Source: Bacteroidales bacterium
GTDB taxonomy: Bacteria > Bacteroidota > Bacteroidia > Bacteroidales > UBA932
Reading direction: 5' to 3'
DNA length: 64,000 nt
Assembly (NCBI GenBank): GCA_017634595.1
Contig: JAGBNC010000017.1
Location: forward strand, 1-64,000
The first letter of the stretch is position 1, and the number at the start of each line of letters is the position of its first letter. Shown here in pieces: positions 1-64,000 of the stretch. The notes beneath the pieces were generated by a model. The model was not told where the DNA came from. It did no database searches and saw nothing but the letters and a program-made list of their open reading frames with translations. The translations under genes and the position numbers were made by a program.

Positions 1-4
1 ATAT

Positions 5-78
5 AGGCTCGTAGCTCAGTTGGTTAGAGCGCCACACTGATAATGTGGAGGTCCGCGGTTCAACTCCGCGCGGGCCTA
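5..78 (+). tRNA. tRNA-Ile (anticodon GAT)
   Basis: The cloverleaf can be folded by eye. The seven-base acceptor (AGGCTCG with CGGGCCT, one T-G pair) is followed by TA and the D-stem GCTC. The anticodon stem CCACA/TGTGG encloses the loop CTGATAA, giving anticodon GAT, and the T-arm is GGTTCAACTC. The discriminator is A78 and no CCA is encoded. Fourteen bases separate it from tRNA-Ala, the same pair and order usually found in the 16S-23S spacer, but no 23S rRNA follows. Confidence 0.95.
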
Positions 79-92
79 CTTTTTTTCTCTTA

Positions 93-165
93 GGGGATAT
101 AGCTCAGTTGGTAGAGCACAACATTTGCAATGTTGGGGTCGCCGGTTCGAATCCGACTATCTCCA
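93..165 (+). tRNA. tRNA-Ala (anticodon TGC)
   Basis: The acceptor GGGGATA pairs with TATCTCC. The anticodon stem CAACA/TGTTG encloses TTTGCAA, so the anticodon is TGC. The T-loop GTTCGAATC and discriminator A165 are present, and CCA is not encoded. It is probably co-transcribed with the preceding tRNA-Ile and ends at the hairpin terminator that follows at once. Confidence 0.95.
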
Positions 166-175
166 CTTTTTTTCA

Positions 176-203
176 AGACTGGTCGATGACCGGTCTTTTT
201 TTA
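176..203 (+). terminator. Rho-independent terminator of the tRNA-Ile/tRNA-Ala unit
   Basis: The nine-base stem AGACTGGTC/GACCGGTCT has one T-G wobble, closes on the three-base loop GAT and runs into eight Ts. It lies ten bases after tRNA-Ala, so the tRNA transcript ends here and does not continue into a 23S gene. Confidence 0.85.
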
Positions 204-221
204 TTCCCCCCCACTCCAAAG

Positions 222-256
222 AAAAAGAGGCGCGTCCCTCGCGGGTCACGCCTCTT
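222..256 (-). terminator. terminator downstream of acpP
   Basis: A perfect eight-base stem (AAGAGGCG/CGCCTCTT) encloses a sixteen-base loop. Read on the minus strand it is followed by a T-run (complement of the A-run at 222-226). It sits 24 bases after the acpP stop and faces the tRNA terminator, so the two units converge. Confidence 0.75.
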
Positions 257-279
257 GAATTTTCAATTGGGTTGCGCGC

Positions 280-525
280 TTAAGCAGCGAGCTTCTCAGC
301 TACCTTGTCTATGGCATCCTTGACGGTTGCGATGGTACTGGTTTCCTCATCAGGAATCTTGATTCCGAACACCCTCTCGAATTCCATAAGGAGCTCGACG
401 GTATCGAGAGAATCAGCTCCGAGGTCGTTGGTGAAGTTGGCCGTTTCGGTCACCTCTGAAGGCTCAATGCCAAGTTTGTCAACGATAATGGCCTTAACCT
501 TGCTTACGATTTCTTCGTATTCCAT
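280..525 (-). CDS. acpP: acyl carrier protein
   Basis: 81-residue acyl carrier protein, which carries growing fatty-acyl chains on a phosphopantetheine arm in type II fatty-acid synthesis in the cytoplasm. The modification site is Ser39 in the motif [10 protein letters not shown], and the usual acidic helix II (VELLMEFE) follows. Length and charge pattern match the family. The gene has its own promoter overlapping the end of uvrC and its own terminator, so it is probably expressed separately. The partner genes fabF and fabD are not nearby. Confidence 0.97.
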
Positions 526-578
526 AAAAAGTTAAAATATTGGTTTATTTAATTAGTACTTTTACGTCTAGCAGGCGA

Positions 579-609
579 CAAAGATAAATATAATTATTCA
601 GATTTGCAA
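579..609 (-). promoter_or_regulatory. acpP promoter (Bacteroides-type -33/-7)
   Basis: On the minus strand TTG (607-609) is followed after 20 bases by TATCTTTG (579-586), matching the Bacteroidota consensus TTTG-N19-20-TAnnTTTG. It lies 54 bases upstream of the acpP start and overlaps the last codons of uvrC. Confidence 0.65.
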
Positions 610-2396
610 CCTCCGCCGGAGAGGGCTATCTGCTCAGCCAGCTTAGGTCCCACCAGGGCGGCGACTTCCTGCTGCGGGGCGGCAAGCACCCTTGCCAATG
701 AACCGAAATGCAGCAGCAGACGCTCTTCTGTGCGGGGTCCGACTCCCGGAATATCGCGCAGAGTGCTGTGCACAGCCGCCTTGCTGCGAAGCTGCCGGTG
801 GAAGGTAATACCAAAGCGGTGAGCCTCGTCGCGCGCACGCTGAAGCAGTTTCAGGGCCTGCGAGTTGCGGTCCAGGAACAGAGGATAAGGGTCCCCTACC
901 CTGATCACTTCTTCCAGCCGCTTGGCCAGGCCTACTACGGTCATCTTGTCCTGTATCCCAAGCTCGCAGATGGCCTGCCATGCGAAATTGAGCTGCCCTG
1001 CACCACCGTCTATCACCACCAGTTGCGGCAGATCTTCGGGAGCCTCGTCAAGCATGCGGGAATAGCGCCGGTTAACGATTTCCTTCATGGAGGCGTAGTC
1101 ATTGGCGCCAATGACAGTCTTGACCTTAAAACGCCGGTAATCCTTCTTGCTGGGCTCGGCATCGCGGAACACGACGCACGACGCCACAGGATTGGTCCCC
1201 TGAAGGTTGGAATTGTCAAAGCACTCTATATGGCGTGGCAACTCCTTCATGCCCAGCGCCTTGCGCAGCTCCTCCATCACGCCTTGCCGGAAAGCGTCAG
1301 GGTCGGTGTGCTCACGTTGCTTCAAGGTATTGAAATGGAACTCTTTTGCGTTCTTGGCGCTGAGTTCGAGCAGCGAGAGCTTGTCGCCGCGAGCGGGGAT
1401 GGTGAAGCTGACCGAGTCCAGTTCTACGTCGGGAAGGAACGGCACCACTATTTCACGCGCGAGCTCTCCGAACTTGGCTTCTATCTCCGCTATGAAGCTG
1501 CTGAGCACCGACGCCTGCTCCTCTTCGATCTGCATCTTGAAGCCCAGGTTGAGACTCTGGATGATGGCTCCTCCCCTGACTCTCAGGAAGTTGCCGAAGG
1601 CATCGGCACCGTCGAAAACCAGAGAGAACACATCCAGGTCACGCTCTCCCGCGGAAGTGATGATGGACTTGGCATAATGCTTCTGGAGGGCTTCGATGCG
1701 CTGCTTGCAGAACTGGGCCGTCTCGAAATCAAGCGCCTCAGAGGCTTCCAGCATCGCTGTTTTATACTTTCCGATAATCTCGCTCACACCTCCTTTAAGC
1801 AGATGCACTATCTCTTCGATCCAGGAGTCGTACTCCTGCTCAGAGATCTTGCCTATGCAGCAGCCCCTGCAGCGGCCTATGTGATAATCGAGGCAAGGGC
1901 GGTATTTGCCCCTCAGGATGGAATCGGAGTCAATCTTGAGACGGCAACTGCGGAGCGGCCAGTTGCGGCTGAAGAACTCCAGCAGGCTTCTGGCATGCAG
2001 TACCGAACTGTAGGGGCCGAAGTACCTGGAACCATTCTTCTCGACCCTGCGCGTAAGGTACACCCTCGGGAAAGGCTCCGAGGTGACGCAGATCCATGGA
2101 TAAGTCTTGGAGTCCTTGAGGAGTATGTTGTAGCGGGGCTTGTACTGCTTGATCAGATTGTTTTCCAACAGCAGAGCATCGGCCTCGCTGCCCACCACTG
2201 AATATTGCACATCGGCTATACGGCTCACCAGGATACGGGTCTTGACATTGAGCCTGTCGGGATCCACAAAATACTGGTGGACACGCTTATACAGGTCCTT
2301 TGCCTTGCCCACATAAATAACCGTGCCCTGAGTGTCGTAGTAACGGTACACTCCGGGACTATGGGGCAGCAACTCTATTTTCTCACGGACTTCCAT
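594..2396 (-). CDS. uvrC: excinuclease ABC subunit C
   Basis: 600-residue UvrC, the nuclease subunit that makes both incisions around bulky DNA lesions during nucleotide excision repair with UvrA and UvrB. The N-terminus holds the GIY-YIG nuclease in the variant form PGVYRYYD...VIYVGKAK (residues 14-33). A cysteine-containing stretch (CLDYHIGRCRGCC) follows near residue 170, then the UVR segment, the RNase H-like second nuclease (IECFDNSNLQG), and the C-terminal helix-hairpin-helix pair (DIPGVGPRTEERLL, then LVGPKLAEQI). Full length. No uvrA or uvrB is in the window. Confidence 0.97.
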   Translation of the reverse strand: MEVREKIELLPHSPGVYRYYDTQGTVIYVGKAKDLYKRVHQYFVDPDRLNVKTRILVSRIADVQYSVVGSEADALLLENNLIKQYKPRYNILLKDSKTYPWICVTSEPFPRVYLTRRVEKNGSRYFGPYSSVLHARSLLEFFSRNWPLRSCRLKIDSDSILRGKYRPCLDYHIGRCRGCCIGKISEQEYDSWIEEIVHLLKGGVSEIIGKYKTAMLEASEALDFETAQFCKQRIEALQKHYAKSIITSAGERDLDVFSLVFDGADAFGNFLRVRGGAIIQSLNLGFKMQIEEEQASVLSSFIAEIEAKFGELAREIVVPFLPDVELDSVSFTIPARGDKLSLLELSAKNAKEFHFNTLKQREHTDPDAFRQGVMEELRKALGMKELPRHIECFDNSNLQGTNPVASCVVFRDAEPSKKDYRRFKVKTVIGANDYASMKEIVNRRYSRMLDEAPEDLPQLVVIDGGAGQLNFAWQAICELGIQDKMTVVGLAKRLEEVIRVGDPYPLFLDRNSQALKLLQRARDEAHRFGITFHRQLRSKAAVHSTLRDIPGVGPRTEERLLLHFGSLARVLAAPQQEVAALVGPKLAEQIALSGGGCKSE

Positions 2397-2404
2397 CTCA
2401 AATG

Positions 2405-2412
2405 CAAAGATA
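2405..2412 (-). promoter_or_regulatory. -7 element for uvrC
   Basis: The minus strand reads TATCTTTG nine bases upstream of the uvrC start. No well-spaced TTTG is seen upstream. It is back-to-back with a second TATCTTTG for the plus-strand gene. Confidence 0.4.
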
Positions 2413-2425
2413 AAAGATAATTGAT

Positions 2426-2433
2426 TATCTTTG
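2426..2433 (+). promoter_or_regulatory. -7 element for the outer-membrane barrel gene
   Basis: TATCTTTG lies 19 bases before the ATG at 2453 and diverges from the uvrC element. This placement also argues against the upstream TTG at 2435 as start, because transcription would begin at about that point. Confidence 0.45.
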
Positions 2434-2452
2434 TTTGCAATATTTTTATGAT

Positions 2453-3013
2453 ATGAAAAAGATTATTCTTACTACTATGATTTTGCTGGCTTCCCTTGGG
2501 ATGTCGGCACAGGAAAAAGGATCACACAACTTCGAGCTCGGCCTTGGCGCCGGCATCAATTTTCTCAACAACCAGGAAGTTAGCCGTAAAATAGGCCCAA
2601 GAGCATATTTTGAATACCGCTACGGTCTGTCTGACAGCTTCGACCTTGGCGCCAGGCTCAACTATGCCTTCAGTACCGGAACTTACGATTCTGCAGGTGC
2701 CCAGAAGCCGGCGTTATTCCATCAGGGAGAAGCACTTATCGTGGCCGACTGGAATCTGCTGCCGGACTCTGACGTACGTCCTTTCATAGGTGCTGGCATC
2801 GGTGCCGGTTACGGTATGTACAAAAGTAGGGAGAGCGCTATGTCCCGCCAGTATGTATTGGGTGTGGCTCAGCCTCGCATAGGTGTTCAGTTCGGCGAGC
2901 ACTTCCGCGCTGCAGTCAACGTCAACCTCGCATTTGAAAGAGCATCACAGAAAGAAATCAAGCTCTCCAAACCCTTCAACCAAGTAGCCGTGACCTTAGG
3001 CTGGGTATTTTAA
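2453..3013 (+). CDS. small outer-membrane beta-barrel protein
   Basis: 186-residue secreted protein. The chosen ATG gives a clean signal peptide (MKKIILTTMILLASLGMSAQ) cut at about residue 20; a TTG 18 bases upstream would add six unlikely residues. The mature part alternates polar and aromatic/hydrophobic residues with repeated glycines (FELGLGAGINF, GARLNYAF, FIGAGIGAGYG) and ends VAVTLGWVF with a terminal phenylalanine. This is the pattern of an OmpW/OprF-like eight-stranded barrel. Ligand and role are unknown. It has its own promoter, and a long palindrome separates it from the next gene. Confidence 0.8.
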   Translation: MKKIILTTMILLASLGMSAQEKGSHNFELGLGAGINFLNNQEVSRKIGPRAYFEYRYGLSDSFDLGARLNYAFSTGTYDSAGAQKPALFHQGEALIVADWNLLPDSDVRPFIGAGIGAGYGMYKSRESAMSRQYVLGVAQPRIGVQFGEHFRAAVNVNLAFERASQKEIKLSKPFNQVAVTLGWVF

Positions 3014-3031
3014 GGGCGGAAAGCACTAGGG

Positions 3032-3083
3032 TAAAATTGGTTATTATGAGTCTTTAATATTAAGACCATAATAACCAATTTTA
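3032..3083. repeat. 52-bp near-perfect palindrome upstream of the lipoprotein/sigma/SusCD operon
   Basis: Seventeen-base arms (start TAAAATTGG, end CCAATTTTA) flank the perfect inner palindrome GTCTTTAATATTAAGAC, so the whole block pairs with itself except for one extra A at 3049. It ends eight bases before the ATG at 3092 and starts 18 bases after the preceding stop. There is no T-tail on either side, so it is not an ordinary terminator. It may be an operator, an RNA hairpin that limits readthrough or translation, or a small mobile palindrome. Confidence 0.85.
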
Positions 3084-3091
3084 TATCTATT

Positions 3092-5488
3092 ATGAATAAA
3101 CACATCGTTCTGGCAGCTTTCTGCATGCTGACCTTACTGGCTGCATGTGAGAAAGAACCCACCCCGAAACCGGGCCCCGAGCCCGAAAAAGAAACTATCA
3201 CCAGCCTGGACAAACCGATAGCCAAAGCAACTGCCTCCGCAGCCACAGTCACCGTGTCCTGGGAGTCGGTCAAAGACGCCAAGGAATACCAGGTAGATTA
3301 CCGCAAAGCCAGCGAGGCATCCTTCACATCGGCTCCCAAAACCAGCGGGCTTACATGTACTGTCTCAGGCCTTGATTATGCCACGGAGTATAAAGTCCGT
3401 GTACAAGCCATCGCGGGATCGGTCAAGTCCGAATGGTCCGACGAGGTGTCGGTAACCACCGAAGAGCTGAAGATCACTTATCCCCTGACCATCAGCGACG
3501 CAAGGCTCTTCGCAACATGGCTGGGTGAATACGCTGCTTCCTGCGGTGAGAGCGACATGGTGAAGCTCGGCGCCGATATCGACTTGGGAGGAGTAAACCT
3601 CACCCCGGCTGCCGGATTCGCAGGCACTTTTGACGGCGCAGGAAAGAACATACGCAACTGGACAGCCACGGCCCCCCTCTTCACAGAGGTTTCCGGCAAC
3701 ATCAAAAACCTCACGATCGATGAAAGCTGCTCGCTCAACGCCGACGACAAAGGAGACATAGCCCTGATTGCAGGCCACTTGCTCCCCGGAGGGACAATCA
3801 GCGGCTGCACCAACAAGGCGCCCATCAGCCGTGAAGACTCGTTTGCCGAAACTGCACGTCTCGGAGCGATAGTAGGCTTCCTCGAGGGCAGCATCAGCGG
3901 ATGTACAAACGCAGGTGCAATCACACTCAAGATGGTGGCCGCTGGCAGCGAACATGTGATCGGCGGCGTGGCCGGTTACTTTGCCGGCGAAGCCACTCCC
4001 GGCGAGGTGCGCATATCCGACTGCCACAACACAGCGCCAATTACCCTGAGCTACTCGGAGACTCCAGCCAAGACTTTCCTGGGCGGCGTGCTGGGCACCA
4101 GCAAAGCTACCGCATTCAAGGATAAGGATCCCTTGAACAACGGAACCATCAAGGGCTGCACCAACACAGGAGCAGTGAGCTTCTCCATCGGTGTCGGCAA
4201 CACCGGCACATATGGCAACGTCGGCGGCGTGGTCGGATACTTCGAGGGCAATGTAGAAGAATGCATCAACAACGGCGACGTAAGCTACATTGTTCCCGAC
4301 AATATTGAAGCTGCCTGTACACGGCCCTCCGTGGGAGGTGTGGCAGGATATGTGGCATACAGCCTGACCGACTGCAGCAATTCAGGAACCATTACGCTTA
4401 AAGGCGCATTCGCCAATGCAGGCGGCCTTGAAAGAGGCGCCGGTGCCGATGCCGAAATTATGTGCGGCGGCGTGGCCGGAGGTGTCGCCGGAAAGGTATT
4501 CACGGAAGAGTACATGGTATCCGGCTGCCGCAATACCGGCAAAGTCGATGTTGACGTGTATCAGCCCGCAGCCAACTCCACCGGAGCCAATCTCGGCGGC
4601 GTTGTGGGTTACTGCAACATGCCGATGAAGGACTGTGTCAACGCCGAAGGCGAGATGCCTGTCCCCATCAGTTTCAAGTCCACCGCCCGCTGGACACGTT
4701 CCGGAGGAGTAGTTGGATTCCAAAATGCCGGCAACGTGACCGGATGCTCCAATGCCAAAGCCATAGTATTCGACGCCAACTGCCCTGTCCAGAACGGCAA
4801 CTGCTCGCAGCAGACACGCTGCGGCGGCGTAATTGGACACCATCACACTCACAAATACACCATCAGCGACTGTACGAATACCGGAAACATCACTTTCAAG
4901 AACGCATGGCATAATGCCAAGGGCGCATCATTCCTGGGCGGTGTGCTCGGTTCGCGCAACGGCAACTCTGGACATGTCATGGACAACTGCCGCAACACCG
5001 GCACCGTGGCGTCAGAAGCAGCATGCTACATGATGGTAGGAGGCCTGTGCGGCGACCTCTTCGGTGAGCTCAACAACAGCACCAACGAAGGTGAAGTCAA
5101 GATCAGCAATGCCAAGGCTGACGGAGTGTATATCAGCGAGATCGGCGGACTCATAGGCTACACAGTATGCAATCTCAACGGCAACGTGAGCAAAGGCCCC
5201 ATCAATATATATTCTTCAGATGTCATACGCGTGGGCGGAATGTGCGGCGGATCCCAATACGCCAAAGTATGGTCAGGTGACACTCTATCCTGCGCCATTG
5301 AGGCAGATGCGCCCTGCACTGCCGGAGCATTCCTCGGCGCTATACGCGCGGGAAGCATTGCTCTGGGCACTTCCGACAAGCCTGAGACCGTAACCGCCGA
5401 CGCAAAGGTTCTCGGAACTAAAGCAAGCATGGACAATATCATCGGCGTTCAAGGAGCTATCACCGCTGATTTTGTGACTTTTAAGTAG
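3092..5488 (+). CDS. surface lipoprotein with FN3 domain and GLUG-like repeats
   Basis: 798-residue lipoprotein: lipobox LLAAC with Cys19, followed by a proline- and charge-rich tether. Residues about 38-126 form a fibronectin type III domain (TVTVSWESVKDAKEYQVDYR ... EYKVRVQAI). From about residue 200 to the end there are roughly ten imperfect repeats of the form C-x-N-x-G-x-I ... GGVxGY, as in GLUG-type right-handed beta-helices of bacterial surface adhesins. No catalytic motif is visible. It is the first gene of an apparent operon: the sigma-factor start follows its stop by two bases. A role in binding glycan or host surface is inferred from the domains and the SusCD context. Confidence 0.85.
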   Translation: MNKHIVLAAFCMLTLLAACEKEPTPKPGPEPEKETITSLDKPIAKATASAATVTVSWESVKDAKEYQVDYRKASEASFTSAPKTSGLTCTVSGLDYATEYKVRVQAIAGSVKSEWSDEVSVTTEELKITYPLTISDARLFATWLGEYAASCGESDMVKLGADIDLGGVNLTPAAGFAGTFDGAGKNIRNWTATAPLFTEVSGNIKNLTIDESCSLNADDKGDIALIAGHLLPGGTISGCTNKAPISREDSFAETARLGAIVGFLEGSISGCTNAGAITLKMVAAGSEHVIGGVAGYFAGEATPGEVRISDCHNTAPITLSYSETPAKTFLGGVLGTSKATAFKDKDPLNNGTIKGCTNTGAVSFSIGVGNTGTYGNVGGVVGYFEGNVEECINNGDVSYIVPDNIEAACTRPSVGGVAGYVAYSLTDCSNSGTITLKGAFANAGGLERGAGADAEIMCGGVAGGVAGKVFTEEYMVSGCRNTGKVDVDVYQPAANSTGANLGGVVGYCNMPMKDCVNAEGEMPVPISFKSTARWTRSGGVVGFQNAGNVTGCSNAKAIVFDANCPVQNGNCSQQTRCGGVIGHHHTHKYTISDCTNTGNITFKNAWHNAKGASFLGGVLGSRNGNSGHVMDNCRNTGTVASEAACYMMVGGLCGDLFGELNNSTNEGEVKISNAKADGVYISEIGGLIGYTVCNLNGNVSKGPINIYSSDVIRVGGMCGGSQYAKVWSGDTLSCAIEADAPCTAGAFLGAIRAGSIALGTSDKPETVTADAKVLGTKASMDNIIGVQGAITADFVTFK

Positions 5489-5490
5489 GC

Positions 5491-6036
5491 ATGAACGGCA
5501 ATCAGGAAGCGGAATACATCCAACGTCTCTCGGGCGGATCGTACGAAGTATTCGATTACTTCTACCTAAAATATGCCCCGCTCGTAGAGGCTTTCGCCTG
5601 CGCCCTGCTCAAAGACAAATCGCTCTCGGAAGACATTTGCCAGGAGGTTTTCCTGCGCATATGGCAGAGGCGGCGGTCGCTCAGGGGCGTCATGTCTTTC
5701 AAATCGTTCCTCTTCACTATTGTCAAACATTCCATCTACGATTACTACGCACGCGGACATGTGATCCCCCACGAGCAGAATATACAACCGGAAGACCTTC
5801 CGGAACTGCTCGGCGGGGATCTGGCCCGCGAAGAAGACCTGCGAGATGTCCTGTCGCTGGCTAACCTGACTGTTGCAGCAATGCCCGAACAGCGCAAGAA
5901 AGTGTTTCTGATGCACCGAAGAATGGGCATGAACTACCAGGAGATTGCAGCCAAGACCGGGCTGTCGGTCAAAACCGTAGAATACCACATGTCCAAAGCA
6001 CTTTCCCAACTCAAGTCACTGGGGACATTGCTTTGA
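5491..6036 (+). CDS. ECF-type RNA polymerase sigma factor
   Basis: 181-residue sigma-70-family extracytoplasmic-function factor. Region 2 (about residues 20-90) contains DICQEVFLRIWQRR and the core-binding and -10 recognition helices. Region 4 (about 125-178) contains MNYQEIAAKTGLSVKTVEYH, a helix-turn-helix ending in the typical SKAL. It directs RNA polymerase to its own target promoters, presumably this operon. It is placed two bases after the surface lipoprotein and 22 bases before the anti-sigma gene, the standard arrangement for Bacteroidota trans-envelope signalling except that a structural gene precedes it. Confidence 0.95.
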   Translation: MNGNQEAEYIQRLSGGSYEVFDYFYLKYAPLVEAFACALLKDKSLSEDICQEVFLRIWQRRRSLRGVMSFKSFLFTIVKHSIYDYYARGHVIPHEQNIQPEDLPELLGGDLAREEDLRDVLSLANLTVAAMPEQRKKVFLMHRRMGMNYQEIAAKTGLSVKTVEYHMSKALSQLKSLGTLL

Positions 6037-6058
6037 ACCGTAGTCTTATCACAATATT

Positions 6059-7051
6059 ATGGGCAAGAAAAAAGATATAATAAGCCGCTACATGTCCGGC
6101 AGCTTCACAGATGAAGTAAGGGACGCCTTCGGCAGCTGGCTCAGCTCTCCTGAGGACCAGCAGGCCAAGGAAGATGCCCTGTACAGCGAATGGGAAGCAC
6201 TGGCCGCCCGTGACATAAGCGACTCCACCCTCGACCGGCGGCGAAAGCTGAGTCTTATCCACCGCCATATAGAGCAGGAGCGCAAGCGCTCCCGCCCCCG
6301 TACCTGGGCATACATAGCAGCCGGGCTTGTATCACTTGCTCTCATCGCCGGGCTATTCTCCCTGAGCCATAGCATAAGGCAGAGCCAGCCTGACGCCGCG
6401 GCATCTTCCGTATGTCTCGTATCCTCAAGCACATCCAAGGGCGAATTCACACTGCCCGACGGCACCTCTGTATGGCTCAACATAGGGAGCACGCTGTCCT
6501 ATGACAGCGATTTCGAAAATGCCGCCATAAGGGAAGTCAAACTGGACGGTGAAGCCTACTTCGATGTAACAAAAGACGGAAGGCCTTTTACTGTCAAAGC
6601 TGGAGATTTTGCAGTCAAAGTGCTAGGCACGCGCTTCGCGGTACGGCACACGCCTCTGTACGACCAGGACCTGGTGACGCTTGTGTCCGGGTCAGTCAAT
6701 GTCAGCGGAGAGAGCCTCGGCGGCTTCACCCTCTCTCCGGGAGAGCAGCTGAGCTATGACCGCATGCTCGGCAAAACCTCGGTGCGAAACGTAGATACAG
6801 GCGACTTTGTAAGTTGGATACGTCCGCACCTCTCTCTGGAAGACTGTCCCCTGAGCAAGGTAATAGAAAACCTGGAGCACCGTTACCGCGTTAAAGTAAG
6901 TACCGTGGGCGACATTGACCTGAGCAGTCGCATCACGCTGAAAATCAACAACGAACCTAAAGAAAAAATATTCACAATATTATCCTTCCTCGCCGACTGC
7001 GAGCTCCGCATCATTGACGAGGAAAACGTAATTCTGATATGCACAAAATAG
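6059..7051 (+). CDS. FecR-family anti-sigma factor
   Basis: 330-residue inner-membrane regulator. A cytoplasmic N-terminal helical part (about 1-80) would bind the sigma factor. One membrane segment follows (AYIAAGLVSLALIAGLFSL, about 82-103), then the periplasmic FecR domain (STSKGEFTLPDGTSVWLN ... GEAYFDV ... VKVLGTRFAV), and a C-terminal STN-like fold (LSLEDCPLSKVIENLEHRY) typical of the Bacteroidota DUF4974 module. It is expected to hold the sigma factor inactive until the STN domain of the downstream SusC signals substrate. Its last 13 bases overlap the SusC start. Confidence 0.95.
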   Translation: MGKKKDIISRYMSGSFTDEVRDAFGSWLSSPEDQQAKEDALYSEWEALAARDISDSTLDRRRKLSLIHRHIEQERKRSRPRTWAYIAAGLVSLALIAGLFSLSHSIRQSQPDAAASSVCLVSSSTSKGEFTLPDGTSVWLNIGSTLSYDSDFENAAIREVKLDGEAYFDVTKDGRPFTVKAGDFAVKVLGTRFAVRHTPLYDQDLVTLVSGSVNVSGESLGGFTLSPGEQLSYDRMLGKTSVRNVDTGDFVSWIRPHLSLEDCPLSKVIENLEHRYRVKVSTVGDIDLSSRITLKINNEPKEKIFTILSFLADCELRIIDEENVILICTK

Positions 7052-10000
7052 TCAAGACACTCGTCCTGCTTCTGCTGCTCGTCTGCATTCCGCTGACATC
7101 CCTGGGCCAGGAGCGGAAAATCACAGGACGCTGGCAGAACACCCCCCTGCGCACAGTCCTTCAGGATCTCGAAAAACAAAGCGGATTTACCTTTGCTTAC
7201 CGTTCTGCGGAGATCGACCTTGACCGCAAGGTCACAGAAGAAGCCAAAGGCGAAGACATACTTGCGCTTCTCTCCCGTATGCTCGCACCCCAGCAGCTGA
7301 CGGCACGCATAGAAGACAAGCACATAGTCCTCTTGCGCGCAAAGCCCGAAGAGCAGAAGAAAAACGATGTCCCGGCCGCGCCCAAACGCACGTTTTCCGG
7401 CACGGTGGTATCCACCACAGACCGTACTCCGCTGGCAGGCGTGACCGTGTACGTTAAAGACACATCAAACGGTACGCTCACCGACCTTGACGGCCGCTAC
7501 ACCCTCACCGTTCCCGGAGACACAAAAGAGATTACCTTTTCCATGCTCGGCTATCTCGACAAAGTTGTCAAGACAAGCGAGAACGACAACTACTTCCGCA
7601 TGGTGTTCCTGGATGAGTCTTCCACAGCCCTAAGCGAGGCTGTGGTAGTGGCTTTCGGCACCACCCAGAAGCGGGAATCGATTGTGACTTCCGTGGAAAG
7701 CATCAATCCCGAGCAACTCAAGTCTCTTCACACCCCGACCCTGTCACAGTCGTTCGCCGGCAACCTCGCGGGCGTCATTTCCACGCAGTCGTCAGGCGAG
7801 CCCGGATCGGACGGAGCCAATTTCTGGATCCGCGGTATATCGACTTTCGGCCCCAACAGCAAGCCTCTCTACATTCTTGACGGCATTGAAGTGGGCGTGG
7901 GAGTACTGGACGGCATTTCTCCCGAGTCAATAGAATCTTTCGCCGTGCTTAAAGATGCAGCCGCCACGGCCCTGTATGGTTCCCGGGGAGCCAACGGAGT
8001 AATGATTATCACCACCAAGAGCGGACGCACGTCGGACAAGATGTCAATTAACGTGCACTTCAACTCCACGGTCAACACATTCACAAAAGTAGCCGAAATA
8101 GCAGATGGGCTCACATACATGCAGAACTACAACGAGGCTCTGCGCACCCGGGGAGGAGGCGACTACTACCTGCCGGACAAAATAGAAGCAGCCAAGGCTG
8201 GCGTCAACAGCTATGAATATCCCATGGTGAACTGGTATGACATGATTTTCCGCAATTATGCCACCGCGCAGAGCGCCGACGTGAATATCCGCGGCGGTGG
8301 CAACCGCGTCAACTATTTTCTGAGCGCCATGTTCTCCAACCAGAACGGTATGATCAAAAACTCACCGGAAGTATCGTTTGACACTGGGTTGAGCGCCCGC
8401 AAGTTCTCATTCCAAAGCAACGTTACCGCCAAGCTTACCAACAGCACTACGGCATCCATCAAGATGACGTCCATACTGTTCTACAAAGACATGCCATACT
8501 ACAGCACTCAGCATTATTTTGCCGCAGCGCTGTACGCCAACCCCGTCAACGTGTCCCCCACTTACCCCAACAGCTGGCTTCCCGATGCCGACTACGTGGT
8601 TTTCGGCGGCACTGACGAATGGGACGGCACCATTTCCTGGACCAATCCCTACATGGACCTGTCGGAAGGCTACCGCAAGCAGTTTACGGAGAACACTACG
8701 ACATCTGTCCGCCTGGACCAGAACCTCGATTTCATAACCCCCGGGCTCAAACTTTGGGGACAGGCTTCGTTCTACGCATATACTGCAGCCACGTTATCTT
8801 TCAACAAAGCGCCCTGGCTTTACCGCCTTCAAGGCATTGACTCCGATCCCGTGAGCGGAGAGAAGACCTATCATCTATCACAGCTCGGGTCGGAAGGATC
8901 AAAATACATTACCTCAGGCACTTCGTCCAGCGGCTACCGCGAGCTGAACCTCCAGACCAATCTGGAGTATTCCAGGACATTCGGGCCTCACGCAGTCAAC
9001 GCCGTGCTGCTATATCACCAGAAGGAACATGTTGACAATCAAGCATCCAGCTACAATGCCCGCCTGCCCAGGCGCGAGCAAGGATTTGCCGGGCGCCTGT
9101 CATACACCTTGCTAGACCGTTACGTGCTTGAAGGCAACTTCGGTTACAACGGCTCCGAGAACTTCATGCGTGGACACCGCTGGGGCTTCTTCCCCTCTAT
9201 GGCTGCAGGTTGGATAGTTTCCGGAGAGCCTTTCTGGGACAATCTTCGCAGCACCGTGGACCTGCTTAAGATTCGTTATTCCTACGGTCTGTCAGGTAAC
9301 GACTACCTGTCATCGCGCTTCCCTTACATTTCCTCCGTGGCTATGAATGTCAACAGCGGATTCATGCAGGGTGCCGGCAGCGACGGATTCTACTCCGAGA
9401 GAGGAAATGTGGTGAATCTTTGGGGCAACGAAGACGCCACTTGGGAGGTCAGCCGCAAGCACGACATCGGTCTGGAACTCGGCATAAAGCAGCGTTTTAA
9501 GTTCATCCTTGACCTGTTTGACGAGAACCGTACAGGTATCTTCATGGCACGTCAGGTGCTCCCTGCATCGTCCGGCCTGGCCGGCGTCTCACCTATGGGC
9601 AACTTGGGCGCCGTGCACAACCGCGGCTTGGATATGAGTGCAGAGTACAAGCGCATCTTCAACCCCGACTTTTCCATAAGCGCCAGAGCTACATTCACTT
9701 ATGCACATAACGAGATAACCGACTACGACGAGCCTGAAATCCAGCCCTACCCCTACCAGTCCAAGATAGGACAGTCGGTCCACGCTCCATACGGCCTGAT
9801 TGCCCTGGGCCTGTTCAAAGATCAGGAAGACATTGACAACTCGCCTAAGCAGACTTTCAGCACCAACTATAAGCCTGGGGACATTAAGTACAAGGACATG
9901 AACGACGACAATGTGATTGACGACAATGACGCAACCTACATCGGTCTGCCCACAGTTCCTGAAATTAACTATGGCTTCGGAGCCACCATGAAGTACAAGA

Positions 10001-10419
10001 GTTTCGACTTCTCCTTCTTCTTCAACGGAAGGGACAGGGTGTCCATCCTCATGTCCGACGCCGTGCACCCCTTCGTGAACAAGACTCACCGAGGCCTCAA
10101 CATGTTCAAGTGGGTTGCCGACAACCACTGGAGCGAGGACAATCCCGACCCCAATGCAATCTACCCGCGCCTCGACTGGGAATACAACCCCAACAACATC
10201 CCGGCGTCCAGTTTCTGGCTCAGGGACGGCAAGTTCCTGCGTCTCAAGAACGTAGAACTCGGATGGACATGGAAGGAAAAGCTCCGTATCTATTGTACCG
10301 GTACCAACCTTTTCGTTCTGTCGCCGTTCAAGTTGTGGGATCCCGAACTTGCCAATGGAGCAGGTGTGTCCTACCCTCTTACCAAGAGCGTACAACTGGG
10401 TCTTCAAATGTTCTTCTAA
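7039..10419 (+). CDS. SusC-like TonB-dependent transporter with STN signalling domain
   Basis: 1126-residue outer-membrane transporter. Order: signal peptide (cut near LTSLGQ, residue 23), STN domain (about 25-98, NTPLRTVLQDLEKQSGFTF), CarboxypepD_reg-like/DUF4480-type domain (about 112-190), TonB-box region (EAVVVAFGTTQKRE), plug with the SusC signature (IRGISTFG, PLYILDGIE, ALYGSRGANGVMIITTKSG), and a 22-strand barrel ending in LGLQMFF. The STN domain marks it as a transducer to the FecR/sigma pair just upstream, whose gene it overlaps by 13 bases. With the SusD partner it should import an oligosaccharide or glycoconjugate. The substrate cannot be read from the sequence. Confidence 0.97.
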   Translation: MHKIVKTLVLLLLLVCIPLTSLGQERKITGRWQNTPLRTVLQDLEKQSGFTFAYRSAEIDLDRKVTEEAKGEDILALLSRMLAPQQLTARIEDKHIVLLRAKPEEQKKNDVPAAPKRTFSGTVVSTTDRTPLAGVTVYVKDTSNGTLTDLDGRYTLTVPGDTKEITFSMLGYLDKVVKTSENDNYFRMVFLDESSTALSEAVVVAFGTTQKRESIVTSVESINPEQLKSLHTPTLSQSFAGNLAGVISTQSSGEPGSDGANFWIRGISTFGPNSKPLYILDGIEVGVGVLDGISPESIESFAVLKDAAATALYGSRGANGVMIITTKSGRTSDKMSINVHFNSTVNTFTKVAEIADGLTYMQNYNEALRTRGGGDYYLPDKIEAAKAGVNSYEYPMVNWYDMIFRNYATAQSADVNIRGGGNRVNYFLSAMFSNQNGMIKNSPEVSFDTGLSARKFSFQSNVTAKLTNSTTASIKMTSILFYKDMPYYSTQHYFAAALYANPVNVSPTYPNSWLPDADYVVFGGTDEWDGTISWTNPYMDLSEGYRKQFTENTTTSVRLDQNLDFITPGLKLWGQASFYAYTAATLSFNKAPWLYRLQGIDSDPVSGEKTYHLSQLGSEGSKYITSGTSSSGYRELNLQTNLEYSRTFGPHAVNAVLLYHQKEHVDNQASSYNARLPRREQGFAGRLSYTLLDRYVLEGNFGYNGSENFMRGHRWGFFPSMAAGWIVSGEPFWDNLRSTVDLLKIRYSYGLSGNDYLSSRFPYISSVAMNVNSGFMQGAGSDGFYSERGNVVNLWGNEDATWEVSRKHDIGLELGIKQRFKFILDLFDENRTGIFMARQVLPASSGLAGVSPMGNLGAVHNRGLDMSAEYKRIFNPDFSISARATFTYAHNEITDYDEPEIQPYPYQSKIGQSVHAPYGLIALGLFKDQEDIDNSPKQTFSTNYKPGDIKYKDMNDDNVIDDNDATYIGLPTVPEINYGFGATMKYKSFDFSFFFNGRDRVSILMSDAVHPFVNKTHRGLNMFKWVADNHWSEDNPDPNAIYPRLDWEYNPNNIPASSFWLRDGKFLRLKNVELGWTWKEKLRIYCTGTNLFVLSPFKLWDPELANGAGVSYPLTKSVQLGLQMFF

Positions 10420-10431
10420 ATCTGAGTTGAA

Positions 10432-12363
10432 ATGAAAAAGATACTTTTGACACTTACATTGATCCCGCTGATGGCGGTTTCCTGCAACTTCCTGGATGTG
10501 GTGCCGGAAGATACGGCGACGGTGTCGGACTTATATTCATCGCCAATGCAGGCCGAGCGCACCCTCAACTCGGTGTACGGCTTCTTCCCTCACCACCTGG
10601 GATACCATACCTACCCCGACTTCTTCCTGGGCGGCGAAGCTGTATCGTTCTACAGCAACCCGGTCCGCTGGGCTATCTGGAAAGCCATGCTGCATGGCTA
10701 TGAGAGCTCGAACAGCACCTATTACGGTTTCTGGTCCACCGACACAGCTACCCAGCCCGGCGCCATGAAATATGACCTGTATAAGGGCATACGAAACGCC
10801 TGGACTTTTATAAACAACGTTGACAAAGTCCCCGGACTGGACCCTGCCAAAGCTGAAGTGTATAAAGGTGAGGCTTATTTCCTCATAGGCCTGCTGCATT
10901 GGGTGCTCATGGAGCACTACGGCCCCATTGTGATCGTTGACCACGAAATATCTATGAACGAGCAGGTATCCAAAATCCTGGTGCAGCGCTCTTCATGGGA
11001 CGAGTGCTCTGAATTCGTGTGCAAGATGTTCGACGAGGCAGCATCCAGACTTCCCGCGCACCGAGAGGACAAGGAAGTAGGACGCGCCACTTCCGTAGCA
11101 GCCAAGGCCATCAAAGCCAGCGTACTGGTATATACCGCCAGCCCTCTGGTGAACGGCAATACCGACCTGGCTGACTTCATCAATTTCGACGAGACCCCGC
11201 TGATTAGCCAAACCTACGACAAAGATAAGTGGAAGAAGGCTCTGGACGCTTTGACTGATGCCATCGACTTTGCTGAGAAAGAGGGCTATCACCTTTATGA
11301 AGACCCCTCAGGAAGCAGTCTTTCTACCAAGGAACGCGGCCGCAACAACTACTACAAGCTCTTCATACAACCTATGACTGACAACGGCAGCAAGTGTGAA
11401 TATCTCTGGTCTTCAGCATACGACGACCGCACCAACACTCCAAAGGGCTACTTCAACTACATCATACAGCGCCTCGGAACACCCCGCGCATGGGATGGAG
11501 CCAAAGGCACCGACCTGGACAACTTCAGGCCTCAGAACGTACCTACTATGCAAGCTGTATGCACCTTCCTTACCGAGGATGGACTCCCCCTGTGGGCAGA
11601 CCCCAAGACCAAGGACGAATATGCGGCAAACAAGCTTCTGACCATAGCGCCCGGCGACTCCACAGCCCGCCTGCATCGCGGACGTGACCCTCGTTTCTAC
11701 GCATCGATAGTGTACGACAGGGGCAATATTATCTACAACGGCAAGGAGAAGAACACCATACGTACCCGTGCCGGCGAATACCACGGCTACTGCGGCAGCC
11801 GCACCCTCTACCATTCCTGCACGGGCTACTATTTTCAGAAATTCGTTTCCATAAGTTCACAGTTCGACCAGACCAACCGCAGCTTCAAACCGGTGTACTT
11901 CAGGGTTCCGTTCCTGCGCCTTGCAGAACTTTATCTGAACTATGCTGAGGCATACTTTGAACTTAACGGATCGCTCGATGCCAAGAGCTTGAGCTACATT
12001 GACAAAGTACGCTCACGTTCTGGCCTGCAGTCATTCAGTGACTCCTGGGCCTTGGCCGGGGGCATCCCCTCAGGAGACAAACTGCGCGAGGCATTGCATG
12101 CTGAAATATCGGCGGAAGTGTGCCTTGAAGGCCGCTCTTACGACAATTATCGCCGCTGGAAGGTAGCACACAAGTACCTTCAGGACACCCCGATGGAGCT
12201 GAATGTGTACGCCGAAGATTCTTCGGCCGAATCATTCTACACACTAGTTCCTCTTAAAGAGGTCGCACCACGATCCTTTACATATCCAAAGAACTATTGG
12301 TATGCAATTCCCATCACGGAGATGAAAATTAACTATAAACTTGTGCAAAATCCAGGATATTGA
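10432..12363 (+). CDS. SusD-like substrate-binding lipoprotein
   Basis: 643-residue lipoprotein (lipobox MAVSC, Cys18) with the SusD signature after the cysteine (NFLDVVPEDTATVSDLY) and the helical TPR-type scaffold. The C-terminal RagB/SusD part has RVPFLRLAELYLNYAEAYFELNG and a final WYAIPITEMKINYKLVQNPGY, the classic SusD end. It caps the SusC barrel and delivers substrate. It is longer than archetypal SusD (about 550), with insertions in the middle. It starts 12 bases after SusC and belongs to the same operon. Confidence 0.97.
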   Translation: MKKILLTLTLIPLMAVSCNFLDVVPEDTATVSDLYSSPMQAERTLNSVYGFFPHHLGYHTYPDFFLGGEAVSFYSNPVRWAIWKAMLHGYESSNSTYYGFWSTDTATQPGAMKYDLYKGIRNAWTFINNVDKVPGLDPAKAEVYKGEAYFLIGLLHWVLMEHYGPIVIVDHEISMNEQVSKILVQRSSWDECSEFVCKMFDEAASRLPAHREDKEVGRATSVAAKAIKASVLVYTASPLVNGNTDLADFINFDETPLISQTYDKDKWKKALDALTDAIDFAEKEGYHLYEDPSGSSLSTKERGRNNYYKLFIQPMTDNGSKCEYLWSSAYDDRTNTPKGYFNYIIQRLGTPRAWDGAKGTDLDNFRPQNVPTMQAVCTFLTEDGLPLWADPKTKDEYAANKLLTIAPGDSTARLHRGRDPRFYASIVYDRGNIIYNGKEKNTIRTRAGEYHGYCGSRTLYHSCTGYYFQKFVSISSQFDQTNRSFKPVYFRVPFLRLAELYLNYAEAYFELNGSLDAKSLSYIDKVRSRSGLQSFSDSWALAGGIPSGDKLREALHAEISAEVCLEGRSYDNYRRWKVAHKYLQDTPMELNVYAEDSSAESFYTLVPLKEVAPRSFTYPKNYWYAIPITEMKINYKLVQNPGY

Positions 12364-12376
12364 TTTACTTTGCAGC

Positions 12377-13948
12377 ATGAAACGAATACTTCCATTATTT
12401 ATCGCTCTCGTCTGCGTCTCATGTGCAGGCGGTTATCAGGCACTGAACCGTCAGGCCGACAAAGAGTATCTCCAGCCTTTCAGGACCGATGTGCCGTGGA
12501 ACAACTTTGCCAAAAAGTTCATGTACGCTCCGGCTTTCCATTTCGAGCCGGCAGACGGCGCCGCATCGTATCTGTTCACCCTCACCCCCGAACAAGGAGA
12601 GACGGTAAGCTTCAAGGCGTCAACGCCCCAGGCGGCACTGAGCCCGGTCTGGGACAAACTGCCGGAAGGCAATGTATCTCTGACCGTCGATGCTCTCGAC
12701 AAGCAGGGCAAAGCGATTGCAAGGGTGGGCGAGCGCAAGTTCCTGAAGGACTTCCCATTCCAGGGACCATACGCCGGTCCGGCATGCGATTACAGGGAGG
12801 CGGCCATCAAAGGCGCACTGTACATCCATACCATGCCTGAGATCCAGCATTGGCGCACTTCAGACGTGCCCGACATGGCATATTCTCACAATACATATCC
12901 CTGCAAGATCATCGGTGCTACCGTGAGGGTCGAATGCCTGATAGCCAAGTTGCTGCCAGAGCGCAGGGAGAACGCGCTCGAGGTGGCTCGCGGCGCAGCC
13001 AAGTTCCTCGTCGACATGAGCCGCCCCGAAGGTGATCCCCTGGCATATTTCCCTCCCACCTACTACCTTGACAAAGAAGCATCCAAACGCGACTGGAACA
13101 AGGGCAAGACCATGACCCTGGAGGCGGCCAGCGCAGGACAGGCCTTCCTTGACCTGTACGATGTCACCGGCGAAAAGCAGTGGCTCGAGAGGGCTGTCAA
13201 CATAGGTCGCACATACGTCAAACTCCAGCACAGCGACGGCTCGTTGCCTATCAAGGTGGACTTCGTGACCGGCGAGCCGGTAAACGAAGTAAGCGCAATG
13301 CTGCATCCCCTCCTCAGGTATTTCAAGCGTCTTGAAGGATATGGATATGGAGAATTCACCGCTCCTCGCGCCAAAGGCGAACAGTGGATGGACAAGGTGG
13401 CTATCAAGACTTTCAACATGACTGGCCAGTTCGAAGACGTGAACGTAAAGGATCTCCAGCTCTACCAGAATCTTACCAATTGTACAGCAGCTCCTTACGC
13501 CTCATATCTGCTGACCAAGGGCTCACCCAGCGCCGAAGACCTGCGCAATGCGGCCGACCTTATCCGCCTGAGTGAAGACCAGTTCGCTCACTGGGCCTAC
13601 CACGAGAAGACCGCTGACGGTTTCTACAAGCGGCTCGCCCCCTGCGTGCACGAACAGTATCACTATGAGATGCCTGTTGACAACAGCGCTTGCAATGTGG
13701 CCAATGCCTGGCTCGACTGGTACGAGGAGACGGGCGACCTTCTCGCCCTCGCCAAGGCCAAGGCCATGATCGACAACATCACACGCATGCAGAGCCCCAT
13801 CAGCGGCTTCACTCCCACCACATGGGAATGGCGTGATGCTGCCAAGAACCGCAACCGCACATTCTGGGTCAATTGCTCCCTGTCATCGGTGCAGATTCTG
13901 CTCCGCGCCGCAGACATGCAAGCCGACTTCGATAAGCTTCCCAAATAG
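12377..13948 (+). CDS. lipoprotein with predicted helical-toroid (six-hairpin) fold, function unassigned
   Basis: 523-residue lipoprotein (lipobox CVSC, Cys16). The ATG at 12377 is chosen over one 36 bases upstream because it gives the leader MKRILPLFIALVCVSC. After an N-terminal beta-rich part (about 40-130, an Ig-like segment such as SYLFTLTPEQGETVSF), the rest is repeated helix pairs with Gly/Trp/Tyr at turns (TLEAASAGQAFLDLYDVTGEKQWLERAVNIG, ACNVANAWLDWYEETGDLLALAKAKAMI). This resembles six-hairpin glycosidases, lyases and epimerases. I cannot assign a family or catalytic residues. It is last in the SusCD operon, 13 bases after SusD, and before a strong terminator, so it probably acts on the imported glycan. 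Confidence 0.7.
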   Translation: MKRILPLFIALVCVSCAGGYQALNRQADKEYLQPFRTDVPWNNFAKKFMYAPAFHFEPADGAASYLFTLTPEQGETVSFKASTPQAALSPVWDKLPEGNVSLTVDALDKQGKAIARVGERKFLKDFPFQGPYAGPACDYREAAIKGALYIHTMPEIQHWRTSDVPDMAYSHNTYPCKIIGATVRVECLIAKLLPERRENALEVARGAAKFLVDMSRPEGDPLAYFPPTYYLDKEASKRDWNKGKTMTLEAASAGQAFLDLYDVTGEKQWLERAVNIGRTYVKLQHSDGSLPIKVDFVTGEPVNEVSAMLHPLLRYFKRLEGYGYGEFTAPRAKGEQWMDKVAIKTFNMTGQFEDVNVKDLQLYQNLTNCTAAPYASYLLTKGSPSAEDLRNAADLIRLSEDQFAHWAYHEKTADGFYKRLAPCVHEQYHYEMPVDNSACNVANAWLDWYEETGDLLALAKAKAMIDNITRMQSPISGFTPTTWEWRDAAKNRNRTFWVNCSLSSVQILLRAADMQADFDKLPK

Positions 13949-13967
13949 CTCGTCTAATATTAGTACT

Positions 13968-14025
13968 TGGCACTGCCAAGGGCCTGTTACCATTCCTCAC
14001 GGCCCCTGGCAGTGCCATTTTTTTT
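13968..14025 (+). terminator. terminator closing the sigma/SusCD operon
   Basis: A seventeen-base stem (starts TGGCACTGCC, ends GGCAGTGCCA, one A-C mismatch) with a sixteen-base loop, followed directly by eight Ts. It lies 20 bases after the stop of the toroid lipoprotein gene. Confidence 0.9.
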
Positions 14026-14086
14026 ATATCTTTTTTTTACTACATTGCAAACGGACCAATAACACAACTAATAAACACTAATTAAC

Positions 14087-14527
14087 ATGAAAAATCTTAC
14101 TTTTAAACTATTGTCGCTGCTCTCTTTGCTTTTGCTCTGGGGGTGTCCTGTTAAGGACGGTGAATATGCTACCCTAAATGGTTATTTCTATGTTGTAGAG
14201 GATACAGGTATTGTCGAACTAAACCACTACAAATTGATAATCCCTGCCGAAGGTGGAAGTATAGAAAAAACAATATTGTCTGTGAATGATAAGGTTGACT
14301 TTTTAAAACGAGGTAAAAACCCCGAATCCTTCCAGGCATATCTTTCTGAAATAGAAGGTGATTATACCAGCTATAACATAAACGGAAAGACTATAAAGGC
14401 ATACAAACGTGTGTTAACGGTTGTTGCTGAGCCGAATAATACGCGGAAAAAAGAGGCCTGGTTAGATTTTGCAAACGTTTTTAACATTGGCGGGCGTATG
14501 ATTGTAATCCAAGCTGCCGCAAAATAG
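14087..14527 (+). CDS. AT-rich small lipoprotein, possible BACON-like domain
   Basis: 146-residue lipoprotein (lipobox LLWGC, Cys20). The mature part is beta-rich. The pattern IIPAEGGSIEKTILSVND ... RVLTVVAEPNNTRKKEAWLDF ... MIVIQAA resembles the BACON/Ig-like modules of Bacteroidota surface proteins, where a G-G start and a final V-x-Q-A-A are typical; this is a resemblance only. Its G+C is about 36% over 14161-14340 by hand count, far below its neighbours, and codon choice follows. It stands alone between two terminated or promoter-led units, consistent with recent acquisition. Function unknown. Confidence 0.7.
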   Translation: MKNLTFKLLSLLSLLLLWGCPVKDGEYATLNGYFYVVEDTGIVELNHYKLIIPAEGGSIEKTILSVNDKVDFLKRGKNPESFQAYLSEIEGDYTSYNINGKTIKAYKRVLTVVAEPNNTRKKEAWLDFANVFNIGGRMIVIQAAAK

Positions 14528-14550
14528 CGAGTGCTTAAAGCGCAGAGACT

Positions 14551-14582
14551 TTTGGATTTTTAAGAATTTTCTGATACTTTTG
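14551..14582 (+). promoter_or_regulatory. pyrH-frr promoter (Bacteroides-type)
   Basis: TTTG (14551-14554), 20 bases, then TACTTTTG (14575-14582), an exact match to TTTG-N20-TAnnTTTG. It lies 22 bases before the pyrH ATG. It is one of the best promoters in the window. Confidence 0.8.
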
Positions 14583-14604
14583 TTTTCTGCATTAGTCAAC
14601 AATT

Positions 14605-15312
14605 ATGTATAAGAGAGTTCTTCTGAAACTTAGCGGCGAGAGCCTGGGAGGAGATGCCGGCAAAGGTCTCGATTCGGCCAGCCTCATCCGCTATGCCACC
14701 GAGATTGTATCAGCCGTGAAAGCAGGCCATCAGGTGGCGATAGTAAATGGCGGCGGCAATTTTTTCCGCGGCCTTCAAGGTCTTGAGAAAGGTATTGACC
14801 GCGTGACGGGCGACCGCATGGGTATGCTCGCCACCATTATCAATTCACTGGCCCTGGCAGGCGCCATCAAGAGCCTGGGTGTCAAAGCCGAAGTGTTCAC
14901 AGCCACCCCCATGGAGCCTTTCGCCCGCTACTACACCCGCGACAATGCAGTGGCGGTGCTGGAGCAGGGCGGCGTGGCCATCATAGCCGGAGGCACCGGC
15001 AATCCCTTCTTTACAACAGATTCAGGAGCAGCTCTCCGCGCCCTCGAACTTGGCGCCGACGCCCTTCTGAAGGGCACCCGCGTGGACGGCGTTTATACGG
15101 CCGACCCTGAGAAGGATCCTACAGCCGTGCGTTACACCGAACTTACCTTTACCAAAGCCCTTGCCGATCACCTCAAGGTGATGGACCAGACAGCATACGC
15201 CCTGTGTGAGCAGGGCCCCGTACCCATAGTGGTATTCGACGTCACCCGCCAAGGCAACTTGGCCCGTCTGTTGCAGGGGGAGCCTATCGGAACAATAGTA
15301 AAAGCAGAATAA
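14605..15312 (+). CDS. pyrH: UMP kinase
   Basis: 235-residue amino-acid-kinase-fold UMP kinase, converting UMP to UDP in pyrimidine nucleotide synthesis. N-terminal KRVLLKLSGESLGG, the nucleotide loop VNGGGNFFRG, the DRMGMLATIINSLAL helix, and GGTGNPFFTTDSGAALRA are all diagnostic. Full length. The frr start follows its stop after a single base, and a consensus promoter precedes it. Confidence 0.98.
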   Translation: MYKRVLLKLSGESLGGDAGKGLDSASLIRYATEIVSAVKAGHQVAIVNGGGNFFRGLQGLEKGIDRVTGDRMGMLATIINSLALAGAIKSLGVKAEVFTATPMEPFARYYTRDNAVAVLEQGGVAIIAGGTGNPFFTTDSGAALRALELGADALLKGTRVDGVYTADPEKDPTAVRYTELTFTKALADHLKVMDQTAYALCEQGPVPIVVFDVTRQGNLARLLQGEPIGTIVKAE

Positions 15313-15313
15313 T

Positions 15314-20033
<4,720 letters not shown>

Positions 20034-20044
<11 letters not shown>

Positions 20045-21065
20045 AAACGTTGGAAGATTCCAAGGGGGCATCGGCCCAGTGGGACGCAGTGTAATCGAGG
20101 GTTTCGAGTATCTCCTGAGGGTCGTTGGAGGTGACGAGCTTCATGCGTGTGGACTTGAATTCGGGCAGCCCCTTGAAGTAGCAGCTTAGGTGACGGCGCA
20201 TCTCGTAGATGCCCCGAGGAACCCCTTTGTACTGCAGCGAGAGCGCGAAATGGCGTTTGGCAAGGGCTACACGTTCGGGCACCGGCAGCGGCGGGAGCTC
20301 TTCGTCGGTGTCGAGGTAATGGCGGATCTCGCGGAACACCCACGGGTGGCCGAAGGAGGCGCGTCCTATCATGATTGCGTCCACTCCGTAACGGTCGAAG
20401 GCTTCGCGTGCGGAGGGTCCGTCGGTAATGTCGCCGTTGCCAATGATGGGGATATGCATGCGGGGGTTGTTCTTTACTTCCCCGATGAGGGTCCAGTCCG
20501 CCTTGCCCCTGTAGAGTTGGCAACGGGTCCGGCCATGTATCGTAAGTGCTGCGATGCCGGCGTCCTGCAGGCGCTCGGCAAGTTCGACTATTATTTTGCT
20601 GTCGTCGTCCCAGCCCAGGCGGGTCTTGACGGTGACGGGCTTTTGGACGGCATCCACTACGGCTTTGGTGATGGCCACCATCTTGTCGGGCTCGCGCATC
20701 ATGCCGCTCCCCGCTCCACGGCCGGCGATTTTGGACACCGGGCAGCCGAAGTTGATGTCGATGAGGTCGGCGCCATGCCCGCCCGCAAGCTCCGCGGCCT
20801 TGTCGGCCATACGCGCCGCATCTACCATATTCTCAAGTATATGGCCATATATCTGTATGCCTACCGGAGCCTCTTCGGGAAGGGTGCGCATCTTGGCTAT
20901 AGCCTTGTCGGCATCGCGTATCAGGCCCTCTGAAGGGACGAATTCGGTATATACCATCGAGGCTCCCTGTTCCTTGCATAGTACACGGAAAGAGATGTCC
21001 GTGACGTCCTCCATAGGGGCAAGAAACAAGGGTTCATGACCAAAATCCAAATCTCCGATCGTCAT
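20034..21065 (-). CDS. dusB: tRNA-dihydrouridine synthase, DusB-type
   Basis: 343-residue FMN-dependent TIM-barrel enzyme reducing uridine to dihydrouridine in the tRNA D-loop. LAPMEDVTDISFRVLCKEQGA starts the barrel. DINFGCPVSKIAGRGAGSGM contains the catalytic cysteine. TVKTRLGWDD, LTIHGRTRCQLYRGKADW and IIGNGDITDG with IMIGRASFGHPW bind FMN. The ATG at 21065 is chosen, because a longer frame reaching 21137 would run into the divergent tRNA-Ser. First gene of dusB-lpxK-lacZ. That a tRNA gene lies divergently 40 bases away is a neat but probably accidental pairing. Confidence 0.95.
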
Positions 21066-21071
21066 AGTGTA

Positions 21072-21079
21072 CAAAATTA
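21072..21079 (-). promoter_or_regulatory. -7 element for dusB operon
   Basis: The minus strand reads TAATTTTG, fitting TAnnTTTG, six bases upstream of the dusB ATG. That implies a very short leader. No properly spaced TTTG is visible upstream. Confidence 0.35.
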
Positions 21080-21104
21080 AAAAATATTTACGAACTTTGC
21101 ACCC

Positions 21105-21194
21105 GGAGAGATGGCCGAGTGGTCTATGGCGGCGCACTCGAAATGCGCTAAGCGGGCAAAACCTGCTTCGGGGGTTCGAATCCCTTTCTCTCCG
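21105..21194 (+). tRNA. tRNA-Ser (anticodon CGA)
   Basis: The acceptor GGAGAGA pairs with TCTCTCC, and the discriminator is G21194 with CCA encoded at 21195-21197. The anticodon stem GCGCA/TGCGC encloses CTCGAAA, so the anticodon is CGA (codon UCG). The long variable arm (AGCGGGCAAAACCTGCTT) confirms the serine class, and the T-loop is GTTCGAATC. A weak -7-like GAACTTTG lies at 21092-21099. Confidence 0.95.
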
Positions 21195-21206
21195 CCATCG
21201 GCAACC

Positions 21207-21245
21207 AATCCCTGCAAGTGTCTGGCTTGCAGGGATTGATGTTTT
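21207..21245 (+). terminator. terminator of tRNA-Ser
   Basis: A perfect twelve-base stem (AATCCCTGCAAG/CTTGCAGGGATT) with a seven-base loop lies ten bases after the tRNA CCA. Its T-run is short and interrupted (GATGTTTT). Confidence 0.75.
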
Positions 21246-21264
21246 CCTCGAGGCCCCTGAGGGT

Positions 21265-21319
21265 TAGGTCCTCGGCAGCGGTGTCCGACTGCAGGACGCC
21301 TTCCCACTGCGTGGGCCCC
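21265..21319. repeat. degenerate palindromic repeat copy (homologous to the 49,888-49,992 element)
   Basis: 21285-21319 matches the reverse complement of 49936-49976 in 31 of 35 positions by eye, all differences being transitions. Shared blocks are CCGACTGC, GGACGCCT, CCCACT and CGTGGG. The inner hairpin CCCAC/GTGGG is kept. TAGGTCCTCGGC (21265-21276) is the reverse complement of 49553-49564. No long flanking arms survive here. The rest of 21198-21342 shows only the tRNA terminator. Confidence 0.7.
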
Positions 21320-21342
21320 TGAAGCGGAGAAAAAACCCGGGA

Positions 21343-22362
21343 CTAATCGGAGGCGAGGATGGCGAGGCCGGGACCGATGGCCCTCTCGGAGCCGTCTGAA
21401 GGCATATTCTTCACAAGGAAAGTCGCCTTGGCGCCAAATCCGGAAGCGCTGGCACGGGTATCCCGCACCACGAAAGTGGAAGAGCCGCCGCCGTCAAGAT
21501 TGATAGCCACAATATTGCCGAGAGCCAGCATTATCCTCTGCATATCAGGGTAATTCATACCCACAGCCAACGTCTGGTTGCGACCGTCGAGCACCACCAG
21601 AGTCACATGAGAACGGTTCCGCCCCACCCCAATCATAGTACGCGGATGCACACCGTACACACTATCCTCTGTAATAGTTGAGAGCAAACCGTCCTTGACC
21701 AGATACTGCCCGCCGCTGAACGCCTCCTCAAGCTTGGTAGATGACTTAATGGATGCGTAATCAGCACTGGCAGCAATACTCACCTTCTCCTTCTGGTCCC
21801 AGTACACAAAGTTGCGGGGACGGGTCTTCTGAGAATTAAAAGTATCCTTAAAGCAGATGCCCTTGTGCCAGAAAATGCCCTGGGCCTGCCCTGCAGTAGC
21901 TCCCGCAGCAGTTATAAAGAAATCTGTATTGATTCCACCTATAACCATGTGACCCGGGGCGTCGATACGCTTGAACTGGGCGGTCAGCCTCTCGCGGCCT
22001 TCGGTAAAGCCGTTTGCGGCATCGCCGGGAACGGTATTGGTCATGCTGATAGTAGGATCGGACAGATCCACCTGCATCACGAAAAGGGCCTGAGGATTGG
22101 AAGCATAATCGGTATAACGCAGCTCCGTCACATCCATGCCGCTGTGAGGACTGTAATTCGAAGAGGATTTTACAGCAGACACAAGCCCGGCCTTGGTCAG
22201 CACTTCCACAACATCGACCGGATAATCCTTCTGGACCGGCTTCGGCTGGTTCTGCTCTTCCGGAGTCTTGCCCTGCTCCGGCTGCTCAGGATTGACCTTC
22301 GGAGTACATGCAATCAACAAAGCAGCAAATGCTGCAAGCAATAGTTTCAGTGTTATCTTCAT
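21343..22362 (-). CDS. lipoprotein with phosphodiester glycosidase (NAGPA-like) domain
   Basis: 339-residue lipoprotein (lipobox LIAC, Cys19) with a proline/glutamate-rich tether (about 20-50). The rest fits the phosphodiester glycosidase family (NAGPA, PF09992): VIGGINTDFF, HPRTMIGVGRNRSHVTLVVLDGR, LGNIVAINLDGGGSSTFVV. In this family the mammalian member uncovers mannose-6-phosphate; bacterial roles are little known, probably cleaving sugar phosphodiesters in wall or teichoic-type polymers. It is last in TPR-U32-esterase-NAGPA, three bases after the esterase stop. Confidence 0.88.
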   Translation of the reverse strand: MKITLKLLLAAFAALLIACTPKVNPEQPEQGKTPEEQNQPKPVQKDYPVDVVEVLTKAGLVSAVKSSSNYSPHSGMDVTELRYTDYASNPQALFVMQVDLSDPTISMTNTVPGDAANGFTEGRERLTAQFKRIDAPGHMVIGGINTDFFITAAGATAGQAQGIFWHKGICFKDTFNSQKTRPRNFVYWDQKEKVSIAASADYASIKSSTKLEEAFSGGQYLVKDGLLSTITEDSVYGVHPRTMIGVGRNRSHVTLVVLDGRNQTLAVGMNYPDMQRIMLALGNIVAINLDGGGSSTFVVRDTRASASGFGAKATFLVKNMPSDGSERAIGPGLAILASD

Positions 22363-22365
22363 ACT

Positions 22366-23217
22366 CTATTCAAAACTTCTTGAGGCGAAAGGCAGCGCGA
22401 GCCTCAGCCCCAGGTGCCAATATTCCCAATTATGCACACCGTTGCGGACGCGAAACTCATGATGTATGCCGGCGGCTTTCATCTTAAAGTGATATGATAC
22501 AGACAGATGCAGGAGGTAGTCATCGTCGCCGCAGTCGGTGAACCATGCCACCGTGCGCAGCTGCTCCAGAGTGGCGTCGCTGGCATTGTCAAGAAAATCA
22601 AGCGCAGAATGATCACGTACAGCCTGGCACACAAGGGACAGCTTGTCCTGAGGGTCGTCGGCGCCCGCCACCTCATGGCCTTTATCGTCGAGCCACGGGC
22701 TCAGGGCATAGCAGCTGGAAAACATGTCCGGATGCCTCTGGCAGTACACCACAGAACCGCCGCCGCCCATGGACAGGCCCATCACAGCACGCCTGCCCTT
22801 GCTTCCGCCGCAGGAGTATTTGGCCTCCACGGCAGGAATCAGTTCGCCGAAGAAGAAATCCTCGTAACGCCAGCCCGGCATGTTGAAGTAGCCGTTCCAA
22901 GTCTTGTGGACATCGGGACCGCCGGCATTGGGCATGATGATCACCATGGGTGCAGCCTCGCCGGAGGTAATAAGCTCGTCGGCCACTGTACGCATGCCTC
23001 CCCTCTCCCTCCAGGCAGTATAGGTATCGGTCAAGCCATGAAGCAGGTACACCGCAGGGTAGCTGCGTTCCGTCTTCCCGAAACCATCGGGCAGGTAAAC
23101 ATTGAACTTCACAGATACGCCGAGCACGCGGCTCCAAAGACTGTCGGTCACTATCTGCCCGGCTCTAAGGGGCAGAAAAGACACAGCAAGCAAGCTAATC
23201 AGAACAAACTTTTTCAT
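22366..23217 (-). CDS. secreted esterase of the esterase D/feruloyl esterase-like alpha/beta hydrolase family
   Basis: 283-residue alpha/beta hydrolase with signal peptide (MKKFVLISLLAVSFLPLRAG). VYLLHGLTDTYTAW forms the oxyanion region. The nucleophile is Ser149 in GLSMGGGGS. The acid is probably in TDCGDDDYLL (about 228-231), and the histidine is His262 in GVHNWEYW. It resembles periplasmic acetyl- or feruloyl-esterases that remove ester groups from polysaccharides; the real ester is unknown. It lies 17 bases after the U32 gene in the same operon. Confidence 0.88.
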   Translation of the reverse strand: MKKFVLISLLAVSFLPLRAGQIVTDSLWSRVLGVSVKFNVYLPDGFGKTERSYPAVYLLHGLTDTYTAWRERGGMRTVADELITSGEAAPMVIIMPNAGGPDVHKTWNGYFNMPGWRYEDFFFGELIPAVEAKYSCGGSKGRRAVMGLSMGGGGSVVYCQRHPDMFSSCYALSPWLDDKGHEVAGADDPQDKLSLVCQAVRDHSALDFLDNASDATLEQLRTVAWFTDCGDDDYLLHLSVSYHFKMKAAGIHHEFRVRNGVHNWEYWHLGLRLALPFASRSFE

Positions 23218-23234
23218 ACAACGCTAATTATGGT

Positions 23235-24974
23235 TCAGTCGCAGGCGCTTACGGTCATCTCGCAGCGCGCGCAATCAAAGCCGAGGGCAAGCCGGCGGCC
23301 GTTGTTAAGAAGATATAGAGGACCGGTAGGAGCAGCCTTCTGATAACGCGGACAGAGACCGAGCTCGTACCTTATGCAATAGCGAGTACGCATGAGCGGA
23401 CTGCTTTCGGCAGTCGCCCCGGGCACTTCGGAAACATTTCCGGCGCCATTGTCCGCCCCCATAGGAGCAGCGTGCCAGGCAGGAATGTCCTCCGCAAGGA
23501 GCCGGCGCATGGAATTGATTGTAGAGGCGCTCAGCAGAGGCAGGGCGCCGCTGGCTTCGACAGATTTAACGGAGAACAGATACTCCCCGCTCCGCTTCGA
23601 CAGCTGCTCCCTCAACATAGCTTCGGCCCGCTCGCGGTTCTCGGCCCGCTCTACATCGGCATTGAAACGGCTGAGCGCCGTCCTGCCGTCTTCGGTACGC
23701 GCCGAAAGCTCTATCACGAACGCTCCGCTCACCCGGACCTCAACATCCACGCGTACTTCCCTCTTCATCACGGCAGCATCGACAGCAAGCTCAAAAGCAG
23801 TGCTTATATTCCGGTAAAGGCGCACGCCGGGACGCAGGCCATCCACCTTCTTGCACCATATCTGGAGCCCCTCGCAGCGGTCGGCCCGGAAGCCCAGAAC
23901 GGCCCCTGACGGCCCCTGGAAGGCAAATCCGTCACCGTTTGCAAGCTCAGGCACCTTGCCGCCGGAGGGTTTGAGACGCAGCACGAGCGAGCCGCCGCCC
24001 GCAGGACGCACCGAGGCCAGCTCACCCACGAATTCTCCGTTGGCAGCGTCCATGGCGGACCAGAAATCACGCTTGCCGTCAAGCCACCAGCTGGTATAGC
24101 CGCGGTTGAAAGTTCGGTCCGAATCGGGCACGAAGCCTCCGCTCACAGTGCCGAACGAACTGCGCCGATACTCATCGGGATGCTTCCTGCACAGCTCGTC
24201 AAGGGCCAGCGAATACTCCCGTACCACATTCTTGACATAGGACGAATTCTTCAGCCGTCCCTCGATCTTGAACGAACACACTCCGGCGGCGGCAAGGTCT
24301 TCCAGCCTGTCCAGTAGCTTGAAATCACGCATCGACAGCAGGGCTTTGTTGCGCACAAGCACTTTTCCGCGCGAGTCAACGAGGTCGTACAGCGAACGGC
24401 AGGCCTGTATGCATTCGCCCCTGTCGGCACTGCGCCCGTCAAGGTACTCCGACAAACGGCATTCACCGCTGTAGCAGACGCACAGCGCTCCGTGTACGAA
24501 AAACTCCACCTCGCAGCTTACCGCATCGCATATCGCGCGCACTTCCTGCAGCGACAGTCCCCTCTCAAGTATGATGCGCGCGCAGCCCATACGGTCGAAG
24601 TGCTGCGCCCTTTCCACGCTGCGTATTGAGCACTGGGTGGACGCATGCATGGGAACAGTTATGTCCGGAAATGACAGCAGCCGCTCCTCACGGAAAATGA
24701 ATGCATCAACTCCGGCATCCTGCGCCTCAAGCATCATGGAGTGCACGGAGTCCCATTCATCGTCGTAGATTATAGTATTGACGGTCAAAAAAATACGCAC
24801 GCCGAAGCGGTGCGCGTAGGTACAGAGTTCCCGTATGTCGTCAATACTGTTGCCGGCAGCCTTGCGGTTGCCCCAGGCGGGACCTGCAATATATACGGCA
24901 TCGGCACCGCAGTCAATCGCCGCGATGCCGACAGCCTTATCTTTTGCCGGAGCCAGAAGCTCAAGCGAACGCAT
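23235..24974 (-). CDS. U32 family peptidase-like protein (RlhA/YdcP-like)
   Basis: 579 residues. MRSLELLAPAKDKAVGIAAIDCGADAVYIAGP opens the U32 barrel, then the cysteine cluster VCYSGECRLSEYLDGRSADRGECIQACRSLY (about 170-200), which in this family holds an iron-sulfur cluster, and a C-terminal DUF3656-like half. U32 proteins are often labelled collagenase, but characterised members hydroxylate substrates; YdcP/RlhA modifies 23S rRNA C2501, and this protein resembles that branch. The start at 24974 gives the family N-terminus and lies one base after the TPR gene's stop; an upstream start would add 38 unlike residues. Confidence 0.85.
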   Translation of the reverse strand: MRSLELLAPAKDKAVGIAAIDCGADAVYIAGPAWGNRKAAGNSIDDIRELCTYAHRFGVRIFLTVNTIIYDDEWDSVHSMMLEAQDAGVDAFIFREERLLSFPDITVPMHASTQCSIRSVERAQHFDRMGCARIILERGLSLQEVRAICDAVSCEVEFFVHGALCVCYSGECRLSEYLDGRSADRGECIQACRSLYDLVDSRGKVLVRNKALLSMRDFKLLDRLEDLAAAGVCSFKIEGRLKNSSYVKNVVREYSLALDELCRKHPDEYRRSSFGTVSGGFVPDSDRTFNRGYTSWWLDGKRDFWSAMDAANGEFVGELASVRPAGGGSLVLRLKPSGGKVPELANGDGFAFQGPSGAVLGFRADRCEGLQIWCKKVDGLRPGVRLYRNISTAFELAVDAAVMKREVRVDVEVRVSGAFVIELSARTEDGRTALSRFNADVERAENRERAEAMLREQLSKRSGEYLFSVKSVEASGALPLLSASTINSMRRLLAEDIPAWHAAPMGADNGAGNVSEVPGATAESSPLMRTRYCIRYELGLCPRYQKAAPTGPLYLLNNGRRLALGFDCARCEMTVSACD

Positions 24975-24975
24975 G

Positions 24976-25905
24976 CTACAGAGCTTTGAGAGCCTTCTGG
25001 GCGTCGGCTCCGTACTTAGGATCGCTGACTGCCTTGGAGAAATACTCCTTTGCCTTGGCGTTGTTCTTGGCCTGCTGGTACAGAGCACCTACGGTGTAGG
25101 CCACCTGACCGGCGTTCTTGGCAGTAGGTGCAGCCTCAAGGTACTGCTCGAAGTACTTGATAGCGTCGCTGTTCTTGCCGGCGAGCTGAGAGGCCTGACC
25201 TGCGATCTGCAGGGCCTGAGGATTGGAGATGTACTCGTAGCTGGAGTTGGCGTCGTTTACTGCATCGGCAAACTTCTTGGCCTTGAGGTTCTCGACAGAA
25301 CGCTTGAGGTAGAACTTGCCTATCTGGGATTTGGCGTTTTTCTCCTGACCGTTGGCGGCGGCGAGCTTGTAAGCCTCGATGGCCTCGTCGTCCTTGTTGG
25401 CATTCTCGAGAGCCATACCGTAGCGCAGGGCGGCCACACCGTTTGCGGGCTGCAGCTCGAGCACCTTGGCGTACACTTCAGCGGCTGCTTCAAATTCCTT
25501 GGCGTTGAGAAGACCGCCTGCCTTCTTCATATATACCTGAGGGATAAGAGCTTCAGCCTTGGCCGCAGTCTCTTCGTCACCATATTCCTTAGCAACGGCG
25601 ATAGTCTCGCCCAGCTTGGCGATGGCTTCGTCCAGCTTATCCTCCTGAAGCAATTGCTTGGCAATGGCGTTCATGGTCTTCGGGATAATATCCTTGCAAG
25701 TGGCAACAAGCTCGAGACCTTCGTCTCCGCAAGCTTCAGCCATCTTGAGGGCCTCTTGGAAACCGGCGAGAGCGGTCTCATAGCTACCTGCAGAAAGTGA
25801 ATCATTTGCCAGTTTAGCTGTCTCCGTGGCATCTGCCATGTTCTGTGCTGAAAGCATAGCGGCGGCGGCAAACAGGGCCGCAATGGATACTAAAATCTTT
25901 TTCAT
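24976..25905 (-). CDS. periplasmic tetratricopeptide-repeat protein
   Basis: 309 residues with signal peptide (MKKILVSIAALFAAAAMLSAQ) and about seven TPR-like helix pairs (AGSYETALAGFQEALKMAEAC, DKLDEAIAKLGETIAVAKEYG, KEFEAAAEVYAKVLELQPANG, KNSDAIKYFEQYLEAAPTA). Alanine- and lysine-rich, with no catalytic domain. Likely a soluble periplasmic scaffold. It heads a four-gene operon, and its stop lies one base from the U32 start. Confidence 0.85.
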   Translation of the reverse strand: MKKILVSIAALFAAAAMLSAQNMADATETAKLANDSLSAGSYETALAGFQEALKMAEACGDEGLELVATCKDIIPKTMNAIAKQLLQEDKLDEAIAKLGETIAVAKEYGDEETAAKAEALIPQVYMKKAGGLLNAKEFEAAAEVYAKVLELQPANGVAALRYGMALENANKDDEAIEAYKLAAANGQEKNAKSQIGKFYLKRSVENLKAKKFADAVNDANSSYEYISNPQALQIAGQASQLAGKNSDAIKYFEQYLEAAPTAKNAGQVAYTVGALYQQAKNNAKAKEYFSKAVSDPKYGADAQKALKAL

Positions 25906-25933
25906 CTCTTCAAACGTTTTCAGTTTCGAAATA

Positions 25934-25941
25934 CAAATTTA
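25934..25941 (-). promoter_or_regulatory. -7 element for the TPR-U32-esterase-NAGPA operon
   Basis: The minus strand reads TAAATTTG, 28 bases upstream of the TPR start. A TTTG lies 24 bases further, slightly wide of the usual 19-20. Confidence 0.45.
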
Positions 25942-25974
25942 GAAAAATTATTACATTTTGCGTGCCAAAGTTGC

Positions 25975-25982
25975 TATCTTTG
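25975..25982 (+). promoter_or_regulatory. -7 element for aspA
   Basis: TATCTTTG lies 25 bases before the aspA ATG. The nearest TTTG upstream is only 14 bases away, so the -33 part is doubtful. It diverges from the TPR operon promoter. Confidence 0.5.
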
Positions 25983-26007
25983 TATTTAAATAGAAATTAC
26001 ACTATTT

Positions 26008-27420
26008 ATGTCTGATCAGAAATTCAGGGTCGAAAGCGACCTTCTCGGCGAACTTCAGGTTCCGGCCGACGCCTATTACGGGGTTCAAACCCAGAGGGCT
26101 CTTGATAACTATCGCATCTCTACCACCAAGATGTACCATTATCCGGAGTACATCATCGCTATTGCATATGTGAAGATGGCAGCCGCCGAAGCCAACGCCG
26201 AGCTGGGCGTGCTGGATCGCGGGATTGCCGACGCTATCATCGCCGCCTGCCGCGAGATCGTGGACGGCAAGCTGCACGACCAGTTCCCCGTGGACATGAT
26301 GCAGGGCGGCGCCGGCACATCTGTCAACATGAACGCCAATGAAGTGATAGCCAACCGCGCCCTGGAACTCATGGGACACAAGAAAGGCGAGTACCAGTAC
26401 TGTTCCCCCAACGACCATGTGAACTGCGCCCAGTCAACCAACGACGCATATCCTACCGCCTTCCGCTATACCTTCGTGCGTATGAACAAGCACCTGGTGA
26501 ACTCGCTTACGGCTCTCATTGCTTCGCTCCGCGCCAAGGGCCAAGAATTCAAGGACATCATCAAGATGGGACGTACGCAGCTGCAGGATGCGGTGCCCAT
26601 GACCTCGGGTCAGGAGTTCAATGCGTTTGCCAACAATCTTGAGGAAGAGCTTGCCAACCTGGAGCGCAACGTAGTACTGCTCAAAGAGATAAACATGGGC
26701 GGTACAGCCATCGGAACGGGACTGAATGCCGTCCCCGGCTTTGCAGAGCTGTGCACCAAGAGGCTGTCGGAGTACACCGGCGAGACCTTCATCAAGGCGC
26801 CCGACCTGGTGGAAGCCACACCCGACACCGGAGCCTACGTGAGCTATTCGGCAGCGCTCAAGCGTCTGGCCATCAAGCTGTCCAAGATATGCAACGACCT
26901 CCGTCTCATGGCCTCAGGTCCCCGCTGCGGCCTGCATGAGATCAACCTACCGCCCATGGCTCCCGGTTCGTCCATCATGCCGGGCAAGGTGAACCCGGTC
27001 ATCCCCGAGGTCACCAATCAGGTGTGCTTCAAGGTGATAGGTAACGATACCACTGTAGCATTCGCTGCCGAAGCCGGCCAGCTGCAGCTCAACGTGATGG
27101 AGCCGGTCATTGCCGAGTCCATACTTGAGAGCGTGACATGGCTACGCAACGCTATCGACACCCTGCGCACCCGCTGCATCGAGGGCATAACTGTCAATGC
27201 CGACCACTGCTTTGACATGGTCAAGAATTCTATCGGCATAGTGACGGCCCTCAACCCTTATATTGGTTACAAGACCTCCACAAAGGTTGCAAAAGAAGCC
27301 CTGGAGACGGGCAGGAGCGTGTACGACCTGGTGCTGGAGCATGGTTACATGACAAAAGAGATGCTCGACGAGGCCCTCGATCCCGCCACGATGACCAGCT
27401 CGCACGAGTTTTTTAAATAA
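26008..27420 (+). CDS. aspA: aspartate ammonia-lyase
   Basis: 470-residue fumarase/aspartase-family enzyme releasing fumarate and ammonia from aspartate. In gut Bacteroidales the fumarate feeds anaerobic respiration. The family signature GSSIMPGKVNPVIPE contains the catalytic serine. GRTQLQDAVPMTSGQEF, VNCAQSTNDAYPT and NMNANEVIANRALELMG are diagnostic. The N-terminal RVESDLLGELQVPADAYYGVQT favours aspartase over fumarase. A six-base gap to the next gene suggests co-transcription. Confidence 0.94.
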   Translation: MSDQKFRVESDLLGELQVPADAYYGVQTQRALDNYRISTTKMYHYPEYIIAIAYVKMAAAEANAELGVLDRGIADAIIAACREIVDGKLHDQFPVDMMQGGAGTSVNMNANEVIANRALELMGHKKGEYQYCSPNDHVNCAQSTNDAYPTAFRYTFVRMNKHLVNSLTALIASLRAKGQEFKDIIKMGRTQLQDAVPMTSGQEFNAFANNLEEELANLERNVVLLKEINMGGTAIGTGLNAVPGFAELCTKRLSEYTGETFIKAPDLVEATPDTGAYVSYSAALKRLAIKLSKICNDLRLMASGPRCGLHEINLPPMAPGSSIMPGKVNPVIPEVTNQVCFKVIGNDTTVAFAAEAGQLQLNVMEPVIAESILESVTWLRNAIDTLRTRCIEGITVNADHCFDMVKNSIGIVTALNPYIGYKTSTKVAKEALETGRSVYDLVLEHGYMTKEMLDEALDPATMTSSHEFFK

Positions 27421-27426
27421 TAAATT

Positions 27427-28185
27427 ATGAAAAAGTTTTTAATAGTCCTGCTGTTTGCGCTGGCGTCATGTGCGCTAGCTAAGGCCCAGGACATAGTGGT
27501 GCTTAGAGACGGCACCCAGATAGCAGCCAAGGTGCTGCAAGTCGGCACCTACGAGATTAAATACGTCAAGACCGACAACCCCAACGGTCCCACCTATGTG
27601 CTAGCTGTTAACGAGCTTGCACGTATCGTGTACCAGAACGGCACCGTGGATGAGTTCGCCCCTGAATACCGTGCATATGTACGTCCCGACCCCATAGACT
27701 ACAGAGTCAAGTATTCCACCATCAAACATTCTTACAATCCAAGGATGTACACGGAGATGCAGGGCGATCCGTATGAACCATGGGCATGCGCCCTCGGTTC
27801 GCTGTTCCTGCCAGGCATGGGTCAGATGATTGCCGGCGAGACGGGGCGCGGACTTGCCATCATGGGCGCCAATGCGGGATTCTTTATGCTGGAGGTGGCT
27901 GAGCTGGTGCATACTGACGGCTTCTCGTACGTCTATAGTAACAGCACTAACCTCTTCGACAATGGAGGCGCCCTCTTTTTAACCGTCCTGGGGCAGCTAG
28001 CCTTCAACATCTGGGGCATTTTCGATGCTGCCCGCATTGCCAAAGTCAAAAATATGTATTTCCAGGATATGGAAGGGCTCCTGGGCGGAGTACAGGTCAA
28101 ATTTCAGCCCGAACTTGCCATGATGCCCGCCGGAAACGGCTGCCTTGCCCCTGGAGCAGGATTTACACTTAGTTTCACATTCTGA
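27427..28185 (+). CDS. secreted/membrane protein of unknown function with central hydrophobic segments
   Basis: 252 residues. Signal peptide MKKFLIVLLFALASCALAKAQ; the cysteine in ASCALA may not be a true lipobox. Residues about 22-70 form a small beta domain (IVVLRDGTQIAAKVLQVGTYEIKYVKTDNPNGPTY), common at the start of Bacteroidota secreted proteins. Then comes a hydrophobic region (WACALGSLFLPGMGQMIAGETGRGLAIMGANAGFFML) resembling TM2/DUF5683-type hairpins with the G-M-G-Q-M-x-x-G motif. Function unknown. Six bases after aspA and 29 before the transporter. Confidence 0.75.
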   Translation: MKKFLIVLLFALASCALAKAQDIVVLRDGTQIAAKVLQVGTYEIKYVKTDNPNGPTYVLAVNELARIVYQNGTVDEFAPEYRAYVRPDPIDYRVKYSTIKHSYNPRMYTEMQGDPYEPWACALGSLFLPGMGQMIAGETGRGLAIMGANAGFFMLEVAELVHTDGFSYVYSNSTNLFDNGGALFLTVLGQLAFNIWGIFDAARIAKVKNMYFQDMEGLLGGVQVKFQPELAMMPAGNGCLAPGAGFTLSFTF

Positions 28186-28214
28186 CGTAGTTTTTTGCGC
28201 CGGTCGCCGGTTGG

Positions 28215-29168
28215 ATGGGGAAGGTTGAACGATTTATACAAGACTGGATGCTGCCAGGCGCTATTGTGCTGGGTATCAGTCTGTATTTCTTATACCGATG
28301 GCTGGACATCCTGCATCCCTACGGGCACATGCTGAATGTAGCAGCGTCTGAAGGGCAGCGAGTAGTCATTGCCTTTTTGCTGTTTTTCCAGTTCGTGAAG
28401 ATATCCCCTCACGACCTGAAAATTTACCGCTGGCACGTCTATGCACTGCTGTTCCAGGTACTGTCGTTCCTGGGCTTCGCCCTGCTGCTGCCGCACTTCA
28501 GCGGCGTTCCGCTGATACTGCTGGAATGTGCCATGCTCTGCCTTGTATGCCCTACCGCATCGGCCGCCGGCGTCATCACCGACAAGCTCGGGGGCTCGCT
28601 AGCAGGTACGGTCACTTATCTGGCACTTATCAATACGGCCGCCACCTTGCTTATTCCGCTGGTTATTCCCGTCATCAAACCGTCTGCCGACCTGGGCTTC
28701 TGGAACTACGTAGGGCACCTTGCCATGAAAGTATTCCCCGTGCTGGTGCTCCCCGGAGCTCTGGCATGGTTGATTCGCTACACCACACACAAGCTGCAAC
28801 GCGTGCTGATGAGGTGGAGCCGCTATTCCTTCTACATCTGGGGAGTGGGACTTACGCTGGCCATGCTGCTATCGACCAGGGCATTGGTTCTCAGCAACTT
28901 GAAGCTTGGCGACGTATGCCTCATTGTGCTGGTGTCCTTGGCCGCCTGCGCCGTTCAGTTTGCACTCGGCCGCAGCTTCGGCAACAAAAACGTAGAGGGA
29001 GAATCCATCACCGCAGGGCAGGCCCTAGGGCAGAAGAACACAGGCTTCCTTATATGGCTCGGGTACAATTATTTGACGCCTGTTACTTCCGTGGCCGGCG
29101 GCCTGTACGCCATCTGGCAGAATCTGTTCAATAGCTGGCAGCTATACCGCCGCTCCCACGGCAAATGA
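28215..29168 (+). CDS. BASS-type (bile acid:sodium symporter-like) membrane transporter
   Basis: 317 residues with about nine or ten membrane segments. The internal inverted-repeat topology, CLVCPTASAAGVITDKLGGS and GQALGQKNTGFLIWLGYNYLTPVTSVAGGLYAIWQN fit the BASS/ASBT fold, in which crossed helices bind sodium and an organic anion. The substrate is unknown. Co-directional with aspA. The ATG at 28215 is the only plausible start near the first membrane segment. Confidence 0.75.
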   Translation: MGKVERFIQDWMLPGAIVLGISLYFLYRWLDILHPYGHMLNVAASEGQRVVIAFLLFFQFVKISPHDLKIYRWHVYALLFQVLSFLGFALLLPHFSGVPLILLECAMLCLVCPTASAAGVITDKLGGSLAGTVTYLALINTAATLLIPLVIPVIKPSADLGFWNYVGHLAMKVFPVLVLPGALAWLIRYTTHKLQRVLMRWSRYSFYIWGVGLTLAMLLSTRALVLSNLKLGDVCLIVLVSLAACAVQFALGRSFGNKNVEGESITAGQALGQKNTGFLIWLGYNYLTPVTSVAGGLYAIWQNLFNSWQLYRRSHGK

Positions 29169-29198
29169 AACCCTATGGTTTATTATCCAAAAAAATCT

Positions 29199-29206
29199 TA
29201 TTTTTG
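29199..29206 (+). promoter_or_regulatory. -7 element for ychF-galK
   Basis: TATTTTTG fits TAnnTTTG and lies 56 bases before the ychF ATG. A TATG 21 bases upstream is a poor -33. A small hairpin (GGGAT/ATCCC at 29226-29240) sits in the leader. Confidence 0.4.
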
Positions 29207-29262
29207 TAAACTATGATTAATAATCGGGATGAATCATCCCTTTGAATTTAAGATTTTCGGAT

Positions 29263-30363
29263 ATGAGTTTAAAATGCGGTATCGTAGGCCTTCCCAATGT
29301 GGGTAAATCTACCCTCTTCAATTGCGTCAGCAGCGGCAAGGCCCAAAGTGCCAATTTCCCCTTTTGTACTATAGAGCCCAACCTGGGTTCGACCAATGTT
29401 CCGGACCGCCGTCTGGAGGTCCTTACGGATATCTGCCATCCGCAGCGCACTATCCCTGCTACAGTAGATATAGTTGATATTGCCGGACTTGTGAAAGGCG
29501 CCAGCAGAGGCGAGGGCCTCGGGAACCAGTTCCTGGGCAACATTCGCGAGTGCGATGCCATCCTGCATGTGCTGCGTTGCTTCGACGATGGCAATGTGGT
29601 GCACGTCGATGGTTCAGTGGACCCGGTGAGGGACAAGGAAGTAGTTGATACAGAGCTTCAGATAAAGGATCTTGAGACCGTAGAGTCAAGGCTCGCAAAG
29701 TGCGTCAAGGCCGCCCAGGCCGGCGACAAGGAGTCCAAGAAGCTTGCCGATCTCCTGACCCGTTACAAGGCAGCTCTGGAGCAGGGCAAATCATGCCGCA
29801 GCGTCAAGCTCCTCAACGAAGACGAGGAAAAACTCGCCCACGACCTGTTCCTATTGACCAACAAGCCCGTGCTCTACGTGTGCAACGTGGATGACGCTTC
29901 GGCCGTTTCCGGCAACGCTTACGTGGATGCTGTGAGGGAGGCTGTAAAAGACGAGGACGCCGGCATCCTTATCATCTCCGCCCGTACAGAATCGGATATT
30001 GCCGAAATGGAAGATTACGAAGACAGGAAGATGTTCCTGGAGGAAATGGGACTGGAGGAATCGGGAGTCGTGCGTCTCATCCAGAGCGCCTATGCCCTCC
30101 TGGGCCTGCGCACCTTCTTCACTGCCGGAGCCGACGAATGCCGCGCCTGGACCATTCACGCCGGCGACAAGGCGCCGAAAGCGGCAGGAGTGATACACAC
30201 CGACTTCGAAAAGGGCTTCATCAGGGCCGAGGTCATAAAGTACGATGACTTTGTGCAGTACAAGACCGAAGCCGCCGTGCGCGCTGCCGGCAAGATGGGC
30301 GTAGAAGGTAAGGATTACGTGGTGCAGGACGGTGACATAATGCATTTTTTGTTTAACGTATAA
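29263..30363 (+). CDS. ychF: redox-regulated ATPase YchF (Obg family)
   Basis: 366-residue P-loop protein that prefers ATP over GTP and associates with ribosomes. Walker A is GLPNVGKST near the N-terminus, followed by [20 protein letters not shown] (switch II) and [14 protein letters not shown] in place of the classic NKxD. The C-terminal TGS domain reads [24 protein letters not shown] ... [12 protein letters not shown]. The ATG at 29263 gives the family start [12 protein letters not shown]; seven upstream codons are dropped. 12 bases before galK. Confidence 0.97.
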
Positions 30364-30375
30364 TACTGATAACCA

Positions 30376-31518
30376 ATGAAAGAGAAAGTTCACAGCAAGT
30401 TTGTCTCATTGTTCGGCGAGGGCGGCGTGTTCTATGCTGCCGCAGGACGTATCAACCTGATAGGCGAGCACACCGACTACAACGGCGGTTACGTGTTCCC
30501 CGGAGCCATCGACAAGGGTATTCTTGCCGAAATCAAAGAAAACGGCACCGACAAAGTAAGGCTTTTCGCCATTGACCGCGACGAGTACGTGGAATTCAGC
30601 CTTAGCGAGGAGAGCCTGCCCAGCCAGCACTGGCCCCGCTACATCTTCGGAGTGTGCCGCGAGACCATCAAGCGCGGCGGCAAAGTCAAGGGCTTCGACG
30701 CCGTATTTGCCGGCGACGTGCCTCTGGGCGCAGGACTCAGTTCTTCCGCAGCCCTCGAAAGCTGCTTTGCTTACGCCATCAACGACATGAACGGCAACGG
30801 ACTCGACCTCTTCGAGCTCGCCCGCATAGGCCAGAGCACTGAGCACAATTACTGCGGCGTGAAGTGCGGCATCATGGACCAGTTCGCCTCTTGCTTCGGC
30901 AAGGCCGGCCACCTTATCCGCCTCAACTGTAAGACTTTGGAATACCAGTACTTCCCCTTCAATCCTCAGGGCTACCGAGTAGTGCTGCTCGACACCTGCG
31001 TAAAGCACATGCTGGCCGACAGTGCCTACAACAAGAGGCGCGAGTCCTGCGAGAAGGCAGCCGCCGAGATCAAGAAGAATCACCCCGAGGTGGACTTCCT
31101 CTCCGACTGCAAGAGGGTATGGCTCGACGAGGTACGCGGCAAGATCAGCGAAGAAGACTTTATCCGCGCTGAATACGTGATAGGCGAGGTGCAGCGCGTG
31201 CTTGACGTATGCGACGCACTTGAAAGGGGTGACTACGAGACCGTGGGCGAGATGATGTACCAAACCCACTTCGGCCTGAGCCGCCTGTACGAGGTGAGCT
31301 GCCCCGAACTTGACTTCCTGGCCAAACTGGCCCGCAAGATGGAGGTCACCGGCGCCCGCGTGATGGGCGGCGGATTCGGCGGATGCACCATCAACCTTGT
31401 CAAGGACGAACTGTACGACGGCTTCATAGCTGCTGCCAAAGAGCAGTTCAATGCTCAGTTCGGACACGACCTCAAGGTGTATGACGTGGTGATTTCCGAC
31501 GGCGCCCGCAAACTGTAA
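30376..31518 (+). CDS. galK: galactokinase
   Basis: 380-residue GHMP-family kinase phosphorylating galactose to galactose-1-phosphate in the Leloir pathway. Signature GRINLIGEHTDYNGGYVFPGAID near the start, ATP loop PLGAGLSSSAALE, and the C-terminal GHMP motif VMGGGFGGCTINLV. It lies 12 bases after ychF. No galT or galE is in the window. The lacZ-type beta-galactosidase at 15.9-19.0 kb could supply its substrate. Full length. Confidence 0.96.
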   Translation: MKEKVHSKFVSLFGEGGVFYAAAGRINLIGEHTDYNGGYVFPGAIDKGILAEIKENGTDKVRLFAIDRDEYVEFSLSEESLPSQHWPRYIFGVCRETIKRGGKVKGFDAVFAGDVPLGAGLSSSAALESCFAYAINDMNGNGLDLFELARIGQSTEHNYCGVKCGIMDQFASCFGKAGHLIRLNCKTLEYQYFPFNPQGYRVVLLDTCVKHMLADSAYNKRRESCEKAAAEIKKNHPEVDFLSDCKRVWLDEVRGKISEEDFIRAEYVIGEVQRVLDVCDALERGDYETVGEMMYQTHFGLSRLYEVSCPELDFLAKLARKMEVTGARVMGGGFGGCTINLVKDELYDGFIAAAKEQFNAQFGHDLKVYDVVISDGARKL

Positions 31519-31528
31519 ACTCCATTTT

Positions 31529-34500
31529 ATGAACCGGCGCGTGCTCTCACTTGCGCTGGGCCTTCTACTGACGGCCCTCCCGGCGGCAGCCCAATTCTAT
31601 ACCATGGGCAGCGAGCCGGCGAGGGTCGCTTGGTATCATATACGCACTACGGACTACGATGTGATCTACCCCAAGGGGCTGGACTCGCTGGCCCGCGTAT
31701 ATGCATCTATCCTGGAAAGGGTCAAAATGCCCGTCGGAGCCACTGCGGGATATTATCCTAACCAATTGTACAAGAGACAGATGCCTGTGGTGCTGCACCC
31801 GTGGACCGCAAACTCCAACGGCGTAGTGGTGTGGACACCACGGCGCATGGAACTGCTCACCACCCCCGACGCCGTGGCCCCCATGCCCCAGCCGTCAGAA
31901 GAGCAGCTGGTGATCCATGAGAGCCGCCACGTGGCACAGATGCAGTTTGTAAACGAGAAACGCTTCAAGCCGGTGTCGTACATTCTGGGCGAGCTCACCG
32001 CCGGAGCGGCAGCGGCGCTGTACTGCGGCCCGGCATTCTTCGAAGGAGACGCGGTGGCGGCGGAGACGGAACTGAGCCATGCCGGACGCGGACGAAATGC
32101 AGCCTTCCTGGAGTACTTCCGTGCCGCTTTCCGCGAGGGCGATACCCGTGACTGGTGGCGCTGGCGCTATGGTTCGCTAAAATACTTCACCCCCGACTAT
32201 TACAAAGTCGGCTACGTCACCATGGCTGGAATGCGCAGCGTGTACGGCGTGCCCGATTTCACTGCACGCTACTACAAGCGCCTGTCGGAGAGCAAGTGGC
32301 CGCTCCCCTTCTTCAACATGCAGGGCACTGTCAGGGACGTATCGGGCAAACGTTTCCGCGAGGCCTTCGGGGAGATATGCGACACACTGCAGAGCCGCTG
32401 GAGCAGGGACGAAGCCGCCCGCGCCCCCTTCATGCCGTCTGAGGCCATCACCAAGAACCATCGTCACTTCACCGAATACAGTTCTGCATGCTATCTGGAC
32501 GGCGCCCTGTACTGCGTACGGGGAGGCAGGACGGCGGCACCGCAGCTGATACGCATAGGCGAAGACGATAAGGAGACGACGGTCGCGCCCTTTGCCTACA
32601 GCACTTCCGCACTCAAGGAAGACAATGTCAGACACCGTATCTACTGGAGCGAAATTGTGCCCGACCCGCGATGGGAGCTTAAGTCCTATTCGGAAATATG
32701 GTACTTCAGCACTGACGGCAAGCGTCAACGCTTGAGCAGACGCACAAGGTGGTACAACCCCACTCCGTCGCCCGACGGTGCCACGGTGTCCGCCACGGAA
32801 TTCCCTGCTGAGGGCGGTTCGGCGGTGGTGCTGATAGATGCTGAAAGCGGAGCGCAAATAAGGAGGATCAAAGCTCCCGACGGGATGCAATTGTCTGAGA
32901 CTGAATGGATAGGCTCAGAGCTATATGCAAGTGCCGTGACTGCCGAAGGCCTTGGCTTGTACAGGGCACAGGGAGCCGGCTGGACAAGGGTGCTGGACTT
33001 AGGTTATGTCAACGTGAAAGGGCTCTTCGTCCATGACGGGAGGCTATGCTTCACTTGTGACTTGAGGGGCGTGGATGAGTTATATGCTTTCGATCCCGCT
33101 TCGGGGAGCACTGTAAGGCTGAGTTCGTCGGCCCAGGGCGGCAATGGGTACCGTTTCTCACCGGAAGGGGATCTGGTATTCTCGGTCCTCAGCTCCAGAG
33201 GCAGGAATCTGCATGTTACCGGCTCCGTGGATCTGCCGGCACCGGCAGAGGCCGACTTCTCTAAGCCCCACCGCTACGAATTCGCTGAATCGCTCAGCCT
33301 CGCTTCAGCTTCGGAGGCAGAGGAACAGGACGTCGCTTCGCGACCCTTCCCTAAAGGGCCCCTCCCTCTTCCGGTGCCGAGGGTGGCACGGTCCTGTTCC
33401 TCTGCCTCCGGATCTGAAGCGATAGCCGAACCTCGGCCCTACAGCCGTCTGGGCAACATCTTCCGTTTCCACTCCTGGGCCCCTATATACGTCGATTACA
33501 ACGCCATAGCCGACATGAGCTTCGAAAGCCTCACCACCACCGCAGGCCTCGGAGCCACTGCCTTCTTCCAGAACCATCTCAACACCATGACCGGCGTAGT
33601 AGCCTACAACGCGGCGCCGGCCGAAAACAGCTGGGTACACAAAGCCGAGACCAAATTCACCTACTCAGGCTTGGTGCCGGTAATCGAAGCTACGCTCTCG
33701 CTCAGCAGCGCCAACCCCAGCCTCTATTTCCTGGAAACAGGCTTTTCCAAATTCTCTCATTACGTATCGCTGTCCAGCGAAAAGATAGATTACGTGCCCT
33801 CTTTCAACGCCGGTATCAAAGTCTATGTCCCGCTGCGTTTCAACTCCGGAGGATGGTACCGCGGGCTTGTCCCGCAGCTCAACTGGTCGCTGTCCAACAG
33901 CTTATTTACCCACGGCAGCCTGGCTCCCATGAACCGTTTGTCGCTGAGTCTCAGGGGCTACGCCGTCAGGGCAACGCCACCTTCACGCATATATCCCACC
34001 CTGGGAGGTGGACTCGAGGCCGGATGGAGCGGCAGGCCCTGGGCCCAGAATATCCTGTCGTCTTGCGCCTACCTCTACGGCTACACATATTTGCCGGGAC
34101 TGATGGACACCCACGGAATACGCCTGAGCGCCACTGTGCAGATGCCCACTTCACAGGCTTTGTTCAACGAGCGCTACGCCGCGGTGCTGCCCAGAGGCAT
34201 GGCTGCTTACAAGGACCTGCCGTCCCGCTATGCTGGGTATAAGTTCCAGAGCCGCATAAGCGCCGACTACGCCTTCCCGTTCGCACCGCTCGACTGGTCG
34301 GGAATGGGCCCCGTGGCATATCTTCGCAATCTTGAGTGCACCCTGCACGGAGACTTCTCCTACTTCAAAGATAGTAACAGGCAGAGCCGCCTGGGCAGCG
34401 TAGGGGCCGACCTTTGCGCCGTGCTGGGCAACCTGCTGTGGATCCCCGACGATACCCGCTTGGGTGTAAGCTATTATTACAATATCGGCGCACCCAGGGG

Positions 34501-34546
34501 AGAATCCCCCCACTACTGGGGCGCCGTATTTAACGTGAGTTTCTAA
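31529..34546 (+). CDS. large secreted HExxH zincin with propeller-like middle and outer-membrane barrel C-terminus
   Basis: 1005 residues with signal peptide (cut near LPAAAQ). An N-terminal gluzincin-like domain contains HESRH (His130, Glu131, His134), with Glu172 in FFEGDA as a possible third ligand. The middle (about 320-590) has repeated beta-propeller-like strands (SYSEIWYFSTDGKRQRLSR, DLRGVDELYAFDPASG). The C-terminus (about 645-1005) is beta-barrel-like (YFLETGFSKFSHYVSLSS, LSLSLRGYAV), ending VFNVSF. Residues about 591-631 are a low-complexity insert rich in Ser/Pro/Glu encoded by a palindromic repeat. Predicted to be outer-membrane-anchored; peptidase activity unproven. 10 bases after galK. 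Its stop is 12 bases from the convergent SGNH gene. Confidence 0.75.
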   Translation: MNRRVLSLALGLLLTALPAAAQFYTMGSEPARVAWYHIRTTDYDVIYPKGLDSLARVYASILERVKMPVGATAGYYPNQLYKRQMPVVLHPWTANSNGVVVWTPRRMELLTTPDAVAPMPQPSEEQLVIHESRHVAQMQFVNEKRFKPVSYILGELTAGAAAALYCGPAFFEGDAVAAETELSHAGRGRNAAFLEYFRAAFREGDTRDWWRWRYGSLKYFTPDYYKVGYVTMAGMRSVYGVPDFTARYYKRLSESKWPLPFFNMQGTVRDVSGKRFREAFGEICDTLQSRWSRDEAARAPFMPSEAITKNHRHFTEYSSACYLDGALYCVRGGRTAAPQLIRIGEDDKETTVAPFAYSTSALKEDNVRHRIYWSEIVPDPRWELKSYSEIWYFSTDGKRQRLSRRTRWYNPTPSPDGATVSATEFPAEGGSAVVLIDAESGAQIRRIKAPDGMQLSETEWIGSELYASAVTAEGLGLYRAQGAGWTRVLDLGYVNVKGLFVHDGRLCFTCDLRGVDELYAFDPASGSTVRLSSSAQGGNGYRFSPEGDLVFSVLSSRGRNLHVTGSVDLPAPAEADFSKPHRYEFAESLSLASASEAEEQDVASRPFPKGPLPLPVPRVARSCSSASGSEAIAEPRPYSRLGNIFRFHSWAPIYVDYNAIADMSFESLTTTAGLGATAFFQNHLNTMTGVVAYNAAPAENSWVHKAETKFTYSGLVPVIEATLSLSSANPSLYFLETGFSKFSHYVSLSSEKIDYVPSFNAGIKVYVPLRFNSGGWYRGLVPQLNWSLSNSLFTHGSLAPMNRLSLSLRGYAVRATPPSRIYPTLGGGLEAGWSGRPWAQNILSSCAYLYGYTYLPGLMDTHGIRLSATVQMPTSQALFNERYAAVLPRGMAAYKDLPSRYAGYKFQSRISADYAFPFAPLDWSGMGPVAYLRNLECTLHGDFSYFKDSNRQSRLGSVGADLCAVLGNLLWIPDDTRLGVSYYYNIGAPRGESPHYWGAVFNVSF
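33300..33422. repeat. 123-bp compound palindrome inserted in frame in the HExxH/barrel gene
   Basis: Left arm 33300-33331 and right arm 33391-33422 are 32-base inverted copies (TCGCTTCAG outer, a three-base mismatch, CGGAGGCAGAGG and CAGGAC inner). The 59-base middle holds three small hairpins in a row: GTCG/CGAC, CCCTT/AAGGG and GTGCC/GGCAC. The length is 41 codons exactly, so the reading frame survives. It encodes the low-complexity segment between propeller and barrel. Confidence 0.85.
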
Positions 34547-34558
34547 TCGCAGACAGCT

Positions 34559-35755
34559 TCAGCGAAGTACCACCTGCTCGGCAACGGAGCGGAGAGCGGC
34601 AGCATCGGCCGGATCAAGACCGCATGACGGAACACTGGGACCGAATGGAAGGCCGCGGAGGACCAGATAGCCAACACAGGCTTTGAGATAGGAACCTGCA
34701 AGGTTCTGGTGCTTGTCATCGGAGCTCAGCAATGTGATGTGCGGATACAGCATACGGCTCAACCTGAAGGCCTGGCCAACCAATGAGACGTCGGTGCCGG
34801 CAGCGCGGGACAGCTTATCGCATCCCTTTTCAAGCAGATCATAGAATTCCTTTTCGGTATCAAATCCGCCGTTGGAAGCCCCTGGATACGACCAGGTATT
34901 CTCGAGGTAGATATGGCAGTCGGGGCTGCTGTTCCTGATGCTTTTGCAAAGCTCGCGTAGTGCCTTCTTGACGTCTTTCCTCTTGCCCGGTTCCTTGGCC
35001 CACTGGGCAGGTTCCTGGCTCTGGCCCTGCACGAAAGCATAATCATAAGGGCCCTCGGCAATCTTTAGGCTTGTCATCTCAAGCCCGCAGTGCTGGCGGA
35101 AGGTCTGACCGCCCTTAAGCGACAGGCCGATATTGAGGCACAGTCCCTGGGAGAATGCTATTTCCTGAAGCATGAGAGGCTCCCCGTAATAGTAAGTGAA
35201 GGAGTTGCCGATAAGCAAGACCGATTTGGTCTCCACCGGGGCGTGTACGCCAAGAGGATTGAGGTACGCACCCACGTAACTCTTGGTCTTGAGGGCAAAC
35301 TTGTTGTCCGGATCATCCTTGACCAGCGGACTTCCGTCCGTGGCCAGTGCGCTGCTCACGCGGCAGCGGACACGGAGAGTGTCGCTCACCGCATTTGCCA
35401 GCTTGAAGATATGCAGGTAGCATGACGGGTGCTTGACGGCAGAGTCAACAGTAACGAAACTTCCGCCGCTCACCCATTGCTGCCCGTCAAGTATTTCCAC
35501 CGTAAACTCGCCGGGCGCCTTGGGGCCTTTGGTCTCAAGGTTCACGCCGAATTGTACATAGGAACCGGCAGGCAGGGTGGTGACGGGACGGGCAAACTCT
35601 ATGGCTTCGTCCTGTACAAGTCCTTGGAACACCTGCTCGCTGGACTTGGGAGTAAACCACAAGCCCGATCCGTCACCGGGAACACTTTGCGCCGGGAGGT
35701 TGAGTGCACAGGCGAGAGCCAGCGCCAGGCACGAGAGGAACTTCTTGATCATCAT
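34559..35755 (-). CDS. secreted SGNH/GDSL-type hydrolase (DUF4886-like)
   Basis: 398 residues. Signal peptide (KKFLSCLALALACALNLPAQ), an N-terminal beta-sandwich (about 25-165, carbohydrate-binding-like), then an SGNH-type domain. SVLLIGNSFTYYY carries the nucleophile serine in the GNS block, SLKGGQTFRQH is block II, YDYAFVQGQSQEP is block III, and a C-terminal SSDDKHQNLAGSYL supplies Asp/His. Likely deacylates glycans or other esters in the periplasm. Last gene of the minus-strand SUI1 operon, 25 bases after the FISUMP lipoprotein, with which it shares most of its leader sequence. Confidence 0.8.
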   Translation of the reverse strand: MMIKKFLSCLALALACALNLPAQSVPGDGSGLWFTPKSSEQVFQGLVQDEAIEFARPVTTLPAGSYVQFGVNLETKGPKAPGEFTVEILDGQQWVSGGSFVTVDSAVKHPSCYLHIFKLANAVSDTLRVRCRVSSALATDGSPLVKDDPDNKFALKTKSYVGAYLNPLGVHAPVETKSVLLIGNSFTYYYGEPLMLQEIAFSQGLCLNIGLSLKGGQTFRQHCGLEMTSLKIAEGPYDYAFVQGQSQEPAQWAKEPGKRKDVKKALRELCKSIRNSSPDCHIYLENTWSYPGASNGGFDTEKEFYDLLEKGCDKLSRAAGTDVSLVGQAFRLSRMLYPHITLLSSDDKHQNLAGSYLKACVGYLVLRGLPFGPSVPSCGLDPADAAALRSVAEQVVLR

Positions 35756-35780
35756 ACCCGCAAGTTAAGTATTTTTTTCG

Positions 35781-36779
35781 TCACATGAAAACAGGCCGCA
35801 CATTTAACCCGCAGCACCTGAGCGACCAGGAATGTAAAACTACATTGTTGAGGGTGGACAGCCCGTTAGCGGCAGACCGGCAATAAGAATCTGTTTCCAG
35901 ACTTGAAGTCCATATTAAGGCTACCTCTCCGGGATATCTTAAATCGGCAGTCACATTTGACGATTCGATATATCCTGTGAAAGGGAAAAACAAAGTATTG
36001 CCGTTGACCTTGCTGGTCAGCAAGATACCTTTGACCCCGTTAAGCGTTTTGAAGCTGGATTTGCAGTTGGCTACCAATTCGCTGGCTTCTTCCTGGGTCG
36101 GCATCCTCCAGCTCCCTCCCCGATTGAACCATGCTGCATCGTGCTCGGGCTTAAGCTTGGTACGTTTGTCATAAGTGGTGTACTGGGTCATGGTGTAATT
36201 GGCACCATCTTTCCGGGCAAAATTGTAATGCTTCCAGTTATAATACTCAACATCCTTGGGCTTGACCTCGCCCCAGGCATAGTAATCGCCAATCTCGCTT
36301 GGCGAAGAAGCTCCCAGGTTGCAGTCGGCCCAGAGCACGGACACTCCCATATCCACACATCCTTTGGTCTTTTCCACAACGCGCACCACACAGCTTGCAG
36401 ACATGTTGGCGGCATGGGCGGTTATAGTGGCCGAGCCAAGTTTTTCGGGAACCAGAAGCTTGTCATCAATTATCCTCACGATGGAAGGATCAGAAGATGT
36501 CCACACAAGCCCGCTTTCGGCCTTGGGCGGATCGACTGTGCAATGTACCGGAATACGCCTCGGAGAATCGATGAATAGCTCTATCTCCTTGGGAGAGAGC
36601 GAGAGGCTGGTGACAGTGACGGTACTCTTGACGTCGCCCTGACAGCCACCGGGAGTGTCAGTACTGCCAGGGGTATCCGTACCGCCGGGATTATCAGTAT
36701 TGCCATTGTCCGGCTGTACCGGATAACAAGCGACTAGCCCAACAAGCGCCAGGCACGAGAGAAACTTCTTGATTGTCAC
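35781..36779 (-). CDS. lipoprotein with Big2-like domain and FISUMP domain
   Basis: 332-residue lipoprotein (lipobox LVAC, Cys18) with a threonine/proline/glycine-rich tether (TDNPGGTDTPGSTDTPGG). A Big2-type immunoglobulin-like domain follows (about 55-135, VTSLSLSPKEIELFI ... GSATITAHAANMSASCVVRV). Residues about 140-332 are a FISUMP-type domain (VDMGVSVLWADCNLGA, GDYYAWGEVKP, SWRMPTQEEASELVANC, ending GLNVRPV), common in Bacteroidota surface proteins and of unknown biochemical role. It overlaps the EEP gene stop by ATGA. Confidence 0.85.
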   Translation of the reverse strand: MTIKKFLSCLALVGLVACYPVQPDNGNTDNPGGTDTPGSTDTPGGCQGDVKSTVTVTSLSLSPKEIELFIDSPRRIPVHCTVDPPKAESGLVWTSSDPSIVRIIDDKLLVPEKLGSATITAHAANMSASCVVRVVEKTKGCVDMGVSVLWADCNLGASSPSEIGDYYAWGEVKPKDVEYYNWKHYNFARKDGANYTMTQYTTYDKRTKLKPEHDAAWFNRGGSWRMPTQEEASELVANCKSSFKTLNGVKGILLTSKVNGNTLFFPFTGYIESSNVTADLRYPGEVALIWTSSLETDSYCRSAANGLSTLNNVVLHSWSLRCCGLNVRPVFM

Positions 36780-38077
36780 AACTTTATATCAGCATAGTTA
36801 GGATAGTGGTCGGTGATGGCCACAGTGAAGCGGGCATATATGCGGCGGAAGACCAGCACTTCTACCGGATCGGCCACAGGACCGGGGAAAATCTCCCCTG
36901 CGCCATTGTAAATAAAGAACTGGTCTATGGCTCCGAGCCCGTCTTCATCGGTCCAGCTGCATGCACGGGAGAATCCCTTGGCGCTGCACATGTGATAGCC
37001 GTTGCGGGGATCGCCGTACACGGTAGCAGCCTTGAACAGAGGTGTGTAACCTGCAGCAAGGAGCTGCTTCATGGCCTTCGATTCCAGCTTGCAGTTCATA
37101 TCGCCCATCATGAACACGGGGCAGCCGCGCTCCTGCACCACATCGTCCACCTCAGTCATCATCTTGCGGACCTGTGCGGTACGCGCCTCATCGCTGCCGA
37201 CCTGTGCTTTCTCGCTCTTCCACCAGAGGTGGGTATTGATTACCATGAATTCACGGCCGCTGGCATTGAGGGAGAAAATGGCTGAGCAGTAAGACTTTGT
37301 GCCATGGTTGCACCAGGTCGCAGGCTCATATTTGTGGTACTTGACCCTGTGGAGGGTCAGCACTGAAGGCTTGTAGAAGATAGGTGTGTGGTTCCACACC
37401 GCATCAGGCTCGTAGGCTATGCTGTAGCCCTTCTCCAGAAGTAGAGGACGCATGATTTTGTCCATGTGCGAAGAATACTCCTGCATGGTGAGGATGTCGG
37501 GCTCGTAAGCATGTACCAGTTCAATAAGGCCGCGGGCGCGCACTTCGTCGCGGCAATCAGCGCCCAGAGCCTCCCAGGCCGGGGCGTTATCGGGCTTGCC
37601 GTAGTCCCAGATATTGTCATCGAGGATACGGAGGCTGGTACCTTCTTCCCTCGGGAAGAGGAATTCGCCGTATATATTGCCTTTCAGCGACTTACGTGGA
37701 ATGCCTCCAGCGCGGAGCTCATCTGCTGCCTTCATGAGCGCCCAGCATCCGCCGCCGCACACCAGCACTTTGTTTCCGGAACGGCTAAGCTCCCAGTCGA
37801 AGCTGTCGGGGCCGGCCTTGTAGAAAGGCTGGGACTGCTTGCGCGAGGTAGATCCTACAAGGATCTCGTATCGGGTCTCGGGCTCAGTGTCAGAGACTAT
37901 GGCAGGTTCAACACCGGTGCGCGAAAGCACGACTGCGGCAACCGCCTGAGCTACATCAAGGCCCTCTTCGGCCTCGGCTTGAGCAGAATAAACGACTGTG
38001 TACTTTTCCAGGCCGGGAAGGGCCCGGAGGGTAAGTGCCGGAAGAAGCACCGCCAGAAACATAAGAATCTTTTTCAT
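36776..38077 (-). CDS. secreted endonuclease/exonuclease/phosphatase (EEP) family protein
   Basis: 433 residues with signal peptide (MKKILMFLAVLLPALTLRA). After about 160 residues without a recognised family (a propeptide-like beta part), an EEP domain follows. LRILDDNIWDYG and LTMQEYSSHM give the Asn and Glu metal ligands, VINTHLWWKS and FMMGDMNCKLESKAM the HxD and GDxN motifs, and ITDHYPNYADIKL the terminal DH pair. Likely a phosphodiesterase or phosphatase acting outside the cytoplasm. Six bases after yidD, ATGA-coupled to the lipoprotein that follows. Confidence 0.85.
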   Translation of the reverse strand: MKKILMFLAVLLPALTLRALPGLEKYTVVYSAQAEAEEGLDVAQAVAAVVLSRTGVEPAIVSDTEPETRYEILVGSTSRKQSQPFYKAGPDSFDWELSRSGNKVLVCGGGCWALMKAADELRAGGIPRKSLKGNIYGEFLFPREEGTSLRILDDNIWDYGKPDNAPAWEALGADCRDEVRARGLIELVHAYEPDILTMQEYSSHMDKIMRPLLLEKGYSIAYEPDAVWNHTPIFYKPSVLTLHRVKYHKYEPATWCNHGTKSYCSAIFSLNASGREFMVINTHLWWKSEKAQVGSDEARTAQVRKMMTEVDDVVQERGCPVFMMGDMNCKLESKAMKQLLAAGYTPLFKAATVYGDPRNGYHMCSAKGFSRACSWTDEDGLGAIDQFFIYNGAGEIFPGPVADPVEVLVFRRIYARFTVAITDHYPNYADIKL

Positions 38078-38083
38078 AAGCTA

Positions 38084-38323
38084 TTAAGGTACAGGATCAT
38101 ATCCGGAGCCACCCCAAGGATGACAGCGGAGAATACGTCTAAGCGAAAGCCAGCCGCCTTTGAGAGGTCCGTACTTGCGGAACGCCTCAAGTGCGTACTG
38201 GGAACAAGTTGGAGTGAAGCGGCAGCTGGGCGGGGTGAACGGCGAAATGCAAAACCTGTAGAAATGGATCAACAGGATGAAAGGCGCCGAGAGCACGCGT
38301 TTTATGATTTCTCCCGCTTTCAT
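38084..38323 (-). CDS. yidD: membrane protein insertion efficiency factor
   Basis: 79-residue YidD, a small amphipathic protein helping YidC-dependent membrane insertion. [53 protein letters not shown] is nearly the family consensus (two cysteines, HPWGG). The ATG at 38323 overlaps the rnpA stop by ATGA; a longer open frame to 38596 only shadows rnpA. The rnpA-yidD order is conserved across bacteria, though rpmH is absent here. Confidence 0.97.
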
Positions 38324-38670
38324 TGGGCAGAAATTCTGCTGAGAAGCGACGTCAGTTCGTCTCGGATAACGGCAAAAGGCACAATCTCCGACGAGCTGTA
38401 CACAAACAAAATATCGTGACCGCCGGGCGTGCAAAGGTCCTTGTTGAGGCGGTAGGCCTCGCGCATACGGCGCTTGAGGAGGTTGCGCTTGACGGCACGC
38501 TTGAAGTGACGCTTGGGCACGGATACCATGATACGGTTGAAATCCAGCCCGTTGTCCGAAAGGCAACAACACCTTAGATGGAGGGTCTGGCTCCATCGGC
38601 CCCGGCCCATGAGGGCGGCTATCGCCGTCTTGCCGGAGAGTCGTTCCTTACCGGATAAAGTAGCAGCCAT
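38320..38670 (-). CDS. rnpA: ribonuclease P protein component
   Basis: 116-residue basic protein that aids RNase P RNA in 5' maturation of tRNA precursors. The RNR-type motif is [41 protein letters not shown] and the final GHDILFVY strand match the family. Nine bases after hemD and ATGA-coupled to yidD. Confidence 0.97.
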
Positions 38671-38679
38671 TGAAGGCTA

Positions 38680-39411
38680 TTATTTGGTTCCCAAAAATAT
38701 ATCAAGTGCCTTTGCGGCAGACTGAATCTCTTCGGAAGGGCCCTGAACGGCTATCTTAAGTCCCTCTTTCTTAAGCGCTTCGGCGATACCGCGTCCGTAG
38801 GAGATGATAGCGGTATTGCCCTGCTCAAAGTCGGGGAAGCTGGCATGAAGGGACTTGAGGTCGTAGGGATTGTACATCACAATGGCGCCGTAGTCGGCCA
38901 GGTTGAGTGGCGTAAGATCCTGAAGTACAGACTTTACAAGGACCGACACCGTGAAGTCGAGACCGGCTTTCTCGAAAAGTCCGGAGATGGGGCCGGTATT
39001 AGCTTCGGCGGAAGCCGTGATCAGGAATTTCTCACCCCGGTGCTTGGGACCGATCTGGGCAACTATCGACTGGGGCGTACCGTCGCCGAAGAAAATCTTG
39101 CGCTTGCGGTACACAACATGCTTCTGTAGATACAGGGCAACCAGCTCGGTGGTGCAGAAATATTTCATGGTCTCGGGCACCTTGAAACGCATTTCCTCAC
39201 AAAGCTTGAAGTAGGCGTCTATGGCGTGGCGGGACGAAAAAACGATTGCGGTATAATCGGGGAGGTTGATTCTCTGGCTGCGGAATTCCTTGGCAGAAAG
39301 GGGTTCTATCAGGAAAAAGGGGTGAAAATCCAGCGACACTCCGTACTTTTCTTCCAACGCTTTGTAGGCGTTGAGAGTGGAAGGCGCTTTCTGGGATATA
39401 AGTATCTTCAT
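38680..39411 (-). CDS. hemD: uroporphyrinogen-III synthase-like protein
   Basis: 243-residue protein with the two-lobed HemD fold: MKILISQKAP and LPDYTAIVFSSRHAIDAYFKL in lobe one, and PLNLADYGAIVMYNPYDLKSL plus AIISYGRGIAEALKKEGLKI in lobe two. The Bacteroidota HemD next to rnpA is usually annotated so, though many of these hosts lack complete haem synthesis and sequence divergence is high. The ATG at 39411 overlaps the DUF4271 stop (ATGA) and is preferred to a GTG three codons upstream. Confidence 0.85.
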   Translation of the reverse strand: MKILISQKAPSTLNAYKALEEKYGVSLDFHPFFLIEPLSAKEFRSQRINLPDYTAIVFSSRHAIDAYFKLCEEMRFKVPETMKYFCTTELVALYLQKHVVYRKRKIFFGDGTPQSIVAQIGPKHRGEKFLITASAEANTGPISGLFEKAGLDFTVSVLVKSVLQDLTPLNLADYGAIVMYNPYDLKSLHASFPDFEQGNTAIISYGRGIAEALKKEGLKIAVQGPSEEIQSAAKALDIFLGTK

Positions 39412-40112
39412 AAAGTACACGCAAAAATCAAGATGCCAAACGGCAAAATTTCAAGGGCGCAAAGATACAAAATTGTTGCCAAAGTTCCACAACGGGAGCG
39501 CAAAATTTGTCCGGTGTATATAAGGTGAACCAAGTAAAACACAATACATTCGACATACAGGACCATCCTTATCACGGAATCCTCAACCCTCAAGGCAACC
39601 AACAGCAACACGGTCAGTAACATAACTGACGTGAGCAGAATCAAGTAATTGTACAGGGTATGCCGCAGCGTCTGGGCATACTCACTGGTACGACTGCGGA
39701 ACTTGCTGGCAAGATACAACAGCTGTCGCAGTATCAGGGTGCCGGCCACCATGCCGGACGTAAGCAGAAGATGCAGCTCGGGATTCAGGCGCATCTTGAA
39801 ACTCGGGTTGACCAGCTCCCAGCGGTCGGCTATAAGGCAGCACACCAGACCTGTCACAAGAGCGATGGTATTGCGTGTGCGGGCAAGGCTTACGCTGTGT
39901 TCCAGGTCAAGATTTCCCTTCCATCGGCTCAGGCAGCGCAGCAGGTGGGGATAAAGCCGGATAAGATCGGAGAGTTCAAGCACAAAGAGTACGAGCGCCA
40001 GGATCACGGCCCAGTGGTTGACCGCGCTGTCACCCCACAAAAGGGGCGCTCCCGAAGGCCCCAAAGGCTCCGTGGACATATTCAGTACCCCATCTTTGAA
40101 CAGATCCGGCAT
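39408..40112 (-). CDS. DUF4271 integral membrane protein
   Basis: 234 residues with about six membrane segments (WAVILALVLFVLELSDLI, NTIALVTGLVCCLIA, LLLTSGMVAGTLILRQLLYLAS, YNYLILLTSVMLLTVLLLVAL, MVLYVECIVFYLVHLIYTG, LATILYLCALEILPFGILIFA). DUF4271 proteins next to hemD are a Bacteroidota hallmark. Function unknown, but the conserved neighbourhood suggests an envelope or porphyrin link. The start overlaps the SUI1 stop as TGATG. Confidence 0.88.
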   Translation of the reverse strand: MPDLFKDGVLNMSTEPLGPSGAPLLWGDSAVNHWAVILALVLFVLELSDLIRLYPHLLRCLSRWKGNLDLEHSVSLARTRNTIALVTGLVCCLIADRWELVNPSFKMRLNPELHLLLTSGMVAGTLILRQLLYLASKFRSRTSEYAQTLRHTLYNYLILLTSVMLLTVLLLVALRVEDSVIRMVLYVECIVFYLVHLIYTGQILRSRCGTLATILYLCALEILPFGILIFACTL

Positions 40113-40456
40113 CAGTTTCCTCGTTTTGCATTGTACCCCATGGACTGGAGCAGAGATGTTACTTTATCACGTAGGTCTCCCTGAATCGTTATTTCGCCGT
40201 CTTTGGCTGTCCCGCCCACTCCACACTTGGTCTTCAGCACTTTAGCCAGCGCCGCCAGGTCGTCGTGCGTGCCGGTGAAACCTTCCACAAGGGTCACCTG
40301 CTTGCCGGCCCTCTGACGCCTGTCGATGCGCACTATAAGGCGCTGCTTTGCTGGAGGCAGGGTCTCCTGCTCCTCAGGTGCATCTTGAGTATATTGGAAG
40401 TCGGGGTTGGTGGAATAGACCACGCCCAGACGGGATTTCCAGTCATTGTCGTTCAT
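40112..40456 (-). CDS. SUI1/eIF1-family translation initiation factor
   Basis: 114 residues. A flexible N-terminus is followed by the SUI1 fold (about 40-112): RLIVRIDRRQRAGKQVTLVEGFTGTHDDLAALAKVLKTKCGVGGTAKDGEITIQGDLRDKV. This resembles bacterial YciH, a homologue of eukaryotic eIF1 that checks initiation fidelity. It heads an eight-gene minus-strand operon that runs through DUF4271, hemD, rnpA and yidD to three secreted proteins. Confidence 0.95.
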   Translation of the reverse strand: MNDNDWKSRLGVVYSTNPDFQYTQDAPEEQETLPPAKQRLIVRIDRRQRAGKQVTLVEGFTGTHDDLAALAKVLKTKCGVGGTAKDGEITIQGDLRDKVTSLLQSMGYNAKRGN

Positions 40457-40470
40457 AGCAATATTTTTTA

Positions 40471-40478
40471 CAAAGTTA
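40471..40478 (-). promoter_or_regulatory. -7 element for the SUI1 operon
   Basis: The minus strand reads TAACTTTG, 14 bases upstream of the SUI1 start. It is only four bases from the opposing TATCTTTG, so the two promoters overlap and probably compete for polymerase. Confidence 0.45.
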
Positions 40479-40482
40479 TTAT

Positions 40483-40490
40483 TATCTTTG
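40483..40490 (+). promoter_or_regulatory. -7 element for the phosphoesterase lipoprotein
   Basis: TATCTTTG lies 17 bases before the ATG at 40508 and points opposite to the SUI1 element. No TTTG at the expected spacing. Confidence 0.5.
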
Positions 40491-40507
40491 CTAAAAGTGG
40501 TTTTCTT

Positions 40508-41311
40508 ATGAAAAAATTCGTACTTGTTCTGTTTGCCGCCTGCGCCCTGGTATCGTGCGGGCCTAAAGAATTCACATTCATCCAGTTAACCGACACCCAA
40601 GTGGGCTTCCACGACAAGACCGAAGGCTATGCCCAGTCCGACTCGCTGTTCAAGCTTGCCGTTGACGCCGTCAACCGCATAAAACCGGCCGTAGTAGTTA
40701 TTACAGGCGACCTGGTCAACGACACCGCCGACTCGCTCCAGAAAGTCATCTATAAGAAGAACCTGGCTGAAATCGACCCGTCGGTCCCCGTGTACGCCAT
40801 CCCCGGCAACCACGACCTTCGTCCCTGGACCCAGGAGAACTACGACGCATTCATCGAATTCAACGGATACGACCGCTTCTCCACCAAGATCAACGACTGC
40901 GCCTTCATAGGCTTTGACAGTTGCTGCATCAAAGACGGTATAGCCGACAAAGAGGCGGAGCAGCTAGCCTGGCTCGAGCAGGAACTCAAAGCGGCCAAAG
41001 GTTCAAGGTACATCTTTCTCTTCACCCACTGCCCCATATTCCGGGAAAGCATTGACGAGGAGGAAGACTACTTCAACTTCTCCAAGCCCAAACGCAAGGA
41101 GTATCTGGACCTGCTTGCCAAATACAAAGTCAACGCTCTCTTTGCCGGGCACACCCACAAAGACTACCGCGCCAGCTACAACGGCATAGAGCTCATCACC
41201 GCCGGTCCCGTGGGTTCACCGCTCCACGGAGGCTATTCTGGCCTCAACACGGTGCATGTAGGCAAAGACGGATTCTCCAGCAACTATTCTTCAGCCCTGG
41301 ATGCAAAATAG
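40508..41311 (+). CDS. calcineurin-like metallophosphoesterase lipoprotein
   Basis: 267-residue lipoprotein (lipobox LVSC). The ATG at 40508 gives MKKFVLVLFAACALVSC; a much longer open frame upstream shadows SUI1. Metal-binding motifs of the calcineurin-like fold are in order: QLTDTQVGFHD (DxQ in place of DxH), VITGDLVND, IPGNHDLRP, LFTHCPIF, FAGHTHKD. Acts on an unknown phosphoester, probably in the periplasm. Its 3' end overlaps the convergent YfhO gene by 28 bases, so the two mRNAs can pair. Confidence 0.9.
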   Translation: MKKFVLVLFAACALVSCGPKEFTFIQLTDTQVGFHDKTEGYAQSDSLFKLAVDAVNRIKPAVVVITGDLVNDTADSLQKVIYKKNLAEIDPSVPVYAIPGNHDLRPWTQENYDAFIEFNGYDRFSTKINDCAFIGFDSCCIKDGIADKEAEQLAWLEQELKAAKGSRYIFLFTHCPIFRESIDEEEDYFNFSKPKRKEYLDLLAKYKVNALFAGHTHKDYRASYNGIELITAGPVGSPLHGGYSGLNTVHVGKDGFSSNYSSALDAK

Positions 41312-43716
41312 CTGCGGCAAGCCATTGCTACAGCCCCCAGCACCAGCAGGATAAGCAATATAGAACAGGCCCGCGACACGGCCTCGCCGCGTCGGTAAGA
41401 CTGCGGCTCGAAGCTCATTGTCAGAGTGTGGCTGCCGGCAGGAAGTTCAATGCAGCGGAGCAGGCCTGAGGCCACTGCTCCCGATGCGTCGGAGCCGCCT
41501 TCGTAGAGCCCAACAGGAAGCTGCGTGCCGTCTTCAAGCCTGGCAGTCCATCCGGCAGGATAATAAACCTCGCTGAAAACGGCCTTGCCGCCCTGTTCCG
41601 ACTCATAACTGTACTCCAGGACATCCGGAGAGTACGATGTCAGGCTTATGCTGCCCTGAGCCCCGTCAAACCATGCGTTGCCGCGGGCATAAGGATAGAC
41701 GAGGGGCGGATTATCCGCCCCGAGTATTATGTAGCGGCAGTTCAGGGAGGCGAGACTCTCGAGGTAAGGGAGCTTGTCCTGCGCTTCAGAAATGGTCTGC
41801 ACTCCTGACAGGGCCTTGGAAAGGGCCTGAATATCGGGAGAGATGCGTTCGTCTATGTATTCCTGATAGATCTGCAGCTTGGCTGGCGAATAACCTCCTA
41901 TGTTTTTGTGCCAATATGACGGATGGGAGTCGTTGAATACGTTGACGGTTAAGTCGAGCACGCGGTAGGAAGGGTCGGGATCGGCGAGTATGGCTTCATC
42001 GACCGGGCGTTTGTTGAACTGGCTGGAGAAGTTCTTTGGGGTGATGAAGTCGTCGGAGTTAAGGTAGCGTTTGTCCACTATGAACAAGTCGGCCAGCACC
42101 AGCACGCATACCAGCATTGCAGCGACGAAATTCTTTCGGCCGCTTCCGGCGCTATCGGAAGCACTGCCCCAGAGCAGCACCAGCACTGCGGCTACTACCA
42201 GCAGCAGCGAACGGAAGGTATCGTTCCAAAGCAGCTGATGACGGTCGGCGGCCAACGCATCGACCAGGATATCGGGCTGGCCGGCATCGGCGGCACCGGT
42301 GAAGCTGCCGAACATGCTCTGTAGCAGCGCCAGAAGCAGCATCAGGCCAGCCGTCACTCCGCCGGCTATAAGCACTTCGCGCCTCTTCTTTTTGGCATCG
42401 GTACTGCTCTTTACGTAAGAATCGAGCGCCAGAAAGCCAAGCACCGGCAAGGTAAACTGCAGCACGACAAGCGCCATGGACACCGTCCTGAACTTATTGT
42501 ACATGGGAGCGAAATCGTAGAACAGCTTGGTGAACCAGAGGAAATGGCTCCCCAGCGCAAGCAGCACGGCAAGCAGCGATGCGGCCACGGCCCACCATTT
42601 CTCCTTGCCCTTCCAGTACATGAGTCCGAGGATGAAAAGGAAGATGGTGATGGCGCCCATGTACATAGGACCGGCGGTAAAAGGTTGAGGTCCCCAGTAC
42701 AGAGGCAGATGTTTGCGTACCTGCTGCAGATTGCCCTGTCCGGCCTGACGGAGCAGCTGCACGGTCTCGGACTTCATGCCGAGGGGACCGGAAGATGAGC
42801 CTCCGTTGTAGTTGGGAATGGCGAGGTTGGGGAGTTCCTCCCAGCCGTACGACCACGCTGTGGCGTAGTCGATGTCGAGTCCTTTGCGTTCCTGGTCAGG
42901 GGCGGTACTGCCGCCGCGCATGGAGTAAGGGGTGTATTCCCAGGTGGGCAGCAGCTTGATGGCGTTGGTGCCTATTCCGGCGAGGCCCATGACAAGCAGC
43001 AGCGCAGAGGCTATCCAGAAGCCTTTGAGGGACTGTTTGTGCTTGAGGATGGATATGAATAATACCAGCACATAGATAAGAATCATAAGCGCCAGGTAGT
43101 ACGATATCTGCGGGTGGTTGGCCTTGACCTGGAAACTGACCGTGAGGCCGAACAGAGCCGCCCCGAGTATAATCCCAGCCCAATTCAGCTTGGAATTAGC
43201 TCTGCTGACCCTGCCCGTGGCAAAGCGGTATGTCATTACCAGCGCTGCCATGACCCAGGGCAGGAAGGCCAAAGCCTGCATCTTGGTATTATGCCCGACC
43301 TGAATAATCTGAATATTGTACGAGCAGAAAGTCACCGCTATGGCGCCTCCCGCCGCCACCAGAGGATGGACTCCGAATGCGAGCAGCATAAGAAATGCCC
43401 CGAGCAACGAAATAAACAGATATGTGGCAGGACGCTTGCCCAGCAGCAGGAAATCATAGATCTTCTGCGTCCAGTCGCCCTTGGAAGAACTCTGGATAGA
43501 TGCTGTAGGCATGCCGCTGAACATAGAGCCGGTCCATGCCGCATTCTGCCCCGGATGTGCCTTCTCCCATTCCGACTTCTCGTGGGCCATGCCCCTCCAG
43601 CCGGAGATGTCGCTCTGATTGACCACCTTACCGCCCAGAACCTCGGGCACAAAGGCGTAAGACAGCGCCAGGAACCCCAGCACTATACCCAAACATATCC
43701 ACAGTTTCTTCTTCAT
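41284..43716 (-). CDS. YfhO-family polytopic membrane protein
   Basis: 810 residues with about a dozen membrane segments, a large soluble loop (about 590-760) and a final one (ACSILLILLVLGAVAMACRSYFA). YfhO-like features: LPTWEYTPYSMRGG, PNYNGG, WFTKLFYDFAPMYNKFRTVSMALVVLQFTLPVLGFLALDS, and the periplasmic C-terminal beta part ending in an H-T-L-T-M-S-F-E segment. Family members resemble GT-C glycosyltransferases and, in Firmicutes, act in lipoteichoic acid glycosylation; the Bacteroidota role is not established. The last gene of the mutS operon, six bases after CpXC. Confidence 0.88.
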   Translation of the reverse strand: MKKKLWICLGIVLGFLALSYAFVPEVLGGKVVNQSDISGWRGMAHEKSEWEKAHPGQNAAWTGSMFSGMPTASIQSSSKGDWTQKIYDFLLLGKRPATYLFISLLGAFLMLLAFGVHPLVAAGGAIAVTFCSYNIQIIQVGHNTKMQALAFLPWVMAALVMTYRFATGRVSRANSKLNWAGIILGAALFGLTVSFQVKANHPQISYYLALMILIYVLVLFISILKHKQSLKGFWIASALLLVMGLAGIGTNAIKLLPTWEYTPYSMRGGSTAPDQERKGLDIDYATAWSYGWEELPNLAIPNYNGGSSSGPLGMKSETVQLLRQAGQGNLQQVRKHLPLYWGPQPFTAGPMYMGAITIFLFILGLMYWKGKEKWWAVAASLLAVLLALGSHFLWFTKLFYDFAPMYNKFRTVSMALVVLQFTLPVLGFLALDSYVKSSTDAKKKRREVLIAGGVTAGLMLLLALLQSMFGSFTGAADAGQPDILVDALAADRHQLLWNDTFRSLLLVVAAVLVLLWGSASDSAGSGRKNFVAAMLVCVLVLADLFIVDKRYLNSDDFITPKNFSSQFNKRPVDEAILADPDPSYRVLDLTVNVFNDSHPSYWHKNIGGYSPAKLQIYQEYIDERISPDIQALSKALSGVQTISEAQDKLPYLESLASLNCRYIILGADNPPLVYPYARGNAWFDGAQGSISLTSYSPDVLEYSYESEQGGKAVFSEVYYPAGWTARLEDGTQLPVGLYEGGSDASGAVASGLLRCIELPAGSHTLTMSFEPQSYRRGEAVSRACSILLILLVLGAVAMACRSYFASRAEE

Positions 43717-43722
43717 AAATGT

Positions 43723-44310
43723 CTAGCGTAAAAATTGTTCCGCCCAGTCACGGTCAATCCTCACAAGGCCCTGAAGGCCTGCCGTCAAGGCTGGATTGCG
43801 CCGCACTATGGCACAGCAGTCTTCATATACATTAAAACCCACGGAGAGCATCTGCATAAGCCCGTTCTCCGGATAGGTGAATATTATATCGTGGTCGGCA
43901 CCCTCGAGCCGGAGGAATTTGAGTTCGGCATCTTTACCCATCTCCTGTCTCGTCACGAACTTGCAGAATTCCATAGGAATATCATCAAGGCCGGCATCGA
44001 ATATCTTTACCTTCTCTATCAGCGAGCCCACGTCGCCCACCCATCGGCCATGCACGCCTTCAAGGCCCTCAACGGAGAGTTTACGGTCCGACAGGCACGC
44101 CAGAATATGAGCGTCGCGATAGATCACAGGCGTACCTACCAGCTCGCGCTGGCCGCATACGGGACACTCGCGTACGAACAGGCTGCCGTCCTTGACCTTC
44201 TCTTTGAGCGAAGGATCGGCCACTGCATCTATCATACGGTACACCGATACTTCGTAGGAGGCTCCGCAGCGCGAGCATTTGAACTGGACAGGTGAAGAAA
44301 CGGAACTCAT
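43723..44310 (-). CDS. CpXC-domain protein
   Basis: 195 residues. The N-terminal CpXC domain has FKCSRCGASYEVSVYRMIDAVADPSLKEKVKDGSLFVRECPVCGQ, two CxxC pairs that should bind zinc, then a CpXC-like middle region and a C-terminal part unique to Bacteroidota. CpXC proteins are widespread and uncharacterised. It overlaps the GT4 gene's stop by ATGA. No membrane segment. Confidence 0.85.
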   Translation of the reverse strand: MSSVSSPVQFKCSRCGASYEVSVYRMIDAVADPSLKEKVKDGSLFVRECPVCGQRELVGTPVIYRDAHILACLSDRKLSVEGLEGVHGRWVGDVGSLIEKVKIFDAGLDDIPMEFCKFVTRQEMGKDAELKFLRLEGADHDIIFTYPENGLMQMLSVGFNVYEDCCAIVRRNPALTAGLQGLVRIDRDWAEQFLR

Positions 44311-45593
44311 AGCAGTCTGGATAGTTTTTCAGTCAGCGCCTCACGGGAGAATTCAGACACATCGGTCTGCAGCGGGCCGTCATCGCCGGCCAGATGCTTC
44401 TCCCATGCGCTGTCAATGTAGTTGCGGAGCGGTTCAACCCTGTCCCAGCCGTACATGACTCCCGATCCTGTACTGCCCAGGAGCTTTGCGGCCGCACCCC
44501 CTTCCTGCCCTATGCCGAGCACAGGACGGCGTGCCGCCAGATATTCGAAGATCTTGCCTGGAAGAGCCTTGGCGTACTCGGGTTCGTCGCGCAGAGGGAG
44601 CAGCAGCACGTTGGCCGACTGCTGCAGATCCGTGGTCTTGAAGTGCGGAAGGTACCCGAGATTCTCGACATTGTCGGCAAGGCCGCGCATCCTGAGTGCC
44701 TCTATGATCTCAGGGTCGGTCTTCCCTGCCAGACGTATTCGGAGTTGTTCCTTGAAGGAGCGGTCCTCTGAACACTTGCGGGACAGTACGTCCCACAGGC
44801 GCAGGGGGTTGCCATCCGAGGCAAAGAGCCCTGTGTGCACAAGTGAGAAAGTGCTGCGCGGCAAGGGGTGAGGGAACGAGGCGAAGTCGTCGGAGTCGAA
44901 CCCGTTGGTAATCAAGTACACGGGCGTTGAAGTACGGGCCTGAAAATCGTCCCGCACGGGGGCGGAAACAGCAATTACGGCGCTGGCTTCGTCAAGCACC
45001 CTCTGCTCCATGCGGCGGTGCTTAGCTGCAGTCCAGGGCAGCAGTCCCATGTGCTTGAAATAATGCATCTCCGTCCACGGGTCACGGAAATCGGCTATCC
45101 AGCGCACTCCGGTCTGCTTGTGCAGACGCTGTCCTATGAGATGCATAGAGTGTGGCGGGCCGGTGGTGACTATAGTATCTACCGGGTTCTCCTGAAGATA
45201 CTTTTTGAGATATCGGACACTGGGGCCAACCCAGCCGGCACGTGGGTCGGGGACAAAGAGATTGCCCCTAAGAAACACCGCCAGACGCTGTTTGAAGGTC
45301 TTTTTCTGCTGGTTGAGAGGATTCACCCCGGCGCCCTTTCCTTCTGTCCCGCCTCCGAAGAGCCTGCGGTACAGGGCATAAGGCTCGCTGATGCGGCGCT
45401 TGAGCACGGTCACGCCTGATGGCACTTCCGCCATGAGGCTCTCGTCCACTGCAAGCTGCTCAGGATTCTTGGGCGTATAGATCACCGGTTCCCATCCGTA
45501 GCGGCCAAGATACTTCGTGAACTTTACCCAACGCTGTACGCCGCTGCCTCCGGTGGGCGGCCAGTAGTATGTGATTATCAGTACTTTCTTCAT
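44307..45593 (-). CDS. family 4 glycosyltransferase
   Basis: 428-residue GT-B glycosyltransferase. YYWPPTGGSGVQRWVKFTKYL near the N-terminus is typical of GT4 enzymes of Bacteroidota. The acceptor-side Rossmann half includes TGPPHSMHLIGQRLHKQTGVRWIADFRDPWTEM. The C-terminal half has NLGYLPHF and the donor-binding EYAKALPGKIFEYLAARRPVLGIGQEGG. Probably adds a sugar to a surface polysaccharide or glycoprotein. ATGA overlap with the preceding acid-phosphatase gene. Confidence 0.92.
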   Translation of the reverse strand: MKKVLIITYYWPPTGGSGVQRWVKFTKYLGRYGWEPVIYTPKNPEQLAVDESLMAEVPSGVTVLKRRISEPYALYRRLFGGGTEGKGAGVNPLNQQKKTFKQRLAVFLRGNLFVPDPRAGWVGPSVRYLKKYLQENPVDTIVTTGPPHSMHLIGQRLHKQTGVRWIADFRDPWTEMHYFKHMGLLPWTAAKHRRMEQRVLDEASAVIAVSAPVRDDFQARTSTPVYLITNGFDSDDFASFPHPLPRSTFSLVHTGLFASDGNPLRLWDVLSRKCSEDRSFKEQLRIRLAGKTDPEIIEALRMRGLADNVENLGYLPHFKTTDLQQSANVLLLPLRDEPEYAKALPGKIFEYLAARRPVLGIGQEGGAAAKLLGSTGSGVMYGWDRVEPLRNYIDSAWEKHLAGDDGPLQTDVSEFSREALTEKLSRLL

Positions 45594-46870
45594 CGTTTAT
45601 AACCTCTAATGTTAGCTTTGACCGTCTCCCAGTCATAGTAGGGCCCCGTGACGCTTTCCAGATTGCGCAGCATGCGCTCCTGCTCCTGGTAGAGGAACTT
45701 TACCAGCACCTTTCCGGCGCGGTTGCGGTAGAACACCATCTGGAGGTTGGACGCCATGCACAGCTCTTTCCATCCGAGCCAGCGGGAGTCGATCTGATCG
45801 AAATCGAGCTTGCTCCCGGGGCCTTCGACTCCGAGAAACGACACCAGGGAGATCAGAGGGTAGTCGTGCCCGAAACGCAGGTCGGCACAGTACTCCCCTC
45901 CCGCGATAGCCTCGTCTGCCTTGTTCACTATGTCGCTGACCAGCAGCGACAAGGAGTCGAAGCGCGCCGTGCCCGACTCGGTGCAGTTGCCGTAGCGCGA
46001 CACAATATAGTGGCAGTCGTAGGAGTAGAAACGGTAGATGTATTCCGGTTGAAGTACGGGGAAAATATGGTCTTCAATGTCCCAGCAGCCGCTTATCCCG
46101 GCTGTGCGGAACAAAGCCTTGTGAAAGCGCCTGAGCGAGGGAATGAGGGCCCTGCCGGCCTCGGGGTCGGTAAATAGCCGTCCAAGAAGGAGGGTACTGT
46201 CGCAGGGGGCATCGAATATATTGTCCATCATGGCGTTGGTGAGCTTGCGGCAGGCCTTTGCCGAGTGCCCGGTCTCGCCTACGTAGTCCATTACCCTCTC
46301 GCCGGTATCAAGGTACCACCGTGTGCGGGGACGTTCGGAGCTGACGGCAGTAGTAAAGGCGTTCATGCTGATGATGCAGCGCTGTACGGTGCTGGATACG
46401 GCACGCACTTGGGGTTTGCCTTTGAACACCGAAGGGAAACGCTTCACCATGCGGCGGGCTATGCCGTCATGTTCGCGCACGCCCCTCTGCGACAGCCTGC
46501 CGTCCATGCCGTCCCAGGCACGGTTGACTCTAATCGTCTGCTCAAGCACCGCACGCCCTTCGGGTGTAAGGATGCCAAGGCTGTCCGCTTTTTCAAGACT
46601 TCCGATGATCAGGTCATAGTAGCTACCGCCCCAGCTGTGGCGGCTTCCGTGACGGCCGTAATGGCTGATATAGAAAGCTTTAAAGCCGGCAGGCGGCTGG
46701 GTGTCATGCATGTCTCCCGGCTCATAGGGACGATGATTGGTGGCAGAACGGGTCGGATCGTCCTTAAAAGCCTCCATCAGAGAGGGCTCGAAACCGCCCT
46801 GTCCGTAAGCGAAAGCGAAGGTCAGTAAGACACTTGTTATAACTGTCAGGATTCGTCTCATCGGATTCAT
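45590..46870 (-). CDS. secreted histidine acid phosphatase
   Basis: 426 residues with a signal peptide ending near FAFAYGQ. Active site YGRHGSRH carries the RHG motif with the nucleophile histidine, and the later catalytic pair is probably in LRFGHDYPLISL (HD). Branch-2 histidine phosphatases include phytase-like MINPP enzymes, which occur in gut Bacteroidota, but the specific substrate is not evident. The ATG at 46870 overlaps the mutS stop by ATGA; an internal ATG nine bases downstream would also give a signal peptide. Confidence 0.88.
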   Translation of the reverse strand: MNPMRRILTVITSVLLTFAFAYGQGGFEPSLMEAFKDDPTRSATNHRPYEPGDMHDTQPPAGFKAFYISHYGRHGSRHSWGGSYYDLIIGSLEKADSLGILTPEGRAVLEQTIRVNRAWDGMDGRLSQRGVREHDGIARRMVKRFPSVFKGKPQVRAVSSTVQRCIISMNAFTTAVSSERPRTRWYLDTGERVMDYVGETGHSAKACRKLTNAMMDNIFDAPCDSTLLLGRLFTDPEAGRALIPSLRRFHKALFRTAGISGCWDIEDHIFPVLQPEYIYRFYSYDCHYIVSRYGNCTESGTARFDSLSLLVSDIVNKADEAIAGGEYCADLRFGHDYPLISLVSFLGVEGPGSKLDFDQIDSRWLGWKELCMASNLQMVFYRNRAGKVLVKFLYQEQERMLRNLESVTGPYYDWETVKANIRGYKR

Positions 46871-49476
46871 TGTTTATCGGCCCCAACTTCTTCTTTGAGC
46901 TTTCTCAGCAGGTCGAAGGCCTGGAGCGGAGTCATGTTGTCAAGATCGGCGGCATCCAGCTGCTCCTTGAGCGAGCTGAGGGTGGGGTCGTCGAGCTGGA
47001 AGAACGACAGCTGCACGCTTCCGTCGTCATGGGTGTCGCGGCTCAGGGCTTCGGCGTTCTTCTCACGGCGCTCCAGATCGCGGAGGGTCCTCTCCGCCGA
47101 CTGTATGACCTCCTGCGGCATGCCTGCCATGCGGGCCACGTGGATACCGAAGCTATGCGCCACTCCGCCTCGTTCGAGCTTGCGCAGGAATATCACGTCG
47201 TGTCCTTCTTCCTTCACTGAAATGTGCCAGTTGTGGACCCTCGGGAAGCGGTTTTCCATGTCATTGAGCTCGTGATAGTGGGTGGCGAACAGGGTCTTGG
47301 CCCCGTGACCTTTCTGATGCACGTACTCGATGAGGGCACGGGCTATGGACATGCCGTCGTAGGTGGAAGTGCCTCTGCCTATTTCGTCCATCAGCACCAG
47401 CGAGCGTTCGGACAGGTTGTGCATAATCATGGATGTCTCCAGCATTTCCACCATGAAAGTGGATTCGCCGCGGGAAATATTGTCGGTAGCGCCAACGCGG
47501 GTGAAGATCTTGTCGAACACGCCTATTCGAGCCTTGTCTGCGGGCACCCACGAGCCGGCCTGGGCCATAAGCACTATGAGCGCAGTCTGGCGCAGGAGAG
47601 CGGACTTTCCGGCCATGTTCGGGCCTGTCAGCACCATGATCTGCTCCTTGCGGCTGTCCATGGCTATGTCATTGGGCACATATTCCTCTCCCGGACCCAT
47701 CATGGTCTCTATTACAGGATGACGGCCGGCCTTGATGTCGAACGACAGCGACTTGTCCATCTCGGGACGGCAGTAGTGGCGGTCAATGGCCTGACGTGCG
47801 TAGCCTTGCAGCACGTCCAGGGAGGCGATTATACGGCAGTTGGTCTGTATATCCTTAATGCGGCGCTGGATGTCGGCCACGAGAGAGGCATAGAGCTGAG
47901 ACTCAAGGGAGTAGATAGAATCTTCGGCCGTGAGGATGCGGCTTTCGTATTCCTTCAGCTCCTCGGTGATATAGCGCTCAGCCGACACCAGGGTCTGCTT
48001 GCGTATCCATTCGGGGGGCACCTGGTCGCGAAAGCTGTTGCGCACCTCTATGTAATAGCCGAACACATTGTTGTAGCCTATCTTTAAGGAGCTTATGCCG
48101 GTCCGCTCTATCTCCCGCTGCTGCATCTGCTGCAGGTAGTCCTTGCCGCCTCGGGAAATGGAACGCAGTTCGTCCAGTTCCTTGCTCACGCCCGCTGCTA
48201 TCACATCTCCCTTGCCTATCTGTATCGCCGGATTCTCCGCCATGGTGCCCAGAATGCGTTGCAGCACAGGGTCTGTGTCTTTCATGCCCTTAACTAGCTT
48301 GTCAAGAGCGGCTATGCCTGTGCCGGAGCAAAGGTCCCGTACCGGGGTCATCTGACCCAGTGAGCGGGAAAGCTGCATCATCTCGCGCGGATTGATCTTG
48401 CCGGTGGCAGCGCGGGCGGTGATGCGGTCCAGGTCGCCAATGTCGGAGATGCGGGAGCGTATTTCTTCAAGGACCTCCTCATTGTCGTAGAAGAACTGGA
48501 CCACGTCGTAGCGTCCCTGGAGGGCGTTTATGTCCATTATCGGCAGCGAGAGCCATTCTCTGAGCAGGCGGGAGCCCATCGGGGAGGAACAACGGTCGAG
48601 GACATCCACGAGGCTAGTGCCTTCGGAGCCTGCGTTGGATTGGAAAATCTCGAGGTTGCGTATGGTGAAGCGGTCCATCCATACGAAGGCGCCTTCGTCG
48701 ATGCGACCTATGCTGCAGATGTTCTTGAGGCCCGTGTGGTGGGTCTGCTCGAGGTAGAATACCAAAGCTCCTGCCGCCTGGATGGCCAGGGGGTAGCGGT
48801 CGATGGCAAAGCCTTTGAGGCTGGTGGTGCCCATCTGCTGGGTGAGCTTTTCGACGGCTGCTTCCTGTACAAAGGCCCATTCGTCGAGGGCCGTGACGTA
48901 AAAGTCGGGATATTTTTCTTTGACGGGACGGAAGATATCGCGCTGGACCACTAGTTCTTTGGGGCGGAAGCTGTAGAGCAGTGTGGAGATGTAGTCGGTA
49001 CTGCCCTGAGCTACTTTGAAGGTGCCTGTAGATACGTCCAGGAAGGCGGCTCCGCATTCGGGGCCGTCGAAGCTCAGGCCAGCGAGCCAGTTGTGCTCCT
49101 TGCCCTCGAGCATGGTCTCCCCGAAGGCGACTCCAGGAGTAAGTATCTCTGTGACACCACGTTTGACAAGTTTGTTCTGGGCAAGTTTAGGGTCCTCCAG
49201 CTGGTCGCATATGGCCACTTTCAGGCCGGCCCTGACCAGCTTGGGCAGATATGTATCAATGGCATGGTGGGGGAAGCCAGCCATTTGGGTATCGCCTTTT
49301 TCGCCGTTGGAGCGGCGCGTAAGCACGATTCCAAGGACCTTGCTCAGAGTGACGGCGTCGTCGGAGTAACATTCGTAGAAGTCACCCACACGGTAAAGCA
49401 GCAGGGCCTCGGGATAACGGGCCTTGGTGGCGAAGTATTGCTTGAGAAGCGGGGTATCTTCCAGTGTTTTTGCCAT
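46867..49476 (-). CDS. mutS: DNA mismatch repair protein MutS
   Basis: 869-residue mismatch sensor. Mismatch-binding domain I near the N-terminus (TPLLKQYFATKARYPEALLLYRVGDFYECYSDDA, with the Phe-x-Glu reading head F-Y-E), connector and lever domains, then the ATPase with Walker A GPNMAGKSALLRQTALI, signature LSERSLVLMDEIGRGTSTYDG and H-loop ATHYHEL. The C-terminus (FFQLDDPTLSSLKEQLDAADLDNMTPLQAFDLLRKLKEEV) is the MutS tail. It heads an operon of five genes whose others have no evident link to repair. Confidence 0.98.
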   Translation of the reverse strand: MAKTLEDTPLLKQYFATKARYPEALLLYRVGDFYECYSDDAVTLSKVLGIVLTRRSNGEKGDTQMAGFPHHAIDTYLPKLVRAGLKVAICDQLEDPKLAQNKLVKRGVTEILTPGVAFGETMLEGKEHNWLAGLSFDGPECGAAFLDVSTGTFKVAQGSTDYISTLLYSFRPKELVVQRDIFRPVKEKYPDFYVTALDEWAFVQEAAVEKLTQQMGTTSLKGFAIDRYPLAIQAAGALVFYLEQTHHTGLKNICSIGRIDEGAFVWMDRFTIRNLEIFQSNAGSEGTSLVDVLDRCSSPMGSRLLREWLSLPIMDINALQGRYDVVQFFYDNEEVLEEIRSRISDIGDLDRITARAATGKINPREMMQLSRSLGQMTPVRDLCSGTGIAALDKLVKGMKDTDPVLQRILGTMAENPAIQIGKGDVIAAGVSKELDELRSISRGGKDYLQQMQQREIERTGISSLKIGYNNVFGYYIEVRNSFRDQVPPEWIRKQTLVSAERYITEELKEYESRILTAEDSIYSLESQLYASLVADIQRRIKDIQTNCRIIASLDVLQGYARQAIDRHYCRPEMDKSLSFDIKAGRHPVIETMMGPGEEYVPNDIAMDSRKEQIMVLTGPNMAGKSALLRQTALIVLMAQAGSWVPADKARIGVFDKIFTRVGATDNISRGESTFMVEMLETSMIMHNLSERSLVLMDEIGRGTSTYDGMSIARALIEYVHQKGHGAKTLFATHYHELNDMENRFPRVHNWHISVKEEGHDVIFLRKLERGGVAHSFGIHVARMAGMPQEVIQSAERTLRDLERREKNAEALSRDTHDDGSVQLSFFQLDDPTLSSLKEQLDAADLDNMTPLQAFDLLRKLKEEVGADKQ

Positions 49477-49501
49477 TTTTGTAATTCTTGGTACAAGATT
49501 T

Positions 49502-49533
49502 CAAATTTAGGGATTTTTGCTGAGAATGGCAAA
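49502..49533 (-). promoter_or_regulatory. mutS operon promoter (Bacteroides-type)
   Basis: On the minus strand TTTG (49530-49533) is followed after 20 bases by TAAATTTG (49502-49509), 25 bases before the mutS ATG. It is one of three promoters here with the same 20-base spacing. Confidence 0.8.
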
Positions 49534-49591
49534 CGCTGCCTCCGTTCCACCCGCCGAGGACCTACGGAAGGGCTTGGAATGGAATATCCCT

Positions 49592-49679
49592 GCTGCAGGT
49601 TGGTCTTTGGATGGGCGGGGCTGAGGCATTTTCGTCGGTTTTCGCTGCAGGTCCGCCCAAATCTTAACCAACCTGCGGC
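49592..49679. repeat. nested palindrome in the mutS-yraN gap
   Basis: Outer arms 49592-49604 (GCTGCAGGTTGGT) and 49667-49679 (ACCAACCTGCGGC) pair at 12 of 13 positions. Inner arms GGGCGG (49613-49618) and CCGCCC (49653-49658) pair perfectly. GCTGCAGGT recurs as a direct repeat at 49644-49652. No gene is supported in 49477-50035: open frames there only translate the repeats. Confidence 0.65.
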
Positions 49680-49812
49680 AAGCCGGAGTCCGAAGGGCGG
49701 GCGCCGATGGCCAGACTCTGGAGGCTTAATTCAGAAGGCCGGGGTCTGAAGATAGCGGCGTTGGAGGAAACGTACGGGATGGGTCAGGCGGAGGGCCTCC
49801 TCTTCCAAAGTT

Positions 49813-49875
49813 CGGAGATCTCCAACATCCGAGGCTAAAGGACTTCCGTCTCGAGGGGCCGGAGATCTCCAACAT
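49813..49875. repeat. direct repeat CGGAGATCTCCAACAT, two copies 47 bp apart
   Basis: Identical 16-base copies at 49813-49828 and 49860-49875. Each contains the perfect ten-base palindrome GGAGATCTCC. They directly precede the large palindrome at 49888. Confidence 0.75.
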
Positions 49876-49887
49876 ACGGGGCCGGAG

Positions 49888-49992
49888 GCTTCCGATTCCG
49901 AGAGGCCGACTGCGGGACCTTTGGCTCCCGAAAAGGGACGGGACCCACGTAGTGGGGAGGCGTCCCGCAGTCGGCCTCTCGGAATCGGAAGC
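49888..49992. repeat. 105-bp compound palindrome with perfect 31-bp arms
   Basis: Left arm 49888-49918 and right arm 49962-49992 are exact inverted copies of 31 bases (outer GCTTCCGATTCC, inner CTGCGGGAC). The 43-base middle contains two further perfect hairpins, TCCC/GGGA (49927-49939) and CCCAC/GTGGG (49944-49956). A related, decayed copy lies at 21265-21319. No transposase, and no T-run to make it a terminator. Confidence 0.9.
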
Positions 49993-50035
49993 ACTGAAGG
50001 TTGGGAAAGTTGAAAGATGATAGAAGCATACTTGG

Positions 50036-50419
50036 TCAGAAGTACATGGGAATGAAGGCCTGGGGGTAATACTCTATGATGGGGGCGGGCTCCTGGAAGA
50101 TGACGGTGAGTACATCAAATTGGACTTCGAGGTCAGCCGGAAGTCTGCTGCGGACGGGGGCTGAGAGGAAGGCTCCCGCCGCCTGGACAAGATGTCTTCG
50201 TTTGGCATAATCCACCTTGGATTCTGGAGCTACTGATGTGCGGCCGCTGCGGGTCTTGACCTCAACGACGTGTAGGGTCCGGCCGCAGAATGTGATCAGG
50301 TCAAGTTCGAGATGACCGGAGCGCCAGTTCCGGCTCAGTATCCTGTGTCCGAGCCCGGACAGGTAAGAGCAAGCTTCTTCCTCTCCTCTTCGGCCGATAA
50401 TTTGGTTTTTCGTTTTCAT
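50036..50419 (-). CDS. yraN: UPF0102 (YraN-like) nuclease-fold protein
   Basis: 127-residue endonuclease-like protein of the UPF0102 family. GRRGEEEACSYLSGLGHRILSRNWR, HLELDLITFCGRTLHVVEVKTRSG (the Asp, Glu-x-Lys of the PD-(D/E)XK-type fold) and PESKVDYAKRRHLVQAAGAFL are characteristic. Family function is not settled; DNA processing linked to repair or competence is suspected. The start at 50419 matches the family N-terminus; a start 33 bases upstream adds atypical residues. Confidence 0.94.
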   Translation of the reverse strand: MKTKNQIIGRRGEEEACSYLSGLGHRILSRNWRSGHLELDLITFCGRTLHVVEVKTRSGRTSVAPESKVDYAKRRHLVQAAGAFLSAPVRSRLPADLEVQFDVLTVIFQEPAPIIEYYPQAFIPMYF

Positions 50420-50566
50420 AAGTGTTTCGGTTCTTTTCAGACATAGAAGCAAACATATACAACAAATCCACCGCAGGCAAGAGCCAAGTGGCAGATTTTG
50501 CTGATTTTTAAAGAAATATTTACGATTCTTTATACTCTGACCGGGTGGAGTCCAATGAAAGTAAAT

Positions 50567-50992
50567 CTACATAGACCTGTCGTCAAGATGCTTCCAGAGA
50601 CGCCACATCAGGGCGCCCCAGCCAAGAAACAGGAGTAGGTAAACCCAGAATGGCAGACGATCTGAATAGACGTCCCAGTCCAGGGTCTTTTGGTAGTCGG
50701 GGATGTCGGCATAGTAGTAGGCGCCGGCCCCGAAGTCAAGGTCAGGGTTCAGCCCAAGGCCGTTAATCATGATATACACGGCCGCCGCCAGCACCAGCAC
50801 TCCCACCACAATTGCCGCAACGCTGCCAAACGAGACGGATGCTCCTGGCCGAGCCTGACCCTTACGAATGTGAGCTTGGGAGCTGTAGTCTTCGGCGGTG
50901 ACGGGAGAGACGGATGCTCCTGGCCGACCTTGGCCCTTACGAACGGGAGGTCGGGAGCATCCGTCTCTCCCATCACCATCAAAATGCTTCAT
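50567..50992 (-). CDS. small two-helix membrane protein with repeat-derived N-terminus
   Basis: 141 residues. The N-terminal 55 residues are two copies of a 25-residue unit (RKGQGRPGASVS and RKGQARPGASVS) encoded by tandem palindromic DNA. The rest is AAIVVGVLVLAAAVYIMINGL (membrane helix 1), a short acidic loop, LPFWVYLLLFLGWGALMWRLW (helix 2) and a basic tail. I do not recognise the family. The ATG overlaps the YeiH stop as TGATG, supporting this start; the original protein may have begun near residue 55. 147 bases separate it from yraN. Confidence 0.6.
   Translation of the reverse strand: MKHFDGDGRDGCSRPPVRKGQGRPGASVSPVTAEDYSSQAHIRKGQARPGASVSFGSVAAIVVGVLVLAAAVYIMINGLGLNPDLDFGAGAYYYADIPDYQKTLDWDVYSDRLPFWVYLLLFLGWGALMWRLWKHLDDRSM
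50832..50977. repeat. tandem 75-bp repeat with embedded palindrome inside a membrane-protein gene
   Basis: GAGACGGATGCTCCTGGCCGA occurs at 50832 and 50907, and similarity continues through CCCTTACGAA, so the period is 75 bases (25 codons). The second copy lies in an inverted repeat: 50897-50930 pairs with 50948-50977 (outer GGTGA-GGGAGAGACGG, inner CGACCT) with one mismatch and a four-base TGGC bulge. Confidence 0.85.
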
Positions 50993-52344
50993 CAGTCAAG
51001 CGTCGGGATAGGGAACACGGCTCCGGAAAGCAGGAACCACACCATAGCGAAGGTAAGGATGATATTGAAAGTCTGACCTACAATATAAAGCCACAGAGGC
51101 TTACCGCCCTTCATCTGACGCGCAATATCACGGAAATTAGTATCCAGACCAATACTCACAAAGGCCAGCACGAAGCACCAGTTCTTGTACTGATCGAGCA
51201 CACCGTTGACGGCCTTCACCTGATCAGCTCCGGCAAGCGGCAGCACCACGAAAGAAGCCACAAGAGACGCCACGAAGAAACCGATGATAAACTTTGGGAA
51301 ACGGGTCCAGATCTCGCCTGCGCCAACTTTCTGACCATTCTTCTTATCGACCCTGGTGGCAAAGAAAAGGGCAACGAAGAAAGCAATGAAACCAATCAAG
51401 ATGTTCTGTATCATCTTCACCAGCACAGCAGCCTTCTCCGCCTCGCCGCCGAGCACGGAACCCGCCACAGCCACGGCGCCGGTGCTGTCCACGGTACCAC
51501 CGATGAGCGCACCGCCCATGATAGGGCTCATACCGCAAGCCTTGATGATGACAGGCTCAAGGACCATCATCAGCACGGTGAATATGATGGAAATGGAGAT
51601 GGTCATGGTAAGGTCGTCCTTCTTGCAACTTGATGCGGCGCCGGAAGCTATGGCTGCCGAAGTACCGCAAACGCTTGTCGCAGAGGCCATTGTGATAACC
51701 AGCGGCTTATTGTCAATCTTGAGCACGCGGGTACCGAACCACCACATAAACAAGATGACGATAGGAGTCACAACCCAGGCAATGCCAAGGCCGTAGAGGC
51801 CGAACTTAGCAATGTTGGAGAACAGCACGGAGAAACCCATTATCACCAGGCCGGTCTTGATATAGAACTCGGTACGCACTGCCGGCCTCATCCACTTCGG
51901 CGTGCCTATCGTATTGGAAATCAGCATGCCCACTATCAAGGCCCAGAAGGCCCATTCAAGGTAGCGGTTGAGGGTGAATTCCGCACTTATAAGACGGACC
52001 ACCACAGAAATCAGGAACACGGCTATGAACGCCGGGATGAATCTGGAAATCTTCTCCCCCGTAAGCTTGGCGCCCGCTCCGAACAGCACGGCAAGCACTC
52101 CAAAAGTCAAAAGCATCTTGCCCCAGAAGGCTCCGGATACAAGCTGCTGCCCGAGAGGCACAACCTTGGCGGCAGCGGCCCCGGTGAGGTTCTCGCCCCA
52201 GGTCCAGGTCTTGAATTTCAGTGCTGCAAAGTCAAAAGAGCCGGTAAGCACGGCCACAAGTCCAACGGCAATAATAATGAAACCGATCCAGACGGCAAGC
52301 CAGTCTTCGGTATGCAAGAGCTTAGAAGAAGAATTCTTCGACAT
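50992..52344 (-). CDS. YeiH-family (UPF0324) putative sulfate exporter-type membrane protein
   Basis: 450 residues, about 11 membrane segments. GMLISNTIGTPKWMRPAVRTEFYIKTGLVIMG, ATSVCGTSAAIASGAASSCKKDD and GGTVDSTGAVAVAGSVLG are strongly YeiH-like; this family is annotated as putative sulfate exporters on weak evidence. About 100 residues longer than the usual form, mostly at the N-terminus (two extra membrane helices). Starts 29 bases after a -7 element at 52374-52381 and its stop overlaps the small membrane protein gene. Confidence 0.88.
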   Translation of the reverse strand: MSKNSSSKLLHTEDWLAVWIGFIIIAVGLVAVLTGSFDFAALKFKTWTWGENLTGAAAAKVVPLGQQLVSGAFWGKMLLTFGVLAVLFGAGAKLTGEKISRFIPAFIAVFLISVVVRLISAEFTLNRYLEWAFWALIVGMLISNTIGTPKWMRPAVRTEFYIKTGLVIMGFSVLFSNIAKFGLYGLGIAWVVTPIVILFMWWFGTRVLKIDNKPLVITMASATSVCGTSAAIASGAASSCKKDDLTMTISISIIFTVLMMVLEPVIIKACGMSPIMGGALIGGTVDSTGAVAVAGSVLGGEAEKAAVLVKMIQNILIGFIAFFVALFFATRVDKKNGQKVGAGEIWTRFPKFIIGFFVASLVASFVVLPLAGADQVKAVNGVLDQYKNWCFVLAFVSIGLDTNFRDIARQMKGGKPLWLYIVGQTFNIILTFAMVWFLLSGAVFPIPTLD

Positions 52345-52373
52345 TTCAGTTAATGATTTAGCGTTTGAGATCT

Positions 52374-52381
52374 CAAAGATA
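52374..52381 (-). promoter_or_regulatory. -7 element for the YeiH-type gene
   Basis: The minus strand reads TATCTTTG, 29 bases upstream of the start. TTG at 52404-52406 is 22 bases away, slightly wide. Diverges from the VWA lipoprotein gene. Confidence 0.45.
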
Positions 52382-52454
52382 ACAATTCCTTTTCAAAACG
52401 AAGCAAGATTTTCACATTGCTATCATTTTAATAATGATTAGAAACGATTGCCAT

Positions 52455-53669
52455 ATGAAAACATTATTCCGCACCCTATTTTTTATTTTCACCTTAATGC
52501 TGACAGCGGCTTCGTGCACCAAGGATGGATTCGGAGGCCTAGTGTTTGAATCCGCGTCCATGAGCGGAGAAAGAATCGGTGGAGGTGGAGGTGGAGGCGA
52601 AGGAGGCACCAATGGACAGCCGGAAGGCATTGCCGGCAAAATCACCGCAGGCGAGTGGAACGACCTCGACAACTGGCCGTTCTGGGGTGACCTTATGACA
52701 CCGCAACAAGACGGTGAGGACTATGCCAAGATGGTCATGGACTGGGGCTTCAACACCAAGTGGAGAGTCGCCGTCAAAGTGACCGACAACGCCGGCAAAC
52801 CCGTCCCGGGCGTCTCCGTACACCTTATGCGGGGCAAAAAGACCCTGTGGATGGCCCGTACCGATGTTCTCGGCAGAGCTGACTGCTGGCTGGGAATGTT
52901 CAACGACGACTCGACCATTAACGGTCTGAGAATATCATTGGACGGATGGATTCTGCCTGACGAACCGAAGATAACGACTTTGGATAGCGAAGTCATGATG
53001 AATGAATATACCGTCAAGGCAACTGCCGAAGTACAACCCAAGGCCGATCTGCTCTTCATTGTAGATGCCACAGGGTCAATGTCCGACGAGATTGCTTTCT
53101 TGAAAGCCGATTTGATGGATATCCTGAATAAGGTCCAGAGCATGAAGAGTAACATAGCTATCCGCACCGGGGCCTTGTTCTACAGAGACGAAGGCGACGC
53201 ATATCTCACACGAGTCTCCCAGTTTACCGACAACATCAACGAAACGATTTCATTTATCGGCAAACAAAACGCCGACGGCGGCGGAGACTATCCGGAGGCC
53301 GTCCATACCGCCCTGGAACATTCCATTCAGAAGCTGTCATGGAGGCAGGACGCCCGCACAAAACTTGCCTTCATGTTGCTGGACGCCCCGGCACATCAGG
53401 ACCAGCAAGGAGTTGTTGAAAGTATCCATAAATCAATAGAATACTACGCTGCACAGGGAATCAAGCTCATCCCCGTGGCTTCCAGCGGCGTGGACAAGAG
53501 CACCGAGTTCATGCTCCGCTTATTCTCCATTGCAACAAATGGCACTTATGTATTTATCACCAACGACAGTGGCATAGGCAACGACCACATAGAGCCCACT
53601 ATCGGAGAGTACAAGGTAGAAATCCTCAGCGACCTGTTGGTGCGCCTGATTACCAAGTATCTTGGCTGA
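52455..53669 (+). CDS. lipoprotein with von Willebrand factor A domain
   Basis: 404-residue lipoprotein (lipobox TAASC, Cys21) followed by a glycine-rich linker (GGGGGGEGG). Residues about 95-180 form a beta domain (VAVKVTDNAGKPVPGVSVHLMRGKKTLWMARTDVLGRADCW), like the carboxypeptidase regulatory fold. A VWA domain (about 195-400) has a MIDAS motif DLLFIVDATGSMSDEI. Likely a surface protein that binds a ligand through a metal ion. The ATG at 52455 gives the leader; seven upstream codons are dropped. Convergent with the NSS transporter. Confidence 0.85.
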   Translation: MKTLFRTLFFIFTLMLTAASCTKDGFGGLVFESASMSGERIGGGGGGGEGGTNGQPEGIAGKITAGEWNDLDNWPFWGDLMTPQQDGEDYAKMVMDWGFNTKWRVAVKVTDNAGKPVPGVSVHLMRGKKTLWMARTDVLGRADCWLGMFNDDSTINGLRISLDGWILPDEPKITTLDSEVMMNEYTVKATAEVQPKADLLFIVDATGSMSDEIAFLKADLMDILNKVQSMKSNIAIRTGALFYRDEGDAYLTRVSQFTDNINETISFIGKQNADGGGDYPEAVHTALEHSIQKLSWRQDARTKLAFMLLDAPAHQDQQGVVESIHKSIEYYAAQGIKLIPVASSGVDKSTEFMLRLFSIATNGTYVFITNDSGIGNDHIEPTIGEYKVEILSDLLVRLITKYLG

Positions 53670-53792
53670 CAGGACAGCGGATTACTGAGCTTAAATGTTT
53701 GATGATATGAAACTAATGATAGTTTTTACAAAGGGCAACGTGATGCTGTACAGCATCCTCTTCTTGATATTCTTGTGACATCAAGAGAAGGC

Positions 53793-55157
53793 TCAGACCA
53801 GAGTGCTGACGAAGATAATGATGATTGCCGGCGGAACAACCCAGCGGATGAAGAAATAGAGAGGCTTGAAAGCCTTCCCGCTTAAGCCAAGCGTGCCGCC
53901 GTTGGTCAGTTCGTCACGAACATCGTCTTTCTTCATATACCAGCCCACGAACAGGGCGAAAGCGAGGGCCCCGAGGGTCATCAGCACATTGGAGCTCAAA
54001 TAATCGCAGAGGTCGAACACCGTAAGGCCGAAAATCTTGAAGCCGCTCAGGCCGCCGAATGACAGCACACACGGCACTCCCAGCGCCAGAATCGGTATCA
54101 GAAATACTACCGCCGCCGTCCAACGTTTGCAACCGAAGCGATGGACGGCGTGCTCAATGCACACCTCCAGCATCGAAATCGACGATGTAAGCGCAGCAGA
54201 AAGTATGGCGAGGAAAAACACCACCGTCATGACAAAGCTCAGCACGGGAGCCTCCGCCCCCATTTTGGCAAAAATATAAGGCAGAGTCTCGTACACAAGC
54301 GAAGGACCGGCAGTAGGTTCGATGCCCGCAGAGAACACGGCAGGCATGATGGCAAATCCGGCGATAATTGCAAACACCGTATCGGATACGGCCGTCCAGA
54401 GTCCCCCCTTCAGAATGCTGTCTTCCTTCTTCATGAACGACGAATACACCAACACGGTGCCCATACCAAGCGACATGGAGAAAAAAGCCTGTCCAAGGGC
54501 GCAGGCCCAGCCCGACGCGTCAAGTTTGGAAATATCAGGCTGCAGCAGATACTTCACACCAGCCATCGCCCCGGGCAGCGAAACGGAATAAATCACCATC
54601 GCCACCATCAGGAAAAACAAAAGCGGCGTAGTGATCTTGGTAAAACGTTCGATACCTTTCTTCACTCCGCCTACTACTATGATTGCCGTGGCTAAAAGGA
54701 AAGCCACATACATCGATATAGGTTCAATGGTGCCGGAAGCCATGCGCTGGAATACTCCGGCGGCAGCTTCAGGATCCCCTTGCGAGAGATGTCCCGAAAG
54801 CGAGCGCACCAGGAAATCCAGCGACCAGCCGCCAACGACACAGTAGAAAGATACGATTATAAACGAAGCCAGCACCGACACTCCGCCCATCCATTTCCAC
54901 TTAGTGCCGGGAGCAAGATGCTCGAAAGAGCCGTACACGTCACGGCGTCCGCGACGCCCGATCATGGCCTCACAGATAAAGCAAGGGACTGCCAGGAACA
55001 AGCCGCAAATGATGTATGCAATGATGAATGCACCGCCGCCATGCTCCCCCACCATATAGGGGAAGCGCCATATATTGCCGAGCCCGATAGCGGACCCGGC
55101 CATAGCCATTATGTAAGTAAGGGAACTGCCGAATTGTTCCCGGCCTGAAGAGGACAT
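53793..55157 (-). CDS. sodium-dependent transporter, NSS (SNF) family
   Basis: 454 residues, about 11 membrane helices. MAMAGSAIGLGNIWRFPYMVGEHGGGAFIIAYI is the NSS sodium/substrate-site helix 1 signature. ALGQAFFSMSLGMGTVLVYSSFM is helix 6, and SAALTSSISMLEVCIEH lies in helix 8. Members import amino acids or related compounds with sodium; the substrate is not evident. Sixty bases downstream of folA; its own promoter is not clear. Confidence 0.93.
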   Translation of the reverse strand: MSSSGREQFGSSLTYIMAMAGSAIGLGNIWRFPYMVGEHGGGAFIIAYIICGLFLAVPCFICEAMIGRRGRRDVYGSFEHLAPGTKWKWMGGVSVLASFIIVSFYCVVGGWSLDFLVRSLSGHLSQGDPEAAAGVFQRMASGTIEPISMYVAFLLATAIIVVGGVKKGIERFTKITTPLLFFLMVAMVIYSVSLPGAMAGVKYLLQPDISKLDASGWACALGQAFFSMSLGMGTVLVYSSFMKKEDSILKGGLWTAVSDTVFAIIAGFAIMPAVFSAGIEPTAGPSLVYETLPYIFAKMGAEAPVLSFVMTVVFFLAILSAALTSSISMLEVCIEHAVHRFGCKRWTAAVVFLIPILALGVPCVLSFGGLSGFKIFGLTVFDLCDYLSSNVLMTLGALAFALFVGWYMKKDDVRDELTNGGTLGLSGKAFKPLYFFIRWVVPPAIIIIFVSTLV

Positions 55158-55217
55158 CTGCCAACTAACCGTTTGATCCTCTCAAATATCGGCATAATTT
55201 TTTAAAAAACAATGATT

Positions 55218-55742
55218 TCAGCGGCGCTCGTACACAACGAACTCGAAGCTGAAGCCTGTTTCGGGGTCAACATGCGTCTCGGAAGTACTTACCCGTTTCC
55301 ATAATTGAGGGTCGATCTCGGGGAAAAATACATCGGCCCCTTCAACTACAGTATGGACATGTGTAATATACAGGCGGTCCATGTCGGGCAGCGCTGCACG
55401 GTACACGGAGGCTCCTCCCATCACGAAGCACTTGTCCTTGCCGGCGGCCGCGGCCTCGCGGTATGCCTCGTCGAAGGAATAGACGCAGCAGACCTCCGGA
55501 ATAGGCTCCCCGCCTAGATTGAGGACTATATTCTTCCTGTCCCTCAAGGGCCTGAAAGGAAGGGAGAAATAAGTTGTACGGCCCATTATCACCGGGTATC
55601 CGGCAGTAACTGTCTTGAAGTATTTAAGGTCTTCGGAAATATGCCAGGGGAGCTGTCCCTTGACTCCGATACCATTGTTGTCGGCAATGGCCACAATAAG
55701 GCACTTGAGCATACGCGGGCGGTGTTTTATGGTAAATGTCAT
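55218..55742 (-). CDS. folA: dihydrofolate reductase
   Basis: 174 residues. [63 protein letters not shown] is a typical DHFR core with the active-site Glu/Asp region and the MGRxT motif. It regenerates tetrahydrofolate consumed by thyA just upstream. The start at 55742 overlaps the thyA stop by ATGA; the ATG at 55712 would match the usual family N-terminus (ten residues shorter) and is a real alternative. Confidence 0.95.
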
Positions 55743-56533
55743 ACTGCAACCGGCGCTTTGATGGCCGGCCAAGGGTCATAACCCTCGAGGGTGAAATCTT
55801 CGTAACGGAAATCGAAAAGACTCTTCACGTCCGGATTGAGCTTCATGACAGGAAGAGGGCGCGGAGTCCTTGAGAGCTGCTCGGCCACCTGGTCAAAGTG
55901 GTTAAGATAGATATGAGTATCGCCCGTGGTATGTATGAACTCACCGGGCTTCAGGCCGCAGACCTGTGCCAGCATCATGGTGAGAAGGGCGTAGGAAGCT
56001 ATATTGAACGGCACCCCGAGGAAGGTGTCGGCGCTGCGCTGATAGAGTTGGCAGCTGAGTTTACCATCCGCCACATAGAACTGGAAGAGGCAGTGGCAGG
56101 GCGGCAGGGCCATCCTGTCTATATCGCCAGGATTCCATGCGCACACCAGCATACGCCGTGAATCGGGGTGGTTCTTGATAAGGTCGATGACCTGCGACAA
56201 CTGGTCGATGCTGCGCCCGCCGGGGGCTTCCCAGCTGCGCCACTGATGGCCGTACACGGGCCCCAGATCGCCGTTTTCATCGGCCCACTCATCCCAGATG
56301 CTCACTTTATTGTCATGCAGATACTTGATGTTGGTATCGCCGGCAATGAACCACAAAAGCTCGTGTATGATGGAGCGGAGATGCACTTTCTTGGTGGTAA
56401 GCAAGGGGAAACCTTCGCTGAGGTCGAATCGCATCTGGTATCCGAAAATACTCTGGGTGCCGACTCCGGTACGGTCGGACTTTATGACCCCATGCTCGCG
56501 TATGTAGCGCAGAAGATCGAGGTATTGTTTCAT
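55739..56533 (-). CDS. thyA: thymidylate synthase
   Basis: 264 residues, ThyA-type. [64 protein letters not shown], and the catalytic cysteine in [50 protein letters not shown] ends the core. Makes dTMP from dUMP with methylenetetrahydrofolate. ATGA overlaps link it on both sides, to the DUF5106 lipoprotein and folA. Confidence 0.98.
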
Positions 56534-57540
56534 ATTATCGTATCAAGAAATGCAAGGACGGATGGAGTAGGAGCGTCTTTCATCAGCACACGCTTCTTAG
56601 CATCAAGCAGGTACAGCGACGGAATGGCCCTTATGTCGTATGCCCCGCTGTCACGCAGCGAGAAAGTATAATCGTAGCCGTTTATCCAGCAGCTCGGGTA
56701 ATTCGGGGAATAGTCGCGCCACTTGGACACTTCTTCATCGATATAGATATTGACGACTGCCAGCTTCTTATTTGCAATCAGCGACTCAATATAGCCCCTG
56801 GACATCACGTCATTGATGATTTCCTTGCAGGATGAGCAGCCGGGATTGCTGAAAAACAGCATGGTATATTCGGCCTCCACGTCATACAGACGCCCCTGGC
56901 GGCCTTTGATGTCCTTGTAACGTATGTCGGGCACCTTGCTCCCGAAGGGGTTGGTGCGGCACATCTTGAGCTCGTGGCGGTATGCAGTGCGCATATCGTC
57001 GCTTGTACACGGACTCTCGGCCATTGCCTCTACGAAAGGCAGATACAGGTCTTCGTCGCGCTGCGGGGCGTTGGGGTCGTAGAGGTAGTGCGACACCATC
57101 TCGGTGAGCCTCAGATAGGTATTGGCGGTGGTATCTTGCTGCTGGCGAGCCTCCAGTTTTTTGAAAAAGACCTTAACGCTCTGCTGCGCCTTGCGTAAGG
57201 GCGTGGGATCGTCGGGAGTGGCCGACGTCTTTATATTCTGCAGAAGCTGGATATAATCGGCCAGAGCCTGCTCTACATTCTTGTCGGCGACTCCAAGCAC
57301 AGCATCGGGAGTGGTGGCGCCTTGCGCTTTGAAAAATGCATCCCAGTAATGCTCCAGCACATAATCTAACTGTGCATCCGCATTGTCGCTGTACACTCTC
57401 GGTACGGACACCATGGGGAAATCCTGCGAGGCGGCGGCTTCCTCCTCGCCGGCTGGGGACTTCTGTGTGGACGGACCGCCGCAAGCGTACAGCAGCACCA
57501 AGGCCAAAGAGGCTGCAAGAATAATAGCAATTCTCTTCAT
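56530..57540 (-). CDS. DUF5106 lipoprotein with thioredoxin-like C-terminal domain
   Basis: 336-residue lipoprotein (lipobox LLYAC, Cys20). An all-helical DUF5106-like part (about 45-200) is followed by a thioredoxin-fold domain with PGCSSCKEI (CxxC) and the cis-Pro region [14 protein letters not shown]. Probably a periplasm-facing thiol oxidoreductase in the TlpA/ResA sense. It is ATGA-coupled to thyA downstream, an odd partnership. The ATG at 57540 is chosen over one three codons upstream. Confidence 0.85.
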
Positions 57541-57546
57541 ATTGTA

Positions 57547-57554
57547 CAAAGATA
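57547..57554 (-). promoter_or_regulatory. -7 element for the DUF5106-thyA-folA operon
   Basis: The minus strand reads TATCTTTG, six bases upstream of the ATG at 57540, so the leader would be almost absent. Spacing to an upstream TTTG is poor. Confidence 0.4.
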
Positions 57555-57620
57555 TAAAAACTTGGCAATGTTTGAAATATCAAAATAAAGTTCTATTTTG
57601 CGCCAATTACTTAAATGACT

Positions 57621-58460
57621 ATGAGACTTCTTATTATTCTTCTGCTGCTCGCTCCCGCAAGGGACAGCCTCCTGCTAGTAAGCTGGAACGTTGAGAATTT
57701 CCTCGACTACCGCTGCGACTCCACCGGCCGCTACACGCGCAGCCGCTTCTACAACAAATGCAATTCCCTCTCCAAGACTCTCCTCTTGATAGCCGAGCGC
57801 TCGGGGCGCCTTCCGGACGCAATAGCGCTCATGGAGGTGGGCGACCGCTACGTGCTGAAAAAGCTGCTGGACACCACCCCGCTACGCAAACTGGACTACG
57901 GCATAGTCCACTACGAATCCCCCGACAGGCGCGGCATCGACTGTGCACTGCTGTACCGCCGGAGCCGCCTGAAACTGCTCAATTCGGAGGCCAAGCATCT
58001 GTATGACAGTGCTGTAAGTCCTCCGGCGCTGATGCACACAAGGGACATTCTGGTGGCCGAATTCGAAGGCCTGGACATATTGGTCAACCACCACCCTTCA
58101 AAGGTGGGCACCGACTCCGAACGGCGCAGAGCCATAGCCATGCAGCGCATGTGGGATGTCATCGACTCCCTGCAGGCGGCCGGGCACCGAAGTATCATTT
58201 CGGTAGGCGATTTCAACGACAATGTGTGGGGTCAGGAGGCTACCAAAGGGACTATCAAGTATAACGGCGCATGGGAAAAGATAGACGGGTATTTCGCCCG
58301 GGGGCTCAAGGTCGGCGAGCGTGTGTTCGACGACCCGCTGCTGTCCGAAGCCGACAAGTCCTTCGGAGGCACAAAACCCCGGCGCAGCTTCATCGGCCCC
58401 CGCTTCAACGGCGGAGCCTCCGACCACTATCCAGTAGTGCTTTGGATAAGTACACAATGA
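57621..58460 (+). CDS. secreted endonuclease/exonuclease/phosphatase (EEP) family protein
   Basis: 279 residues with a short signal peptide (MRLLIILLLLAPARDS). LLVSWNVENFLDYR gives the Asn ligand, LMEVGDRYV the Glu, ILVNHHPSK and IISVGDFNDNVWG the middle motifs, and SDHYPVVLWI the terminal SDH, all in EEP order. The ATG at 57621 is preferred to one two codons upstream. A second EEP protein lies at 36.8-38.1 kb. Followed by a repeat-filled gap. Confidence 0.85.
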   Translation: MRLLIILLLLAPARDSLLLVSWNVENFLDYRCDSTGRYTRSRFYNKCNSLSKTLLLIAERSGRLPDAIALMEVGDRYVLKKLLDTTPLRKLDYGIVHYESPDRRGIDCALLYRRSRLKLLNSEAKHLYDSAVSPPALMHTRDILVAEFEGLDILVNHHPSKVGTDSERRRAIAMQRMWDVIDSLQAAGHRSIISVGDFNDNVWGQEATKGTIKYNGAWEKIDGYFARGLKVGERVFDDPLLSEADKSFGGTKPRRSFIGPRFNGGASDHYPVVLWISTQ

Positions 58461-58610
58461 CCCGGAGCTGCTGAATGCCCCTTTGATGGCGGTGGTGGCA
58501 GGGATCCGTGAGGTTTTTTTACGGTCCCGCCCCGCCCTCAAAACCGGCCCCTGGTGAGGACGAGACACACAGCGTTTCCCTTAGCAATTTGAAAGTCAGC
58601 ACCATACGTT

Positions 58611-58691
58611 TTTCGGGTGCTTCAAACAGAGCACCCGAAATCTGCAAAAGCCTCCTGCTCAATGACTAACGCAAAACGGTCTTTTCAGACC
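58611..58691. repeat. two perfect hairpins in the EEP-PPIase gap
   Basis: TTTCGGGTGC (58611-58620) pairs perfectly with GCACCCGAAA (58631-58640) around a ten-base loop. GGTCT/AGACC (58678-58691) closes on TTTC. Neither has a T-tail on the side that would make a terminator. Confidence 0.7.
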
Positions 58692-58711
58692 ATATCCTAC
58701 TCGACTTCTCT

Positions 58712-58827
58712 GAAGACGAAAAAGCTGCTAGTTTTTAGTCCTCGCTGACAAGGAATGGGGGAAAAGATGGCGGCAGGCAGCGGCGAAGACTAAAAAGCCG
58801 CCGGTTATTAGTCCTCGCTGATAAGGA
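58712..58827. repeat. imperfect tandem repeat, period 73 bp
   Basis: 58712-58754 and 58785-58827 are 43-base copies, about 37 identical, both containing TTAGTCCTCGCTGA. In the second copy GACTAA/TTAGTC and CCTCGCT/AGCGAGG form two consecutive hairpins (58788-58834), the same chained design seen in the palindromes elsewhere. Confidence 0.8.
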
Positions 58828-58921
58828 GCGAGGGAGATGGCAAGGGCGGGGTGTTCGTACCGGTGCTGTTGAATGCCCCTTTGAGGGCAGTGGTGGCAGG
58901 GAGCCGTGTGGGCTTTTATCA

Positions 58922-58966
58922 CAAAAAAGAGGATGACCTCAAGTCCTGAGACTTTTGAGTCATCCT
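58922..58966 (-). terminator. terminator of the envelope operon ending in the PPIase gene
   Basis: AGGATGAC/GTCATCCT with an inner CTCAA/TTGAG extension (one bulged C). On the minus strand it is followed by a six-T run. It lies 31 bases after the PPIase stop. Confidence 0.8.
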
Positions 58967-58997
58967 CCTCGATAGAATAATTCGCTTACCTGGAATC

Positions 58998-61094
58998 CTA
59001 GAAGAAACGGGCGCGATTGTCTTTTACGTCGTCGTACTCCATCATCACGGGGACGATCATCTGTGCGGAATAACGAGCCTTCTGCTTCTCGTTATTGACA
59101 GCATCCTCCTCGGTGAAGAAGGAACCGGTCTGACGGTTGCTCACCTTGAACACATACACGCAGGCCTCTCCGGCCACGGGACCGCAAATCTGGCCCTCGG
59201 GTGCTACAGAAGCAGCTCCGAGCAGTGCGGGCTCCACGGCGGGTGCGCCTGTGGTGTTGAAAGCAACATCCTCGCGGGTGTTGGTAGATGCCTTGCAGGC
59301 CTCTGCTACCTGCTCCAAGCTTGTCATGCCCTGAATCTTGGCGGCAACCTGAGCCTTGGTAAGCTCGCGGAGCTTCTCGCTCTTGAGAATCTCATTGATC
59401 TCGGGAGCGGCATCATTGACAGACCTGTAGCCCTCCTCGCGGGCAGCCTTGACAGCCACCACGAAGAAGTAATTGTTGTTGACAGTGATGATGTTGGAAG
59501 CCTTGCCGGGCTTGTTGTCAAAGACCCAGCGGGTGATCTCCTTGGCCTGGCTGATGGCGCCGTAGCTGGAGGTAGCCTCGCTGACATTGTTCATAGGGTG
59601 AGAGTACACGCCGGTAGAATCGACTGCCCTCTTGTAGCCCTCGTAGGTACCGCCGGTGATGGAGGCGAAACGATTGGCCTTGGCATAGAAGTCGTTGAAG
59701 GTCTCCTGGCTTGCAAGTGCGGTCTTCTCGAGCACGGCCACCTGCTTCTTGGCAACGGGCTTGGTGCGCTTTGATACCAGCACTACATGTGAACCATACT
59801 GGGTATTGAGCACGAAAGGCTTGTTGAGGTCGGCTGTAACGACACTCTCGAATCCGGGGATAGTGTAGGTCTGGGTGAACCAGCCAAGGTTGCCAAGCTC
59901 GCCTCCGTCGGCGGAAGACTTGTCAACTGAATAGAGGGCTGCGAGGTTGGAGAAATTGCCGCCTTTGGCAACAACGGCGCAGAGGCTGTCGGCCTGCTTC
60001 TGGGCATTGGCTCCCTGAAGCAGAATGTGCTTGACATACACGGAGTCAGGAACCATGGCGCTTGCCATAGTCTTGACGGCACGGAACACATTGCCGCTCT
60101 TGTACACAGGAGACACACCCTCGGAGCCGCTGAACACGAATTCAGCAATGTCGGAGGACAGGTTGCTTGCAAGCTCGTTCTGGGTGTACCAGTGCTCGGA
60201 ATAGGAGCGCTCGGAGTTCCTGAGAAGGAAAGCCTTCATGTTGCCGGTAGAACCGAACTCTGCAAGACGGCCCTCGATGTCCTCGTTGGCGGCTGTGATG
60301 TCAGCCTCGGAAGGAACAACCTCATACACCACATACTCAATGTCGCGGCCTGCATTCTGCTTGTAGTTCTTCTTATGGGCATTGTAGTATGCCTTGATCT
60401 CGGAAGAAGACACAGTGACAGTGCTGTCGTTGTAGTTGAAAGGAACCATCACATACTCAACAGTAGCGGTAGTGTTGGCCTCGGCTACAGCCTTGTCGGC
60501 AAATACCTTGGGCAGTACGTTGGCGTTGATGAACAGGGCGCCGTACTTGTCGTAGTACTTCTGGGTCAGGACAGAATTCTGCAGATAGTTCCAGAAGAGC
60601 TTGCCGCGGCCGCTTTCATCGGCCTCGGTATTCTGCACGAAGCTTCGGAGAGCCTCGGGAGAATAAAGCCCGGTCTCAGGATCCTGGAATGCGGGATTCT
60701 GGGCAAGGACAGGGGAAATGTTGTCTCCGGTGGTAAGGTTCACCATTTCGTCTTCACCCACGCGCACACCTGCGTTGCGGGCGTTCTTGGTGAGCATATA
60801 CCTGTCCAGATAGTCCTGCCATGCAGCATTGCGGATCTGTATCTGGGTCTGCTCGTTCTGTACTGAAGAACCGGTTGCAATCTGATGAATGGTCGTAAAC
60901 TTGTCCACATTTTCCTGGAAATCGGTGTAAGAAACACGCTTGCCTGCGATCTGGCCGACATCATACTTGGACGACATGGACTGCAGGGCGGAACCCAGGG
61001 TATTTGGATCAATAATAAACGAAAGGAGGGCCAGGGCGATGATGATCGAGATCGCCAGGCCGAATTTTACGCGAATTTTTTGAAGAACCGCCAT
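58998..61094 (-). CDS. PpiD/SurA-like peptidyl-prolyl isomerase
   Basis: 698-residue periplasmic folding factor. The N-terminal SurA_N_3-like segment includes one membrane helix (FGLAISIIIALALLSFIID), so it is anchored in the inner membrane like PpiD. A parvulin (PPIC) domain follows (about 345-445): VKHILLQGANAQKQADSLCAVVAKGGNFSNLAALYSVDKSSADGGELGNLGWF. A second, degenerate rotamase-like region is C-terminal. It should help fold outer-membrane proteins. It ends the OMP-TPR-LptC-PPIase cluster. Confidence 0.92.
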   Translation of the reverse strand: MAVLQKIRVKFGLAISIIIALALLSFIIDPNTLGSALQSMSSKYDVGQIAGKRVSYTDFQENVDKFTTIHQIATGSSVQNEQTQIQIRNAAWQDYLDRYMLTKNARNAGVRVGEDEMVNLTTGDNISPVLAQNPAFQDPETGLYSPEALRSFVQNTEADESGRGKLFWNYLQNSVLTQKYYDKYGALFINANVLPKVFADKAVAEANTTATVEYVMVPFNYNDSTVTVSSSEIKAYYNAHKKNYKQNAGRDIEYVVYEVVPSEADITAANEDIEGRLAEFGSTGNMKAFLLRNSERSYSEHWYTQNELASNLSSDIAEFVFSGSEGVSPVYKSGNVFRAVKTMASAMVPDSVYVKHILLQGANAQKQADSLCAVVAKGGNFSNLAALYSVDKSSADGGELGNLGWFTQTYTIPGFESVVTADLNKPFVLNTQYGSHVVLVSKRTKPVAKKQVAVLEKTALASQETFNDFYAKANRFASITGGTYEGYKRAVDSTGVYSHPMNNVSEATSSYGAISQAKEITRWVFDNKPGKASNIITVNNNYFFVVAVKAAREEGYRSVNDAAPEINEILKSEKLRELTKAQVAAKIQGMTSLEQVAEACKASTNTREDVAFNTTGAPAVEPALLGAASVAPEGQICGPVAGEACVYVFKVSNRQTGSFFTEEDAVNNEKQKARYSAQMIVPVMMEYDDVKDNRARFF

Positions 61095-61142
61095 TTTGTT
61101 ATTTAATTTTAGTCTTTTATTCCAAACTAATGAGCCGCGAAA

Positions 61143-61751
61143 TTACAAATTTTTTGGGAAAGCACCAATAAAATTCACAGAATCAATCACAACAAGGGTA
61201 GAATCCTGCACTGTAACGCCATATCCGTTGAAGGTCTTGTGGAGTATAGCATTGCGCGCATGGTCGTCGGAACGCATGCCGTAACCCTGCAGGAAACCGT
61301 CCGGAGAGTACATCTTGATGTAGCAGTCCGTCCATATCTCCTTCTTGAACTGATCCCAATAGAGAGTGTCGGTCTCCATGGTCTCGCGCTTTATTACGTT
61401 ATGGATGAGAACATTACCGAATGCCGACCATATATCCTCGGTCTTGCGGGTCTTGTCCACCTTGTGGCTGGCCTGGTCGGAAAAAACCAGACTTTCCAGC
61501 AGGCCTTCGTCGTTGTAGGAATAAACCGAAAGGCCATTGGGGAATTTGTCAATTTTAACGGTATCGTTCTCAAAGGTCTCCATCAACGGAGCCTCAATCC
61601 GCATCTCCACCTTGCCGTTCTTGGTCTGTACGGTAAACATGTCCGTTATCATCTGTACAGGAGTCTGGCTCAGGTCGAGTGTGTCGGCCTGAGCCAGTTT
61701 GCTCTTGCAAGAAACGACAATACTGGCAAGCGCTAAAACGCTTGCCAGCAT
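61143..61751 (-). CDS. lptC: LptC-like LPS export protein
   Basis: 202-residue lipoprotein-like protein (lipobox SIVVSC), then the LptC beta-jellyroll: MITDMFTVQTKNGKVEMRIEAPLMETFENDTVKIDKFPNGLSVYSYNDEGLLESLVFSDQASH, and MYSPDGFLQGYGMRSDDHARNAI near the end. It bridges the inner-membrane ABC exporter and periplasmic LptA in lipopolysaccharide transport. The ATG at 61751 is chosen; a TTG at 61778, three bases after the previous stop, is also possible. A longer frame overlapping the TPR gene is unlikely. Confidence 0.9.
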   Translation of the reverse strand: MLASVLALASIVVSCKSKLAQADTLDLSQTPVQMITDMFTVQTKNGKVEMRIEAPLMETFENDTVKIDKFPNGLSVYSYNDEGLLESLVFSDQASHKVDKTRKTEDIWSAFGNVLIHNVIKRETMETDTLYWDQFKKEIWTDCYIKMYSPDGFLQGYGMRSDDHARNAILHKTFNGYGVTVQDSTLVVIDSVNFIGAFPKNL

Positions 61752-61780
61752 CGGAATAAAGTCGGATTTACTTATCAAAA

Positions 61781-63115
61781 TTACTTGTTGGTACGGACTG
61801 TGGTGGTGGCCCTCATGCCGCCGCACACTACGGTGTATGACTGGCCGTTGGTGACATCGTACATGAACGCTTCGGCCGCCTGAGGGAAGTATCTGCTGTA
61901 CTGGCCTATGTAGCGGTTGGCCTCCTCAGCGAGTGAAGGATCGGCCGCCTTGGCCCTGTTCATATAGTCGCAAGCCACCCAGTAAGGAGCCCTGCGGGCA
62001 ATCTCGTCGCCGCCGCAGCTGGTAGATCCCCAGATAGTACCGATCAGCAAGTATGCCTTGCCTGCCAGGCTCTCATCCATCGAAGGAACTTTGCTGGCTG
62101 CCTCGAATGCGGAGGCGGAACGGCCGTTCTTGAAGGAATATACAGCAAGCTCATAAAGGTAAGCAGCGTCTTCCTTGACATCGGACTCTTCCTTGTCGAT
62201 GGCTTCCTGGAGGTACTTGACTGCGTTGGCCACGTTGCCGCGGGCTGCGTGCAGCTTGTACAGATAGTAGGCAGCGTCGGCTGAAGGATCGAGTGTGTAC
62301 ATGGTGGTCACGGCGTTGAGGAACAGCTCGTTGTCGTTGCAATCCTCAGCCAGGCTGAGCATCTTGACTATGTTGGTAGCCAGCTCGAGGTCGTTGGGAT
62401 TGGCCTCATAGCGGGGGCCGAACAGGGCGAGCAGGTCTTCGCAGCTTGCCACCTTGCTGGAGATAAACAGGTTCTCGATATTGGTACGGAACTCGCCTAT
62501 CTGCTTCTTCTCAATCTCGGAAGAAGGCTCTATGGCGTTGAGCATGCCGAGGTTCCTCTGATATATGTTCAGCACTTCTTCGGTGCCGATACCGCCGTCA
62601 CCGTACAGGTCAACAGCAGCCTTGAAATCATTGAATACCACGGAGGCCTTGGTCTTTTCACCAAGGGTGCTGATCACACTCTCGTAGATACCAAACACAC
62701 GCTTATGATCGGACTTGATGTAGTTTGCCGCATAAGTAGCCTTGTTGTTCAGGGCTGTCACCGCGTACTTGGGGAAGAACTCGGCCCTCTGGTCCTGCAG
62801 AGTAAGCAGGGTATCCACCAGACCCTCCACGGCGATGGGATTCTTGGCGTTCTTGGTTATGAGCCTTTTGACCAGCTCGGAACCCTGGATAAGCAGGTTC
62901 TGGCTGCAGGAAGGAGGACATATCTTGTACGCCTGTCTCCAGTTGGGGATAGCATCGTCGTAATTCTTCTGCTTGTAGTAATCAGTGTAATACGAAAGGT
63001 ACTTGATGCACTCTTCTGCGTTCTCGCCATACTTGCTCATATCCTGCTGTGCAAAAAGATTTACACCTGACAGGATCATCATTAGGCTCGTAGCCGCTAA
63101 AAACACTTTTTTCAT
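61781..63115 (-). CDS. secreted tetratricopeptide-repeat protein
   Basis: 444 residues with signal peptide (MKKVFLAATSLMMILSGVNLFAQ). The body is helical, with several TPR-type units (QKNYDDAIPNWRQAYKICPPSC, GNVANAVKYLQEAIDKEESDV, GRSASAFEAASKVPSMDESLAGKAYLLIG). A conserved C-terminal tail includes ARRAPYWVACDYMNRAKAADPSLAEEANRYIGQYSRYFPQAAEAF. Homologues sit in the same place in other Bacteroidales, between an outer-membrane protein and LptC. Likely an envelope assembly scaffold. The ATG at 63115 is preferred to one three codons upstream. Confidence 0.85.
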   Translation of the reverse strand: MKKVFLAATSLMMILSGVNLFAQQDMSKYGENAEECIKYLSYYTDYYKQKNYDDAIPNWRQAYKICPPSCSQNLLIQGSELVKRLITKNAKNPIAVEGLVDTLLTLQDQRAEFFPKYAVTALNNKATYAANYIKSDHKRVFGIYESVISTLGEKTKASVVFNDFKAAVDLYGDGGIGTEEVLNIYQRNLGMLNAIEPSSEIEKKQIGEFRTNIENLFISSKVASCEDLLALFGPRYEANPNDLELATNIVKMLSLAEDCNDNELFLNAVTTMYTLDPSADAAYYLYKLHAARGNVANAVKYLQEAIDKEESDVKEDAAYLYELAVYSFKNGRSASAFEAASKVPSMDESLAGKAYLLIGTIWGSTSCGGDEIARRAPYWVACDYMNRAKAADPSLAEEANRYIGQYSRYFPQAAEAFMYDVTNGQSYTVVCGGMRATTTVRTNK

Positions 63116-63133
63116 ATCTCTCATTATTTGTTG

Positions 63134-64000
63134 TTACTGGTACTGGTGCTTCTGGAACCAGATGTCGAACAAATTAAATCCGATGGAGAAGTTTACATAC
63201 GTCTCGCGGATCATATTGTCCTTCATAGATCCCCTCTGTCCAAAATCCATACCAATCGTGATTCCGTTGTATCCGGGGAACACTGGAAGAGTGGCTCCGA
63301 GGGTTATTCCGTAAGCATTTATCTTATTGTTATCCAATGTATAATAGTCATTTTTCCAATACACTCCGGCACGATATGCAATTTTTCTGTAGTAGTAACG
63401 TATATCGTTGCGGGCGGGTACGAATTCTACGCCCAGGCGGTATGCCTCACAGACCGAAGCGGCAAATGAAGAGAGGCCAGCGCCGGTGCTCAGGTTGCCG
63501 GTAAAGCCCTCCCTGGTGTCTATGCCGCGGCCGCGCCAGTCGGAACGTGTATAGTCGGCTTCGACCATGAGTTTGTCTCCGTAACGGTAGGAAAGTCCTA
63601 CTCCGATCTCGCTGGCAAGCGACACATCGGGCGCACCGCTCTTGAAATACAAGGTATCGGATGCGGCGGTGCCGGTAGAGAAACGGTAGCTCGTCACGTT
63701 GCCTTTCAGATTGGCGGCTGTCTTGTACGTGGCGCCAATGATCATGGAGCTGCGTGCTCCCATGGGCTGCTCGTACTGGACGCCGAACTTGCCGGCCGGT
63801 GCAGTTAGCTGAAGCGTGTGCCCGTTGGAGGCTCCGTTGTAAGACGAGTTGCTGAATGTCTCCGTGAAGGTCTTCTCAATCTTTCCGAAATGATAGATAA
63901 ACTCGGCGCCGATGGAAAGGCGGCGCCAGAAGGTTACTCCGGCGGAAGCGAATATCTGGTAGATACTTCCCTTTCCGGTGGCCGTGTAAGCCACATTTCC
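63134..64000 (-). CDS. outer-membrane beta-barrel protein, 5' end outside the window
   Basis: At least 286 residues, running off the right edge, so the signal peptide is not seen. A GTG near the edge is not a credible start. Long amphipathic strands (FGVQYEQPMGARSSMIIGATYKTAANLKG, SEIGVGLSYRYGDKLMVEADYTRSDW, ITLGATLPVFPGYNGITIGMDFGQ) and the end NFSIGFNLFDIWFQKHQYQ suggest a FadL/OmpP1-like or PorV-like barrel. Its stop lies 18 bases from the TPR start, so it heads the envelope operon seen here. Confidence 0.75.
   Translation of the reverse strand, partial: GNVAYTATGKGSIYQIFASAGVTFWRRLSIGAEFIYHFGKIEKTFTETFSNSSYNGASNGHTLQLTAPAGKFGVQYEQPMGARSSMIIGATYKTAANLKGNVTSYRFSTGTAASDTLYFKSGAPDVSLASEIGVGLSYRYGDKLMVEADYTRSDWRGRGIDTREGFTGNLSTGAGLSSFAASVCEAYRLGVEFVPARNDIRYYYRKIAYRAGVYWKNDYYTLDNNKINAYGITLGATLPVFPGYNGITIGMDFGQRGSMKDNMIRETYVNFSIGFNLFDIWFQKHQYQ

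Follow-up and report, generated by a model that had tools for sequence, protein, structure and literature searches.

An open reading frame for 1005 amino acids (positions 31529–34546, plus strand) in the 64,000-nucleotide stretch of Bacteroidales DNA analysed here (the window) contains a long palindrome at 33300–33422, raising the questions of what this palindrome is, how it came to lie within a gene, and why its two arms match. A sequence-only reading of the window had described an in-frame palindrome of 123 bp with 32-nt arms, and both the complementarity of the arms and the predicted fold agree with that description. Specifically, the left arm (33300–33331, plus strand) and the right arm (33391–33422, plus strand) comprise 32 nt each, lie 59 nt apart and are 94% complementary, the right arm being the reverse complement of the left save at two positions. 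The RNA fold of 33290–33432 has a free energy of −84.8 kcal/mol, compared with a mean of −52.0 kcal/mol for 200 shuffles (z −8.0), none of which folds as well (0/200). A scan of the window for palindromes with a score of at least 16 and a spacer of at most 140 yields four long palindromes, this one included, and third-order Markov shuffles (n = 5) yield none. The palindrome lies in frame within the host gene, where its 41 codons specify LASASEAEEQDVASRPFPKGPLPLPVPRVARSCSSASGSEA.

The host gene carries an N-terminal HExxH motif, which the earlier reading had noted and which is found as HESRH at 31916–31930; the 'propeller' and 'barrel' parts assigned by the same reading could not be confirmed, the gene having no match in Pfam at E ≤ 0.01. 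The linker between the motifs RYEFAE and FHSW is 69 aa long in the window gene versus 38–49 aa in 13 orthologues. These 13, including three linkers (G072, G183, and G218) delimited by eye, come from 21 orthologous loci, the other eight of which could not be measured with the motif used. Neither the core of the palindrome nor a similar inverted repeat is seen in the linker strings inspected from the 13 orthologues, and among these 13 measurable of 21 loci no distant orthologue carries the segment without a palindrome. The proposal of an in-frame insertion is therefore upheld, the palindrome being absent from all 13 measured orthologues. The prediction that orthologues would lack exactly residues 591–631 or so is not, because the net linker gain is 20–31 aa, versus the 41 codons of the palindrome. 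A second genic copy, at locus L040, shows a net gain of about 30 aa (counted by eye). Both gains are smaller than the whole palindrome, which implies either that some of the native linker has disappeared or that one of the arms is native. The best explanation of these comparisons, which concern sequence, is that the segment lengthens the linker and would be read through as part of it.

The earlier reading was right that the palindrome is an insertion, but it is not a single one; rather, it belongs to a dispersed family. The central core (33332–33390, plus strand, 59 nt, with the core strand as written) is common to the family, while the left arm is private to the window copy. A core of ~60 nt occurs at 12 places in the source genome, window copy included (self-genome query, E ≤ 1e-3); a search with the segment finds its centre at 11 further places, together with five weak matches of no clear kind. 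Each of the 11 other copies has its own pair of arms of 22–35 nt, near-perfect within a copy and dissimilar between copies, and a search of the genome with the arms of all 12 gives no other match at E < 0.06. An origin of the arms from elsewhere in the genome was accordingly rejected, the best unexplained match being 18 nt long (E 0.06). In the DNA collected, 229 matches represent 193 distinct copies, of which 157 have an arm score of at least 16, the 36 copies below this score being excluded from arm-length counts; arms measure 25–29 nt in 87 of the 157 and are perfect in 74. The palindromic element is a dispersed family of ~110–130 bp, in which a long stem, mostly of 25–29 bp and perfect or nearly so, encloses a ~60-nt core.

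By BLAST, the core is found in 20 of the 37 genomes searched from the genus (source included) and in 0 of 24 other genomes of the order. A covariance model (R1), trained on 22 of the 34 copies whose arms reach 20 nt, matches 14 copies in the source genome and 10, 12, 16, and 22 in four relatives, and has zero matches in a further genus genome (G253). Of the 60 model matches in relatives, 30 were extracted as loci, and flanks were searched for 12 of these 30. Among 295 genomes drawn from the order, the model matches five: the source, one from another genus of the family, and three from other families. An exact core pattern occurs in at least 120 stretches of named genomes, and among the 80 listed all are titled Bacteroidales or Bacteroidia; many record titles among the matches listed name ruminant hosts. 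Carriage by phages was rejected, as the exact core pattern has 0 matches in viral contigs.

Further copies lie in open frames of unrelated proteins, including proteins that we take, from their motifs, to be AroB-, MtaB-, GH92-, and methyltransferase-like. The AroB-like copy adds 39 aa relative to two orthologues, and the methyltransferase-like copy adds 37 to 41 aa relative to four; these gains approximate the whole palindrome. At four other sites, relatives lack the core and both arms (three relatives for L176, three for L184, two for L172, and one for L186, in alignments by eye), and the filled sites hold some 5–15 additional non-palindromic bases. No clear target site duplication is seen by eye at seven aligned sites. 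At the other three sites the comparison is less clear: an arm-like stretch of 13 nt persists at L170 in one relative (G418), a different hairpin is present in the relative at L177, and L174 is diverged in one relative and filled in another. Taken together, these comparisons demonstrate that the copies are insertions.

Some loops and linkers carry palindromes in several species. In the linker of the MtaB-like protein (loci L048, L118, L113, L114, and L116; genomes G034, G078, G087, G098, and G009), the element is present in two species, and palindromes without the family core are present in three more species; variable linkers seem to collect palindromes. At loci L077 and L036, a stretch translated as AERSEAS, probably a different short repeat found in many bacteria, occurs in the MtaB-like linker of G005 and inside the GH92-like copy of G033. 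In two close species, elements occupy the same gene loop in opposite orientation and with different arms (L040 in G023 and L101 in G071); these elements, whose core 3′ identity is 0.47, are probably independent insertions.

Alignment of 102 copies to the covariance model (102 matches from 97 chosen loci) defines a common structure, consisting of the outer stem, two hairpins (HP1 and HP2), and two crossing stems (S1 and S2). In the window copy, HP1 (GTCGC-TTC-GCGAC) spans 33332–33344, HP2 (CCC-TAAA-GGG) spans 33349–33358, S1 (33364–33383) pairs CCCTC at 33364–33368 with GAGGG at 33379–33383, and S2 (33375–33388) pairs TGCC at 33375–33378 with GGCA at 33385–33388, all on the plus strand. As S2 crosses S1, simultaneous formation of both stems would make the core an H-type pseudoknot. 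The three chained hairpins of the sequence-only reading are present in the fold of the single copy, but for the third, this pseudoknot is the better reading across the 102 copies.

In the 102 copies, 95.7% of paired cells are complementary, compared with 79.1% in shuffles and 41–58% when the structure is slid; double changes number 474 versus 134 in shuffles, and the covariation score is 0.44 versus 0.12. The alignment was fitted to a model that includes the outer stem, HP1, HP2, and S1, with S2 outside the model. S1 shows changes from UA to GC (5), from UA to CG (1), and from CG to UA (4); because the exact pattern dictates the S1 letters and most of the S2 letters in the loci retrieved with it, evidence for the S1 changes comes from copies obtained in other ways. 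The first pair of S2, the 5′ side of which falls in free positions of the exact pattern, is UA in 44 copies, GC in 40, and AU in 14. In 125 of 165 copies, HP1 comprises five base pairs and a 3-nt loop, while HP2 has a near-invariant closing CCC/GGG and an inner part that differs in length and sequence among copies (by eye). Thus, the HP1 stem and the pseudoknot covary. In Rfam, nothing in window positions 32800–33900 exceeds the gathering threshold; the match to mir-4776, at 32 bits against a gathering score of 97, was taken as a generic hairpin match, and membership of an Rfam family was rejected. Copies average 1.67 open frames of three on the core strand, compared with 1.25 on the opposite strand and 1.08 in base shuffles, indicating mild avoidance of stop codons in the element.

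How the arms evolve can be followed where copies share a site. Comparison of the flanks of 165 copies with an arm score of at least 14 gives 87 shared-site pairs, with flanks 71–97% identical; in 58 the cores have the same orientation and in 29 they are inverted. Of the 87, 69 reach a core 3′ identity of 0.85, and 16, which may represent independent insertions, fall below 0.7. When each copy is used once, 29 pairs at 21 sites remain (20 in the same orientation and 9 inverted), in which 192 arm changes are two-sided and 37 one-sided; sliding the arm partner by 1 gives two-/one-sided counts of 112/182 and 109/188. A stricter set with core 3′ identity of at least 0.7 comprises 22 pairs, 8 of them inverted, with 113 two-sided and 32 one-sided changes. 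As copies were picked by arm score (≥14 or ≥16), a choice that favours paired arms, these ratios are upper bounds, and the inverted pairs include L040/L101, despite its likely independent insertion. Five of the inverted pairs agree at 19 or more left-arm positions and have a core 3′ identity of 0.91 or higher; for these, a flip of the core in place is the simplest account. The arms thus change yet stay self-complementary, and the core flips at shared sites.

We consider it probable, on balance, that the family is a structured palindromic element akin to Rickettsia palindromic elements (RPEs) and miniature elements (MITEs), whose arms are kept matched and whose core is flipped by template switching, with selection acting on the folded core. 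The element would arrive complete with its arms, moved in trans by an enzyme; polymerase template switching within the palindrome would then copy one arm onto the other and at times invert the core. Arm homogenisation and spacer inversion are reported outcomes of template switching between inverted repeats in the portions of the literature consulted (PMC8604942, PMC8794818). Template switching requires no dedicated enzyme. It explains the arms and the flips and does not explain why the core is conserved amid drifting flanks, which calls for selection; the folded core would be maintained by it, perhaps as RNA. Genic copies that happen to lie in frame within a tolerant loop or linker would survive and simply be translated.

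The arms bear on whether the element arrives whole. Near-identical cores at different sites have a mean arm identity of 0.36 (35 pairs), compared with 0.78 at shared sites (11 pairs), so arms that move with the element would have to diverge fast. Such unrelated arms on near-identical cores, together with the site-specificity of arms that match nothing else in the genome, the net gain of roughly core plus one arm in the window gene and L040, and the arm-like stretch kept by G418 at L170, would be expected if only the core inserts and the arm pair is made on site, by snap-back copying of adjacent DNA (an inverted target duplication). We nevertheless regard on-site formation as rather unlikely, because at L176, L184, L172, L186, the AroB-like gene, and L028 the gain approximates the whole palindrome and neither arm looks native. 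The arms also bear marks of common descent. In G576, which belongs to another family, 9 of 11 copies have one arm sequence (most of them also with some common flank), and across copies the arms share a weak positional motif (G-rich, TAT, AAACC; ~8 bits summed by hand), suggesting that the arms move along with the element and afterwards change in a concerted way.

Two further explanations dispense with template switching. If the copies were structured RNAs with a function, or a mobile element that moves via RNA, arm compensation could be purely selection on RNA pairing, as the pseudoknot covariation and the preservation of the core in most shared-site pairs despite their diverged flanks might suggest; this appears improbable, since a strand-specific RNA would hardly be expected to have its core inverted in 9 of 29 pairs or to lie randomly oriented to genes, nearly half of the copies (74/157) have perfect arms, and the bias among arm mismatches is limited to one class. 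Alternatively, the copies could be ordinary decaying selfish repeats of the REP or MITE type, alike through recent common origin and subject to neither selection nor correction after insertion. Remnants and decayed arms do exist, for example the G071 copy and the 36 of 193 copies scoring below 16, but core and pairing persist at shared sites though flanks diverge by up to ~29%, and two-sided arm changes outnumber one-sided changes by 192 to 37 (113 to 32 in the stricter set), making simple decay very improbable. A bolder reading, which we hold only tentatively and think doubtful, is a mobile element of a new class, the heritable unit of which would be the pseudoknotted core as RNA or single-stranded DNA; the 25–29 bp stem would be needed as a shape and be free in sequence, and each insertion would carry or build private arms and could invert in place.

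The mismatches within arms offer weak evidence on the role of RNA. On the core strand, A·C mismatches outnumber G·T mismatches (40 versus 16, p 0.0018), and the excess falls in a single class, left A/right C, with 32 cases in 113 copies, compared with 8 for each of the three remaining transition classes. Two positions account for 13 of the 32. Tolerance of G·U pairs in an RNA of the other strand is weakened as a cause, the excess being confined to one class and in part to two positions, and equally likely causes are a preference for certain sequences and a mutation bias specific to one strand. Orientation relative to genes, based on crude gene calls, is balanced between co-directional genes (29 versus 29) and inside ORFs (30 versus 35), and copies are rarer in divergent gaps (7) than in convergent gaps (21). 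Random orientation makes a role in host mRNA unlikely; the element might be transcribed by itself or pass through a single-stranded stage when it moves. A function as transcription terminator was rejected, because copies lie inside genes and in random orientation.

No mobiliser was found among the two candidates searched in 41 genomes, as matches to neither Y1_Tnp nor RVT_1 track the presence of the element. A reverse transcriptase was rejected as driver: RVT_1 occurs in 15 of the 41 genomes, is absent from the element-bearing G005, G015, G016, and G023, and is present in G013, which has no element match. Y1_Tnp occurs in 31 of the 41 (E ≤ 0.001), is absent from the element-bearing G012, G014, and G022, and is present in G006, G007, G010, G020, G021, and G024, all without the element by BLAST. 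Weak Y1_Tnp matches occur in many genomes of the genus, mostly in ORFs of ~290–370 aa and up to six per genome (e.g. G003:C92:234919), and among the matches and copies listed none lies within 10 kb of an element (by eye).

The sequence-only reading had pointed to RPEs, and for behaviour the parallel holds. RPEs are described, in the parts of the sources consulted, as ~150-bp palindromes dispersed in frame within unrelated genes and translated as an extra peptide (PMC10969869), which lose repeat identity over time (PMC6649704). The Bacteroidales palindrome, compared with these descriptions rather than with RPE sequences, is likewise dispersed and in frame inside unrelated genes. It differs in that its arms stay matched while changing sequence and differ between sites, and in its core inversion and pseudoknot, which are absent from the RPE descriptions compared. 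Palindromes in genes of nematomorph mitochondria are coding inverted repeats with arms that evolve in concert (PMC6649704); unlike in the Bacteroidales element, both of their arms encode conserved protein regions, and no dispersed family with a common core figures in the description compared.

REPs of the GTAG and CGTC superfamilies and their dimers are also small palindromes, some of them intragenic. CGTC REPs, as far as the portion of the source consulted describes them, have 8–9 bp stems, 4–5 nt loops, mostly a CCA tail, and, like the present element, no dedicated transposase (PMC3733652). Membership of either superfamily was rejected, as the cores lack the tag, the 8–9 bp stem, the 4–5 nt loop, and the CCA tail described there; unlike REPs, the element has no GTAG tag and places a hairpin with a 5-bp stem and 3-nt loop (HP1, in its usual form) inside a long stem. 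With MITEs, such as Correia elements, which are reported to invert (PMC10969869, in the part consulted), the element shares non-autonomy and inverted ends. Unlike in MITEs, the ends are not common to copies in the genus, arm identity reaching at least 0.8 in 14 of 11980 non-orthologous pairs; common terminal inverted repeats, as in MITEs, are found only in G576 (9 of 11 model matches). The seven sites aligned by eye show no clear target duplication. The earlier reading knew of no such description in Bacteroidales, and a targeted literature search, with most subscription papers outside its scope, likewise found none.

With 10 to 22 copies in each of five model-matching genomes of a genus for which at least 400 genomes exist, the family provides a bacterial system for following arm homogenisation and spacer inversion of long palindromes across evolution. 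It also shows palindromes seeding new in-frame protein segments, which annotation should treat as insertions and not as conserved protein. If the core does work as RNA, it would constitute a structured RNA family, the window copy of which has no Rfam match.

The other three palindromes of the window differ in their relation to the family. The palindrome at 49888–49992 (minus strand) has perfect 31-bp arms and a shortened core of 43 nt, matches the model with 23.6 bits (E 1.9e-5), and is probably a diverged or shortened family member, judging from these matches; its core is without the GAGGGTGGC part, and no ORF of at least 100 aa with a start codon spans it. The palindrome at 50897–50977, with 24-nt arms and a 33-nt spacer, lies near the start of a minus-strand ORF of 141 aa (50567–50992), and no resemblance to the family core was seen in it. 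The palindrome at 3032–3083, an AT-rich perfect stem of 17 bp around an 18-nt spacer, resembles an ordinary hairpin. Finally, the opposite strand of 33343–33366 reads GGGAGGGGCCCTTTAGGGAAGGG, with four G runs of at least three G each, an arrangement that is similar in many copies, and these runs could form a G-quadruplex as an alternative fold.
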